From positions 1 to 48,461 of the forward strand of contig NZ_JALLGL010000009.1 in NCBI RefSeq assembly GCF_023072675.1: a stretch of DNA of 48,461 nucleotides, read 5' to 3'. Below are positions 1 to 48,461 of the stretch, piece by piece; within the stretch, counting starts at the first letter, position 1, and each line of letters opens with the position of its first letter. Under the pieces are notes generated by a model. That model saw only the letters and a program-made list of their open reading frames with translations, did not search any database and had not been told where the DNA came from. This stretch comes from Streptomyces sp. XM83C. GTDB lineage: Bacteria > Actinomycetota > Actinomycetes > Streptomycetales > Streptomycetaceae. Both the position numbers and the translations under genes were made by a program.

Positions 1-149
1 GCCCGCAGCGTGCGGCGAAAACGCAGGGCAAGGATCTGAGGGACAGGGCGTCGCACCGAGGACGGACACCCCCCGGCGCGGCCCCGACCCCACCACCGGA
101 CAGCCGGCGCTACACCAGCCACCCACCGAAACGGGCCGCCGCAGGCATC

Positions 150-505
150 AGGGGCGCGGGGAACTGCGCGAAAGCCCCCCACCGGCCCGCGGTGAACAAC
201 GAAACCCCAGGCACCCCCAAAGGGGCGCGGGGAACTGCACGAACACCCCCACCGGCCCGCAGGTGAAAACGATGCCCCAGGCACACACAAGGGGCGCGGG
301 GAACTGCGCACAAGGGCGTCACCGGCCCGCGGTGAACAACGAAACACCAGGCACCCCCAAAGGGGCGCGGGGAACTGCGCGAACGCCCCCACCGGCCCGC
401 GGGTGGAAACGATGGCCCCGCCAAACTAAGGGGCGCGGGGAACTGCGCAGGGCGGCGTCACCGGCACGCCGGTGGCAAAAGGGGCCGCGGGGAACTGCGC
501 GAAGA
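150..505. repeat. six copies of a ~70-bp Streptomyces intergenic repeat
   Basis: Each copy begins with the core AGGGGCGCGGGGAACTGC. Cores start at 150, 221, 290, 361, 429 and 480, so the period is 71, 69, 71, 68 and 51 bases. The first four copies share a second block (ACCGGCCCGC, then a GTGAAAACGATG-like stretch and CCCCAGGCAC). The fifth and sixth have diverged, and the sixth has an inserted base (GGGGCCGCGGGG). The core is, from memory, widespread between Streptomyces genes. Its function is unknown to me. Confidence 0.9.
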
Positions 506-665
506 AGGGACTCGGCGCGCTGTCCCCCTCCGGCAGCGCGCCGCAGCCCGGCCCGCCCCCCGGCACGGCGAATGTGCCGATGGAACATTCCGTACCGGAG
601 GACGTGACCCACTGTGACGTGCCGGCGCCCCCGAACAGGAGCGTTCCCGGACGATCTCACCCTGA

Positions 666-709
666 CGAGGGAAACAACTTGACATCATGACATTCCGTCA
701 TTTCCCTCG
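666..709. terminator. inverted repeat, probable terminator of the MFS gene
   Basis: A perfect 9-bp inverted repeat (CGAGGGAAA at 666-674, TTTCCCTCG at 701-709) encloses a smaller one (TGAC at 688-691, GTCA at 697-700). It lies 15 bases beyond the stop of the leftward exporter gene, where a terminator is expected. It lacks a clear U tract, as is common in Streptomyces. The nested TGAC/GTCA arms could also be a protein-binding site. Confidence 0.5.
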
Positions 710-724
710 GCGGACGCCACGGCG

Positions 725-2341
725 TCAGATGTGCGCCGCCCCGGCCCCCGCCTCCGCGTTCTCGCCCCGCTTCGTCAGGAACGCCACCAGCACCGCCACG
801 ACGGCCACCCCGGCGGCGACGAGCGAGGCGAGGCTCATCCCGGAGATGAAGGTGTCGTGCGCGACGTCGGTGATCTTCGCGGCGATCGCCGCGGGCGTGT
901 CCGGCGCGACGGGCGCGACACCGCCCTTGACCGCTTCGGAGGCCTGGTCGAGCTGTTCCGGCGTGAGCTGGGGCAGGCCGGCGGCCTTCCAGTTGCCGGG
1001 CAGGTCGCTGTCGACCTTGGAGGCCATCACGGCGCCCAGCACGGCCGTACCGAGGCTGCCGCCGATCTGCATGGCGGCCTGCTGGAGTCCGCCGGCGACA
1101 CCGGACAGCTCCAGGGGCGCGTTGCCGACGATGACCTCGGTCGCGCCGACCATGACGGGCGCGAGCCCGAGGCCGAGGAGGGCGAACCACAGGGACATGA
1201 CGGCGCTGCCGGTGCCGGTGTCCAGGGTGGACATGCCGTACATGGCGATCGCGGTGAGGGCCATGCCGCCGGCGAGCGGGACGCGCGGCCCGAACTTGGT
1301 GATCATCGCTCCGGCGAGCGGCGAGCCGACGATCATCATGCCGGTGAGCGGGAGCAGGTGCAGGCCGGCGTCGATGGGGCTCATGCCGTGCACGTTCTGC
1401 AGGTAGAAGGTGACGAAGAAGAGGCCGCCCATGAAGGCGATGGCCATGAGCACCATGAGCACGACACCGGCGGACAGCGGCACCGAGCGGAACAGCGCGA
1501 GCGGGATCAGCGGTTCCTTGACCTTGGTCTCCCACAGCGCGAACAGGGCGAAGCCGACCACGGACACCCCGACGAACAGCCAGGTGCGTCCGCCGCCCCA
1601 GCCCCAGTCGGAGGCCTTGATGAGGGCCCAGACCAGGCAGAACATCGCGCCGGAGAGCAGTCCGATGCCGAGCAGGTCGAAGCTGCGGGGGGCGTTCTCG
1701 GCGCGGTGGTCGAGCAGGATCCACACGCCGAGGACGACGGCGAGGACGCCGACGGGCACGTTGATGAAGAACACCGACTGCCAGCTGACGCGCTCGACGA
1801 GCACGCCGCCGAGGATGGGGCCGCCCGCGGTGGACGCGCCGATGACCATGCCCCAGATGCCGATGGCCATGTTGAGCTTCTCGGCGGGGAAGGTGGCCCG
1901 CAGCAGGCCGAGCGCGGCCGGCATGAGCAGCGCGCCGAACAGGCCCTGGAAGACGCGGAAGGTGACGACCAGCGCGATGCTGTCGGACAGTCCGATCGCG
2001 CCGGAGGCGGCGGCGAAGCCGACGACGCCGATCAGGAAGGTCTGGCGGTGACCGAACCGGTCACCGAGCTTGCCCGCGGTGATCAGGGAGACCGCGAGGG
2101 CGAGGAAGTAGCCGTTGGTGATCCACTGGACCTGTTCGATCGTGGCGCCCAGGTCCTGCTTGATGGCCGGGTTGGCGATCGCGACGATGGTGCCGTCCAG
2201 CGCCACCATCATGACGCCGACGGCCACGGTTATGAGGGTGAACCAGGGGTGCCCGCGCAGGCCGGCCTGCGGCGGGGCCGGCGGGGCGGCAGATGCCCGG
2301 TCCCCCGGTCCCGTGGTGTCGACGGTGGTCTGACTAGTCAT
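725..2341 (-). CDS. MFS drug exporter, DHA2 (EmrB/QacA) family
   Basis: Inner-membrane proton-coupled efflux pump of 538 residues, the usual size for the 14-helix DHA2 family. Visible motifs are the helix-1 motif around Asp49 (LDGTIVAIANP), motif A at about residues 90-100 (GKLGDRFGHRQ) and the antiporter motif C at about 164-179 (GMVIGASTAGGPILGG), followed by the family-typical WQSVFFINVPVG. The start is ATG at 2341: the frame runs open much further upstream, but across the divergent TetR gene, so the longer version is an artefact. A -35 TTGTCA (2373-2378), 18-base spacer and -10 TAGCCT (2349-2354) end 7 bases before this ATG, giving a leaderless transcript. The divergent TetR regulator is its likely repressor. 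The substrate is unknown. Confidence 0.93.
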   Translation of the reverse strand: MTSQTTVDTTGPGDRASAAPPAPPQAGLRGHPWFTLITVAVGVMMVALDGTIVAIANPAIKQDLGATIEQVQWITNGYFLALAVSLITAGKLGDRFGHRQTFLIGVVGFAAASGAIGLSDSIALVVTFRVFQGLFGALLMPAALGLLRATFPAEKLNMAIGIWGMVIGASTAGGPILGGVLVERVSWQSVFFINVPVGVLAVVLGVWILLDHRAENAPRSFDLLGIGLLSGAMFCLVWALIKASDWGWGGGRTWLFVGVSVVGFALFALWETKVKEPLIPLALFRSVPLSAGVVLMVLMAIAFMGGLFFVTFYLQNVHGMSPIDAGLHLLPLTGMMIVGSPLAGAMITKFGPRVPLAGGMALTAIAMYGMSTLDTGTGSAVMSLWFALLGLGLAPVMVGATEVIVGNAPLELSGVAGGLQQAAMQIGGSLGTAVLGAVMASKVDSDLPGNWKAAGLPQLTPEQLDQASEAVKGGVAPVAPDTPAAIAAKITDVAHDTFISGMSLASLVAAGVAVVAVLVAFLTKRGENAEAGAGAAHI

Positions 2342-2348
2342 GCGTGCG

Positions 2349-2410
2349 AGGCTAGTGACAGCTACTGACAATTGACAAATCATTTCAGAAGTCAGCGACT
2401 GCCGCATACT
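2349..2410. promoter_or_regulatory. overlapping divergent promoters and candidate TetR operator
   Basis: Leftward: -35 TTGTCA (2373-2378), 18 bases, -10 TAGCCT (2349-2354), leaderless start at 2341. Rightward: -35-like TTTCAG (2383-2388), 16 bases, -10 CATACT (2405-2410), leaderless start at 2418. An inverted repeat CTGAC (2365-2369) / GTCAG (2391-2395) covers the leftward -35 and the rightward -35, so one bound repressor could close both promoters. Several further TGAC-type half-sites lie at 2355-2377. Confidence 0.6.
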
Positions 2411-2417
2411 GGCGCAC

Positions 2418-3047
2418 ATGGAAACACTGCGCGAACGCAAGAAGCAGCGCACCCGTGACGCGCTGCTGCGCGCCGCTCTGGAGCTGTTCACGACCCGCGG
2501 GTACGAGGCGACGACGGTGGACGACATCGTCGCGGCGGTCGATGTCTCGCAGCGCACCTTCTTCCGGTACTTCGCCGGCAAGGAGGACGCCGCGCTCGCG
2601 GTGCGGGAGATGAGCGAGGCCCGTTTCGTCGAGGCGGTGCGGGCCCGCCCGCCGCACGAGGCACCGATGCAGGCGCTGCGGCAGGCGGTGATCGAGGGCT
2701 GGGACGGTCTGAGCGAGGCGGTCTCGGCGGTGGTCCCGGTGGAGCTGTACCTGCGCATGTACCGGGTGATCGAGTCGACGCCGGCGCTGCTCGCGGCGCA
2801 TCTGCGGCGCTCCATGGAGGCGGAGGAGAAGATCGCGCGCATCCTCGCCGAGCGGGAGGGCGTGGACGTGGACACCGACCCTCGGCCCCGGCTGGTGGTG
2901 GCGCTGTTCGCCGGGGTGATCCGGGTGACGGAGCGGCAGTGGGGGACGGCCGCCGGCGAACTGGACGTCGCGGCGATTCGGGAGCTGACGGCGCGGTACC
3001 TGGACCAGGTGGGACCGGCGCTCGCGGAGGACTGGCGGACGCGCTGA
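2418..3047 (+). CDS. TetR-family transcriptional regulator
   Basis: A 209-residue regulator. The N-terminal helix-turn-helix of the TetR type spans about residues 8-55 (RTRDALLRAALELF, then TTVDDIVAAVDVSQRTFFRYF). The remaining ~150 residues form the variable ligand-binding domain. It is divergent from the MFS exporter with a 76-base gap, the standard arrangement for a repressor that senses the pump's substrate. The start is ATG 2418: no Shine-Dalgarno precedes it, but a -10 (CATACT) ends 7 bases upstream, so the mRNA is probably leaderless. Ligand unknown. Confidence 0.92.
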   Translation: METLRERKKQRTRDALLRAALELFTTRGYEATTVDDIVAAVDVSQRTFFRYFAGKEDAALAVREMSEARFVEAVRARPPHEAPMQALRQAVIEGWDGLSEAVSAVVPVELYLRMYRVIESTPALLAAHLRRSMEAEEKIARILAEREGVDVDTDPRPRLVVALFAGVIRVTERQWGTAAGELDVAAIRELTARYLDQVGPALAEDWRTR

Positions 3048-3248
3048 CCGTCCGCCGACGGCACCGGGAGAGGGACGGCGGGCCGACGGGAGAGGGCCGG
3101 AGGGCCTCCGGGCGGGAACCGGAGGAGCCCCCGGAACCCGGCCGCGGCCACCCCCGAGATCGCCTCCGCGGGCCCCGTCCCGCCCGAAACGTGATCCTGG
3201 TCACTCGATTCCCGCGAGACCCGCTCGTTCTCCTAGTGTGTCCTCCCA

Positions 3249-4466
3249 GTGACTTCCTTCGACACCTCACCGCCCCTGAACGTCTGGCGCGCACTGCTGG
3301 CGCTGGCCGTGGTGTTCGTGATGCTGGCGACCACCGGGTGGACGGCGCTGCGCCACGACCGGGTGGTGCCCGCGCTGGAGGCCTCGCTCTCCGCGTGGGA
3401 GGAGGGCAGCGTCCACGGGCGGCCCCTACCGGACCCGCGGGAGGGGCCCGCCCGTATCGCACGGTTCTTCGCCTCGCTCACCGCCCAGGACCGCACCGGT
3501 CTCGCCCGCAGCTATCCGCTGGCGGTCGGCAACATGAACGGCGCGCCCGTCGAGCTGCGGTACCGGGCCAACCGGATCGCGCTCGGGCAGGCCCGGGACT
3601 CCGAGCGGAAGCGGACGCACGACGACCGGCTCTCCCCCGCCGGACAGCGGGAGGCGGGCCGCCGGCTGCACCGCTACGAGTCGCTGATGGCTCCCGGCCG
3701 GCAGATCCTCGCCTTCGACCCGGAGGGCTCGGGCCGGGTCGCCGAGGTCTTCGGCGACCTCCGCCGGGCGCAGCGGATCTCGGTGATCGTCCCCGGCGTC
3801 GACACCGACCTGCTCACCTTCCAGCGCACCGCCCGCAGATACGCGGCCCCGGTCGGCATGGCGCAGTCGCTGTACGCGGCCGAGCGGGAGGCGAGCCCGG
3901 ACACGCGTACGGCGGTGATCGCCTGGGCCGACTACACCGCGCCCGACGGGCTCGGCATCGACTCGGCGACCGCGATGCGCGCGGAGGACGGCGCCGTACG
4001 GCTGAACGCGCTGCTGCGGGCGCTGCCCGGGCAGGCGCCGGTGGCGATGTTCTGCCACAGCTACGGCTCGGTGGTGTGCGGGGTCGCGGCCCGCGGCATG
4101 CCCGGGCGGGTCGTCGACATCGCGGTCGCCGCGAGCCCCGGCATGCGGGTGGCGAAGGCCGACCGGCTCGGCACCGCCGCCCGTGTGTGGGCGATGCGGG
4201 ACGCCACCGACTGGATCCAGGACGTGCCGTATCTGGAGCTGGGCGGGCTCGGCCACGGTGAGGACCCGGTGTCGGCGGCGTTCGGGGCGCGGGTGCTGTC
4301 CGCGCGGGACGCACGGGGTCACACCGGTTACTTCGAACCGGGCACCGACAGTCTGCGCAACCTCGCGGGCATCGGGGTCGGCGCGTACGACTCGGTGGAG
4401 TGTGCCCACAACGACGACGGCTGCCGGGCGGGTCTGCCCGGCGGCCCCACACCCGGACGCGCGTAG
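3249..4466 (+). CDS. alpha/beta hydrolase of the DUF1023 type, membrane-anchored
   Basis: A 405-residue protein. Residues ~10-30 are an N-terminal hydrophobic segment (VWRALLALAVVFVMLATTGW), an uncleaved anchor or signal peptide. The C-terminal half is a DUF1023-like alpha/beta hydrolase, with strand ISVIVPGVDT and nucleophile elbow FCHSYGS containing the presumed catalytic serine. GTG 3249 is the start, because a -10-like TAGTGT (3234-3239) lies 9 bases upstream and the hydrophobic segment follows directly. The substrate is unknown. It faces the same way as the DUF4429 gene 67 bases downstream, but that gene appears to have its own promoter. Confidence 0.82.
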   Translation: MTSFDTSPPLNVWRALLALAVVFVMLATTGWTALRHDRVVPALEASLSAWEEGSVHGRPLPDPREGPARIARFFASLTAQDRTGLARSYPLAVGNMNGAPVELRYRANRIALGQARDSERKRTHDDRLSPAGQREAGRRLHRYESLMAPGRQILAFDPEGSGRVAEVFGDLRRAQRISVIVPGVDTDLLTFQRTARRYAAPVGMAQSLYAAEREASPDTRTAVIAWADYTAPDGLGIDSATAMRAEDGAVRLNALLRALPGQAPVAMFCHSYGSVVCGVAARGMPGRVVDIAVAASPGMRVAKADRLGTAARVWAMRDATDWIQDVPYLELGGLGHGEDPVSAAFGARVLSARDARGHTGYFEPGTDSLRNLAGIGVGAYDSVECAHNDDGCRAGLPGGPTPGRA

Positions 4467-4533
4467 AGGCAGCGGGCTTCGCGGTCCGCGCGGGGTGGCG
4501 ACGGAGGAGGACGTGCCGCATACGATGAGCCGC

Positions 4534-5388
4534 ATGGGTGACGTACTGGCCGGATTTCATGCCGCCTGGGAGTTCGAGTCCGACTCCGTGCTCATCCGCT
4601 ACGAACGGGGGATTCGAGCACCGAAGCTTCTCCAGGCTCTCGGCGAGCGGCGCGTGCCGCTCGCCGCGTTGGAAGCGGTGACCCTCACCGCGGGCAGGCG
4701 CGGCACGGTCGTGCTGCGCGCCCGCCCCCGCCCCGGCGCGGACCCGCTGATGGAGGCGGCCGACGGGCAGTTGCGGGAGAGCTGTGACCCGTACCGGCTG
4801 GTGCTGCCCGCCGGCCGGGAGACCCTCGCCGAGTACTACGCCGACGAACTGCGCGGCCTGTTGGATCCGCCGGGGCCGGCGGAGAGGTTCCTGGTGGAGG
4901 CGCCGTCGGTGCCGCGGTCGTTCAAGGCGTACGACGGCAAGGCGTCGTTCGACGGGAGCACGGTCCGCTTCCGCTGGTTCTGGACGGGCGCGTCGTCGGC
5001 GAAGTGGAAGGCCGGCGACCAGAGTTTCGCCGTGTCGGAGCTGCGCGGCGTGGAGTGGCGCTCCCCGGAGGTGTTCGAGGGGCATCTGCGGCTGCTGCGC
5101 GGGGAGTCGGAGCCGCTGCCGGCCGATCAGGACCCGTCGGCGGTGGTGTTCGGGCTGGGGTACGGGCCGGTGCACGAGTCGCTGCCGTTCGCGGCGGCGG
5201 TGCTGGCCGCCGTACGGGAGCGCGGTCCGTCGGCCGTACCGGCGGCGGTCCCGGTGGCGGCCGTGGCGCGCCGGGACCCCGCGGACATCGCCGAGCGGAT
5301 CAGGCATCTCGGGGAACTGCACCGGGCGGGGCTGGTCACCGACGAGGAGTTCTCCATGAAGAAGGCCCAGCTGCTGGCGGAGCTGTGA
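4534..5388 (+). CDS. DUF4429 domain protein with C-terminal SHOCT motif
   Basis: A 284-residue cytosolic protein. It carries two related domains of the DUF4429 type: roughly residues 1-110 (GFHAAWEFESDSVLIRYERG) and 125-225 (FKAYDGKASFDGSTVRFRW). A short C-terminal SHOCT-like helix follows at about 250-284 (DIAERIRHLGELHRAGLVTDEEF). SHOCT segments are thought to mediate oligomerisation; the function of DUF4429 is not established. ATG 4534 is chosen over the in-frame ATG 4525 because a -10 TACGAT (4521-4526) sits exactly 7 bases before 4534 and overlaps 4525, so the transcript is probably leaderless. Confidence 0.88.
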   Translation: MGDVLAGFHAAWEFESDSVLIRYERGIRAPKLLQALGERRVPLAALEAVTLTAGRRGTVVLRARPRPGADPLMEAADGQLRESCDPYRLVLPAGRETLAEYYADELRGLLDPPGPAERFLVEAPSVPRSFKAYDGKASFDGSTVRFRWFWTGASSAKWKAGDQSFAVSELRGVEWRSPEVFEGHLRLLRGESEPLPADQDPSAVVFGLGYGPVHESLPFAAAVLAAVRERGPSAVPAAVPVAAVARRDPADIAERIRHLGELHRAGLVTDEEFSMKKAQLLAEL

Positions 5389-5450
5389 CCCCGCCGGCGC
5401 GGCGAGCGCGCCTGCCCCGGACGCCGCTCGGCACCCCGGGAGCCGCGGCT

Positions 5451-5465
5451 GCCGCCCCGGGCGGC
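5451..5465. terminator. short hairpin between convergent genes
   Basis: GCCGCC (5451-5456) and GGCGGC (5460-5465) pair across a 3-base loop, in the 82-base gap between the DUF4429 gene (rightward) and the merR-type gene (leftward). It is a candidate bidirectional terminator. The stem is short and has no U tract. Confidence 0.35.
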
Positions 5466-5470
5466 GCGCG

Positions 5471-5965
5471 TCATCGTGTCCTTTTCGCGGCGCGGCCGGT
5501 GCGGGCCTCCGTGTAGAAGTCGATCTTCCGGTCGAGGACCGCGAGGGTGTCGCGCAGTTCGGCGATCCGGGCGAGGACGTCGCGCCGGGTCGCCTCCAGC
5601 AGTTCCCTGCGCTCCTCGTAGGTGCTGTCCCCCTCACGCACCAGCTGGGCGTAGCGCACCATGTCGGCGACCGGCATGCCCGTCAGGCGCAGTTTGCCGA
5701 CGAGGTCGAGCCAGTCGAGGTCGCGGTTGGTGTAGCGGCGCTGGCCGGTGTGCGAGCGGTCGATGTGGTCCATCAGTCCGATCCGCTCGTACCAGCGCAG
5801 GGTGTGGGCGGTCAGCCCGGTGAAGGCGGCGACCTCGCTGATGGTGTAGCGGTCCTGGCCGTCGGGCCGGGGATGGCGCGGCGGCGGGGCGGCGCAGATG
5901 TCGGTCCGGGTGGCTTTCTCCTCGGCCTGCTCCGGGCCTGAGGCCGTGGTCTGCATCACCGTCAT
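5471..5965 (-). CDS. MerR-family transcriptional regulator
   Basis: A 164-residue regulator with the MerR winged helix at about residues 35-105 (YTISEVAAFTGLTAHTLRWYERIGLM, then RRYTNRDLDWLDLVGKLRLTGM), followed by the dimerising coiled coil (LLEATRRDVLARIAELRDTLAVLDRKI). The usual metal-binding cysteines at the coiled-coil end are absent, so an organic or electrophile signal is more likely than a metal (inference). A GTG at 5974 would add three residues but overlaps the -10 box; ATG 5965 lies exactly 7 bases after that box, favouring a leaderless start there. It is divergent from a serine hydrolase gene. Confidence 0.9.
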   Translation of the reverse strand: MTVMQTTASGPEQAEEKATRTDICAAPPPRHPRPDGQDRYTISEVAAFTGLTAHTLRWYERIGLMDHIDRSHTGQRRYTNRDLDWLDLVGKLRLTGMPVADMVRYAQLVREGDSTYEERRELLEATRRDVLARIAELRDTLAVLDRKIDFYTEARTGRAAKRTR

Positions 5966-5972
5966 GGCCTCC

Positions 5973-6003
5973 ACGCTATGACCTTCGAGTGCACTCCAAG
6001 CAA
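5973..6003 (-). promoter_or_regulatory. MerR-type promoter with 19-bp spacer and dyad operator
   Basis: On the minus strand: -35 TTGCTT (5998-6003), a 19-base spacer, then -10 TAGCGT (5973-5978). The spacer contains an 18-bp near-perfect palindrome, CTTGGAGTGCACTCGAAG (5983-6000), with a perfect GAGTGCACTC centre. A 19-20 base spacer with a centred dyad is the hallmark of promoters that MerR proteins activate by DNA distortion, so this regulator probably controls its own gene. Confidence 0.8.
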
Positions 6004-6078
6004 GCGTCGCGGGTGAGAACCGGGTGCGGAACGGACCCCTGGGCGAGTCGGGTCCGGGCAGCGCTTAGGCTCGACGGC

Positions 6079-6900
6079 ATGTCGCTGAACAGCCTCGCGT
6101 CGATAGAGAACTGGCCGGTCCCCGCCGCCGCGGCGGGTGTCGTACGGGCCGACGGGACCGTGCTCGGTGTGCACGGTCCGGCCGGGCGGCGGTTCCCGCT
6201 GGCCTCGGTCACCAAGCCGCTGGCGGCCTACGCCGTCCTCGTCGCGTACGAGGAGGGGGCGATCGAGCTGGACGAGCCGGCCGGTCCCCCTGGCTCGACG
6301 GTCCGCCATCTCCTCGCCCACACCTCCGGGCTCGCGTTCGACGAGCACAGGGCGACGAGTGCGCCCGGGGAGCGGCGGCTGTACTCCAACACCGGTTTCG
6401 AGCAGCTCGGCGACCATGTGGCGAAGGCGACGGACATCCCGTTCGCGGAGTATCTGCGGCAGGCGGTGCTGGAGCCGCTGGGCATGACGGCGACGTCGCT
6501 GGAGGGCTCGCCCGCCAAGGACGGCGTGTCGACGGTGGAGGATCTGCTGCGGTTCGCGGCGGAGGTGCAGGCGCCTCGGCTGCTGGACCCGCGGACGGTC
6601 GCCGCGGCGATGACGGTGCAGTTCCCCGGCACGAAGGGCGTGCTGCCGGGGTACGGCCACCAGAACCCCAACGACTGGGGGCTCGGTTTCGAGATCCGCG
6701 ACGGCAAGTCCCCGCACTGGACGGGCGCCTCGTCCTCGCCGCGCGCCTTCGGGCACTTCGGGCAGTCGGGTACGTTCCTGTGGATCGACCCGGACGCGGG
6801 CGCGGCCTGCGTGGCGCTGACGGACCGGGCGTTCGGGCCGTGGGCGGTCGAGGCGTGGCCGCCGTTCACGGACGCGGTCCTCGCCGAGCTGCGGACCTGA
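6079..6900 (+). CDS. serine hydrolase, class C beta-lactamase/esterase family
   Basis: A 273-residue protein of the beta-lactamase-like penicillin-binding fold. The catalytic tetrad S43-V-T-K46 is visible (FPLASVTKPLAAYAV), followed by the YSN motif (LYSNTGFEQLG) and a C-terminal HFGQSGT segment in place of the KTG/HxG motif. No signal peptide is evident, so a cytosolic esterase or amidase is more likely than an antibiotic-degrading enzyme. The open frame extends to 5989, but that part crosses the MerR operator. ATG 6079 is preceded by -10 TAGGCT (6066-6071) exactly 7 bases upstream, a leaderless start. Confidence 0.88.
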   Translation: MSLNSLASIENWPVPAAAAGVVRADGTVLGVHGPAGRRFPLASVTKPLAAYAVLVAYEEGAIELDEPAGPPGSTVRHLLAHTSGLAFDEHRATSAPGERRLYSNTGFEQLGDHVAKATDIPFAEYLRQAVLEPLGMTATSLEGSPAKDGVSTVEDLLRFAAEVQAPRLLDPRTVAAAMTVQFPGTKGVLPGYGHQNPNDWGLGFEIRDGKSPHWTGASSSPRAFGHFGQSGTFLWIDPDAGAACVALTDRAFGPWAVEAWPPFTDAVLAELRT

Positions 6901-7061
6901 CCCGTAACCCGCCTCCCCTCTTCCGCTACCCTCCCTGTGCGCACGGGGGACGTTCGCCCGACCGGCCGGCTGTGGGACGCGACGCATGCCCGGACGCGGG
7001 GACGGTCCGGGCATCGAGCCCCCGGCCGGGCCGACGTCGTGGATCACGGGGGAAGACAGGG

Positions 7062-9002
7062 ATGGCAGGAGCACAACAGCAGGGTCAGTTCCGTCCGCTG
7101 GAGGCGGGCGACCCGGCGTCGGTCGCCGGCTACCGGCTCGCAGCCCGCCTCGGCTCCGGCGGAATGGGCACCGTCTATCTGTCGTACACGCCGGGCGGGC
7201 ATCCGATCGCGCTGAAGATGATCCGGCCGGAGCTGAGCGAGGACCCCGAGTTCCGCCGCCGCTTCCGCCAGGAGGTGCAGGCCGCGCAGCGGGTGCAGGG
7301 CCTGTACACGGCCCCGGTCATCGACTACGACACCGAGGGCACCACCCCGTGGCTGGCCACCGCCTATGTGGCGGGCCCGTCGCTGGCGTCCGCGGTCGCC
7401 GAGCACGGCCCGCTGCCGCTGTCGTCGGTGCTGCTGCTGCTCGCCGGGATGGCCGAGGCGCTGTCCGTGGTGCACGGCGCGGGCATCGTGCACCGCGACC
7501 TGAAGCCGTCCAATGTGCTGCTGGCGTCCGACGGGCCGCGGGTGATCGACTTCGGTATCGCGCGGGCCGTCGACGCGACCTCGCTCACCGGCACTGGTGT
7601 CTCCGTCGGCACCCCGGCGTTCATGGCGCCCGAGCAGGCCGCCGGGCAGCCGGTGACCGCTGCGGCGGACGTCTTCGCGCTCGGGCAGGTCGCGGTGTAC
7701 GCGGCACGGGGCCGCGGCGCGTACGGCGACGGCCCCTCGCACGCGGTGCTGTACCGGATCGTGCACGAGGAGCCCGATCTGGAGGGGCTGCCCGAGGAGC
7801 TGTCGTTCCTCGCCCGCTGTCTGGCCAAGGACCCCGCCGAGCGGCCCTCGCCGGCCGAGCTGATCACGCTGTGCCAGGCGGCGTCGCCTACGCCGCTGCG
7901 GCAGTCCGGGTCCTGGCTGCCGGAGCCGATCGAGGAGCAGATCACCCAGCGGGTCTCCGCCTCCGCCGCGCTCGCCGCCGCTCCCACGGCCGCGCCGTCC
8001 GCGCCGCCGCCCACCGCGCCGGTCACGCAGCTCGACGCGTCGTCCGCCGGGCACGCGGCGCCCACGGTGGCGGCGGGCCCGGCGACTCCGCCGCCGACGG
8101 CCGCGGCCGGCCCCGCCACACCTGCGCCCTCGGTCCCGGCCGGGCCGCCGACCCCGCCTCCGGCGCCCGTGCACGCCGCGCCGACCGTCGTCGCGGGCCC
8201 GCAGCCGCAGCACCCCGGCATGCAGGCCACTCCCCCGCCGGGTTTCGCGCCGGGCCCGGCGACGCCGCCGCCGTTCGCCCACGGGCAGCCGGTCCCGCAC
8301 GGACCGCACCCCATGGCGGGCCCGCACACCGTGCCCGGCCCGCACCCCGGATGGCAGCCGCGGCCCCTGCCGCCGCGCAAGCGGACCGGCCGGTACGTGG
8401 GGATCGGCATCGCCGTCGTCGCGGGTCTGGTCTGGCTGGGCGGCTGCCTGTCGGTGGTGAACAACCTCAACGACGGCCAGGACTCCAAGAGCGGCGGCTC
8501 CGAATCCTCCGCTGCCTCCGGCGGCTCCGACGGCGACGGCTCCTCGGCCTCGCCGCAGGCTCTGCCGGACCCGGAGCCGGTCACCTTCCGCGGCGTCACC
8601 ATCCCGCACGACTACTGGATCCGGTTCGCGGACTCCCCGCCCAAGCCGTACACCGAGGAGAGCTCCAACGCCGCCTACGGCGACAACGCGGAGCTGTACT
8701 ACGACGACGACGTCTCGTACTCGGACGACAAGTCGCCGGTGATCGGCACCGACAGCGAGCGGATGGTGCTGCTGTCCAACAGCGAGAAAGGCTCGCTGGC
8801 CACCTGCCGCAGCGTGACCCGGTACACGAAGAAGGTCCATCTGTCGCGGCTGAGCAAGGGCTCGCAGCTGTGCGTGCACACGAACTCCGGACACATCGCG
8901 CTGGTCACCTTCCAGGGCGCGTCCCCGGAGAACGACCCCAGCGACTACATCACCGTCGACCTGACGGTGTGGCGCAACGCCGAGGAGCCCACCGAGTCGT
9001 AG
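7062..9002 (+). CDS. transmembrane Ser/Thr protein kinase (PASTA-less, Hanks type)
   Basis: A 646-residue kinase. The N-terminal catalytic domain spans about residues 24-275: glycine loop GSGGMG (31-36), Lys52 in IALKM, catalytic loop HRDLKPSN with Asp146, DFG at 163-165 and APE at 189-191. A proline/alanine-rich linker (~300-440) leads to one membrane helix at about 445-466. The ~175-residue extracytoplasmic part starts with a Ser/Gly/Asp spacer and ends in a folded domain (from about 505) with no PASTA repeats or other domain I recognise. ATG 7062 follows a GGGGGAAGA ribosome site. It signals from the cell surface to unknown cytosolic targets. The gene ends 9 bases before a convergent pirin gene. 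Confidence 0.93.
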   Translation: MAGAQQQGQFRPLEAGDPASVAGYRLAARLGSGGMGTVYLSYTPGGHPIALKMIRPELSEDPEFRRRFRQEVQAAQRVQGLYTAPVIDYDTEGTTPWLATAYVAGPSLASAVAEHGPLPLSSVLLLLAGMAEALSVVHGAGIVHRDLKPSNVLLASDGPRVIDFGIARAVDATSLTGTGVSVGTPAFMAPEQAAGQPVTAAADVFALGQVAVYAARGRGAYGDGPSHAVLYRIVHEEPDLEGLPEELSFLARCLAKDPAERPSPAELITLCQAASPTPLRQSGSWLPEPIEEQITQRVSASAALAAAPTAAPSAPPPTAPVTQLDASSAGHAAPTVAAGPATPPPTAAAGPATPAPSVPAGPPTPPPAPVHAAPTVVAGPQPQHPGMQATPPPGFAPGPATPPPFAHGQPVPHGPHPMAGPHTVPGPHPGWQPRPLPPRKRTGRYVGIGIAVVAGLVWLGGCLSVVNNLNDGQDSKSGGSESSAASGGSDGDGSSASPQALPDPEPVTFRGVTIPHDYWIRFADSPPKPYTEESSNAAYGDNAELYYDDDVSYSDDKSPVIGTDSERMVLLSNSEKGSLATCRSVTRYTKKVHLSRLSKGSQLCVHTNSGHIALVTFQGASPENDPSDYITVDLTVWRNAEEPTES

Positions 9003-9011
9003 CGAGCCGGA

Positions 9012-9692
9012 TCACCCCGACCCGGACACCGGTCGGGGGTGCGTCATCTCCCACAGCAGCACCTCCGCCGGTTCCCGGGCGAGCAGCTCCAGCCCCTCGG
9101 CGTCCGTGATCCGCACCGCGTCCCCGGCGTCCAGCTCCTCCCCGGCGAGCCGGACCCGGCCGCGCACGACATGCGCGTACACGTACGGCGCGTCGGGTAC
9201 GGCGGTGCGCTCCCCGGCGCCGGGACGGCTGACGTGCAGGACCGCGCCGGCCTCGGGCACGGGATAGGGCGTACCGTCGGCGAGGCCGCGGACGACCTCG
9301 TGGAAGGGGTCGCCGCCCGGTTCCAGCGGGGCCAGCCACATCTGCACGAACGTCAGCGGCCGGTCCCCGTCGTTGCGTTCGACGTGCCGTACGCCGGACG
9401 CGGAGCTGAGCCGCTGCACGTCCCCGGCGCGCACCAGGCTCTCCCGGCCGAGGGAGTCGCGGTGGGTCAGCTCGCCCTCGACGACCCAGGTGACGATCTC
9501 GGTGTGGCTGTGCGGGTGCTCGTCGAACCCGGCGCCGGGCGCGAGCCGCTCCTCGTTGCAGGCGACGAGCGCGCCGAAGCGGAGGTTGGCCGGGTCGTAG
9601 TGCGGGCCGAAGGAGAAGGCGTGCCGGGAGACGATCCCGGCGTCGGGTTCGCCGCCCGGATACCGGTCGCCGGCGCGCTGTACGTCCACCAT
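9012..9692 (-). CDS. pirin-family bicupin protein
   Basis: A 226-residue protein with the pirin signature in its N-terminal cupin: FSFGPHYDPANLRFG, then HPHSHTEIVTWVVEGELTHRDS, whose histidines and glutamate are the usual metal ligands, then the W-L-P-like MWLAPLEPG. Bacterial pirins are often quercetinase-like or interact with redox enzymes; the role here is unknown. ATG 9692 is used. A GTG one codon earlier (9695) lies exactly 7 bases after -10 TACGGT (9703-9708), so a leaderless GTG start one residue longer is equally possible. Confidence 0.88.
   Translation of the reverse strand: MVDVQRAGDRYPGGEPDAGIVSRHAFSFGPHYDPANLRFGALVACNEERLAPGAGFDEHPHSHTEIVTWVVEGELTHRDSLGRESLVRAGDVQRLSSASGVRHVERNDGDRPLTFVQMWLAPLEPGGDPFHEVVRGLADGTPYPVPEAGAVLHVSRPGAGERTAVPDAPYVYAHVVRGRVRLAGEELDAGDAVRITDAEGLELLAREPAEVLLWEMTHPRPVSGSG
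9015..9038. terminator. hairpin at the convergent kinase/pirin ends
   Basis: CCCCGACC (9015-9022) and GGTCGGGG (9031-9038) pair perfectly with an 8-base loop. The hairpin begins 13 bases after the kinase stop and lies within the last codons of the convergent pirin gene. It is a plausible terminator for the kinase transcript. Confidence 0.45.
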
Positions 9693-9799
9693 CACGGCCC
9701 CCACCGTAGCGGTGCCGCGGGGTGCCGCGGAGCACGGCACGGGCGGGTGATCCCCACCCGGCCATACACGCCCCCGTCCCGATAAGGCACCCTTGTCCC

Positions 9800-11005
9800 G
9801 TGCCCGAACCCGAGAATCGCCGTCCCGGCTCCCTTCCGCATGACGCCCACCCGCACGCCGCGACCCTGAAGCGGCTGGAGAAGTCCTCCGGCTCGCTCGC
9901 CGCGCAGGCCATCGCGCGGATGGACGAGACGCTGCCGTGGTACCGGGCGATGCCCCCGGAGAACCGTTCCTGGATCGGGCTGGTCGCGCAGGCCGGTATC
10001 GCCGCGTTCACGGAGTGGTTCCGGCACCCGGACGCGCCGCAGGCGATCTCCACGGACGTGTTCGGCACGGCGCCGCGCGAGCTGACCCGGGCGATCACGC
10101 TGCGGCAGACCGTGGAGATGGTGCGCACCACCATCGAGGTGATGGAGTCGGCCATCGACGAGGTGGCCGCGCCCGGCGACGAGAGCGTGCTGCGTGAGGC
10201 GCTGCTGGTGTACGCGCGGGAGATCGCGTTCGCGACCGCGCAGGTGTACGCGCAGGCCGCCGAGGCACGCGGTGCCTGGGACGCGCGTCTGGAGTCCCTC
10301 GTGGTGAACGCGGTGCTGAGCGGGGAGGCCGACGAGGGCGCCGTCAGCCGGGCCGCGGCGCTCGGCTGGAACTCGCCGGAACATGTGTGCGTGGTGCTGG
10401 GCACCGCGCCCGACGGGGACAGCGAGCTGACCGTGGAGGCGATCCGGCGGGCCGCCCGCCACGCCAAGCTACAGGTGCTGACCGGGGTGCTCGGCAGCCG
10501 GCTCGTGGTGATCGCGGGCGGCAGCGACAATCCGCTGGCCGTGGCGAAGTCGCTGATCGGGCCGTTCGCGGCGGGCCCGGTGGTGGCCGGGCCGGTGGTG
10601 CCGGACCTGCTGGCGGCGACCCGGTCCGCGCAGGCCGCCGCGGCGGGACTGAAGGCGTGCTCGGCGTGGCAGGATGCGCCGCGGCCGGTGCTGGCGGACG
10701 ATCTGCTGCCGGAGCGTGCGATCGCCGGTGATCCGAACGCGCGCGAGCAGTTGGTGGAGGAGATCTACAGACCGCTGGAGGAGGCCGGGTCGGCGCTGCT
10801 GGAGACACTGAGCGTGTATCTGGAGCAGGCGAGCAGTCTGGAGGGTGCGGCGCGGATGCTCTTCGTCCACCCGAACACCGTGCGCTACCGGCTCCGACGT
10901 GTGACAGATGTCACCGGATGGTCGCCGTCCGATGTACGCTCCGCTTTCACCCTTCGCATCGCGCTCATCCTGGGGCGTCTGGCCGACGGAGATCCCCAGA
11001 CCTAG
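9800..11005 (+). CDS. fasR: FasR, PucR-type activator of fatty acid synthesis
   Basis: A 401-residue regulator directly upstream of fabD. The C-terminal PucR-type helix-turn-helix starts at about residue 345 (SSLEGAARMLFVHPNTVRYR, then LRRVTDVTGW). The N-terminal ~170 residues are a helical sensor-like domain (RAMPPENRSWIGLVAQAGIAAF) and the middle is a GGDEF-like CdaR region. In S. coelicolor the orthologue at this position (fasR, SCO2386) is known to activate the fabD operon and so couples membrane lipid supply to growth. GTG 9800 is chosen: the frame is open upstream to 9722, but that part is proline-rich non-coding sequence overlapping the pirin promoter region. Confidence 0.9.
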   Translation: MPEPENRRPGSLPHDAHPHAATLKRLEKSSGSLAAQAIARMDETLPWYRAMPPENRSWIGLVAQAGIAAFTEWFRHPDAPQAISTDVFGTAPRELTRAITLRQTVEMVRTTIEVMESAIDEVAAPGDESVLREALLVYAREIAFATAQVYAQAAEARGAWDARLESLVVNAVLSGEADEGAVSRAAALGWNSPEHVCVVLGTAPDGDSELTVEAIRRAARHAKLQVLTGVLGSRLVVIAGGSDNPLAVAKSLIGPFAAGPVVAGPVVPDLLAATRSAQAAAAGLKACSAWQDAPRPVLADDLLPERAIAGDPNAREQLVEEIYRPLEEAGSALLETLSVYLEQASSLEGAARMLFVHPNTVRYRLRRVTDVTGWSPSDVRSAFTLRIALILGRLADGDPQT

Positions 11006-11093
11006 CCTTTGTCGAGGGTCCACAAAACCCCCTCGTGTTCTTCGTCCTTGTCCCCACGGGCGGCCGTGCCCGTCTGCAAGAGAGAGTGTGAGA
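11006..11093 (+). promoter_or_regulatory. fasR-fabD intergenic region with inverted repeat
   Basis: An 88-base gap that should hold the fabD promoter and the FasR-binding site. CGAGGG (11013-11018) and CCCTCG (11030-11035) form an inverted repeat with an 11-base A-rich centre (TCCACAAAACC). It could be the FasR operator or a weak terminator/attenuator of fasR. No consensus -10 is obvious. Confidence 0.4.
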
Positions 11094-12005
11094 GTGCTCG
11101 TACTCGTCGCTCCCGGCCAGGGCGCCCAGACGCCCGGCTTCCTGACCCCCTGGCTCGACCTGCCCGGTGCCGCGGACCGCGTCGCCGCGTGGTCGGACGC
11201 CATCGGACTGGACCTCGCCCACTACGGCACGAAGGCCGACGCGGAGGAGATCCGGGACACCGCGGTGGCCCAGCCGCTGCTGGTGGCCGCCGGTCTGCTC
11301 TCGTTCGGCGCGCTCGGCGAGGTGGCACCCGGTGCCGTCGCCGGCCACAGCGTCGGTGAGATCACGGCCGCCGCGTTCGCGGGTGTCCTCGACGACACCG
11401 CCGCGCTGACCCTCGTGCGCAAGCGGGGTCTGGCGATGGCGGAGGCCGCCGCGATCACCCCGACGGGCATGTCGGCGCTGCTGGGCGGCGACCCGGCGAC
11501 GACGCTGCCGCACCTGGAGAAGCTGGGCCTGACCCCGGCCAACGTCAACGGTGCGGGCCAGATCGTGGCCGCGGGCACGCTGGAGCAGCTCGCCGCGCTG
11601 GAGGCGGACAAGCCGGAGGGTGTCCGCCGGGTCGTGCCGCTGAAGGTGGCCGGCGCCTTCCACACGCACCACATGGCGCCCGCGGTCGACAAGCTGGCGG
11701 AGGCCGCGCAGGGTCTCGCGCCGGCCGACCCGAAGGTGCCGTACGTGTCGAACAAGGACGGCAGGGCCGTGACGGCGGGGGACGAGGTCGTCTCGCGTCT
11801 GGTCGGCCAGGTCGCCAACCCGGTCCGCTGGGACCTGTGCATGGAGACGTTCAAGGAGCTGGGCGCCACCGCCCTGATCGAGGTGTGCCCGGGCGGCACC
11901 CTCACCGGCATCGCGAAGCGCGCCCTGCCGGGTGTGGCGACGCTGGCCCTGAAGACCCCCGACGACCTCGACGCGGCCCGCGACCTCATCGCAGAGCACG
12001 CCTGA
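11094..12005 (+). CDS. fabD: malonyl-CoA:ACP malonyltransferase
   Basis: Moves malonate from CoA to acyl carrier protein, supplying extender units for type II fatty acid synthesis; in Streptomyces the same enzyme can also serve polyketide pathways. At 303 residues it has normal family length. Motifs: N-terminal PGQGAQ, catalytic GHSVGE with the nucleophilic serine, and the active-site histidine in AGAFHTHHM. GTG 11094 (protein beginning LVLVAPGQGAQ) is preferred to GTG 11088, because the GAGAGAG ribosome site (11080-11086) is 7 bases from the former and only 1 from the latter. First gene of the fabD-fabH-acpP-fabF operon, 24 bases before fabH. Confidence 0.95.
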   Translation: MLVLVAPGQGAQTPGFLTPWLDLPGAADRVAAWSDAIGLDLAHYGTKADAEEIRDTAVAQPLLVAAGLLSFGALGEVAPGAVAGHSVGEITAAAFAGVLDDTAALTLVRKRGLAMAEAAAITPTGMSALLGGDPATTLPHLEKLGLTPANVNGAGQIVAAGTLEQLAALEADKPEGVRRVVPLKVAGAFHTHHMAPAVDKLAEAAQGLAPADPKVPYVSNKDGRAVTAGDEVVSRLVGQVANPVRWDLCMETFKELGATALIEVCPGGTLTGIAKRALPGVATLALKTPDDLDAARDLIAEHA

Positions 12006-12029
12006 GACGCCCAAGGAGCCGATTCGAAG

Positions 12030-13031
12030 ATGGCGAAGATCAAGGCCGGCAAGGGCGCCCCGTACGCGCGCATCCTCGGCGTGGGCGGCTACCGCCCGAC
12101 CCGGGTCGTGCCGAACGAGGTGATCCTCGAGAAGATCGACTCGTCCGACGAGTGGATCCGTTCCCGCTCGGGCATCCAGACCCGCCACTGGGCGAACGAC
12201 GAGGAGACCGTCGCCGCGATGTCCATCGAGGCGTCCGGCAAGGCGATCGCCGACGCCGGGATCTCCGCCGAGCAGATCGGCGCGGTCGTCGTCTCCACGG
12301 TGTCGCATTTCAAGCAGACCCCGGCGGTGGCGACGGAGATCGCGGACAAGCTGGGCACGGACAAGGCCGCCGCCTTCGACATCTCGGCCGGCTGCGCGGG
12401 CTTCGGTTACGGCCTGACCCTCGCCAAGGGCATGATCGTCGAGGGCAGCGCCGAGTACGTGCTGGTGATCGGCGTGGAGCGGCTGAGCGACCTGACCGAC
12501 CTGGAGGACCGGGCGACGGCCTTCCTGTTCGGTGACGGTGCCGGCGCGGTCGTGGTCGGTCCCTCGCAGGAGCCGGCGATCGGCCCGACCGTGTGGGGCT
12601 CCGAGGGCGACAAGTCGGAGACGATCAAGCAGACGGTGCCGTGGACGGCGTACCGTGAGGGCACGGTGGAGCGGTTCCCGGCCATCACCCAGGAGGGTCA
12701 GGCGGTCTTCCGCTGGGCCGTGTTCGAGATGGCGAAGGTCGCCCAGCAGGCGCTGGACGCGGCCGGGATCACCTCGGACGACCTGGACGTGTTCATTCCG
12801 CACCAGGCCAACGAGCGGATCATCGACTCGCTGGCGAAGACTCTCAAGCTGCCGGAGTCGGTCACGATCGCCCGTGACATCCGGACCACCGGCAACACCT
12901 CGGCCGCCTCGATCCCGCTCGCGATGGAGCGGCTCCTGGCGACCGGTGAGGCGAAGAGCGGTGACACCGCACTCGTCATCGGCTTCGGGGCGGGTCTCGT
13001 GTACGCCGCGACGGTCGTTACTCTCCCCTAG
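12030..13031 (+). CDS. fabH: beta-ketoacyl-ACP synthase III
   Basis: Initiates fatty acid synthesis by condensing acetyl- or branched acyl-CoA with malonyl-ACP. It is a 333-residue thiolase-fold enzyme with the full triad: Cys122 (ISAGCAGFG), His258 (FIPHQANERI) and Asn289 (TGNTSAAS). In Streptomyces FabH accepts isobutyryl and anteiso-pentanoyl starters, giving the branched-chain lipids of the genus (known of the family). The ATG 12030 start follows an AAGGAG ribosome site. It sits between fabD and acpP in the operon. Confidence 0.96.
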   Translation: MAKIKAGKGAPYARILGVGGYRPTRVVPNEVILEKIDSSDEWIRSRSGIQTRHWANDEETVAAMSIEASGKAIADAGISAEQIGAVVVSTVSHFKQTPAVATEIADKLGTDKAAAFDISAGCAGFGYGLTLAKGMIVEGSAEYVLVIGVERLSDLTDLEDRATAFLFGDGAGAVVVGPSQEPAIGPTVWGSEGDKSETIKQTVPWTAYREGTVERFPAITQEGQAVFRWAVFEMAKVAQQALDAAGITSDDLDVFIPHQANERIIDSLAKTLKLPESVTIARDIRTTGNTSAASIPLAMERLLATGEAKSGDTALVIGFGAGLVYAATVVTLP

Positions 13032-13109
13032 GCACTCCGTGCCGGATCACCCGGTCCGGACACGGTGGGTACCGCTACACCTCTGGAATATCAACGAAGG
13101 AGCGCCAAC

Positions 13110-13358
13110 ATGGCCGCCACTCAGGAAGAGATCGTCGCCGGTCTCGCCGAGATCGTGAACGAGATCGCCGGGATCCCGGTTGAGGACGTCCAGCTGGACA
13201 AGTCCTTCACCGACGACCTGGACGTCGACTCGCTGTCCATGGTCGAGGTCGTCGTCGCCGCCGAAGAGCGCTTCGACGTGAAGATCCCGGACGACGACGT
13301 CAAGAACCTCAAGACCGTCGGCGACGCGACCGACTACATCCTCAAGCACCAGGCCTGA
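13110..13358 (+). CDS. acpP: acyl carrier protein of fatty acid synthase
   Basis: An 82-residue acidic helical protein that carries the growing acyl chain on 4'-phosphopantetheine attached to Ser41 in the DSL motif (LDVDSLSMVE). It starts at ATG 13110 after a GAAGGAG ribosome site; the open frame extends further upstream, but without that site or ACP-like sequence. It lies 78 bases after fabH and 85 before fabF; its own ribosome site fits the high expression expected for an ACP. Confidence 0.97.
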   Translation: MAATQEEIVAGLAEIVNEIAGIPVEDVQLDKSFTDDLDVDSLSMVEVVVAAEERFDVKIPDDDVKNLKTVGDATDYILKHQA

Positions 13359-13443
13359 GCCACTGCATGGGCCGGGTAGCCCCGGCCCCGCCACCCGGCG
13401 GTGGCGCCGCTCGATCCTCTGATCCGTTGGAGAAAGATTTCCC

Positions 13444-14709
13444 GTGAGCCCGACCAATCGCACCGTGGTCGTCACCGGTATCGGCGCAACCACACCGCTG
13501 GGTGGCGACGCAGCCTCGACCTGGGAGGGTCTGGTCGCCGGTCGTTCCGGCGTCAGCCCGCTGGAGCAGGAATGGGCGGCCGAGCTGCCGGTCCGTATCG
13601 CCGCGCAGATCGCCGTCGACCCGGGTGAGGTCATTCCCCGCCCGCAGGCACGCAAGCTGGACCGTTCGGCGCAGTTCGCGCTGATCGCCGCCCGCGAGGC
13701 GTGGAAGGACGCCGGGTTCACCGGCCGGGCCGGCGAGGACCCGTCCGTGGACCCGCACCGGCTGGGTGCGGTCGTCGCCTCCGGCATCGGCGGCGTGACC
13801 ACGCTGCTGGACCAGTACGACATCCTGCGCGAGAAGGGTGTCCGTCGGGTCTCCCCGCACACCGTTCCGATGCTGATGCCCAACTCCCCGGCGGCGAACG
13901 TCGGTATCGAGCTGGGCGCGCAGGCCGGTGTGCACACCCCTGTCTCGGCGTGCGCGTCCGGTGCCGAGGCCATCGGCTACGCCATCGAGATGATCCGTAC
14001 GGGCCGCGCCGATGTCGTCGTCGCGGGCGGTACGGAGGCGGCGATCCACCCGCTGCCCATCGCCGCGTTCGGCAACATGATGGCGATGTCGAAGAACAAC
14101 GACGACCCGCAGGGCGCCTCCCGCCCCTTCGACGTCGACCGCAACGGTTTCGTCCTCGGCGAGGGCGCCGGTGTGCTGGTCCTGGAGTCGGAGGAGCACG
14201 CGAAGGCGCGCGGGGCCCGGATCTACGTGGAGGCCGTCGGCCAGGGCATCTCCGCCGACGCGCACCACATCACGCAGCCGGAGCCGTCCGGCACGGGCAT
14301 CGCGGCGGCGCTGCAGAACCTGATGGAGAACACCGACCTGGACCCGGCGGAGATCGTGCACGTCAACGCGCACGCCACGTCGACGCCGCAGGGCGACATC
14401 GGTGAGATCAAGGCGCTGCGCAAGGCGTTCGGCGACCACGTGGACCACATGGCCGTCTCGGCGACCAAGTCGATGACGGGTCATCTGCTGGGCGGCGCGG
14501 GCGGTATCGAGTCGGTCGCCTCGGTGCTGGCCCTGCACAACCGGCTGGCCCCGCCGACCATCAACGTGGCCACCCTCGACCCCGAGGTCGACGCGGACAT
14601 CGTGCGTGACGAGGCGCGGAAGCTGCCCGTGGAGGGCCGTATCGCCGCGCTGAACGACTCGTTCGGCTTCGGCGGGCACAACGTGGTGCTGGCGTTCCGC
14701 ACGATCTGA
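13444..14709 (+). CDS. fabF: beta-ketoacyl-ACP synthase II
   Basis: Elongating condensing enzyme of type II fatty acid synthesis. It has 421 residues, with the Cys-His-His triad visible: Cys170 (VSACASG), His310 (VNAHATSTPQ) and His347 (MTGHLLGGAGG). GTG 13444 follows GGAGAAAG. It is the last gene of the fatty acid operon and is followed 27 bases later by a strong hairpin terminator. Confidence 0.96.
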   Translation: MSPTNRTVVVTGIGATTPLGGDAASTWEGLVAGRSGVSPLEQEWAAELPVRIAAQIAVDPGEVIPRPQARKLDRSAQFALIAAREAWKDAGFTGRAGEDPSVDPHRLGAVVASGIGGVTTLLDQYDILREKGVRRVSPHTVPMLMPNSPAANVGIELGAQAGVHTPVSACASGAEAIGYAIEMIRTGRADVVVAGGTEAAIHPLPIAAFGNMMAMSKNNDDPQGASRPFDVDRNGFVLGEGAGVLVLESEEHAKARGARIYVEAVGQGISADAHHITQPEPSGTGIAAALQNLMENTDLDPAEIVHVNAHATSTPQGDIGEIKALRKAFGDHVDHMAVSATKSMTGHLLGGAGGIESVASVLALHNRLAPPTINVATLDPEVDADIVRDEARKLPVEGRIAALNDSFGFGGHNVVLAFRTI

Positions 14710-14735
14710 TCGCGGCGCAGAGCCGTGCAAGCACG

Positions 14736-14773
14736 GCAGGGCCCGTACCTCCGAGAGGGGGTACGGGCCCTGC
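14736..14773. terminator. perfect 14-bp hairpin terminator after fabF
   Basis: GCAGGGCCCGTACC (14736-14749) pairs perfectly with GGTACGGGCCCTGC (14760-14773) around a 10-base loop. There is no U tract, as usual for Streptomyces hairpins. It ends the fabD-fabH-acpP-fabF transcription unit. Confidence 0.85.
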
Positions 14774-14879
14774 GTCGTGTGTGCCGCCGGGTGCCGATGA
14801 GTGCCTTTGTGTGCGTCCGTCGCCTGGCCGTGGGGCGTGCGTGGCCGCGGGATGCCCTGCCGGTGCCGCCGGGGCGGGG

Positions 14880-15374
14880 TCAGACCACCTGGTGGAGCCA
14901 GCGGACCGGGGCGCCCTCACCGGCGTACCGGAACGGCTCCAGTTCGTCGTCCCAGGGCTTGCCGAGCAGCTTGGACAGCTCGGCCTCCAGGTCGGTCTCG
15001 CCGCGTCGGCTGCGCAGCAGGGCGGCACGCAGCCGGTCCTCCGGGATGAGGATGTCGCCGTGGATGCCGGTGACGGCGTGGAAGATGCCGAGGTCGGGGG
15101 TGCAGGAGTAGCGCTCGCCCTCGGCGGTGGCGCAGGGCTCGGCGGTCACCTCGAAGCGCAGCAGCTGCCAGCCGCGCAGCGCGGACGCCAGTTTGGACGC
15201 CGTGCCGGGCTCGCCCTGCCAGGAGAACTCGGAGCGCCAGGTGCCGGGTGCCGCGGGCTGCCGGATCCAGTCGAGGTTGACGCGTGTGCCGAGCACCCCG
15301 GCGACGGCCCACTCGACGTGCGGGCACAGCGCGCGCGGCGCGGAGTGCACGTACAGAACTCCACGTGTCGTCAC
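14880..15374 (-). CDS. DUF3145 family protein
   Basis: A 164-residue soluble protein beginning TTRGVLYVHSAPRALCPHVEW. From memory this family is found in actinobacteria, often beside the fatty acid genes as here; its function is unknown. No membrane segment, signal peptide or catalytic motif is recognised. The GTG 15374 start follows GGAGG five bases upstream and matches the conserved family N-terminus; the open frame continues 47 codons upstream with atypical composition and was not used. Confidence 0.85.
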   Translation of the reverse strand: MTTRGVLYVHSAPRALCPHVEWAVAGVLGTRVNLDWIRQPAAPGTWRSEFSWQGEPGTASKLASALRGWQLLRFEVTAEPCATAEGERYSCTPDLGIFHAVTGIHGDILIPEDRLRAALLRSRRGETDLEAELSKLLGKPWDDELEPFRYAGEGAPVRWLHQVV

Positions 15375-15637
15375 CGGGACCTCCGGAGGGGCGGGTCGTC
15401 TTGCGGGCTGGCACAGCGGCGGCGGCAGGGCTGCCACGTTGATGGCGAGGCTACCGTGCGGCGGCGCGAGGAGTGTGACGTACCGTCGGTCCCGGTGTGC
15501 TGAAACCCCCGCCATTCACCCAGGGGGACGCTTGTGGGGGTGTGAGCCGTTGCACGGCACGACCGGGGAACCCTCGCGCGTTGTCATGGGGGGAGAGATC
15601 TTTCGCCGTTGTGTCGTCGGGCCTAGGGGGTCAGCGG
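15375..15637. other. 263-base divergent intergenic region
   Basis: Lies between the leftward DUF3145 gene and the rightward lipoprotein gene. Apart from the two ribosome binding sites at its ends, no clear palindrome, promoter pair or small gene is recognised. Confidence 0.4.
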
Positions 15638-16537
15638 ATGCGGAACTCCAGCCGCAGGGTGCGGGCCGGGCTGGCCGTCGTCGTGGCGGCGGTGCTGGGG
15701 GCCGCCGGCTGTGACGCGGCGGGCGGGGCGCACGGCTCGTCCGGTGTGCCGGACGGGACGCGCCCGTCGGCGAGTCCGACGCCGTCGTGGAATCCGCACC
15801 CGGAGTCGATCGTGGCCGTCGGGGACTCCATCACCCGTGGTTTCGACGCCTGCTCGGTGCTGTCGGACTGCCCGGAGGTGTCATGGGCGACCGGCACCAG
15901 CACGGCTGTGGACTCCTTGGCGGTACGGCTGCTGGGGCGGGCGCGGGCGGCGACGCACAGCTGGAACTACGCGGTGACGGGCGCCCGGATGGCCGACCTG
16001 CCCGGCCAGATGCGGCAGGCCGCGGCGCGCGACCCGCAGCTGGTGACGGTGATGGCGGGCGCCAACGACGCCTGCCGCCGGTCGGTGACGCAGATGACGG
16101 CGGTGGCGGATTTCAAGGCGCAGTTCGAGGAGGCGATGCGCACGCTGCGCGCGGGCGCGCCGAAGGCGCAGGTGTATGTGGCGAGCGTGCCGAATCTGAA
16201 GCGGCTGTGGTCGCAAGGGCGGACGAGCGCGCTGGGCAAGCAGATCTGGAAGCTGGGCATCTGCCCGTCGATGCTGGCCGACGCGGACGCGCTGGACGCG
16301 GCGGCGAACAGGCGCCGGGAGACGGTGCAGGAGCGGGTGGAGGCGTACAACAAGGTGCTGGAGGAGGTGTGCGCGAAGGACCGGTACTGCCGTTTCGACG
16401 GCGGCGCGGTCCATGCCTACCAGTTCGGCACGGACCAGTTGAGCCACTGGGACTGGTTCCATCCGAGCACGGACGGGCAGGCGCGGCTGGCCGAGATCGC
16501 CTACCGCACCGTCACGGCGGAGCACCCCGTGGCCTAG
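15638..16537 (+). CDS. SGNH/GDSL hydrolase, probable lipoprotein
   Basis: A 299-residue exported esterase-like protein. The signal peptide (residues ~5-24) ends in a lipobox-like AAGC with Cys25, then a Ser/Pro-rich spacer to about residue 52. SGNH blocks: VAVGDSITRG with catalytic Ser64, the GAND block, and the C-terminal Asp/His block in HWDWFHPSTDGQ. The lipobox has Ala where Leu is usual at -3, so plain secretion is an alternative to lipid anchoring. ATG 15638 follows a GGGGG ribosome site; the upstream in-frame extension lacks a signal peptide. Its TAG stop forms half of the next gene's -10 box. Confidence 0.88.
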   Translation: MRNSSRRVRAGLAVVVAAVLGAAGCDAAGGAHGSSGVPDGTRPSASPTPSWNPHPESIVAVGDSITRGFDACSVLSDCPEVSWATGTSTAVDSLAVRLLGRARAATHSWNYAVTGARMADLPGQMRQAAARDPQLVTVMAGANDACRRSVTQMTAVADFKAQFEEAMRTLRAGAPKAQVYVASVPNLKRLWSQGRTSALGKQIWKLGICPSMLADADALDAAANRRRETVQERVEAYNKVLEEVCAKDRYCRFDGGAVHAYQFGTDQLSHWDWFHPSTDGQARLAEIAYRTVTAEHPVA

Positions 16538-16540
16538 GGT
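16535..16540 (+). promoter_or_regulatory. -10 box of leaderless galM-type gene overlapping an upstream stop codon
   Basis: TAGGGT at 16535-16540 lies exactly 7 bases before ATG 16548. Its first three bases are the TAG stop of the SGNH hydrolase gene. No clear -35 is seen. Confidence 0.6.
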
Positions 16541-16547
16541 TCGCATC

Positions 16548-17519
16548 ATGAGCGAACTTTTCGGCACACTTTCCGATCGCACCCCGGTCCACCGGTGGAC
16601 GCTGGAGCGCGCGGGCGTGCGCGTGCGGGTGCTGTCGTACGGCGGGATCGTGCAGTCGGTCGAGGTCCCGGACCGGGAGGGCGCCACGGGCGATGTGGTG
16701 CTGGGTTTCCCGGACCTGGCGGGTTATCTCGCGCACCCGGGGCCGTTCCTCGGCGCGCTGGTGGGGCGGTACGCCAACCGGATCGGGGGCGCCCGCTTCA
16801 CGCTGGACGGGCGGACGTACGAGCTCGCCGCGATCGACGGGCCGAACTCGCTGCACGGCGGCCCGCGCGGTTTCGACAAGCGTGTGTGGAACGTCGAGCC
16901 GGTCGAGCACGGCCTGCGTCTGACGCGGGTCTCCCGCGACGGAGAGGAGGGCTTCCCGGGCCGCCTGGAGGTCTCCGCGACGTACACCCTGGACGAGTCC
17001 GGGGCGCTGCATCTGGCGTACGAGGCGGTCACGGACGCGCCGACCGTCGTGAACCTCACCAACCACAGCTATTTCAATCTGTCGGGCGGCGGGCACGCGG
17101 GCGGGCACGAGCTGCGGCTGGCGGCATCCCGCTACACGCCGGTCGACGAGGTGCTGATCCCGCGGGGCGAACCGGCGGACGTCACGGGCACCCGCTTCGA
17201 CTTCCGCACGCCCCGCAAGACGGGCTCCGGCTACGACCACAACTTCGTGCTGGACAAGGGCGTCACCGACCGTCCGGAGCACGTGGCGGAGCTGTACGAC
17301 CCGGCGTCCGGGCGGGTGTTGACGGTGGCGACGACCGAGCCTGGCCTTCAGCTGTACACGGGCGACCATCTGGGTGAGCCGTTCGTGCCCAACGAGGGGG
17401 TGGCGCTGGAGACCCAGCACTTCCCGGACTCCCCCAACCGGCCGGACTTCCCGTCGACGGTGCTCCGGCCGGGCGAGGTGTACCGCTCGGAGACGGTGTA
17501 CGGCTTCTCGGTGCGGTGA
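16548..17519 (+). CDS. aldose 1-epimerase (galactose mutarotase), cytosolic
   Basis: Interconverts alpha and beta anomers of aldoses. It has 323 residues with family motifs: LGALVGRYANRIGGARFTLDG, SLHGGPRGFDKRVW, the catalytic His in NLTNHSYFNLSG and the catalytic Glu in ALETQHFPDSPN. No signal peptide, so it acts in the cytosol, unlike its exported paralogue at 35871-37031. The ATG 16548 start has no ribosome site but has a -10 box 7 bases upstream, so a leaderless mRNA is likely. Confidence 0.93.
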   Translation: MSELFGTLSDRTPVHRWTLERAGVRVRVLSYGGIVQSVEVPDREGATGDVVLGFPDLAGYLAHPGPFLGALVGRYANRIGGARFTLDGRTYELAAIDGPNSLHGGPRGFDKRVWNVEPVEHGLRLTRVSRDGEEGFPGRLEVSATYTLDESGALHLAYEAVTDAPTVVNLTNHSYFNLSGGGHAGGHELRLAASRYTPVDEVLIPRGEPADVTGTRFDFRTPRKTGSGYDHNFVLDKGVTDRPEHVAELYDPASGRVLTVATTEPGLQLYTGDHLGEPFVPNEGVALETQHFPDSPNRPDFPSTVLRPGEVYRSETVYGFSVR

Positions 17520-17761
17520 CGTCCCACCGACCCGTCGGCGGCGCCCGCGGGCGGGGCGGGCCGCCCGTGGGCCGGGGCGGATGCCGGAGTATGCCGGGGG
17601 GCGGGATGCCCGAGTGTGCGGGGGCGGATGCCCGAGTGCGCGGGGCGGATGCCCGAGTGCGCGGGGCGGATGTCTGAGTGTGCGGGGCGGATGCCCGAGC
17701 GTGCCGCGGCGGATGCCCGAGTGTGCGGGGCGGATGCCCGAGTGTGCGGGCGGCGGGGCCG
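17520..17761. repeat. eight imperfect copies of a 21-bp minisatellite (17574-17750)
   Basis: The unit is approximately GGGGCGGATGCCCGAGTGTGC, repeated about eight times between 17574 and 17750 with single-base changes and one or two length variants. It lies between convergent genes (epimerase and membrane protein). A unit of 21 bases keeps a frame open through the array (reading MPECAGR-like heptapeptides), but there is no ribosome site or family resemblance, so I treat it as non-coding. Confidence 0.8.
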
Positions 17762-18469
17762 TCAGCTCTGTTCGCCGCGCATGCGCTTGACGGCGCGGCC
17801 CAGCAGGGTCATGGCGCCCAGGCAGACGGCGGTGACGGCACCGCCGACGACGAGGGCGGTCGGGTCGGCGCCTTTGACGCCGTTGATGAGCATGGTGGCG
17901 CCGAGGACCATGAGGACCGAGTACAGGCTGCGCCCGACCTTGGCCCCGGCGGGGACGACCCGCAGCAGCTGCGGGATCGTGCTCGCGGCGGCCAGTCCCA
18001 TGCCGAGCGGGATCGCGGCGCCGAGCATGAGGGCGCCGAAGCCGAACGAGTTGCCGTACGCGCCCCAGCCGGCGCCCTTCACCAGCAGCCAGCCGACGGC
18101 GCCGAGGTTGAGCAGCGCGAGGACGCCGTTGACGTAGGCGGCGAGGGTGGCGGCGCGGCGGGCTCCGGGCAGATGGGCGGCCGGGGAGCGCCAGGCGTCC
18201 GGGGTGATGCCCCGCAACCGCTCGCGCAGGGCACGCATCCGGACCATGGCGACGGCGCCGACAGCGGCGAGGACGAGCCCGATCGCGGCGGCGGCGAATC
18301 CGGCGGGCTTCTCGGTGATGCCGTGGTGCAGACCGCCGAAGGTGAGCGGGACGCCGAGGACGAGCCCGATCGCGAACGTCTTCGACTTCTTCTGGATCTC
18401 GATGACCAGCTCACGCTGCCCGGCGTCGAGCGTGGGGTCGATCCGCATCTCCCCCTCGCCGAGGCTCAT
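17762..18469 (-). CDS. multi-pass membrane protein, N-terminus apparently lost
   Basis: A 235-residue protein with about six hydrophobic helices (FAIGLVLGVPLTFGG, AAAAIGLVLAAVGAVAMV, LAAYVNGVLALLNLGAVGW, FGALMLGAAIPLGMGLAA, SVLMVLGATMLING, LVVGGAVTAVCLGAMTLL). No family recognised. ATG 18469 is the first start in the frame but has no ribosome site or promoter. Upstream the frame stays open for another 52 codons of convincing Gln/Pro/Tyr-rich sequence (QPYPP-type repeats) with no start codon, until GTG-TGA at 18626-18631. The native gene probably began there and has been interrupted by a nonsense change, or the assembly has an error. Confidence 0.7.
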   Translation of the reverse strand: MSLGEGEMRIDPTLDAGQRELVIEIQKKSKTFAIGLVLGVPLTFGGLHHGITEKPAGFAAAAIGLVLAAVGAVAMVRMRALRERLRGITPDAWRSPAAHLPGARRAATLAAYVNGVLALLNLGAVGWLLVKGAGWGAYGNSFGFGALMLGAAIPLGMGLAAASTIPQLLRVVPAGAKVGRSLYSVLMVLGATMLINGVKGADPTALVVGGAVTAVCLGAMTLLGRAVKRMRGEQS

Positions 18470-18631
18470 GCGCGGGGCCTGGGGCTGCTGCGGCTGCGGC
18501 GGGTAGGGCTGCTGGGGCGGGTAGGGCTGCGGCGGGTACGGCTGAAGGCCCTGCGGCGGCCCGTACGGGTTCGGCTGCGGCTGTTGGGGACACGGCCCGG
18601 GCTGCCCCTGATGGGGCGCGGGCTGTCACAC
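18470..18631 (-). pseudogene. untranslated Gln/Pro-rich N-terminal coding remnant
   Basis: In frame with the membrane protein downstream, this stretch reads QPAPHQGQPGPC, then repeated QPYPPQ-like units, up to the ATG at 18469. It has the composition of the cytosolic low-complexity heads common on Streptomyces membrane proteins. It contains no ATG, GTG or TTG. Immediately before it is GTG followed by TGA (18626-18631): a TCA instead of TGA would give a normal start, Met-Ser-Gln-Pro. Confidence 0.6.
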
Positions 18632-18708
18632 CCGCCGCGGCCGTCACGAGCCCCGGCCAGGGGTCAGGTCCCGGGCCGGGGCGCTCACGTCGAGGCGATG
18701 TGCCCGGT

Positions 18709-21201
18709 TCAGACGTTAACCGCTGCGGTGAGTGCGCGGTCCGTGAGAGAGTGGCCCACCTGGATCTCGTACGAACCCTTCACAAAACGCCACGCTCCGC
18801 GTGACTCGTCCCATACCTCGAAGGCGCGCCGGGGCAGTTCGACGACGGCGTCGGCCGTTTCGCCGGGGGCGGCGTCGACGCCTGCGAAGCCGGCCAGCCA
18901 GCGGGCGGGGCGTTCCGGTGCGCCGGGGTCGGCGGAGGTGGGGGCCAGGTACACCTGGACGGTCTCGTGGCCGGGGCGGGGGCCGGTGTTGCGGACGCGG
19001 ACCTTCACCGTCGTACCGTCCGTCTCGACGGATTCGTACGCCCAGTCGGTGTAGCCGAGGCCGTGGCCGAAGGGGTAGGCGGGGGTGCGGCCGGCGCGTT
19101 CCCAGGCGCGGTAGCCGATGAAGACACCTTCGCTGTAGGTGAGTCGGCCGTCGGTGGGGACGACCTGGGTGACGGGGGCGTCGGCGAGGCTGCCCCAGGT
19201 GGTGGGGAGCCGGCCGCCCGGTTCATGGGTGCCGGTGAGGACGTCGGCGAGGGCGGCGCCGCCTTCCTGGCCGGGGAACCAGGTGAGGAGGATCGCGGCG
19301 ACCCTTTCGCGCCAGGGCAGTTCGACGGGTGAGCCGGCGTTGACGACGACGACCGTGTCGGGGTTGACGGCGGCGACGGCTTCGACGAGGGCGTCCTGGT
19401 GGCCGGGCAGGCGCAGGTCCTCGCGGTCGAAGCCCTCGGACTCGACGCGTTCGGTGGTGGCGACCACGACGACGGCGGTGTCGGCGGCGCGGGCGGCCTC
19501 GACGGCCTCGGCGATCAGTTCGTCGGGGTCGCGCTGCGGCTCCTGGTGGGCGAGCGCGAACAGGACGGAGCGGATCGGGCGGGCGGGGACGGGGTCGACG
19601 GCATGACGCAGGGAGACCTGGACGGGTGTGCCGGCGGTGAGGTCGACGTGGGCGTGGGCCACCGGGGTGCCGAAGGCGGCCTCGAAGGGGTCGCTGCTGT
19701 CGGCGGGCGGCTGGTGGCCGTCGAAGTGGGTGGTGCCGTCGACGGTGAGGGTGAAGGTGCCGATGCCGCGGATGCCGAAGGTGTGCGTGCCGGTGGTGCG
19801 GGGGGTGAAGGTGCCGGTGAGTTCGACGGTGTGGAGGCGGTCGTGGGTGACGCCGTCGGGCAGGTCGTCGCCGACCCACTGGACGAGGCCGGTGGCGGCG
19901 GGGGCGGTGCCGAGGACGGTGCCGTCGGCGGCGCGGCACACGGCGGTGAGGTCCAGGCCCTGTTCGGCGATGGAGAGTTCGGTGGCGGGGTCGGCGCCGA
20001 CCGTGTAGGTGAGGGTGCCGTCGGGGAGCGCGGCGGTGAGGCCGTCGAGCGGGGAGACGACGTGGTCGGGGAAGACGGTGGCCGAGCCGCCGCCGAGGAC
20101 GCGGGCGTCGCGGGCGGCGGCGCCGATGAGGGCGACGGTGCGGCCGGGTCGCAGGGGCAGGGCGGCGTTCTCGTTGCGGAGGAGGACGAAGGAGCGGCGG
20201 GCGATCTCACGGGCGAGGGCCGTACCGTCGACGGGCGCGGGCGGTTCGGTGACGGCGGGTTCGGCGCCGTCGAGCGCTCCGACGCGGGCGGCGAGCCGCA
20301 GGACGCGGCGTACGGCGTCGTCGACGAGGGCCTCGTCGACCTCGCCGGAGCGGACGGCTCGGGCGAGGTGCTCGCCGTACACGGTGTCGGGGCCGGGCAT
20401 GGCGATGTCGAGGCCGCCGTGGAGGGCGCGGACGGTGTCGCGGGCGGCGGTCCAGTCGGAGACGTTGACGCCGTCGAAGCCCCACTCGCCGCGCAGGATC
20501 TCGCCGACGAGGCGGCGGTGTTCGGTCATGGTGGTGCCGTTGACCTGGTTGTACGCGGTCATGATGCCCCAGGGGCGGGCTCCGGCGACGATCGCCTCGA
20601 ACGGCGCCAGATACAGCTCGCGCAGGGCGCGTTCGCCGACCCTGTTGTCGACGGTGAAGCGGTCGGTCTCGGCGTCGTTGGCGACGAAGTGCTTGACGGT
20701 GGTGGCGACGCCGCCGGACTGGACGCCCCGCACATATCCGGTGCCGATACGGCCGGTGAGGCAGGGGTCCTCGCTGTACGCCTCGAAGTGCCGTCCGCCG
20801 AGCGGGGAGCGGTGCAGGTTGACCGTGGGGGCGAGCAGCACGTGGACGCCCTTGCGGCGGGCCTCCTGGGCGAGCAGCACTCCGGCGCGGTGGGCGAGGC
20901 CGGGGTCCCAGGTGGCGGCGAGCGCGGTCGGGGAGGGCAGGGCGACGGCCGGGTCGTCGGCGCTCCAGCGCACGCCGCGCACACCGATCGGGCCGTCCGA
21001 CATGACGAGGGACCTCAGGCCGATCTCGGGCAGCGCGGGCAGCGTCCACAGGTCCTGACCGGCCAGCAGCCGGGTCTTGGCGTCGAGATCGAGTGCGGCG
21101 AGGGCGGCGGAGACGACGGCTTCCCTGGCGGCGTCGGGCGTGGCGTCGGGTGCGGCGGTGCCGGCGGGCGTGCTCGACGGGCTGGGCGGGGTTCCCGGCA
21201 T
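18709..21201 (-). CDS. glycoside hydrolase family 3 beta-glucosidase
   Basis: An 830-residue enzyme releasing beta-linked glucose from oligosaccharides. Domain order: GH3 N-terminal TIM barrel (~40-300) with substrate-binding Lys170-His171 (TTVKHFVAND) and nucleophile Asp249 (VNVSDWTA); GH3 alpha/beta sandwich starting near 340; a PA14-like insert (~400-540, TGTFTPRTTGTHTFGIRG); a return to the sandwich (SEGFDREDLRLPGHQ); and a C-terminal fibronectin III-like domain (LGYTDWAYESVETDG). No signal peptide is evident, so it probably acts on imported cellobiose-like sugars. ATG 21201 follows GGAGG. Divergent from a TetR regulator. Confidence 0.93.
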   Translation of the reverse strand: MPGTPPSPSSTPAGTAAPDATPDAAREAVVSAALAALDLDAKTRLLAGQDLWTLPALPEIGLRSLVMSDGPIGVRGVRWSADDPAVALPSPTALAATWDPGLAHRAGVLLAQEARRKGVHVLLAPTVNLHRSPLGGRHFEAYSEDPCLTGRIGTGYVRGVQSGGVATTVKHFVANDAETDRFTVDNRVGERALRELYLAPFEAIVAGARPWGIMTAYNQVNGTTMTEHRRLVGEILRGEWGFDGVNVSDWTAARDTVRALHGGLDIAMPGPDTVYGEHLARAVRSGEVDEALVDDAVRRVLRLAARVGALDGAEPAVTEPPAPVDGTALAREIARRSFVLLRNENAALPLRPGRTVALIGAAARDARVLGGGSATVFPDHVVSPLDGLTAALPDGTLTYTVGADPATELSIAEQGLDLTAVCRAADGTVLGTAPAATGLVQWVGDDLPDGVTHDRLHTVELTGTFTPRTTGTHTFGIRGIGTFTLTVDGTTHFDGHQPPADSSDPFEAAFGTPVAHAHVDLTAGTPVQVSLRHAVDPVPARPIRSVLFALAHQEPQRDPDELIAEAVEAARAADTAVVVVATTERVESEGFDREDLRLPGHQDALVEAVAAVNPDTVVVVNAGSPVELPWRERVAAILLTWFPGQEGGAALADVLTGTHEPGGRLPTTWGSLADAPVTQVVPTDGRLTYSEGVFIGYRAWERAGRTPAYPFGHGLGYTDWAYESVETDGTTVKVRVRNTGPRPGHETVQVYLAPTSADPGAPERPARWLAGFAGVDAAPGETADAVVELPRRAFEVWDESRGAWRFVKGSYEIQVGHSLTDRALTAAVNV

Positions 21202-21323
21202 GGGGGTGCCTCCATGGTGACGTCCGTGCGGTGGCCCTCATGGTGCACCCGCTACCTGTAGCACGGTAGGTTTCGTTATCTTGCTGTTATATGACGAGAT
21301 GAGGGATGCCGTACGGTGGCGCC
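21202..21323. promoter_or_regulatory. divergent GH3/TetR promoter region with candidate operator
   Basis: Rightward -10 TACGGT (21312-21317) lies 6 bases before ATG 21324. A palindrome-like site with arms CTACC (21252-21256) and GGTAG (21265-21269) lies upstream of the beta-glucosidase gene. An A/T-rich stretch (21271-21295) with two GTTAT direct repeats may hold the leftward promoter. Confidence 0.4.
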
Positions 21324-21887
21324 ATGAACGCACGGGTCAGGAGCGCCGAGCGGCGCGCGGAGATAGTCCGGGCGGCGCTGGAGGTGATCGCCGAGCGCGG
21401 CTACCGGGGCGCGAGCCTCGCGGCGGTCGCGGAACGGGTCGGCCTGACCCAACAGGGCCTGCTGCACCACTTCCCGACGAAGGAGGCGCTGCTGGTCGCG
21501 GTCCTCCAGGAGCGGGACCAGTGGGACGCGGTGCCCGACAGCCGGTGGCGGCTCGACCTGCTCGCCTCACTGGTGGACTACAACGCGATGCGCCCCGGCA
21601 TCATCCAGACCTTCTCGGCCCTCCTCGGCGAGAGCGTCACCGAGGGCCACCCGGCCCGCGACTACTTCACCGAGCGGTACGGGCGGGTCCGGGAGAGCAT
21701 GGCGGGCGTCCTGCGTGCCGAGTACGGCGACACCCTCCCGAACGGCCTCACCCCGGAGCGGGTGGCGCCCCTGCTGGTGGCGGTGATGGACGGTCTGCAA
21801 TACCAGTGGCTGCTCGACCCGGCGTCGGTGGACATGCCGGGGGCGTTCCGGGACTTCCTGCGGCTGCTGGGCGAGGACACCCCCTGA
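21324..21887 (+). CDS. TetR-family transcriptional regulator
   Basis: A 187-residue regulator. The helix-turn-helix spans about residues 5-52 (RRAEIVRAALEVIAERGY, ASLAAVAERVGLTQQGLLHHF) and is followed by a TetR C-terminal domain. Divergent from the GH3 beta-glucosidase, which it probably controls (inference from position). ATG 21324 is chosen over the ATG at 21306, because -10 TACGGT ends 6 bases before it, giving a leaderless mRNA. It converges on the DUF2568 gene with a 3-base gap. Confidence 0.9.
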   Translation: MNARVRSAERRAEIVRAALEVIAERGYRGASLAAVAERVGLTQQGLLHHFPTKEALLVAVLQERDQWDAVPDSRWRLDLLASLVDYNAMRPGIIQTFSALLGESVTEGHPARDYFTERYGRVRESMAGVLRAEYGDTLPNGLTPERVAPLLVAVMDGLQYQWLLDPASVDMPGAFRDFLRLLGEDTP

Positions 21888-21890
21888 GCC

Positions 21891-22229
21891 TCACTGCCCC
21901 CAGCGCACGGCGAGGCTCTTGCTGACGGCGCACAGCAGCGCGAGGGCGATCGCCCAGCCGACGGCCCCGGCCGCGAGCAGCGCCGCCACCCCCGCCCCGA
22001 ACCACAGCGCCTCGAAGCCGACGCGGCGGGCACCGTGCGTGCGGTACGGCGCCTTGGGCGAGCCGAACAGGCCCCACAGCACGACCAGGACAGCCGGAGC
22101 GGCGAGGCCGAGGAGCCAGGCGAGCGGCGTCGGCACGTCCAGGGTGATGCCCCAGTAGGCGGCGGCCCCTACGGCGCCCAGCTCGATCAGGAAGAGGGCG
22201 GCCAGATTCGCTGCCTTGGCTGTTTTCAT
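21891..22229 (-). CDS. YrdB/DUF2568 family small membrane protein
   Basis: A 112-residue protein with four hydrophobic helices (LAALFLIELGAVGAAAYWG, LAWLLGLAAPAVLVVLWGLF, FEALWFGAGVAALLAAGA, GWAIALALLCAVSKS) and the linker motif FGSPKAPYRTHGARR typical of DUF2568. Function unknown. The ATG 22229 start lies 7 bases after -10 GATACT (22237-22242), indicating a leaderless transcript; the 13-codon upstream extension would overlap that box. Confidence 0.85.
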   Translation of the reverse strand: MKTAKAANLAALFLIELGAVGAAAYWGITLDVPTPLAWLLGLAAPAVLVVLWGLFGSPKAPYRTHGARRVGFEALWFGAGVAALLAAGAVGWAIALALLCAVSKSLAVRWGQ

Positions 22230-22388
22230 GCCGGGCAGTATCGCGCGGCAGGCGGCAGGGTCCGTCACGGGGGCCTCGACCGCCCCGTGGCCGACATCGC
22301 ACCATGGCGGCCCCCGTCGCCGCCCGCGACACTGCGCGCGTCCGGCACCACGCGCCGCCCCACACGCGACGGAAGGACCCCGACCGCC

Positions 22389-22649
22389 GTGAGAATCGAC
22401 CGACTTCGCCTCGGTGTGCTCGGCCTGGCCCTGCTGTGCGCTCTCACCACCGCCCCGGCGGCGGCATCGGCGGTCGCCGCCTCACCGCCCCCTCCCTCCG
22501 CGGAGGAGCAGCGGCTGGACGGTGTGGTACCGCAGGAGATCCTGCGCATGTCCGGGTTCGACGACGCGGCACCGGAGTTCGCCCGCGACGGGCTCGGCAT
22601 CATCGCCCAGGTGCGGGAGATCCTGCGGGTGGCTGCGGCCGGGGCGTAG
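22389..22649 (+). CDS. small secreted protein, 86 residues
   Basis: A signal peptide (RIDRLRLGVLGLALLCALTT, cleavage near AAASA) is followed by a ~60-residue mature part (EEQRLDGVVPQEILRMSGFD and so on). No cysteines beyond the signal, no repeats and no family recognised. GTG 22389 follows GGAAGGA at a long spacing of about 12 bases. Its last 50 bases overlap the 3' end of the convergent EI24 gene. The third-position GC bias and clean signal peptide support a real gene. Confidence 0.62.
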   Translation: MRIDRLRLGVLGLALLCALTTAPAAASAVAASPPPPSAEEQRLDGVVPQEILRMSGFDDAAPEFARDGLGIIAQVREILRVAAAGA

Positions 22650-23454
22650 GTACGCCGGTGTCGTTGGCGTCGTAGCGGTCGCCCTCGTGGTCGTCGTCGC
22701 CGTCCCGCGTCTCCTCGCCGAGCAGTTCGCGGGAGAGCAGGGTGGCGCCGGCGACCGCGCCGGGCATCAGGAAGACGGCGGCGAGCGGTACGAGGAAGGC
22801 GAGGCCGAGCGGGGTGCCGAAGCCCCAGACCAGCATCTTGCGGGAGCGGAGCAGGGCGAGACGTTCCCGCAGCTGGACGCCGCGGCGCTGGAGGGCGACG
22901 GCGGTGAGTTCCTCGGTGAGGAAGAACCCGGTGACGAAGAAGCCGATCACCGGGACGACGGTCTGTCCGGCGAAGGGCACGAAACCGAGCGCGAACAGCA
23001 GCACACCCCAGATGCCGGCGCGCACCACGATCCGCAGGCTGTCCCGCGCGGAGATCCACAGCTCGCGCCAGAACGACAGCCCGGACTGCGGCGCGGTGCC
23101 GTCCGGGGACACGTCCCGGTCGACCTCCTGCGACAGGGTGTCGTAGAACGGACCGCCGATGAGCAGGGTCACGGCGGTGAAGGTGACGACGGCGAGGAGC
23201 AGACCGAGCGCGAACAGCACGACGGTGAGGAAGCCGCGGAACAGGCCCTGCCAGGGGCTGCCCCAGTCGTCGGCGAACGGCGTCGCCCAGGCCACGGCGT
23301 CCCCGCCCCACACGGCGAGCGCGACGAGCGCCGCGAGGTACAGCACCAGCGTGATCAGCCCGGGCAACAGCCCGAACCCGAACTGCCGGCCGTGCCGGGC
23401 CACCCACCGCTGTCCTTCCAGAAGATGACGGAAACCCGCCCCGAGATCACGCAT
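22600..23454 (-). CDS. EI24 domain membrane protein (CysZ-like)
   Basis: A 284-residue multi-pass membrane protein of the EI24/CysZ fold. Features: N-terminal FRHLLEGQRWVARHG, hydrophobic helices (LLPGLITLVLYLAALVALAV, GFLTVVLFALGLLLAVVTF), family motif LIGGPFYDTLSQEV at about residue 100, further helices (GIWGVLLFALGFVPFAGQT, PVIGFFVTGFFL, GTPLGLAFLVPLAAVFLMPGA) and an acidic hydrophilic tail. CysZ relatives import sulfate; the substrate here is not known. ATG 23454 is 7 bases after -10 TAGAGT (23462-23467), so leaderless. Confidence 0.88.
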   Translation of the reverse strand: MRDLGAGFRHLLEGQRWVARHGRQFGFGLLPGLITLVLYLAALVALAVWGGDAVAWATPFADDWGSPWQGLFRGFLTVVLFALGLLLAVVTFTAVTLLIGGPFYDTLSQEVDRDVSPDGTAPQSGLSFWRELWISARDSLRIVVRAGIWGVLLFALGFVPFAGQTVVPVIGFFVTGFFLTEELTAVALQRRGVQLRERLALLRSRKMLVWGFGTPLGLAFLVPLAAVFLMPGAVAGATLLSRELLGEETRDGDDDHEGDRYDANDTGVPTPRPQPPAGSPAPGR

Positions 23455-23505
23455 GGCGGAGACTCTATCGGGGGCCCGGCGGCCGTTCGAACGGTCGCCC
23501 GGCTC

Positions 23506-24000
23506 TCAGCGTCCCGTGTCGTCCGGGGCTCCCCCGGCCCCCGCGTCGGCCGCTCCTCCGGCCTCCGTGCCCAGCATGCGGCGGAGGAGGTCGCGGAGGT
23601 TGAGGCGTTCGTCCTCGGTGAGGGCGGCGAGGGGTTCGCGGGCGAAGCCGAGGTTGTCGCGGAGGGCTCGGGCGATGCGGCGGCCCTCGTCGGTGGCGAC
23701 GGCGACCTTGACGCGGCGGTCGGCGGGGTCGGGGCGGCGTTCGACCAGGCCTCGGGCTTCCAGGCGGTCGACTATGCCGGTGACGTTGGACGGCTCGCAC
23801 TTGAGCTTGTGGGCGAGCTTGCGCATCGGCAGCGGTTCCAGGGTGAGCAGGCCGAGGAGCTTGGCCTGGGCGCCGGTCAGCGCGTGCTCGGCGGCGGCTT
23901 CCTCGTACTCCTCGTGGTAGCGGGCCACGACCGAGCCGATGAGGTCCACGACCTCCAGGGTCAGGGCGTCGGGGCGGCGGGTCGGGTGCGAGGTGGCCAT
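23506..24000 (-). CDS. MarR-family transcriptional regulator
   Basis: A 164-residue winged-helix regulator: DNA-binding region at about residues 45-115 (LTGAQAKLLGLLTLEPLPM, KCEPSNVTGIVDRLEARGLV) and the wing (RRPDPADRRVKVAVATDEG). It has a single Cys in the recognition helix region but not the N-terminal Cys of OhrR, so it is probably not the regulator of the ohr-type gene downstream. ATG 24000 lies 6 bases after -10 TATTCT, a leaderless start; the extension to 24048 would run across the shared operator. Divergent from the MDR oxidoreductase, its likely target. Confidence 0.9.
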   Translation of the reverse strand: MATSHPTRRPDALTLEVVDLIGSVVARYHEEYEEAAAEHALTGAQAKLLGLLTLEPLPMRKLAHKLKCEPSNVTGIVDRLEARGLVERRPDPADRRVKVAVATDEGRRIARALRDNLGFAREPLAALTEDERLNLRDLLRRMLGTEAGGAADAGAGGAPDDTGR

Positions 24001-24021
24001 GGGTCCAGAATACCCCGTTAC

Positions 24022-24067
24022 TTGACAAGCTGAAATTTTCAGGCGCATGGTTGTTTCAGTTAATGAA
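24022..24067. promoter_or_regulatory. divergent promoter and MarR operator candidate
   Basis: A perfect 13-bp palindrome CTGAAATTTTCAG (24030-24042) lies between a rightward -35 TTGACA (24022-24027) and a -10-like CATGGT (24046-24051; 18-base spacer), and upstream of the leftward -10 of marR. A second, weaker inverted repeat (TTCA/TGAA) lies at about 24055-24066. Binding here would block both genes, as expected for MarR autoregulation. Confidence 0.6.
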
Positions 24068-24089
24068 GTAAATCGGAAAGGCCTCTGGC

Positions 24090-25088
24090 ATGATCAACCG
24101 CGAATGGCATCTGCTCTCCCGCCCGGTCGGCTGGCCCCAGCCGGAGAACTTCGCCCTGGTGGAGACCGAGGTGCCCACGCCCGGCGAGGGGCAGATCCTG
24201 GTCCGCAACACCTTCCTGTCCGTCGACCCGTACATGCGCGGCAGGATGTCGAGCGCCAAGTCCTACGTCGCCCCGTTCGAGCTGGGCAAGGTCATGCAGG
24301 GCGGCGCGGTCGGCGAGGTGGTCGAGTCCCGCGCCGAGGGCATCGCACCCGGCGATCATGTGCTGCACTTCCTCGGCTGGCGCGAGTACGCGGTCGTGGA
24401 CGCGAAGACCGCCGTGAAGGTGGACGCGCAGGCCGCACCGCTCTCCGCCTACCTCGGCGTCCTCGGCATGACGGGGCTCACGGCGTACGCGGGTCTGCTG
24501 CGTACCGCGTCCTTCAAGGAGGGCGACGCCGTCTTCGTCTCCGGTGCGGCCGGTGCCGTCGGCAGCCAGGTGGGGCAGATCGCACGACTCAAGGGCGCCT
24601 CGCGGGTGATCGGCTCGGCGGGCTCCGACGAGAAGGTCGAGCTGCTGGTGAAGGAGTACGGCTTCGACGCCGCGTTCAACTACAAGAACGGTCCGGTGAG
24701 CGAGCAGCTGCGGGCCGCCGCCCCGGACGGCATCGACGTGTACTTCGACAATGTCGGCGGCGACCACCTGGAGGCCGCGATCGGCTCGCTGAACCGGGAC
24801 GGCCGGATCGCCGTCTGCGGCATGATCTCCGTCTACAACAACACTGAGCCCGCCCCCGGCCCGCGCAACCTGGCCCGGCTGATCCAGACCCGCGGCCGTA
24901 TCGAGGGCTTCCTCGTCGGCGACCACTACGATCTCCAGCCGCAGTTCGTCCAGGAGGTCGCCCCGTGGGTCGCCTCGGGCGAGCTGAAGTACCGGGAGAC
25001 CGTCGTCAAGGGCATCGGCAACACCCTGGAGGCGTTCCTCGGCGTGCTGCGCGGCGACAACATCGGGAAGATGGTCGTCCGGCTCTGA
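24090..25088 (+). CDS. NADP-dependent MDR oxidoreductase (PTGR/CurA type)
   Basis: A 332-residue zinc-free medium-chain reductase that reduces activated double bonds of enones and quinones. Motifs: LSVDPYMRGRM at about residues 43-53, typical of the leukotriene B4 dehydrogenase/curcumin reductase branch, and the NADP-binding VSGAAGAVGSQVGQIA at about 150-165. ATG 24090 follows GGAAAGG. Divergent from marR, suggesting induction by electrophiles or phenolic compounds (inference). A strong hairpin follows the gene. Confidence 0.9.
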   Translation: MINREWHLLSRPVGWPQPENFALVETEVPTPGEGQILVRNTFLSVDPYMRGRMSSAKSYVAPFELGKVMQGGAVGEVVESRAEGIAPGDHVLHFLGWREYAVVDAKTAVKVDAQAAPLSAYLGVLGMTGLTAYAGLLRTASFKEGDAVFVSGAAGAVGSQVGQIARLKGASRVIGSAGSDEKVELLVKEYGFDAAFNYKNGPVSEQLRAAAPDGIDVYFDNVGGDHLEAAIGSLNRDGRIAVCGMISVYNNTEPAPGPRNLARLIQTRGRIEGFLVGDHYDLQPQFVQEVAPWVASGELKYRETVVKGIGNTLEAFLGVLRGDNIGKMVVRL

Positions 25089-25116
25089 CACCCGCCGAGC
25101 GGTGCGGTCAGAGTGC

Positions 25117-25145
25117 GAGCGGGCCCCTGCGGGGGCCCTTTCGCT
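25117..25145 (+). terminator. hairpin terminator with T run
   Basis: GGGCCCC (25121-25127) pairs with GGGGCCC (25132-25138), followed by TTT. Flanking GAGCG and CGCTC extend the potential stem. It lies 32 bases after the oxidoreductase stop and separates it from the ohr-type gene. Confidence 0.75.
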
Positions 25146-25272
25146 CTCCTCTGGGCCCCCGCCGGCCGCTCAGCCCCCTTCCCGCGCCTTCCGGTATGCG
25201 GTAACTTCTTTCCGAAATCCGCCGGGCGATCGTGGGCGCGGGTCGCGGCGGACCGAGGAGGAAGAGATCCGC

Positions 25273-25692
25273 ATGCCGATCCAGCAGTCCGACGTCCTGT
25301 ACACCGCCGTGGCCACCGCGGAGAACGGCCGCGACGGCCGCGTCTCCACGAACGACGGCCGGCTCGACGTCGTCGTGAACCCGCCCGTCGAGATGGGCGG
25401 CAGCGGCGCCGGCACCAACCCGGAGCAGTTGTTCGCCGCCGGTTACGCCGCCTGCTTCCAGGGCGCGCTCGGCGTCGTCGCCCGCCAGGAGGGCGCCGAC
25501 GTCTCCGGCTCCACCGTGACCGCCGAGGTCGGCATCGGCAGGAACGACGAGGGCTTCGGGCTCATCGTGAAGATCTCCGCCGACATCCCCGGCGTGGACG
25601 CGGAGACCGCCGCCACGCTGGTGAAGAAGGCCCACGAGGTGTGCCCGTACTCCAAGGCGACCCGCGGGAACATCTCCGTGACCTTGGTCTGA
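25273..25692 (+). CDS. ohr: organic hydroperoxide resistance protein (Ohr, OsmC family)
   Basis: A 139-residue thiol peroxidase that reduces fatty acid and other organic hydroperoxides. Both catalytic cysteines are present: Cys61 (YAACFQGAL) and Cys124 (EVCPYSKATRGN), with the Ohr-type N-terminus (DVLYTAVATAENGRDGRV). Ohr rather than OsmC is indicated by length and the VCPYSKATR motif. ATG 25273 follows the GGAGGAAGAG ribosome site. No OhrR-type regulator is adjacent. Confidence 0.93.
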   Translation: MPIQQSDVLYTAVATAENGRDGRVSTNDGRLDVVVNPPVEMGGSGAGTNPEQLFAAGYAACFQGALGVVARQEGADVSGSTVTAEVGIGRNDEGFGLIVKISADIPGVDAETAATLVKKAHEVCPYSKATRGNISVTLV

Positions 25693-25729
25693 CGCCAAGA
25701 GCCGCGGCCGGACGCCGCCCGTACGCCCC

Positions 25730-26875
25730 CTACCCGCGCACCGCGGCCCGGTGCACCGCCTTGACCAGCGCGTTGTTCTCCGGTGCGGCGCCGCCGGGAA
25801 AGGCCAGACGGCGCCGCGTGTAGCCGTAGGCGAGGCCGCAGCGCGGGTCGGCGAAGGCCTGGGAGCCGCCGGCGCCGCTGTGGCCGACCGTGCCGGCGCC
25901 GAGGAACGGGTACCAGGTGTCGGCGGTCGCCTGGAAGCCCAGCCCGAAGCTCTTGTGCACACGGCTCACCAGGTCGTACCCGGTGGAGTGGATCTGCCCG
26001 AACTCGGCCAGCGTGTCCGGCTTCAGCAGCGGCGGCCGGCCGTCCACCTCGCTGATCATCGCCGCGTACATCCCGGCCAGCCCGCGCGCCGAGGCCACCC
26101 CGCCCGCCGAGGCGGGCCCCTTGGCGCGTACGGCGCGGGAGTTGGCGTAGTCCTCCGGTACCCCCGGGTCGGGCACCTGCGTGTTGAAGGCGATCGCTGC
26201 CAGGGTGTGCGGCCCGTCGGGGCGGGCGTCCAGCGCGGCCTGCTGCGGCGGTGTCGGCAGCATCGGCTGCACGGACCGGAAGCGCGGCTCCTCGGACTCC
26301 GGCAGGCCCAGCCAGAAGTCCAGGCCGTACGGCGCCCGCACCCGGTCCTCGTAGATCTCCTGAAGCGTACGGCCGGTGGCGCGGCGCACCACCTCGCCGG
26401 TCAGCGCGCCGATCACCAGGGCGTGGTAACCGAACGCGGTGCCGGGGCGCCAGAACGGCTTCTGGTCGGCGAGGCGTTCCGCCATCAGCCGGTCGTCGGC
26501 GAGTTCCTCACGGGTGAACCCGTCGTCCACGCCGACCAGCCCCGCCCGGTGCGCGAGCAGGTCCCGCAGGGTCAGGCCGTCCTTGCCCTCGGCACCGAAC
26601 TCCGGCCACCAGTACGTGACCTCGCGGTCCAGTTCCAGCGTGCCGTCCTGCACCAGCAGCGCGACGACGAGGTGGGCGGCGCCCTTGGTGGAGGAGAACA
26701 CGCCGTACAGGGAGCCGGCGTCGGCGCCCGCCCACAGGTCGACGACCTTGCGGCCGTGCACGTAGGCGCACAACTGGCCCTCGTAGTCGGGGCGTTCCCC
26801 GGCGACGAACGCGGCGAACTCCTCCCGCGCCTCCTCGAACCCGTCCGCGACGGTGCCGTGGATCTCCTGCGTCAT
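25730..26875 (-). CDS. serine hydrolase, EstB-like beta-lactamase fold
   Basis: A 381-residue protein with catalytic S61-S-T-K64 (GVFSSTKGAAHLV), the tyrosine motif Y150-H-A (FGYHALVIGALTG) and the C-terminal GHSGAGGSQAF segment. Length and motifs fit the EstB/lipolytic-esterase branch rather than true beta-lactamases. No signal peptide. ATG 26875 follows GGAGAG. It is distinct from the smaller serine hydrolase at 6079-6900. Confidence 0.9.
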   Translation of the reverse strand: MTQEIHGTVADGFEEAREEFAAFVAGERPDYEGQLCAYVHGRKVVDLWAGADAGSLYGVFSSTKGAAHLVVALLVQDGTLELDREVTYWWPEFGAEGKDGLTLRDLLAHRAGLVGVDDGFTREELADDRLMAERLADQKPFWRPGTAFGYHALVIGALTGEVVRRATGRTLQEIYEDRVRAPYGLDFWLGLPESEEPRFRSVQPMLPTPPQQAALDARPDGPHTLAAIAFNTQVPDPGVPEDYANSRAVRAKGPASAGGVASARGLAGMYAAMISEVDGRPPLLKPDTLAEFGQIHSTGYDLVSRVHKSFGLGFQATADTWYPFLGAGTVGHSGAGGSQAFADPRCGLAYGYTRRRLAFPGGAAPENNALVKAVHRAAVRG

Positions 26876-27013
26876 CCGCTCTCCTCACCGAGTGCGCTCT
26901 GCGCGCCTGCCGTGACCCCTTCCCGCATTCTGGGGTCTCGGTGATCGATACGGCGAGAAGCACCGGGGGACTCGACACGCCGTGCGGGCCCGCTCGGGGG
27001 CCGTGAGGGCGGC

Positions 27014-28081
27014 TCAGGTGCACCACCACAGGAACCGGTTGCAGGTCTCCGCCGGCTCCGGCTCGTCAGAGGGCTCCGCGGTCGTCGGCTCGCTCGTCGG
27101 GGTCGGCGTCGGGTCCGGGTCGGAGCCGCCGCCGGAGGGCGCGGAGGTGGCGGTCGGCGCGGGCTGCTGCGCCGGCGGGGGCGCCGCCGAGGACGTCGTA
27201 CCCCCCGGTGACGGGGACGCCGAGCCGGACGGGGACGCCGAGGCCGACGGCGACGCGGAGGCGGAGGCGGAGGCCTTCGCCGAGGCCGACGGGCGGGCGC
27301 CGGTGCCGGCGGTGTCCTCCAGCGGGCGGGGCGACTGCCCGGCGTCGGGGCCGGCCGCCGGCGATGTGGCGCCGTCGGTGGTGTCGTCGTCGGCCGCCGC
27401 GGGTTCCGGCGAGGAGAAACCGGGGGCGTCGATGCCCAGCTCGGCGAGGCTCAACCCGCCCGCCGCCAGCACGAAACCGGCGGCCACCAGGACCGCGCGG
27501 CGTCGGCGTCTGCGGTGGGCCGCAGCCTTGCGGTCGCGCCGGCCGACCGCCTCCTCGGTGTCGTCGGTGTCGTCGGTGCGCCCCTCCTCGTCCGTGTCCC
27601 GCGGAGCCTCGGGGACGCGGCGCCCTCTGCCGCCACGGCGGCGCGCGGCAGCCCTGCCCTCCCACGGGCCGTCGGCCGGCACCCCGGCGTCCTCCGCGGC
27701 GGCGTCGGCCTCGCCCGCGCCGGGGTCCTGGTCGTACCCCGCGTACGGTGCGGAGGCGTACGGGTCGTAGGCGTCGTAGGGGTCGTACGGACCCGGGTCG
27801 GCGTACGCCGTCTCCGTGCCGTACCGGCCCCGGGCGCCCGGCCCGCCCTCGCCGCCGTGCGCGCCGTATCCGTCGTACCCGCCGAAGGAGCCGTGCGCGC
27901 CCTGCGCCGCGTACCCGGCGTGCCCGCCCTGCGCCCCCTGGGCGGCGTACGCGCTCTCGGCGCCGTGGCCGCCGTCGTACCCCTGCGGTCCGGTCGCGCG
28001 GAGCTGTTCGGCGGGAATGCCGCAACCCGGGCAGGCCAGGGCTCCGTTGAGGTGACGGTGGCAGGAGTGGCAGAAGTCCAT
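27014..28081 (-). CDS. zinc-ribbon membrane protein (SCO2400-like)
   Basis: A 355-residue protein. An N-terminal C-x2-C...C-x2-C zinc ribbon (FCHSCHRHLNGALACPGCG) is followed by a Gly/Tyr-rich low-complexity region (~30-125), an acidic/Arg-rich stretch, one membrane helix at about 216-234 (AVLVAAGFVLAAGGLSLAE), a Ser/Ala/Pro-rich outer segment and a conserved-looking end, CNRFLWWCT. The layout suggests a cytosolic zinc head and a cell-wall-spanning tail. From memory it resembles the Streptomyces protein family named after SCO2400; function unknown. Start ATG 28081, with -10 TAGTCT about 9 bases upstream. Confidence 0.82.
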   Translation of the reverse strand: MDFCHSCHRHLNGALACPGCGIPAEQLRATGPQGYDGGHGAESAYAAQGAQGGHAGYAAQGAHGSFGGYDGYGAHGGEGGPGARGRYGTETAYADPGPYDPYDAYDPYASAPYAGYDQDPGAGEADAAAEDAGVPADGPWEGRAAARRRGGRGRRVPEAPRDTDEEGRTDDTDDTEEAVGRRDRKAAAHRRRRRRAVLVAAGFVLAAGGLSLAELGIDAPGFSSPEPAAADDDTTDGATSPAAGPDAGQSPRPLEDTAGTGARPSASAKASASASASPSASASPSGSASPSPGGTTSSAAPPPAQQPAPTATSAPSGGGSDPDPTPTPTSEPTTAEPSDEPEPAETCNRFLWWCT

Positions 28082-28363
28082 GACGCGGGAAGACTAAGTT
28101 CCGCCTCGGCGACCTGCCTAGAGACCGCTGTGAAAGTTGTGTGGGAGAGCGCGTGTCGGGCTGCGCCAAGCCGGGCCATCGGCACCCATCCCGGCCGCAC
28201 CGGCGCGAAAGCGGCGTACGAAGGACGGTCGTCGAAAACTGCCGAAAGCAACCCGTGCGGCACCCATTGACACGTCCCGCGCCCCGTCCTTACTGTCACG
28301 CCAGCATTTCGAACGTGTGACGAAATTTCGAACACAGCCGACGTTCACGAGGGGTCGAACAGC
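28082..28363 (+). promoter_or_regulatory. promoter and double operator of the sugar-acid operon
   Basis: -35 TTGACA (28267-28272), 19-base spacer, -10 TACTGT (28292-28297). Just downstream are two ATTTCGAAC repeats (28306-28314 and 28325-28333). The second overlaps a perfect palindrome CGAAATTTCG (28321-28330). ATTTCG (28306-28311) and CGAAAT (28321-28326) also form an inverted repeat. The same palindrome core recurs at 30683-30692 and 42404-42413. Position downstream of the -10 suggests repression. Confidence 0.7.
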
Positions 28364-29530
28364 GTGCGCATCACCGGAATCAGCACACACGTGGTCGGGA
28401 CGCCCTGGCGGAACCTGACCTACGTGCTGGTGCACACCGACGAGGGGATCTCGGGAGTCGGCGAGACCCGGATGCTCGGTCACACCGACGCTCTGCTCGG
28501 CTATCTGAAGGAAGCCGAGGTCAACCACATTCTCGGCAGCGACCCGTTCGCTGTCGAGGATCTGGTGCGCCGGATGAAGTACGGGGACTACGGGCGGGCC
28601 GGCGAGATCGTGATGTCCGGTGTCGCCGTCGTCGAGATGGCCTGCTGGGACATCAAGGGCAAGGCGCTCGGCGTGCCGGTGTGGCAGCTGCTCGGCGGCA
28701 AGGTCACCGACAGGGTGAAGGCGTACGCCAACGGCTGGTACACCACCGAGCGGACCCCGGAGGCGTACCACAAGGCGGCCCGCGCGGTCATGGAGCGCGG
28801 CTACCGCGCGCTGAAGATCGACCCCTTCGGCACCGGCCATTTCGAGCTGGACCAGCAGCAGACCCTGTACGCGGTCTCCCTCATCGAGGCCGTACGGGAC
28901 GCGATCGGCCCCGACGCCGAGCTGATGCTGGAGATGCACGGCCGCTTCTCCCCCGCCACCGCCGTACGGCTCGCGAAGGAGCTGGCGCCGTTCCGGCCCG
29001 CCTGGCTGGAGGAGCCGGTGCCGCCGGAGAACCTGAAGGCACTCGAGAAGGTGGCCGCCAAGGTGGACGTCCCGGTCGCCACGGGCGAGCGCATCCACGA
29101 CCGGATCGAGTTCCGCGAGCTGTTCGAGAGCCAGGCCGCGGACATCCTCCAGCCGGACGTCGGCCACATCGGCGGCATCTGGGAGACCCGCAAGCTCGCC
29201 GCGACCGCCGAGACCCACTACATGCTCGTCGCCCCGCACAACGTGGGCGGCCCGGTGCTCACCGCCGCCAGCCTCCAGGTCGGGTTCACCTCCCCCAACT
29301 TCAAGGTGCTCGAGCATTTCAACGACTTCGCGGACGCCGAGATCAAGAAGGTCGTGAAGGGCGCCCCGCAGGTGGACCCGGAGGACGGCTGCTTCCATCT
29401 GTCCGACGCGCCCGGCCTCGGTGTCGAGCTGGACGTGGACGCCGCCGCCGAGTTCCCGCAGCAGCGCGCCCACTTCGATCTGTGGGCCGAGGGCTGGGAG
29501 AAGCGCAAGCCGAAGGAGGGCGGCGCATGA
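28364..29530 (+). CDS. enolase-superfamily sugar-acid dehydratase (MR/MLE type)
   Basis: A 388-residue member of the mandelate racemase/muconate lactonising group; these remove a proton alpha to a carboxylate, here probably to dehydrate an aldonic acid. Visible residues: K151-I-D153 (KxD base motif), metal ligand E190 with E-M-H192 resembling the D-x-H of galactonate/gluconate dehydratases, E216/E217 (WLEEP), E242 (GER), D265 (LQPDVGHIGG) and H292 (APHN). The substrate cannot be fixed from sequence. GTG 28364 follows GAGGGG. It overlaps the alcohol dehydrogenase gene by ATGA, so the two are co-translated. Confidence 0.9.
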   Translation: MRITGISTHVVGTPWRNLTYVLVHTDEGISGVGETRMLGHTDALLGYLKEAEVNHILGSDPFAVEDLVRRMKYGDYGRAGEIVMSGVAVVEMACWDIKGKALGVPVWQLLGGKVTDRVKAYANGWYTTERTPEAYHKAARAVMERGYRALKIDPFGTGHFELDQQQTLYAVSLIEAVRDAIGPDAELMLEMHGRFSPATAVRLAKELAPFRPAWLEEPVPPENLKALEKVAAKVDVPVATGERIHDRIEFRELFESQAADILQPDVGHIGGIWETRKLAATAETHYMLVAPHNVGGPVLTAASLQVGFTSPNFKVLEHFNDFADAEIKKVVKGAPQVDPEDGCFHLSDAPGLGVELDVDAAAEFPQQRAHFDLWAEGWEKRKPKEGGA

Positions 29531-30531
29531 GCACGGCCGTCGTCGTCGACAAGCCGGGCGAGCACCGGCTCGTCCCGCACATCCCGCGCCCGCCCGAGGC
29601 CGGTGAGGCCCTGGTGCGGGTGCACGCCGCCGGGATCTGCGGCAGCGACCGCGAGGTCTACCAGGGCAACCGGCCGGAAGGGTACGTCCGTTACCCGCTC
29701 ACGCCCGGCCATGAGTGGTCCGGCACCGTGGCGGCCGTCGGCGCGGGCGTGCCCGGCTCGCTCGTCGGGCGGAAGGTCGTCGGGGAGGGGTTCCGCAACT
29801 GCCAGGTCTGCGACCGCTGCCACGCCGGTGACACCACCCTGTGCACCGCCGGGTACGAGGAGACCGGCTTCACCCAGCCGGGCGCCATGGCCCCGACGCT
29901 GACCCTGCCGGCCCGGCTGCTGCACGTCCTGCCCGACCACGCCGACCTGACGGCGGCGGCGCTGCTGGAACCGGCGGCGTGCATCGCCGCCGCCGCGCTC
30001 AAGGCGAACGCCCGGCCCGGTGAGCGGGTCGCGGTCGTCGGCACCGGCACCCTCGGCATGTTCGCCGTGCAGTTCCTGCGCGCGGCCTCGCCCGGCGAGC
30101 TGCTGGTGGTCGGCACACGACGGGACCGCGAGGAGCTGGCCCTGCGGTTCGGGGCGACCTCCTTCCGCACCAAGGACGAGGAACCGGACGGCGGTTACGA
30201 CGTCGTCGTCGAGACCGCCGGGTCCGCCGACGCCGCCCGCACGGCCGCGGCCCTGCTGCGCCGGGGCGGCCGGCTGGTGCTGACCGGCATCCCGGCGCCG
30301 GGCGCGGACGGACTCGACCCGACGGATCTCGTCGTACGGCAGCTGGAGGTGCACACCGTCTTCGGGGCGCCGCCCGACGCGTGGGCGCACACCTGCCGGG
30401 TCTTCGCCGCCGGGCTGCTGGACCCCCGTCCGCTCGTCACGCACGAGCTGCCGCTCACCGAGTTCGCCCGCGCCATCGACCTGGTGGGCTCCGGCGACCC
30501 GAAGGTGGGCAAGGTGCTGCTGCACCCCTGA
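29527..30531 (+). CDS. zinc-dependent alcohol/sugar dehydrogenase (MDR)
   Basis: A 334-residue medium-chain dehydrogenase. Catalytic zinc ligands Cys38, His62 and Glu63 (ICGSDREVY, TPGHEWSG); structural zinc Cys92, 95, 98 and 106 (CQVCDRCHAGDTTLC); nucleotide-binding GTGTLG near residue 172. Its relatives oxidise polyols, aldoses or 2-keto-sugar acids with NAD(P). Start ATG 29527 overlaps the dehydratase stop. With the dehydratase it forms an oxidise/dehydrate pair for an unidentified sugar. Confidence 0.92.
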   Translation: MSTAVVVDKPGEHRLVPHIPRPPEAGEALVRVHAAGICGSDREVYQGNRPEGYVRYPLTPGHEWSGTVAAVGAGVPGSLVGRKVVGEGFRNCQVCDRCHAGDTTLCTAGYEETGFTQPGAMAPTLTLPARLLHVLPDHADLTAAALLEPAACIAAAALKANARPGERVAVVGTGTLGMFAVQFLRAASPGELLVVGTRRDREELALRFGATSFRTKDEEPDGGYDVVVETAGSADAARTAAALLRRGGRLVLTGIPAPGADGLDPTDLVVRQLEVHTVFGAPPDAWAHTCRVFAAGLLDPRPLVTHELPLTEFARAIDLVGSGDPKVGKVLLHP

Positions 30532-30537
30532 CCGGCC

Positions 30538-30558
30538 TCGCACGGCGGCTCCGTGCGA
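30538..30558 (+). terminator. perfect 8-bp hairpin after the dehydrogenase gene
   Basis: TCGCACGG (30538-30545) pairs with CCGTGCGA (30551-30558) around a 5-base loop, 6 bases after the dehydrogenase stop. It separates the dehydratase-dehydrogenase pair from the next unit, which has its own operator. Confidence 0.55.
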
Positions 30559-30679
30559 CCTCGTACGGCGTCCCGTGCGATCCGCCGGTACGGCGGCCCG
30601 GACGCCGGACCCGTGCAGGACGCCGCACCGCACCGTCCGCGCCGCACCTGACCTCCGCACGCCCCACGACACGAACCAC

Positions 30680-30695
30680 GTCCGATATATCGAAC
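30680..30695 (+). promoter_or_regulatory. operator palindrome of the sugar regulon
   Basis: The core CGATATATCG (30683-30692) is a perfect palindrome; with flanks, GTCCGATATATCGAAC is a 16-bp palindrome with one mismatch. It lies 85 bases upstream of GTG 30781, inside the 249-base gap that otherwise holds only a terminator hairpin. It matches the sites at 28321-28330 and 42404-42413. Confidence 0.65.
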
Positions 30696-30780
30696 ACCAG
30701 GGGTCCCGGCCTCTCGGCCGCCCGGGTCTCTCCTCCCGTCGGACCGTCAGCCCCGGCCCCCAGGACTCTAAGGACAGCTT

Positions 30781-31749
30781 GTGACCGACCCCTCCGCCCC
30801 GGCACCCCGACGACCCGGCGAGCAGGCACTCGCCGCGCTCGGTCTCGACGCTCCTCCGCCGGACCCCGCCGACGCCTCGCCGCACACCTTCCCGGGCGGC
30901 GGGCGCTGGCGCACCGAGATCCCCTCCTGCGAGGGCCCGGAGGCGCTCGCGGTGGTGCTGAAGGAATCCGCCCGGCTCGATGTGCCGATCCACCGGATCA
31001 GCCAGGGCAGCGGCGTGTGGATGCTCACCGACGCCGAGATCACCGAGATGGTCGAGGCCACCGCCGAACGCGACATCGAACTGTGTCTGTTCACCGGGCC
31101 GCGCGGCACCTGGGACATCGGCGGCTCGGTGCGCACCGACTCGCGGGGGGCCGGACTGCGCGCCCGTGGTCATGACGCCGTCGCCGGGTGCGTCGAGGAC
31201 GCCGTGCGCGCGACCGAGCTGGGTGTGAAGTGCCTGCTCGTCGCCGACGAGGGCGTGCTGTGGACGCTGCACCGGGCACGCGCCGAGGGCGTCCTGCCCG
31301 CCGACACCACCCTGAAGGTGTCCGCACTGATCGGGCCGGTCAACCCGGCGAGCTACGCGGTGTACGAGCGGCTCGGCGCGGACTCGATCAATGTGCCGAG
31401 CGATCTGACCCTGGACCACCTCACGGAGATCCGCCGGGTGTCGGCCGCCCCGATGGACATGTACATCGAGGCGCCGGACGACCTCGGCGGCTATGTGCGG
31501 ATGTACGAGGTGGCCGAGCTGATCCGGCGCGGGGCGCCGCTGTATCTGAAGTTCGGCCTGTCGAAGGCCCCCGGCATCTACCCGTACGGCCACCACCTGC
31601 GGGAGCTGACCCTGGCCACCGCGAAGGAGCGGGTGCGGCGGGGCCGGCTGGCGCTGGACCTGCTGGCCCGGCACGGCGCCGACGGCGACATGGCGCCGCC
31701 CGGGACACGGCTGCCGGGCACCCTGCGCCGCTTCGAAACACGTTCATAA
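30781..31749 (+). CDS. U32-peptidase-like TIM-barrel protein, function unknown
   Basis: A 322-residue cytosolic protein. From memory such proteins are labelled U32 family peptidase in Streptomyces sugar clusters, but the classical U32 motifs are not evident. The order of barrel-like strands ([59 protein letters not shown]) fits a TIM barrel with acidic and lysine residues at strand ends. Its place between sugar-acid enzymes and a sugar transporter suggests a carbohydrate enzyme, perhaps a lyase or aldolase (inference). GTG 30781 follows AAGGA. Confidence 0.72.
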
Positions 31750-31882
31750 AGTTTCCGACACACCTCTTCACAGAAGCCGACGCAGTCCAACAGAATCCCA
31801 CACACCTGCTCGGCCGAGTTCACCCCGCAGCGTCACCCGCACCGCCCGATCGAGCCGTGCGCCTACATCGAGGATGATGATC

Positions 31883-32989
31883 ATGCGCAATCGCAGAGCT
31901 GCTCTCGCCGCCATAGCCGGAGCCGTCTCCCTCGCTCTCTCCCTGACCGCGTGCGGCCAGGACAGCGAGGGCGGAAGCAAGGAGGACAAGGGGTCCGCCA
32001 AGGGCGGCACCATCGGCATCGCGATGCCGACGAAATCCTCCGAACGCTGGATCGCCGACGGCAACAACGTCAAGAAGGACCTGGAGTCCAAGGGCTACAA
32101 GACCAAGCTGGTGTACGGGGAGGACGACCCCGACCAGCAGGTCTCCCAGATCGAGAACCTGATCACCCAGGGCGTCAAGGCGCTCATCGTCGCCGCCATC
32201 GACAACAAGTCCCTCAACAACGTCCTCCAGCAGGCCAAGGACGCGGGCATCCCGGTCATCGCGTACGACCGGCTGATCCTCGGCACGCCCGACGTGGACT
32301 ACTACGCGTCCTTCGACAACGAGAAGGTCGGCCGGCTCCAGGCCACGTACATCGTCGACAAGCTCGGCCTGGAGAGCGGCAAGGGCCCGTTCAACATCGA
32401 GCTGTTCGCCGGCTCCAACGACGACAACAACACCAAGTACTTCTTCAACGGCGCGATGAGCGTGCTGAAGCCGTACATCGACAGCAAGAAGCTCGTCGTG
32501 CGCTCCGGCCAGACCGAGCTGACCCAGGTCACCACGCTGCGCTGGGACGGTGCCACCGCCCAGCGGCGCATGGACGACATCCTCACCAAGTCGTACAAGA
32601 GCGCCCGCGTCGACGCGGTCCTCTCCCCGTACGACGGCATCTCCATCGGTGTGCTGTCCGCGCTGAAGTCCGACGGCTACGGCTCCGGCGACAAGCCGCT
32701 GCCCGTGCTGACCGGGCAGGACGCGGAGCTGGCCTCCGTGAAGTCGATCATCGCCGGGGAGCAGACCCAGACCGTCTACAAGGACACCCGCGAACTCGCC
32801 AAGGTCGCCTCGAACATGGTGGACGCCGTCCTCAACGGCAAGAAGCCCGAGGTGAACGACACCAAGACGTACGACAACGGCTCCAAGGTCGTCCCGTCCT
32901 ACCTGCTTCAGCCGGTCAGCGTCGACAAGACCAACTACGAGAAGGTCCTGGTCGAGGGCGGCTACTACACCGCGGACCAGCTCAAGTAA
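31883..32989 (+). CDS. chvE: monosaccharide ABC transporter substrate-binding lipoprotein (ChvE type)
   Basis: A 368-residue periplasmic-binding-type lipoprotein: signal peptide with lipobox LTAC (Cys24), then a type I binding fold ([83 protein letters not shown]). It is ChvE-like; relatives bind arabinose, galactose, xylose or glucose. ATG 31883 is preferred over ATG 31874 and 31877 because GAGG (31870-31873) is 9 bases upstream. First gene of chvE-gguA-gguB, transcribed from the 133-base gap after the U32-like gene. Confidence 0.93.
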
Positions 32990-33022
32990 CCGGGCATCCC
33001 TCACGGATTGGAAGGCACGACC

Positions 33023-34573
33023 ATGGCGGGACCCGTCCTGGAAATGCGCTCGATCGTCAAGACCTTTCCCGGTGTCAAGGCGCTGTCGGACGTCACCCTG
33101 ACCGTCCGTCAGGGCGAGGTCCACGCCATCTGCGGGGAGAACGGCGCCGGCAAGTCCACCCTGATGAAGGTGCTGTCCGGCGTCCATCCGCACGGCAGCT
33201 ACGAGGGCGAGATCCTCTTCGACGGAGAGGTCTGCCGGTTCAAGGACATCCGCGCGAGCGAGGAACGCGGCATCGTGATCATCCATCAGGAGCTGGCCCT
33301 CGTGCCGTTCCTGTCGATCGCGGAGAACATCTTCCTCGGCAACGAACACGCCCGGCGCGGCTTCATCGACTGGAACGACACCCTGCGGCACGCCACCGAA
33401 CTGCTGCGCCGCGTCGGTCTCGACGAGCACCCCGAGACCCGCGTCGCCGACATCGGTGTCGGCAAACAGCAGCTCGTGGAGATCGCCAAGGCGCTGTCGA
33501 AGAAGGTGAGGCTGCTCATCCTCGACGAGCCGACCGCGGCGCTCAACGACGAGGACAGCGGCAAACTCCTCGATCTGATCCTTCAGTTGAAGGACCAGGG
33601 CATCACCTCGATCATCATCTCCCACAAACTCAACGAGATCCGCAGGGTCGCCGACTCCGTCACGATCATCCGCGACGGCCGGTCCATCGAGACCCTCGAT
33701 GTGAAGGCGCCGGAGACCACCGAGGACCGCATCATCAGCGGCATGGTCGGCCGGGACCTCGACAACCGCTTCCCCGACCGCACCCCGCACCACGCGGAGG
33801 ACGGCGCCGCCCCGGCGCTGGAGATCCGCAACTGGACCGTCCTCCACCCCATCGACCAGCAGCGCAAGGTCGTCGACGATGTGTCGATCGAGGTGCGCCG
33901 CGGGGAGATCGTCGGCATCGCCGGGCTGATGGGCGCCGGCCGCACCGAACTCGCGATGAGCGTCTTCGGCCGCACCTACGGCCGGTACGCGGGCGGCACG
34001 GTCCTCAAGGACGGCAAGGAGATCCGCACCCGTACCGTCGCCGAGGCGGTCGGGCACGGCATCGCGTACGTCACCGAGGACCGCAAGCACTACGGCCTCA
34101 ACCTCATCGACACCATCAACCGGAACATCTCCCTGACCGCGCTGTCCAAGGTCGCGCGCCGCGGGATCGTCGACGAGCACGAGGAACGGCAGGTCGCCGA
34201 GGAGTTCCGCACCTCCATGAACATCAAGGCGCCGACCGTCTTCGAACCGGTCGGCAAGCTGTCCGGCGGCAACCAGCAGAAGGTCGTCCTCAGCAAGTGG
34301 ATCTTCGCCGGGCCGGATGTGCTGATCCTCGACGAACCCACGCGCGGCATCGATGTCGGCGCCAAGTACGAGATCTACACGGTCATCGACCGGCTCGCCG
34401 CCGAGGGCAAGGCGGTCGTCTTCATCTCCTCCGAACTGCCCGAGCTGCTCGGCATGTGCGACCGGATCTACACCATGGCCGCCGGGCGGCTCACCGGCGA
34501 GGTCCCGCGGGCCGAGGCCACGCAGGAAGTGCTGATGCGTCAGATGACCAAGGACAAAGAGGTAACGCGATGA
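33023..34573 (+). CDS. gguA: sugar ABC transporter ATP-binding protein (GguA type)
   Basis: A 516-residue tandem ATPase energising sugar import. The first domain has a full Walker A (GENGAGKST) and Walker B (LLILDEPT) with a degenerate signature ([15 protein letters not shown]). The second has a degenerate Walker A (GLMGAGRTE), canonical signature (LSGGNQQKV) and Walker B ([14 protein letters not shown]). This asymmetry is normal for the CUT2 family. ATG 33023 follows GGAAGG. Its stop overlaps the permease start (ATGA at 34570). Confidence 0.95.
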
Positions 34574-35814
34574 GCACCGAAGTGACCAAGAGCCCGGCCG
34601 CCGCACCGCCGGGCGCCGGCGGCGGCGACACCGACGGCCGGGGCCTGCCGGCGCTGGTGATCGACGGGCTGCGCCGCAACATGCGCCAGTACGGCATGCT
34701 GCTCGCCCTCGGCCTGATCGTCGCCGTGTTCGCGGTGTGGACCGACGGAGATCTGCTGCTGCCGCGCAACGTCTCCAACCTGGTCCTGCAGAACAGCTAT
34801 GTGCTGATCCTCGCGATCGGCATGATGCTGGTGATCATCGCCGGGCACATCGATCTGTCCGTCGGCTCGGTCACCGCCTTTACCGGCGCGTTCGCGGCCG
34901 TGCTCACCGTGCAGCACGGGGTGCCCTGGCCGGTCGCGTTCGTGCTGTGCCTGCTGGCGGGCGCGGCGGCCGGCGCGGCGCAGGGCTTCTTCATCGCGTA
35001 TCTCGGCATACCGTCGTTCATCGTCACCCTCGCCGGCATGCTGATCTTCCGCGGGTTCACGGAGATCCTGCTGGAGGGGCAGACCCTCGGCCCGTTCCCG
35101 AACGGGTTGCAGAAGATGGGCAACGGCTTCCTGCCGGAGGTCGGCCCGCACACCAACTACCACAACCTCACCCTGCTGCTGGGTCTCGCGCTGATCGTCT
35201 TCGCGGTCCTCCAGGAGGTCCGCGACCGCAGGCGGCAGCGGGAGTTCTCGCTGGACGTCGTGCCGCTCAACCTGTTCCTGCTCAAGCTGGTGTCGATCGT
35301 CGCCGCGATCCTCGTGGTCACGCTGCTCCTCGCCAGCTACAAGGGCGCCCCGATCGTCCTGCTGATCCTGGGCGCGCTGGTCGTCGGCTACGGCTACGTC
35401 ATGCGCAACTCGGTGTTCGGACGGCACATCTACGCGATCGGCGGCAACCTGCCGGCGGCGAAGCTGTCCGGTGTGAAGGACAAGAAGGTCACCTTCTTCG
35501 TCTTCCTGAACATGGGCGCGCTCGCGGCCCTGGCGGGACTGGCGATCGCCGCCCGCCTGAACGCGGCCTCGCCGAAGGCCGGCCTGAACTACGAACTCGA
35601 GGCGATCGCCTCGTCGTTCATCGGCGGCGCGTCCATGAGCGGCGGTGTCGGCACCGTCCTCGGCGCGATCATCGGCGGCCTCGTCCTCGGTGTGCTGAAC
35701 AACGGCATGAACCTCCTCAGCGTCGGCACCGACTGGCAGCAGGTCATCAAGGGCCTCGCCCTGCTGGCCGCGGTCGGGTTCGACGTGTGGAACAAGCGCA
35801 AGTCCGGTTCGTAA
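34570..35814 (+). CDS. gguB: sugar ABC transporter permease (GguB type)
   Basis: A 414-residue permease of the CUT2 family with about ten hydrophobic helices, the family motif [13 protein letters not shown] near residue 95 and the C-terminal [25 protein letters not shown]. An unusually hydrophilic loop (~215-230, [10 protein letters not shown]) lies mid-protein, as in GguB/MmsB relatives. Co-translated with gguA. Together with ChvE it imports a monosaccharide, likely an aldopentose or aldohexose. Confidence 0.95.
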
Positions 35815-35822
35815 GTCAGCGC

Positions 35823-35847
35823 GGGCCCCGCACGGTGTGCGGGGCCC
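35823..35847 (+). terminator. perfect 11-bp hairpin between gguB and the exported epimerase
   Basis: GGGCCCCGCAC (35823-35833) pairs perfectly with GTGCGGGGCCC (35837-35847) around GGT. The gap is only 56 bases and the epimerase has its own ribosome site, so the hairpin may be a partial terminator or mRNA-stabilising element that sets the transporter:epimerase ratio. Confidence 0.75.
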
Positions 35848-35870
35848 TCTCCCCTTCAGGAGCCGCACTC

Positions 35871-37031
35871 ATGGAACTGAACAGACGCACCGTCCTCGCA
35901 TCGGCAGCGGCGGCGGGCCTCGCCGCGACGGCGCTCGGCGGCACCGCCGAGGCCGCTCCCGCGTCGGGGAAGGGAAGGAAGCCCGTGAAGGAGCTGTTCG
36001 GCACGCTCGCCGACGGGACGAAGGTGCACCGCTGGTCGCTGGAGAACGGCGGCACCCGGCTGAAGGTGCTCTCGTACGGCGGCATCGTGCAGTCCCTGGA
36101 GATCCCCGACCGGCACGGCCGGTACGCCAACGTCTCCGCCGGCTTCGACAACCTGGACGACTATGTGGCGTCCAGCCCGTACTTCGGCGCGCTGATCGGC
36201 CGCTACGGCAACCGCATCGGCAAGGGCCGCTTCACCCTCGACGGCAGGACGTACCAGCTGTCCGTCAACGACGGCGACAACAGCCTGCACGGCGGGGCGA
36301 AGGGCTTCGACAAGCGGGTGTGGGACGTGGAGCCGTTCACGCACGGCAGCGACGTGGGGCTGCGCCTGCACCACGTCAGCGTGGACGGCGAGATGGGCTA
36401 CCCGGGCACGCTGCGCGTCACGGTGACGTACACGCTGACCCGGCACGGCGACTGGATCATCGACTACGAGGCCACCACCGACAAGGCCACCGTCGTCAAC
36501 CTGACCAGCCACGTCTACTGGAACCTCGGCGGTGAGGGCAGCGGCGGCATCGAGGACCACGAGCTGCGGATCGCGGCCTCCCGGTACACGCCCACCGACA
36601 GCGGCCTGATCCCGACGGGCGAGCTGGCGAAGGTCGCCGGGACACCGTTCGACTTCCGGCGTGCCAAGCCCGTCGGACGGGACATCCGCGCCGGGCATCC
36701 GCAGCAGATCCTCGCCCAGGGCTTCGACCACAACTGGGTGCTGGACAAGGGCATCACGGCCCGGCCCGAGCACGCGGCGACGCTGCGCGACCCGTCCTCC
36801 GGCCGCACCCTGAGCATCGCCACCAACGAGCCCGGCCTCCAGTTCTACTCGGGCAACTTCCTCGACGGCACCCTCACCGGCACGAGCGGCCGGGTCTACC
36901 GGCAGGGCGACGCGCTGTGCCTGGAGACGCAGCACTTCCCGGACTCGCCGAACCAGCCGTCGTTCCCGTCGACGGTGCTGCGGCCGGGGCAGGTGTACCG
37001 GACGCGGACCGTGCACTCCTTCGATGCCTGA
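35871..37031 (+). CDS. aldose 1-epimerase, Tat-exported
   Basis: A 386-residue secreted mutarotase. The twin-arginine signal (LNRRTVLASAAAAGLAATAL, Arg5-Arg6) ends near AEAAPA. Mature motifs: FGALIGRYGNRIGKGRF, SLHGGAKGFDKRVW, catalytic His in NLTSHVYWNLGG and catalytic Glu in CLETQHFPDSPN. It would set the anomer of a sugar outside the cell before uptake by the ChvE-type transporter directly upstream. ATG 35871 follows AGGAG. It is a paralogue of the cytosolic enzyme at 16548-17519. Confidence 0.94.
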   Translation: MELNRRTVLASAAAAGLAATALGGTAEAAPASGKGRKPVKELFGTLADGTKVHRWSLENGGTRLKVLSYGGIVQSLEIPDRHGRYANVSAGFDNLDDYVASSPYFGALIGRYGNRIGKGRFTLDGRTYQLSVNDGDNSLHGGAKGFDKRVWDVEPFTHGSDVGLRLHHVSVDGEMGYPGTLRVTVTYTLTRHGDWIIDYEATTDKATVVNLTSHVYWNLGGEGSGGIEDHELRIAASRYTPTDSGLIPTGELAKVAGTPFDFRRAKPVGRDIRAGHPQQILAQGFDHNWVLDKGITARPEHAATLRDPSSGRTLSIATNEPGLQFYSGNFLDGTLTGTSGRVYRQGDALCLETQHFPDSPNQPSFPSTVLRPGQVYRTRTVHSFDA

Positions 37032-37092
37032 GGGGTCCGCGGGACGGGTGTTCCCCTCCGTTTGAACATCCGCGCGCCGGCGCGCGTACACA

Positions 37093-37126
37093 GGGGTGGC
37101 CCGTGCTCCCCCGCACGGGCCACCCC
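37093..37126 (+). terminator. perfect 14-bp hairpin after the exported epimerase
   Basis: GGGGTGGCCCGTGC (37093-37106) pairs perfectly with GCACGGGCCACCCC (37113-37126), loop of 6. A 16-bp palindrome CGCGCGCCGGCGCGCG (37071-37086) precedes it. It ends the sugar transport unit just before the aminotransferase ribosome site. Confidence 0.8.
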
Positions 37127-37142
37127 ACACACGGAGGTCGCC

Positions 37143-38765
37143 TTGGCCGGAAACGTCACCTCGCTCTTCCGCAGCACCGCGGCGCACAGCCCGTCGATGG
37201 CTTCGCTGACCAGGGAGAGCGGCGACGGTTCCGGCCCGGTCGACTTCTGCATCCCCTGCAACCCGTACTTCCCCACCCCGGCGATGTTCGACGAGATGGC
37301 GGCGCGGCTGCGGGAGATCGTCACGTACTACCCGAGCAGCGCCGAGACCATCACGGCCGAGCTGTGCGGTCTGCTGCACCTTCCGGCGCAGTGCGTGGCG
37401 ATGGGCAACGGCTCCACGGAGCTGATCACCTGGATCGACCATCTGCTGGTCCGTGAGTCCCTCGCCGTGCCGGTGCCGACGTTCGGGCGGTGGACGGACC
37501 AGCCGATGGAGACCGGCAAGCGGGTGGACATGTTCCCGTTGCAGGAGGCCAACGGGTTCGCCCTCGACCTGGCGCAGTACGCCGAGTTCGTACGGGTGCG
37601 CGGCACCCGCACGGTGGTGATCTGCAACCCGAACAACCCCGACGGCGGCTATCAGCGCAAGCAGGCGGTCGTGCAGTTCATGGACGCGATGGCCGACCGG
37701 GACCTCGTCGTGATCGACGAGAGCTTCCTGGAGTTCGCGGACGCCGAGCAGGACACGTCGGTGGTGCAGGAGGCGATGGTGCGGCCGAACGTGATCGTGC
37801 TGCGCAGCCTCGGAAAGAACTTCGGCCTGCACGGCATCCGCTTCGGCTATCTGGTGGCGAACCCGGCACTGGCCCGGCGGGTGCGCTCCATGCTGCCGAA
37901 GTGGAACCTCAACTCCTTCGCCGAGCATGTGGTGTTCATGTTGAAGGAGCACGGCGCGGAGTACGCGCAGAGTCTGACGCAGGTGCGCCGGGACCGTCTG
38001 GAGATGGCGAGCCGGCTGTCGGAGCTGCCCGGCCTGACCGTCTATCCCTCGCAGGGGAACTTCCTCTTCGTGCGTCTGCCCGTGGGCGCCGAGGGCACCG
38101 TGGTGCGGGACCGGCTGCTCACCGAGCACCGGATCCTGGTCCGCGAGTGCGGCAACAAGATCGGTTCGTCCAGTCGCTTCCTGCGTCTCGTGGTACGCCC
38201 CCAGGTGGACGTGCGTCGCCTGGTGTCCGGCCTGGAACAGGTGCTCTACGGGACGTCCAGGAGGGGAGCCGCCGTACCCGAGCCGGGCAACGGGACCAGC
38301 TACAGCTCGGGTACGGCGGCGGTGGACCGGCTGGTGAGCGCGACGAACGGGGCGGGGATCGCGGCGGTGACGGCGGGGGCGCCGCAGCCGCAGCCGCTGC
38401 CGCAGGTGGCGCCGGGCTCCGCGCCCGCGGCACCGGCGGCAGCCGCCAGGCCCGCGCCCGCACCCGCACCCGCACCCGCACCCGCACCCGCACCGGCCCC
38501 TGCCCCCGCACCGGCTCCCGCTCCGGCGCCGGTGCCGGTGCCGAGCCCCGCTCCGGCGCCGATGCCGCAGCCGGTGCCCGCCGCGGCGGGGCTGACACCG
38601 CCGGGGCTGACACCGCCGGGGCTGACACCGCCGGGGGTCCCGGCGCGCGGAGGGCTCACGGCCGCGCAGGTGCGGGGCACCAATGGGCTGACCCCGGCCC
38701 CGGCGACGGGCTGGCCGAGCCCGGGCATGTGGCCGAATGCGGCCGGTATGGAGCAGGCGGGATAG
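37143..38765 (+). CDS. PLP-dependent class I aminotransferase with long Ala/Pro tail
   Basis: A 540-residue protein. Residues 1-~385 are a fold-type I PLP enzyme resembling histidinol-phosphate aminotransferase and threonine-phosphate decarboxylase: GNGSTELI (88-95), CNPNNPDGG (161-169), Asp192 (VIDESFLEF) and the Schiff-base Lys225 (RSLGKNFGLHGIRFGY). Residues ~390-540 are low complexity: an (AP)n run encoded by a 6-base repeat, then three perfect GLTPP units. Start TTG 37143 follows CGGAGG; no ATG or GTG fits, since the upstream extension crosses the terminator. The substrate is unknown. Confidence 0.85.
   Translation: MAGNVTSLFRSTAAHSPSMASLTRESGDGSGPVDFCIPCNPYFPTPAMFDEMAARLREIVTYYPSSAETITAELCGLLHLPAQCVAMGNGSTELITWIDHLLVRESLAVPVPTFGRWTDQPMETGKRVDMFPLQEANGFALDLAQYAEFVRVRGTRTVVICNPNNPDGGYQRKQAVVQFMDAMADRDLVVIDESFLEFADAEQDTSVVQEAMVRPNVIVLRSLGKNFGLHGIRFGYLVANPALARRVRSMLPKWNLNSFAEHVVFMLKEHGAEYAQSLTQVRRDRLEMASRLSELPGLTVYPSQGNFLFVRLPVGAEGTVVRDRLLTEHRILVRECGNKIGSSSRFLRLVVRPQVDVRRLVSGLEQVLYGTSRRGAAVPEPGNGTSYSSGTAAVDRLVSATNGAGIAAVTAGAPQPQPLPQVAPGSAPAAPAAAARPAPAPAPAPAPAPAPAPAPAPAPAPAPVPVPSPAPAPMPQPVPAAAGLTPPGLTPPGLTPPGVPARGGLTAAQVRGTNGLTPAPATGWPSPGMWPNAAGMEQAG
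38455..38635 (+). repeat. in-gene 6-bp and 15-bp tandem repeats
   Basis: A CCCGCA-type hexamer is repeated at about 38455-38492 (Ala-Pro codons, decaying to 38540). A 15-base unit GCTGACACCGCCGGG occurs in three perfect copies at 38591-38605, 38606-38620 and 38621-38635 (Leu-Thr-Pro-Pro-Gly). Both keep the reading frame, so tail length can vary by slippage without breaking the gene. Confidence 0.85.
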
Positions 38766-38827
38766 CGAGGGCCCGCCTTCCGGTTCCGGGGAGCGCTGAG
38801 GGAAGGGTCCGGGACCGGCACGGTGGT

Positions 38828-38862
38828 GTGTGCGGGGCGGTCCGCCGGCCCGCCCCGCACAC
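38828..38862. terminator. perfect 13-bp hairpin between convergent genes
   Basis: GTGTGCGGGGCGG (38828-38840) pairs perfectly with CCGCCCCGCACAC (38850-38862), loop of 9. It lies between the aminotransferase (rightward) and the Cys-rich protein gene (leftward), probably terminating both. Confidence 0.8.
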
Positions 38863-38888
38863 GCGGCGCCGTCTCAGTGGGCGACGGG

Positions 38889-39197
38889 TCAGCCGCTGCT
38901 CCAGTTCAGCAGGTTGATGCCCAGCTCGGGTGTGCCGTGGTCGTTGCCGTCGCAGCAGTGGTGGACGATCAGGTTTCCGTCGACGTCCTTCGTGATCGGC
39001 TGGCCGCCGGGGCCGATGCAGCGGCCGTCGTCGCTGGAGGAGGTGGAGGTGCAGACGACGCCGCAGTCGGTCCAGGTGCCGGGCAGGCCGGCGGTGGACC
39101 CGGCGAGGCCGATGGCCGAGGTGTTCCGGCCGAATGCGGAGACGGCGCAGTGACGGGTCACGCGGAGATCAGGGAGCGCGATCTGACGGTCCGTCAT
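38889..39197 (-). CDS. small Cys-rich hypothetical protein
   Basis: A 102-residue protein with six cysteines, including TDCGVVCTS and VHHCC, and an Asn/Asp/Gly-rich end (CCDGNDHGTPELGINLLNWSSG). No family recognised. Strong G/C third positions through the whole frame support coding. No ribosome site or signal peptide precedes ATG 39197, so the start is uncertain and a GTG further in is possible. It is 76 bases downstream of the DUF4360 gene on the same strand, perhaps in one transcript. Confidence 0.55.
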   Translation of the reverse strand: MTDRQIALPDLRVTRHCAVSAFGRNTSAIGLAGSTAGLPGTWTDCGVVCTSTSSSDDGRCIGPGGQPITKDVDGNLIVHHCCDGNDHGTPELGINLLNWSSG

Positions 39198-39273
39198 GTC
39201 GGACAGAGGAGGCGGGGCAGGGACACGCCTCCGCCGCCGCCCCGGGCGGGCACGGCGGCGGATGCGGTGTACG

Positions 39274-39921
39274 TCAGCGCGCCGGGCAGGGCTGCCACGC
39301 CAGGTGGTAGACGGTGCTGATGTCGCCGTCCGTGGAGTCCATGGTCATGAAGCTGACCTTGTTCGGGGTGGACCCCGCGTTGACGCGCAGCTCGGTGTTG
39401 ATGTTGAAGTTGCGCTGCACACCGCAGGGCGCCCATACGAGCTGGGCCCAGTCGGTCTCGTCCGTGGCCTGCCAGTTGTCGTTGTACGGCCCGGAGACGG
39501 GGTGGGCGCGGTACTCCGTCTGGGGCGAGCCCTGGAAGTAGTACGACGCCCGCTGCATGCCCGTGGCGCCCTTCTGGAGGGACGCGAAGCCCCGGTAGTC
39601 GGCGCTGGCGATGGCGTACGTGAAGCCGCCGGGCACGTGCACGACCAGCGACAGCTGGCAGTTCTTGCGGAACGCGGTGGGGTCGGAGTTGCCGCCCGCC
39701 TGGGCGAGGTAGTCGCTGTAGGTCACGGTGAAGGCCGTGTTGTCCTCGCTGACCGCCACCGCCGTCGTGCCCTGGGGACAGCCGGAGCCGTTCACTGTGG
39801 CGACCTTGATGACGATCTTGTCCGGGGGCGGGTCGGTGAAGGCCGGGGAGGACTGCGGCACGGCGGTGGCGGAGGTGAGCAGCGCGGCGAGCGCGCCGCC
39901 CACGAGAAGGCCGGCAGGCAT
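39274..39921 (-). CDS. DUF4360 family secreted protein
   Basis: A 215-residue exported protein: signal peptide at residues 1-~21 (PAGLLVGGALAALLTSATAV), then a DUF4360-like domain (VATVNGSGCPQGTTAVAVSEDNTAF, FRKNCQLSLVVHVPGGF, WAPCGVQRNFNINTELRV) with four spaced cysteines likely forming disulfides. Function unknown; relatives occur in actinobacteria and fungi (recalled). ATG 39921 follows AAAGGA; the longer frame to 40011 lacks an N-terminal signal. Confidence 0.88.
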   Translation of the reverse strand: MPAGLLVGGALAALLTSATAVPQSSPAFTDPPPDKIVIKVATVNGSGCPQGTTAVAVSEDNTAFTVTYSDYLAQAGGNSDPTAFRKNCQLSLVVHVPGGFTYAIASADYRGFASLQKGATGMQRASYYFQGSPQTEYRAHPVSGPYNDNWQATDETDWAQLVWAPCGVQRNFNINTELRVNAGSTPNKVSFMTMDSTDGDISTVYHLAWQPCPAR

Positions 39922-40025
39922 GGTCGACCGTCCTTTCGGGTGGGGGGTGTCTGTGTCCGTTGGGACTGTGCGCGAGGTGTGCGCTTTCTGTGAAGGCCGC
40001 GCTCCGGCCATTCACTTGGCGCTGT

Positions 40026-40445
40026 TCACTCCCCCCGGCGGCGTCTCGCGGCGATGTCGGCGACGCTGACGCCCTCCAGGATGCGGCGCACGTTGGCGCG
40101 CAGCGCGATCCACAGCGGCAGCAGGGGCTCCGCGGTGCCCTGGTAGGTGAGGGCGGTGGGGCGTTCGCCGCGGACGGAGACGATGGGGCCGTCGACGGCG
40201 CGGATGACGTCGGCGACGGTGATCTCGGCCGCGGGGCGGGCGAGGCGGTAGCCGCCGCCACCGCCGCGGCGGCTGTCCACGATGCCGCCGCGGCGCAGAT
40301 CGCCGAGGATCCCTTCGAGGAACTTGTGCGGGATGCCCTGGGCGGCGGCGACGGCCTCCGCCTTGACGGGGCCGTCGCCGTCCTGCCGTACGGCCAGCTC
40401 CAGGACCGCCCGTACCGCGTAGTCCGCCCGTGCCGAGATCCTCAT
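40026..40445 (-). CDS. Rrf2-family transcriptional regulator, cysteine-free
   Basis: A 139-residue Rrf2 regulator: MRISARADYAVRAVLELAV at the N-terminus, winged helix (AAQGIPHKFLEGILGDLRR, VDSRRGGGGGYRLARP) and dimer helix (PLWIALRANVRRILEGVSVADI). The three iron-sulfur cysteines of IscR/NsrR are absent, so it should sense something other than a cluster, as CymR-type members do. ATG 40445 is 6 bases after a -10-like CACAAT. Target unknown; the arabinofuranosidase gene ends 44 bases upstream on the same strand. Confidence 0.88.
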   Translation of the reverse strand: MRISARADYAVRAVLELAVRQDGDGPVKAEAVAAAQGIPHKFLEGILGDLRRGGIVDSRRGGGGGYRLARPAAEITVADVIRAVDGPIVSVRGERPTALTYQGTAEPLLPLWIALRANVRRILEGVSVADIAARRRRGE

Positions 40446-40489
40446 GCGCCCATTGTGGAGGAGCCGGTACGGCACCCCCGGACCGCCGG

Positions 40490-41995
40490 TCAGGCGAGGC
40501 GGATCACGTTCCAGGACAGCGGCTCCAGTACGGCGGTGAGCCGCCCGTCCTCGACGCGGGTGCCGTCGACCGGGTGCGGGGCCACCCGGTCGGGCTGGGC
40601 GAGGGTGTTGCGGGCGTCCGGGTCGGCGTCGGAGAGGGCGCTGTGCTCGGTGACGCGGGTCAGGTCGAGGCCGTTCAGGGCCACCTCCAGGGGCAGGGCC
40701 TCGGCGCGGCTGCGGTTGACGGCGAACACGGTGACCGTGCCGTCGTCGGCGCGGACGGCGGTGGCGTGCAGCAGGTCGGCCTCGCCGTACTTCTCCGTCT
40801 CGTACACCGGCGAGTCCACGCGCACGTCCAACACCTCGCCGCGGCCGTGCTTCGAGGCCTGGGCGAAGGGGAAGAACGTGGTCTGCCGCCAGGCGGGGCC
40901 GCCGGGCTCGGTCGTGATCGGGGCGATGACGTTGACGAGCTGGGCGAGGCAGGCGACGGTCACGCGGTCGGCGTGCCGGAGCAGCGCGATCAGCAGGGAG
41001 CCGAGGACGACGGCGTCGGTGACGGTGTAGTTGTCCTCCAGCAGGCGCGGGGCCTCGGGCCAGTCGAGGACGCTGACCTGGTCGTGGGTGCGGGACATGT
41101 ACCAGACGTTCCACTCGTCGAAGGAGAGGTTGATCTTCTTCTTCGACTTCAGGCGGGCGCCGACGTGGTCGCAGGTGGCGACGACGTTCTCGATGAAGGA
41201 CTCCATGTCGACGGCGGACGCGAGGAAGGAGTCGGCGTCGGTGGCGGAGGGGTCGTAGTAGGCGTGCAGGGAGATGTAGTCGACGAGGTCGTAGGTCTCG
41301 GCGAGGACCTTCGCCTCCCATTCGGCGAAGGTGGGCATGGACTGGGTGGAGCTGCCGCAGGCGACGAGTTCGATGCCGTTGTCGATCTGGCGCATGGCGC
41401 GGGCGGTCTCGGCGGCGAGCCGGCCGTACTCCTCGGCGGTCTTGTGGCCGGTCTGCCAGGGGCCGTCCATCTCGTTGCCGAGGCACCACAGGCGGATGCC
41501 GAAGGGGTCCTTGTCGCCGTGGGCGACGCGCAGGTCCGACAGGGCGGTGCCGGAGGGGTGGTTGGCGTACTCCTGGAGTTCCAGGGCCTCGGCGACACCT
41601 CGGGTGCCGAGGTTGATCGCCATCATGGGTTCGGCCTGCGGGCCGAGCTTCTTCAGGAAGGCGATGTACTCGGACAGGCCGAAGCGGTTGGTCTCCGTGG
41701 AGCGCCAGGCGAGGTCGAGCCGGCGCGGGCGGGACTCGACGGGGCCGACGGAGTCCTCCCACTTGTAGCCGGAGACGAAGTTGCCGCCGGGGTAGCGGAT
41801 CGTGGTGACGCCGAGTTCGCGGATCAGGTCGAGCACGTCCTGACGCAGGCCGGCCTCGTCGGCGGTGGGGTGGCCGGGCTCGAAGATGCCGGTGTAGACG
41901 CAGCGGCCGAGGTGTTCGACGAAGGAGCCGAACAGGCGGGGGTTCACTCGGGCGACGGTGAAGGCGGGGTCCAGGGTGAAGCGGGCGGTGCGCAT
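40490..41995 (-). CDS. GH51 alpha-L-arabinofuranosidase
   Basis: A 501-residue retaining enzyme that removes alpha-L-arabinofuranosyl groups from arabinan and arabinoxylan fragments. Catalytic acid/base Glu175 (LWCLGNEMDGPW) and nucleophile Glu294 (NLSFDEWNVW); GH51 N-terminus (FVEHLGRCVYTGIFEPGHP) and C-terminal beta domain ending LEPLSWNVIRLA. No signal peptide, so it is probably intracellular. ATG 41995 follows GGAAGGA; the frame is open upstream to 42454 but crosses the operator and a separate small ORF. Predicted member of the same regulon as the dehydratase operon. Confidence 0.94.
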   Translation of the reverse strand: MRTARFTLDPAFTVARVNPRLFGSFVEHLGRCVYTGIFEPGHPTADEAGLRQDVLDLIRELGVTTIRYPGGNFVSGYKWEDSVGPVESRPRRLDLAWRSTETNRFGLSEYIAFLKKLGPQAEPMMAINLGTRGVAEALELQEYANHPSGTALSDLRVAHGDKDPFGIRLWCLGNEMDGPWQTGHKTAEEYGRLAAETARAMRQIDNGIELVACGSSTQSMPTFAEWEAKVLAETYDLVDYISLHAYYDPSATDADSFLASAVDMESFIENVVATCDHVGARLKSKKKINLSFDEWNVWYMSRTHDQVSVLDWPEAPRLLEDNYTVTDAVVLGSLLIALLRHADRVTVACLAQLVNVIAPITTEPGGPAWRQTTFFPFAQASKHGRGEVLDVRVDSPVYETEKYGEADLLHATAVRADDGTVTVFAVNRSRAEALPLEVALNGLDLTRVTEHSALSDADPDARNTLAQPDRVAPHPVDGTRVEDGRLTAVLEPLSWNVIRLA

Positions 41996-42168
41996 GTGTT
42001 CCTTCCGGGAGCGTGACATGGTCGGTTGCGGTCGGTGGACGGCCGGGGCGGCGTGCGCGGTGCCGGCCGTCCCACGCCCACCAGGTCGCCCTTCGGCCCG
42101 CTCGGGCGGTCGGGGCCGGGTGAGGGTGGGTCGTCGTCGGCGGCGCGGGGTCTCGGCGTGCGTGCGGC
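41996..42168. other. spacer between Tat micro-ORF and arabinofuranosidase
   Basis: 173 bases with no recognisable gene, hairpin or promoter apart from the ribosome site of the arabinofuranosidase. Confidence 0.4.
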
Positions 42169-42318
42169 TCACTGGCCGGCGAGGCCGGTGCGGGCGAAGC
42201 CGTATCCGGCGAGGGCGTCGGCGCCCGTGCCGAGAGCGGCGAAGCCGAAGCTGCCCGCGACCGCCAGGCCGCCCGCCGTGGCCAGAAGATGCCTGCGATT
42301 CAGGCCAGGTCGTCCCAT
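42169..42318 (-). CDS. 49-residue Tat-signal ORF, possibly a truncated secreted protein
   Basis: Reads MGRPGLNRRHLLATAGGLAV, then AGSFGFAALGTGADALAG and a short tail ending TGLAGQ, then stop. The N-R-R-H-L-L motif and hydrophobic core make a typical Tat signal peptide, but almost nothing follows cleavage. AAGGG lies 8 bases before ATG 42318. It lies between the operator at 42404 and the arabinofuranosidase on the same strand. Either the remnant of a deleted exported glycosidase or lectin, or a leader peptide. Confidence 0.5.
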   Translation of the reverse strand: MGRPGLNRRHLLATAGGLAVAGSFGFAALGTGADALAGYGFARTGLAGQ

Positions 42319-42653
42319 TGCCTGCCCTTACAGTTCGGGATCGTGCCGGGGGTTCGTCCGCGCACCGCACGGACGTGGGCGTACAGGAACACCCAAACAT
42401 GTTCGATATTTCGGATGACGCTCGTAACTTCGAACGGGACCGTAAAGTGCTCACGCCTGCCCGTCAATGGGTGCGGCACGAACTTCCCGACCGCGTGGTG
42501 AAAGCCCTTCCCCCCGGACGTCGCCGACGGGTGCCCGGAGCGGCCAAAAGCGGTCGGTCCGTACGGCCCGCACCGGCCCGCCCGTCCGGTGAAAGTGACG
42601 GGGACACGTCCGGCCCCGTACGCTCGGAACACCTCGCGGCGGAAGGAGGCGGA
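42319..42653. promoter_or_regulatory. divergent control region: sugar operator and seven-helix operon promoter
   Basis: Leftward side: CGATATTTCG (42404-42413), within GTTCGATATTTCGGA, matches the palindrome at 28321 and 30683; a further TTCGAAC half-site is at 42429-42435. Rightward side: -35 TGACGG (42596-42601), 17 bases, -10 TACGCT (42619-42624), about 30 bases before TTG 42654. The rest shows no gene. Confidence 0.55.
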
Positions 42654-43955
42654 TTGGCAGGGCTGGCGCTCACCCCGTCGGCGTTCGTCACCGACTTCTA
42701 CACCTCGTTCTGGTGGTTCCCGACAGCCGTCCTCGCCTGCGCGCTGGCCGTCAAACTGCCGACGATCCTCCGGCTGTGGAAGGACCCGCTGCTGCGCGCC
42801 GTCGGCGGACTGCTGCTGCTGGCCTGCGCGGTGTTCGTGTGCGTCGCACCGTCCACCATCGCCTGGACCAACCGCGTCACCGGCATCCCCAACTTCGCGG
42901 CACCGCTGGTGTATTCGCTGCTCACCGCGTTCTGCGGGGCCTGCCTGCTGCTGATCATCGCCTGGCGCAACGGCCCCGCCCACTCCGCCGCCACCCGCCG
43001 CGCCCGCCGCCTCGTCCTCACCTCGTACGCGGCGGTCATCGTCGCGCTGTGGGTGCTGTTCGCCCTCGCCGACGCGCCCGTGGAGCGGCTGCGCGACCTC
43101 GACACGTACTACGCCAACACGCCGTACATGCGCGAGCTGATCCTGCTCTATCTGCTCGCGCACTGCGTGGCCGTGCTCATCACCTGCCGGCTCATCTGGA
43201 ACTGGGTGCGCACCGACGGCCTCGACGGCTGGCTGCGCTGGGGGCTGAGCTTCCTCGGCGGAGGCTACGCCCTCAACCTCGTCTTCGACGCCGCGAAACT
43301 CACCGCCGTCACCGCCCGCTGGACCGGCCACGACCTGGACGTCCTCAGCACCAACGTCGCCCCGCCCGTCGCCGGCCTGTCCGCCGTGCTCCTCGCGGTC
43401 GGCTTCATCCTGCCGCACCTCGGGCAGTACCTGCTGGACCGCTGGCGGGTCCGGCTCGCCCACCGCGAACTGCGCCCGCTGTACCGGCTGTTACGGTCCG
43501 TGCACGGCTCGGGCGTGCCGTTCGAGCTTCGGGCCGCGCCGGAACTGCGTCTCGTACGGCGCGAGACGTTCATCCGCGACGTCCTCCTCCCGCTCGCCCG
43601 CGACCTCGACGAGGAGCTGCGGCGCGCCGCCCTGGACGCCGCCCTCGCCCTCGGCCACCCGCCCGAGCGGGCCCGCGCCCTCGCCGCCGCCGTGACCCTG
43701 CTGGACGCCGCCGAGGCCCGTCGCGGCGGACAGCACACCGGGACCGCCGGGGACACCGCCGGCGTGGACCCCGCCGGGCTGCTGAGGGAGATCGGCGCGG
43801 TCTCCCGCGCGCTGCGCCGCCCCGACGTCCTCCAGGAGGTCCGCGCGCTCGCCGGGGCACACGGCACGCGCACCGGTCCCGCCGCCCCGGACCGGCGGCC
43901 CGGCCGGGCCGCGCCCCGCGACCCCGGCCTCGTCGGCGACCCGCCTCCCGGGTAG
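42654..43955 (+). CDS. seven-helix membrane protein 1, MAB_1171c/DUF6545 type, TTA-containing
   Basis: A 433-residue protein with seven predicted helices (about 22-38, 50-66, 81-103, 119-139, 159-181, 196-214, 236-254) and a ~175-residue cytosolic tail. Family-like motifs: GIPNFAAPL (78-86), DLDTYYANTP (148-157) and TARWTGHDLDVLSTNVAPP (220-238). Such proteins are named putative transporters, but no transport is shown. Start TTG 42654 follows GGAAGGAGG; the longer frame crosses the promoter. Codon 280 (43491-43493) is TTA, read only by bldA tRNA, predicting developmental control. First of three paralogues in an operon. Confidence 0.82.
   Translation: MAGLALTPSAFVTDFYTSFWWFPTAVLACALAVKLPTILRLWKDPLLRAVGGLLLLACAVFVCVAPSTIAWTNRVTGIPNFAAPLVYSLLTAFCGACLLLIIAWRNGPAHSAATRRARRLVLTSYAAVIVALWVLFALADAPVERLRDLDTYYANTPYMRELILLYLLAHCVAVLITCRLIWNWVRTDGLDGWLRWGLSFLGGGYALNLVFDAAKLTAVTARWTGHDLDVLSTNVAPPVAGLSAVLLAVGFILPHLGQYLLDRWRVRLAHRELRPLYRLLRSVHGSGVPFELRAAPELRLVRRETFIRDVLLPLARDLDEELRRAALDAALALGHPPERARALAAAVTLLDAAEARRGGQHTGTAGDTAGVDPAGLLREIGAVSRALRRPDVLQEVRALAGAHGTRTGPAAPDRRPGRAAPRDPGLVGDPPPG
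43491..43493 (+). promoter_or_regulatory. in-frame TTA codon (bldA dependence)
   Basis: Codon 280 of the first seven-helix gene is TTA, in frame from 42654 (offset 837). In Streptomyces TTA is read by the bldA tRNA, which becomes effective late in growth. No other genuine in-frame TTA was seen in the window. Confidence 0.85.
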
Positions 43956-44025
43956 TGCGCTCCCCCCGCTCCTTGGGATAGTGCACAGATGCCCCCCACA
44001 GCACATCAGGACGGTGCCGAGAACA

Positions 44026-44559
44026 GTGCGTTGGCGTACCAGCAGGGAGATGCGTCGGCTGGCCGACGCCCTCATCGAGCCGATACGGGTGCCGCTCCCG
44101 ACCGATCCCGAGCAGCTGTTCGCCGCGCTCGTCGACTCCGTGAGCGCCTGGCGCGGCCACGAGGTCACCGTCCAGCGTGAGGTCTTCCCCCCGCACACCG
44201 CGAGCGGACTGTGGCTCGCCCGCGAGGCCCAGGACATCGTCGTCGTCGACAAGCGGGCCGCGGTGTGGCACCAGATCGTGATCTTCTGCCACGAGGTGTG
44301 GCACATGAACCGCGCCGGTGAGGAGCCCGCCCCGGCGCCGGGAGCCACCCCGTCGCTGCCCCGGCCGGTCGCCGCCCGCACCGACTTCACCCTGGCCGAG
44401 GAACAGGAAGCGGACCGTTTCGGCATGCTGATGGGCCGCAGGCTCAGAGCCTGGCTGGAGGCCTCCCCCGACTCGGTGTTCGCCGCCGGCGGCGACGGCC
44501 CCCAGGACCTCGCGGGCCGCATCGGCGCCGCCCTCAACTATCGGGGGACACGCCGGTGA
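44026..44559 (+). CDS. ImmA/IrrE-type zinc metallopeptidase
   Basis: A 177-residue protein with an intact HEXXH zinc site, H89-E90-V-W-H93 (IVIFCHEVWHM), and a likely third ligand Glu128 (AEEQEADRFGMLMG), the ImmA/IrrE layout. Such peptidases cut repressors or act in phage, mobile-element and stress responses; some are annotated as toxins. No signal peptide or helix-turn-helix. The start is uncertain: GTG 44026, GTG 44014, ATG 44050 and GTG 43981 are in frame. Its stop overlaps the next seven-helix gene (GTGA at 44556), so they are co-translated. Confidence 0.82.
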   Translation: MRWRTSREMRRLADALIEPIRVPLPTDPEQLFAALVDSVSAWRGHEVTVQREVFPPHTASGLWLAREAQDIVVVDKRAAVWHQIVIFCHEVWHMNRAGEEPAPAPGATPSLPRPVAARTDFTLAEEQEADRFGMLMGRRLRAWLEASPDSVFAAGGDGPQDLAGRIGAALNYRGTRR

Positions 44560-45782
44560 ACGGCCTGACCAACTACATCAGCTGCGGCGTGCTGTGGCTC
44601 GGACTCGCCGTGAAGGCACCCGACCTCGTCCGGCACCGGCACGACCCCTACCTGCGGGCCATCTGCGCCGTCCTCGGCCTGGCCGGGCTGTGCTTCTTCC
44701 TCGGCGCGCCGCCCACCGTCGGCGCGGTCAACGGGCTCAGCGGCATACCCAACCTCGCCGCGCCCCTCACCTACGCCGCGATCACCGCGTACGGCGCCGC
44801 CTCCCAGGTCCTCATCGTGCGCTGGCGAGGCGGGCCCGGCGTACGGCGTGTCGCACGCCGCTGGACGGTCGCCTACGCGGGTGTCGTCCTCGGCATCGCC
44901 GTGACGTTCGCGCTCGGCGACGCGCCCGTGGAACGCCGCACCGACCTGGACACCTACTACGCCACCACGCCGTTCATCGCCGAGATGATCGTGCTGTACC
45001 TGGTCGCGCATCTCGTCGCCGCCACCGTCACCATGGTCTCCGCGCTCACCTGGGCCCGGCAGGTCACCGGCTGGCTGCGCGCCGGACTGCTGTCCCTCGG
45101 CACGGGCACCCTGTGCACGGCCGTCTTCAGCACCGCCAAGCTCGTCGCGGTCACCGCCCGCTGGTCCGGGCGCGACTGGTCGGCGCTGGACACCGGCGTC
45201 TCCCCGGCCGCCGCCGGGCTCGGCGCGCTGCTCACCTCCGCCGGCATCCTCCTGCCGCTGGCCGGGCCCCGGCTCGCGGAACGGCACCGGGCACGGCGGG
45301 CGTACGCGCGTCTCGCACCGCTGGAACGGGAACTGGACGGCGTCCTCTCACGGCGCGCCCTGCGGCTGCCCCGGCCCCGCTGGTCCTCCCCGCACGCCCT
45401 GCTGATGTGGCGTCAGACCAGCGTGCAGAACGCGCTCGGCTACCTGGACGGCACCTGGGACCCGCGGCTGTACGCCGAGACCCGTGAGGCCGCGCTGCGC
45501 GCCACCGCCGACCCGCCCCGCGCCGAGGCCACCGCCTGGGCCGCGGTCATCGCGGAGGCGGCCCTGCGCGACGGGACCGGCGCCGGGGCGCGGCCGGCGG
45601 CCGGTGATCCGCCGCTGATGCTCGCGGCGCCCCCCGCGGGCCCGGACGCCGGGCCCGTGGACCTGGCCGCCGTCGCGGACGCGCTGCGGCAGTCCGCGCT
45701 CGTCGCCGACCTGCGGCAGAGGCTGCGCCGGACCGGGCCGGGCACCGGTGTCACCGGCGTGAACGAGGTGCGCCCGGTATGA
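44556..45782 (+). CDS. seven-helix membrane protein 2, MAB_1171c/DUF6545 type
   Basis: A 408-residue paralogue of the protein at 42654. Conserved elements: APPTVGAVNGLSGIPNLAAP (51-70), TDLDTYYATTP (129-139), TARWSGRDWSALDTGVSP (200-217). Seven hydrophobic segments with a hydrophilic C-terminal tail (~245-408). It begins at GTG 44556, overlapping the peptidase stop, and ends overlapping the third paralogue (ATGA at 45779). The tight coupling suggests that the peptidase and membrane proteins are made in fixed ratio and act together. Confidence 0.83.
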   Translation: MNGLTNYISCGVLWLGLAVKAPDLVRHRHDPYLRAICAVLGLAGLCFFLGAPPTVGAVNGLSGIPNLAAPLTYAAITAYGAASQVLIVRWRGGPGVRRVARRWTVAYAGVVLGIAVTFALGDAPVERRTDLDTYYATTPFIAEMIVLYLVAHLVAATVTMVSALTWARQVTGWLRAGLLSLGTGTLCTAVFSTAKLVAVTARWSGRDWSALDTGVSPAAAGLGALLTSAGILLPLAGPRLAERHRARRAYARLAPLERELDGVLSRRALRLPRPRWSSPHALLMWRQTSVQNALGYLDGTWDPRLYAETREAALRATADPPRAEATAWAAVIAEAALRDGTGAGARPAAGDPPLMLAAPPAGPDAGPVDLAAVADALRQSALVADLRQRLRRTGPGTGVTGVNEVRPV

Positions 45783-46936
45783 GCCTCGTGGTGTATCTGG
45801 CGGCCGGCGTCTTCGGGTTCTCGTCCGTGCTGCTGTTCCGGCGCCGTCCCGGCGCGCTGCGCGACCCGCTGGCGCTCTCCACCTGCGCGGCGATCGTCCT
45901 CGGCTCCCTCGTCTTCGTGTGCGCCGCCCCGCTGACGCTGTCCGCGGTCAACGACCTCACCGGTGTCCCCAACTTCGGCGCGCCGCTGACGTACGGCATG
46001 CTCTCGGCGTACAGCTGCTCGCTGCTGGTGCTGCTGGTCAACTGGCGCGGCGGGCCCCGCGAGCGGGTGCGCAGGCTGGTGCTGCGCTGCATGGCCGCCT
46101 ACGCGGCGCTCATCGTGGCGATCGTCGTGCTGTTCGCCCTGGGCGACGCCCGCACCGAGCGGCTGACCGACCTCGACACCTACTACGCGACGACGCCCGG
46201 GCTGCGCGAGATGATCGCCCTGTATCTGACCGGGCACGGTGCCGCGCTCGTCGCGATGTGCGCGGTGTGCGTGAAGTGGGGGCGGGAGGTCACCGGGCTG
46301 CTGCGCACCGGGCTGCGGCTGATCCTGGCGGGTGCGCTGCTGGACCTGCTGGGCTTCCAGGCCACCAAGTCGACTGCGGTCGTGGCCCGTTGGACCGGGC
46401 ACGACCTGGACTTCCTGTCCACGACGGTGGCCCCGCCGCTGGCGTCCCTGGCCGCGCTGCTCTGCTCGGCGGGTTTCGTGCTGCCGCGGCTGCTGCCGGC
46501 GGCGGTGGCGCAGTGGCGGGGACTGGGCGAGCACCGGGAGCTGCGCCCGCTGTGGGCCGCGGTGCGGTTCGCCTCGACCGCGCCGCAGCCGCGCACCGCG
46601 TGGTGGTGGCTGCCGCAGGAGCGGCTGCGCTGGCGGGAGGTGTCCATCCATGACGCGCTGCTCGCGCTGGCGCCCTACTTCGACGAGGACGTCCGTACGC
46701 GAGCCCTGGACGCGGCGCTGCGCGCGGGCCGCTCCCCGCATCAGGCGCGGATCGACGCGGAGGCGGCGATGCTGGCCGCCGCCGCCCGCCGGGCCGCCGC
46801 GCACGAGCCGCCGCTGGACGCCCCGAGCCCGTACCGGCTGCACGCCACGGAGGTCCCCGGCACGAGCGGGCTGGTGGAGCTGGCGCGGGCACTGCCGGGC
46901 TGCCCCTGGACGCCGAGGGAGTCGCAGGTACGGTAA
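45779..46936 (+). CDS. seven-helix membrane protein 3, MAB_1171c/DUF6545 type
   Basis: A 385-residue third paralogue. Conserved elements: AAPLTLSAVNDLTGVPNFGAP (49-69), TDLDTYYATTP (130-140), ARWTGHDLDFLSTTVAPP (203-220). Seven hydrophobic segments, cytosolic tail of about 140 residues including a Trp-rich patch (TAWWWLPQERLRW). Start ATG 45779 overlaps the previous stop. It is followed 60 bases later by a FAD oxidoreductase with its own ribosome site. Confidence 0.83.
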   Translation: MSLVVYLAAGVFGFSSVLLFRRRPGALRDPLALSTCAAIVLGSLVFVCAAPLTLSAVNDLTGVPNFGAPLTYGMLSAYSCSLLVLLVNWRGGPRERVRRLVLRCMAAYAALIVAIVVLFALGDARTERLTDLDTYYATTPGLREMIALYLTGHGAALVAMCAVCVKWGREVTGLLRTGLRLILAGALLDLLGFQATKSTAVVARWTGHDLDFLSTTVAPPLASLAALLCSAGFVLPRLLPAAVAQWRGLGEHRELRPLWAAVRFASTAPQPRTAWWWLPQERLRWREVSIHDALLALAPYFDEDVRTRALDAALRAGRSPHQARIDAEAAMLAAAARRAAAHEPPLDAPSPYRLHATEVPGTSGLVELARALPGCPWTPRESQVR

Positions 46937-46996
46937 GTGCCGCCTCCCCCACGGCCTTTCCCCCCGCGCACGCGCCCGCCGATCCGAAGGAGCCCC

Positions 46997-48436
46997 ATGC
47001 CCTACCGAGCTGTCGTCGTCGGAGCCGGCCTCGCCGGAATGCTCGCCGCGGCGGCCTTGTCGGCCGCCGTGGACGAGGTGGTCGTCGTGGAGCGCGACGA
47101 CCTGCCCGACGGGCCGGCGCACCGCAGGGGCGTGCCGCAGGGCCGGCACGCGCATCTGTTGATGCCGGGCGGCCTGGAGGCCATGGAGGAACTGATACCG
47201 GGCGCGGGGGTGCGCGAGAGACTGCTGGAGGCGGGCGCGCACGAGGTGGCGTTCGGGTCCGGCATGGTGGCGTGGACCGCGCAGGGCTGGCTGCGCCGCT
47301 GGCGGGACGGCGGGCCGCGCATGGTCACGTGCAGCAGGGCCCTGCTGGACTGGGTGGTGCGGGACCTGGTGCTGGAGCGGTTCCCTCGGGTACGGATCGA
47401 ACGGGGCCGGGCGGAGGGGCTCGCGGGTTCGGCGGCACGTGTCACGGGCGTACGGATCGTGCCGGGCACGGACGACGACGGCACCGCGGCGGAGCGGGAA
47501 CTCGCCGCCGACCTGGTGGTGGAGGCGTCCGGGCGGGGATCGCGGATCACGGCCTGGCTGGAGGAGCTGGGCATCGGTGGGGTGCGGGAGCGGACGATCG
47601 ACGTCGGCCTGGTCAACGCCACCCGCCTGTACCGCACGCCGGAAGGCGCGGAGGACTTCCCGCTGACGGTGCTTCAGGCCGATCCGTACGGGGGCAGGCC
47701 GGGACGCAGCGGCATGGTGCTGCCGATCGAGGGCGGCCGGTGGATGGTCAGCCTGGCGGGGACACGCGGCGGCGGGGAGCCGCCGGCGGACGCGGAAAGC
47801 TTCCTGCGGTACACGCTGGATCTGCCGCACCCGATCGTCGGGCAGCTCATCTCCGGTGCGGAGCCGCTCGGTGAGGTGCACGTCAGCCGCAGCACGAAGA
47901 ACACGCGCCGCTATCTGGAGCGGCTGCGCACCTGGCCGGAGGGGCTGATGGTGCTCGGCGACGCGGTGGCCACGTTCAACCCGGCGTACGGGCAGGGCAT
48001 GTCGGTCGCCGCGATCGGTGCCGTGGAGCTGCGCCGGGAGCTGGAGCGCGGCGGGCCCGTGGCGCCGGGTCTGGCGCGGCGGGTGCAGCGGCGGGCGGCG
48101 CGGGTGGTGGAGGCGGCGTGGGCGTCGGCGGTGGGGCAGGACGTGTTCTTCCCGCAGGTGCGCGGGGGGCGGCCGAACCTCGCCGACCGTCTCGTCAGCG
48201 GCTATTCGCGCCGGCTGACGGGCTCGGCGGCGTCGTCGCCGGGCGCGGCGCGGGCGCTGTGGGACGTGACGAGCATGCGGACCGGGCCGAGCCGGCTGCT
48301 GCGGCCCGACGCGCTGCTCGCCGCGCTCGCCGGGCCGCTGCTGCCGCCGTTGGCGGGACCGCCGCTGACCCCGGCCGAGCGCAAGATCCTCGCGGAGCTG
48401 GACGGGACGGGGGGCGGGACGGGCTGTCTCTTATAA
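46997..48436 (+). CDS. FAD-dependent oxidoreductase/monooxygenase, 3' end replaced by adapter
   Basis: A flavoprotein of about 475 residues with N-terminal FAD-binding GAGLAGMLAA (residues 9-18), a middle region with VVEASGRGSRITAWL, and the second FAD motif VLGDAVATFNPAYGQGMSV near residue 320. It resembles the group that includes epoxidases and geranylgeranyl-reductase-like enzymes; substrate unknown. ATG 46997 follows AAGGAG. The formal stop at 48434-48436 and the codons TGT-CTC-TTA before it come from adapter sequence starting at 48424, so the true C-terminus is missing and the TTA is not a genuine bldA codon. Confidence 0.82.
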   Translation: MPYRAVVVGAGLAGMLAAAALSAAVDEVVVVERDDLPDGPAHRRGVPQGRHAHLLMPGGLEAMEELIPGAGVRERLLEAGAHEVAFGSGMVAWTAQGWLRRWRDGGPRMVTCSRALLDWVVRDLVLERFPRVRIERGRAEGLAGSAARVTGVRIVPGTDDDGTAAERELAADLVVEASGRGSRITAWLEELGIGGVRERTIDVGLVNATRLYRTPEGAEDFPLTVLQADPYGGRPGRSGMVLPIEGGRWMVSLAGTRGGGEPPADAESFLRYTLDLPHPIVGQLISGAEPLGEVHVSRSTKNTRRYLERLRTWPEGLMVLGDAVATFNPAYGQGMSVAAIGAVELRRELERGGPVAPGLARRVQRRAARVVEAAWASAVGQDVFFPQVRGGRPNLADRLVSGYSRRLTGSAASSPGAARALWDVTSMRTGPSRLLRPDALLAALAGPLLPPLAGPPLTPAERKILAELDGTGGGTGCLL

Positions 48437-48461
48437 ACATTTCCGAGCCCACGAGACTACG
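48424..48461. other. Nextera-type sequencing adapter at the contig end
   Basis: From 48424 the sequence reads CTGTCTCTTATA, then AACATTTCCGAGCCCACGAG, then AC and TACG. This matches the Nextera mosaic end plus read-2 adapter with about two mismatches. The minus strand translates to the telltale GSEMFIRDS, a variant of the GSEMCIRDS seen in adapter-contaminated proteins. The genome ends at about 48423. Confidence 0.93.

Follow-up and report, generated by a model that had tools for sequence, protein, structure and literature searches.

Dehydratases that act on L-KDP or on 2-keto-3-deoxy-L-arabinonate (L-KDA) belong to the DHDPS family, according to three reports (PMC7374468, PMC9795676, PMC13398020), and the D-KDP dehydratases are assigned to the FAH family in two of them (PMC7374468, PMC9795676). 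The window analysed here, a stretch of 48,461 nucleotides from Streptomyces sp. XM83C (contig NZ_JALLGL010000009.1, positions 1 to 48,461), encodes a U32-like TIM-barrel protein at 30781-31749. With the DHDPS-family L-2-keto-3-deoxyarabonate dehydratase (EC 4.2.1.43; Azospirillum, PDB 3FKK) this protein shares the proposed substrate and product, the slot in the gene cluster and the TIM barrel, but it differs in having no match to PF00701 and in the position of its fixed lysines. The FAH-family D-2-keto-3-deoxypentonate dehydratase (XylX/KdaD type) catalyses an analogous reaction on the other stereoisomer and comes from a different protein family. KDG/KDPG and HpcH/HpaI aldolases likewise combine a TIM barrel with 2-keto-3-deoxy acid substrates, but the U32-like protein has no Pfam or NCBIfam match to them.

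With the described U32 proteins (TrhP, RlhA, UbiU, UbiV) there is homology over strands 4 to 7, and the U32-like protein differs from them by the lack of a Cys pair and by its sugar-regulon context. In TrhP, the cysteines C170 and C177 are essential (PMC6599085). Among the matches listed in a search of titles and abstract starts in open PubMed Central, a scope short of proving absence, there was no U32 protein with a role in sugar catabolism; the available part of the main text of PMC6336799 does not mention U32.

Gene organization and operator sites

The U32-like gene lies between genes for sugar-acid enzymes and a monosaccharide importer, as the original prediction had pointed out. The features of the locus are the following.

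28321-28334, minus strand: operator site TGTTCGAAATTTCG, upstream of the dehydratase gene; site in 80/80 relatives
28364-29530, plus strand: enolase-superfamily sugar-acid dehydratase, galactonate-dehydratase-like, proposed L-arabinonate dehydratase; Pfam MR_MLE_C 227 bits
29527-30531, plus strand: Zn-dependent medium-chain dehydrogenase, proposed L-arabinose 1-dehydrogenase; Pfam ADH_N / ADH_zinc_N
30683-30696, minus strand: operator site TGTTCGATATATCG, upstream of the U32-like gene; site in 78/80 relatives
30781-31749, plus strand: U32-like TIM-barrel protein, 322 aa, GTG start
31874-32989, plus strand: ChvE-type multiple-monosaccharide ABC substrate-binding protein; NCBIfam NF040907 557.5 bits, cut-off 460
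33023-34573, plus strand: GguA-type ABC ATPase; NCBIfam NF040905 881.6 bits, cut-off 810; start from the gene-calling model
34570-35814, plus strand: importer permease in the GguB position; Pfam BPD_transp_2 134.8 bits; order kept in 77/80 relatives
35871-37031, plus strand: aldose 1-epimerase closing the importer run; Pfam Aldose_epim 317.9 bits; same order in 77/80 relatives
40490-41995, minus strand: alpha-L-arabinofuranosidase, GH51-like; Pfam Alpha-L-AF_C 170.9 bits
42400-42413, plus strand: third operator site TGTTCGATATTTCG, 405 bases upstream of the arabinofuranosidase gene

The dehydratase scores 293 bits against the NCBIfam galactonate dehydratase model, below its cut-off of 311, and its stop is overlapped by the start of the Zn-dehydrogenase gene. 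Conservation was assessed in a close-relative set comprising the best 80 of 480 loci that encode a relative, all from Streptomyces and at least 89% identical. The order dehydratase, dehydrogenase, U32-like gene is kept in 80/80 of these loci, and the ChvE-type binding protein comes next in 78/80, the remaining two ending there with the contig.

The further prediction that the U32-like gene carries its own copy of the regulon operator is borne out by the site at 30683 and by its conservation. When the 80 close relatives were scanned for sites with at most two mismatches to CGAWATWTCGAAC, from 200 bases upstream to 30 bases inside each gene, such sites were found at the dehydratase in 80/80, at the U32-like gene in 78/80 and at the binding protein in 32/78, and at the dehydrogenase (0/80) and the epimerase (0/77) in none; the numbers expected from Markov-resampled sequence range from 0.2 to 1.7 across genes, with 0.2 for the U32-like gene. 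Counting the exact palindrome only, 36/80 U32-like genes are preceded by it. Without mismatch, TGTTCGAWATWTCG is present in three copies in the 6.8 Mb assembly, all of them within the window (28321, 30683, 42400). A fourth operator-like site with one mismatch, located on contig C80, was taken as a chance occurrence because no sugar gene was recognised by eye nearby.

In some close relatives a LacI-type gene is found close to the operator site; a search of the window itself revealed no regulator gene. The loci L182, L183 and L184 each have a homologue of that gene (52-56% identical) in divergent orientation to the U32-like run, and L185 has no such divergent gene; none of L181 and L182-L185 contains the exact palindrome.

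Several other features of the regulon and its surroundings are recorded here. Following the importer run, the window encodes a class I/II aminotransferase-like protein whose tail is a long Pro-Ala repeat (37197-38765), recognised in 76/80 relatives, and a second aldose 1-epimerase-like gene, identified by eye, is placed at 16548-17519, remote from the operator sites. In some Streptomyces (L022, L028, L053 and L067), the genes just upstream of the dehydratase encode another importer, whose binding protein looks furanose-type by eye and which has a LacI gene to itself, and exact operator palindromes occur in the stretch upstream of the dehydratase in L028, L053, L054, L067 and L080. There is a hint in this that the regulon also imports arabinofuranose.

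Family assignment, fold and conserved residues

The U32-like gene (30781-31749) is genuine, and it is conserved. Its open reading frame was recognised by a gene-calling model of codon usage for which the window and four relatives served as training set, and the protein is the sole match at E up to 1 within its own 6.8 Mb assembly. Against Pfam PF01136 the window protein scores 17.5 bits, the curated cut-off being 22.4; scores above that cut-off were obtained for L114 (29.1 bits), L138 (25.3), L145 (24.1) and L139 (23.0), and L140 is below it (21.2). At E up to 0.1, PF01136 is matched by 20/20 aligned members, window included, with 9.1e-10 as the best value. Profile-profile comparison by hhalign with UbiU/UbiV/TrhP/RlhA of E. 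coli gave a probability of 96% (E 2.5e-9) over residues 131-230 only, and the PF01136-related homology is confined to strands 4 to 7. As judged from these comparisons, the barrel core is in part homologous to U32 proteins, and the protein apparently represents an undescribed branch of the U32 TIM-barrel superfamily. Two AlphaFold models of moderate confidence (mean pLDDT 60 and 65) show eight beta strands alternating with helices, in agreement with the U32-like TIM barrel originally proposed.

Searches for other affiliations were negative. A Pfam scan at E up to 1 returned PF01136 alone, with neither DHDPS (PF00701) nor FAA_hydrolase, and at the same threshold Pfam and NCBIfam gave no match to the DHDPS, KDPG or HpcH aldolase families. 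Sequence searches of the PDB produced no significant relative, and of 47 pattern matches on viral contigs none is a relative. The fold comparison suggested by the original prediction was carried out with the two models and brought no decision between families: in the Foldseek and VIA-align lists, class II aldolases appear alongside DHDPS, U32, pyruvate kinase and other proteins, and many unrelated TIM barrels reach comparable scores. The U32 protein 5d88 is found at Foldseek rank 31 and 3fkk at rank 50, among many TIM barrels; a confident match to a peptidase active site did not emerge. Fold searches cannot separate the lyase families.

In an alignment of 74 rows (68 from the sugar clade, 6 outgroup), in which the clade of the window forms a single group with full support, 20 of the 47 positions examined are invariant in 68/68 sugar-clade rows: Phe104, Gly130, Asp156, Gly158, Lys179, Ser181, Asn188, Asn204, Asp208, Arg218, Asp226, Tyr228, Glu230, Asp233, Gly236, Arg240, Lys257, Pro268, Gly270 and Glu283. 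The strand-end Lys, Asp and Glu residues emphasized in the original prediction are among them. In the secondary structure of the AlphaFold models, Lys179 lies on strand 5 and Lys257 on strand 8, Asp156 is placed just past strand 4 and Glu230 at the end of strand 7, whereas the catalytic lysine of DHDPS enzymes is found on strand 6. The six outgroup rows retain Glu46, Arg72, Asp156, Lys179, Ser181, Asn188, Asp208 and Lys257; the SQGSG stretch is absent from all six, and Glu230 is retained there only in L200 and L201.

In the hhalign register, the position of the essential Glu162 of TrhP corresponds to Asp226. The sequence match to U32 proteins stops short of the Cys region, and the TrhP residues C170 and C177 were placed at positions 234 and 241 by extrapolating the register gap-free beyond the matched stretch. 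None of the 74 rows has Cys in these extrapolated columns, nor is there a conserved Cys column anywhere in the 74 rows, the fullest being position 102 with Cys in 28/74.

Gene neighbourhoods across the family

Neighbourhoods were surveyed in 67 loci (the window and 66 others, with L179 omitted for want of a called U32-like gene), counting genes within ten called genes. Labels were assigned with HMMs built on seeds named by eye, most of them checked by example with Pfam or NCBIfam; L113, L141 and L145 are themselves seeds of the SMP-30 HMM. Many of the loci are cut by contig ends and loci of one genus are not independent, and the counts are to be read with that in mind: a dehydrogenase is present in 42, a lactonase candidate in 31 and a semialdehyde-dehydrogenase type in 21. 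A sugar-acid dehydratase of the enolase or IlvD/EDD type is found in 44/67 loci, a common co-occurrence by which, together with the missing Cys pair, a sugar role is well supported over a peptidase role, and 23/67 have no recognised dehydratase nearby. Neither of the two outcomes named in the original prediction as refuting it, a confident peptidase active-site match or a lack of co-occurrence with the dehydratase, was encountered. In 18 cases an enolase-type dehydratase gene lies at most 30 bases from the U32-like gene and on its strand, and in 4 cases an IlvD gene does; standing beside two dehydratase families, the U32-like gene evidently tracks the pathway and not one dehydratase family.

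The remaining classes are smaller: a FAH-type D-series dehydratase in 12, another FAH protein in 9, an aldolase-family gene in 13, a DHDPS-family gene in 4, an enolase paralogue in 11 and an arabinan or arabinofuranoside hydrolase in 8 of the 67 loci, the window included in the last. Arabinan-type operons with a U32-like gene are seen in L186, L187, L188, L190, L192 and L193 (with the GH43 and arabinofuranosidase domains verified for L186 and L190), and homologues of the window's alpha-L-arabinofuranosidase lie near the U32-like gene in L187, L190, L192 and L193. The dehydratase next to the U32-like gene of L114 shares 58.5% identity with that of the window, and the FAH-side dehydratase 37%. 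On these identities, a D-series (xylose) counterpart is a natural interpretation of the FAH-type genes that accompany some U32-like genes, with two stereo-series side by side. Where the FAH, aldolase or DHDPS genes serve the same sugar, if they do, the U32-like protein would be dispensable for the step. L176 combines dehydrogenase, SMP-30, IlvD and semialdehyde-dehydrogenase type with one such DHDPS-family gene.

Other settings were also encountered. Actinobacteria of small genome size (assemblies of 1.2-1.8 Mb) have consecutive genes for a U32-like protein, an SDR, an APH-type kinase and an enolase paralogue (L162:9903-13789, Pfam checked; L163, L164, L165, L169-L172, L174, L175). A divergent U32-like gene in L200:7716-10596 and L201:7309-10252 belongs to an operon that also encodes acetaldehyde dehydrogenase and 4-hydroxy-2-oxovalerate aldolase (over the NCBIfam cut-off in L200), and this outgroup member possibly has a hydratase or related role. 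In three AT-rich genomes of one genus (L142, Pfam checked; L143, L144), a divergent U32-like gene directly follows panB; that both settings involve 4-hydroxy-2-keto acids is suggestive only. On the Enterobacter chuandaensis plasmid pE20191216 (L138, 79936-92173), a relative 33% identical over 79% of the query has surroundings that resemble a biosynthetic cluster, with an aminotransferase, a 2-hydroxyacid-dehydrogenase-like gene, two iron-containing redox enzymes and an MFS transporter.

Proposed function and alternatives

The assignment of a reaction is built mainly on four genomes (L182-L185), in which the U32-like protein, the dehydratase, the Zn-dehydrogenase, an aldehyde dehydrogenase and an SMP-30 lactonase are encoded in one same-strand run (SMP-30 checked via Pfam SGL in L182 and L185). 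The dehydratases there are 68-69% identical to that of the window; the window's Zn-dehydrogenase is 53-58% identical to its homologue in L183-L185 and 50% over 169 aa in L182, where the gene is called only in part (169 aa). With the other four of five steps accounted for in these runs, the unfilled slot is the conversion of L-KDA to the semialdehyde.

The identity of the aldehyde dehydrogenase is of relevance here. The enzyme falls into the 'aldehyde dehydrogenase (NADP+)' family (PDB 1eyy, 3v4c), and none of five enzymes searched had an NCBIfam family at E 1e-40. According to plasmid records, the same family adjoins 5-dehydro-4-deoxyglucarate dehydratase in Rhizobium, in a run that also has an annotated L-arabinonate dehydratase; it is located by glucarate-type genes in Rhodococcus and among hydroxyproline-type genes in Citricoccus; and in Azospirillum a member accompanies a cluster of ChvE/GguA, SMP-30, DHDPS-family protein and dehydrogenase. 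Pathways of these types yield alpha-ketoglutarate semialdehyde. The label of semialdehyde dehydrogenase for the L182-type enzyme is one we presume from context and from the Azospirillum isozymes. In Azospirillum the slot is held by a DHDPS-family protein, and the U32-like protein thus sits where a DHDPS-type enzyme sits elsewhere.

We consider it reasonably probable that the U32-like protein is an L-KDA dehydratase of a new family, functioning in a Weimberg-type pathway of L-arabinose; the gene context is what suggests the step. Further points in favour are the arabinan-type operons, the lower frequency of AraA in genomes with the U32-like gene, and the operon of the outgroup members L200 and L201 as another 4-hydroxy-2-keto acid setting. 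In such an oxidative, non-phosphorylative route, L-arabinose would be taken in by the ChvE/GguAB importer and oxidised to the lactone by the Zn-dehydrogenase. The lactone would be opened to L-arabinonate, no lactonase being seen in the window locus, and L-arabinonate would be dehydrated to L-KDA by the enolase-type enzyme. The U32-like protein would then strip the C4 hydroxyl from L-KDA to give alpha-ketoglutarate semialdehyde, possibly with Lys179 or Lys257 and Asp156/Glu230 as catalysts, through a Schiff base or by acid/base catalysis. Oxidation to alpha-ketoglutarate may fall to a semialdehyde dehydrogenase encoded on contig C153, the one close member of the aldehyde dehydrogenase family in the genome (51% identical to that of L182). 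Of the full pathway set, the window has the dehydrogenase and the arabinonate dehydratase as adjacent partners, with the C153 gene as candidate for the last step. Other genes of this genome are more distant: matches to a semialdehyde dehydrogenase of the L112 type are 42% or less, three of four PF00701 genes are 25-31% identical to the DHDPS protein of Azospirillum and the fourth is without match, and FAH-type matches are 35-36%, the better one being placed, by eye, among aromatic-degradation genes.

The main rival is an aldolase of the Dahms type, cleaving L-KDA or a related 2-keto-3-deoxy acid into pyruvate and glycolaldehyde, the latter to be oxidised by the neighbouring aldehyde dehydrogenase. 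The operons of L182-L185 are equally compatible with it; two lysines are invariant; no further aldolase or dehydratase for the 2-keto-3-deoxy acid is recognised at the window locus; and class II aldolases come first when the second model is compared with known structures (Z 15.0 at rank 1, 12.7 at rank 50), but many unrelated TIM barrels give similar scores. The aldehyde dehydrogenase family of L182-L185, however, accompanies routes that make alpha-ketoglutarate semialdehyde, and HpcH-type aldolase genes near the U32-like gene in L119, L122, L124 and L125 would render a second aldolase redundant. On balance we regard the aldolase as unlikely. The original prediction, a lyase or aldolase step on a 2-keto-3-deoxy acid, is therefore supported only in part: its lyase component fits, the evidence favouring a dehydratase, which is also a lyase, but the reaction is derived from context, the fold comparison is undecisive, and a FAH gene in 12/67 and an aldolase gene in 13/67 loci complicate the picture.

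Less likely again is a role further upstream, in a step that both branches share, for example as a pentonolactonase, a lactone isomerase or an epimerase of sugars or sugar acids. It would account for the occurrence of the U32-like gene with both Weimberg-like and aldolase-like downstream genes, for L186, where it is the only catabolic enzyme in the gene run apart from the glycosidases, and for the 36/67 loci, the window's included, in which no lactonase candidate lies within ten genes. In L182-L185, however, the missing step is not that of a lactonase, and the role is made less likely by the SMP-30 or metallo-beta-lactamase-fold candidates found nearby in 31/67 loci (among them L141, L145, L176 and L181-L185), including two in the window's own clade, L141 (an S. 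nigrescens plasmid) and L181, with an SMP-30 gene near the same genes.

We judge it improbable that the protein acts on another metabolite of the regulon (e.g., in by-product repair), or on a hexose-derived 2-keto-3-deoxy acid in other clades, with members differing in reaction. L166, with its hexose-like setting of PfkB kinase and KDPG-type aldolase, the 11 enolase-paralogue loci, the panB-adjoining genes and the Enterobacter relative among aminotransferase and redox-enzyme genes all point in that direction, but the 20 positions invariant throughout the sugar clade argue for one chemistry there. Family members may nevertheless differ in substrate, and for the loci with SDR, APH-type kinase and enolase paralogue the L-KDA dehydratase reading gives no explanation. 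A canonical U32 function, as peptidase or as RNA/ubiquinone hydroxylase, consistent with the PF01136 and hhalign matches and with the rank of 5d88, is rejected as highly improbable because the Cys pair is missing (in the extrapolated register) and the gene context is sugar catabolism, where the dehydratases and arabinan or arabinofuranoside hydrolases nearby agree with the poor fit to a peptidase noted originally.

Distribution and implications

With the window protein as query, relatives were detected in 34/346 genomes across the phylum and in 169/246 sampled genomes of the genus; with the L114 protein as query, in 15/39 genomes of the order of G041 and 69/394 of the window's class. Plasmid records contain five matches in all, one of them in Thermomicrobium roseum, where its neighbours are an enolase-type dehydratase, an MBL-fold protein and a sugar importer. 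In the genus sample, counting four lower-similarity U32 matches (G358, G381, G454, G514) as positive and one AraA match below cut-off (G563) as negative, AraA is over cut-off in 20/169 U32-positive compared to 20/77 U32-negative genomes (Fisher p = 0.008, kinship ignored). An AraA match over cut-off is thus missing from 149/169 U32-positive genomes, and the U32-like gene is therefore common where the isomerase route is absent; the window's own genome has no AraA match. The use of L-arabinose is a classical taxonomic test in Streptomyces.

A wider generalization is offered tentatively, as a possibility we hold to be rather doubtful at present: the U32-like family might constitute a third, independent solution to the C4 dehydration of 2-keto-3-deoxy-L-pentonates, evolved from the U32 barrel minus its Cys pair, and more broadly a group of 2-keto-4-hydroxy-acid (de)hydratases, with the outgroup on 4-hydroxy-2-oxovalerate routes. 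It would explain the use of L-arabinose by many AraA-less Streptomyces.

The L-KDA dehydratase reading, if true, would provide a metabolic function for a widespread branch now labelled 'U32 family peptidase' and would reveal the recruitment of the U32 barrel for sugar chemistry. For Streptomyces and other Actinomycetota it would close the gap in an oxidative L-arabinose route, and it would supply a non-homologous biocatalyst for the preparation of alpha-ketoglutarate semialdehyde from hemicellulose sugars.
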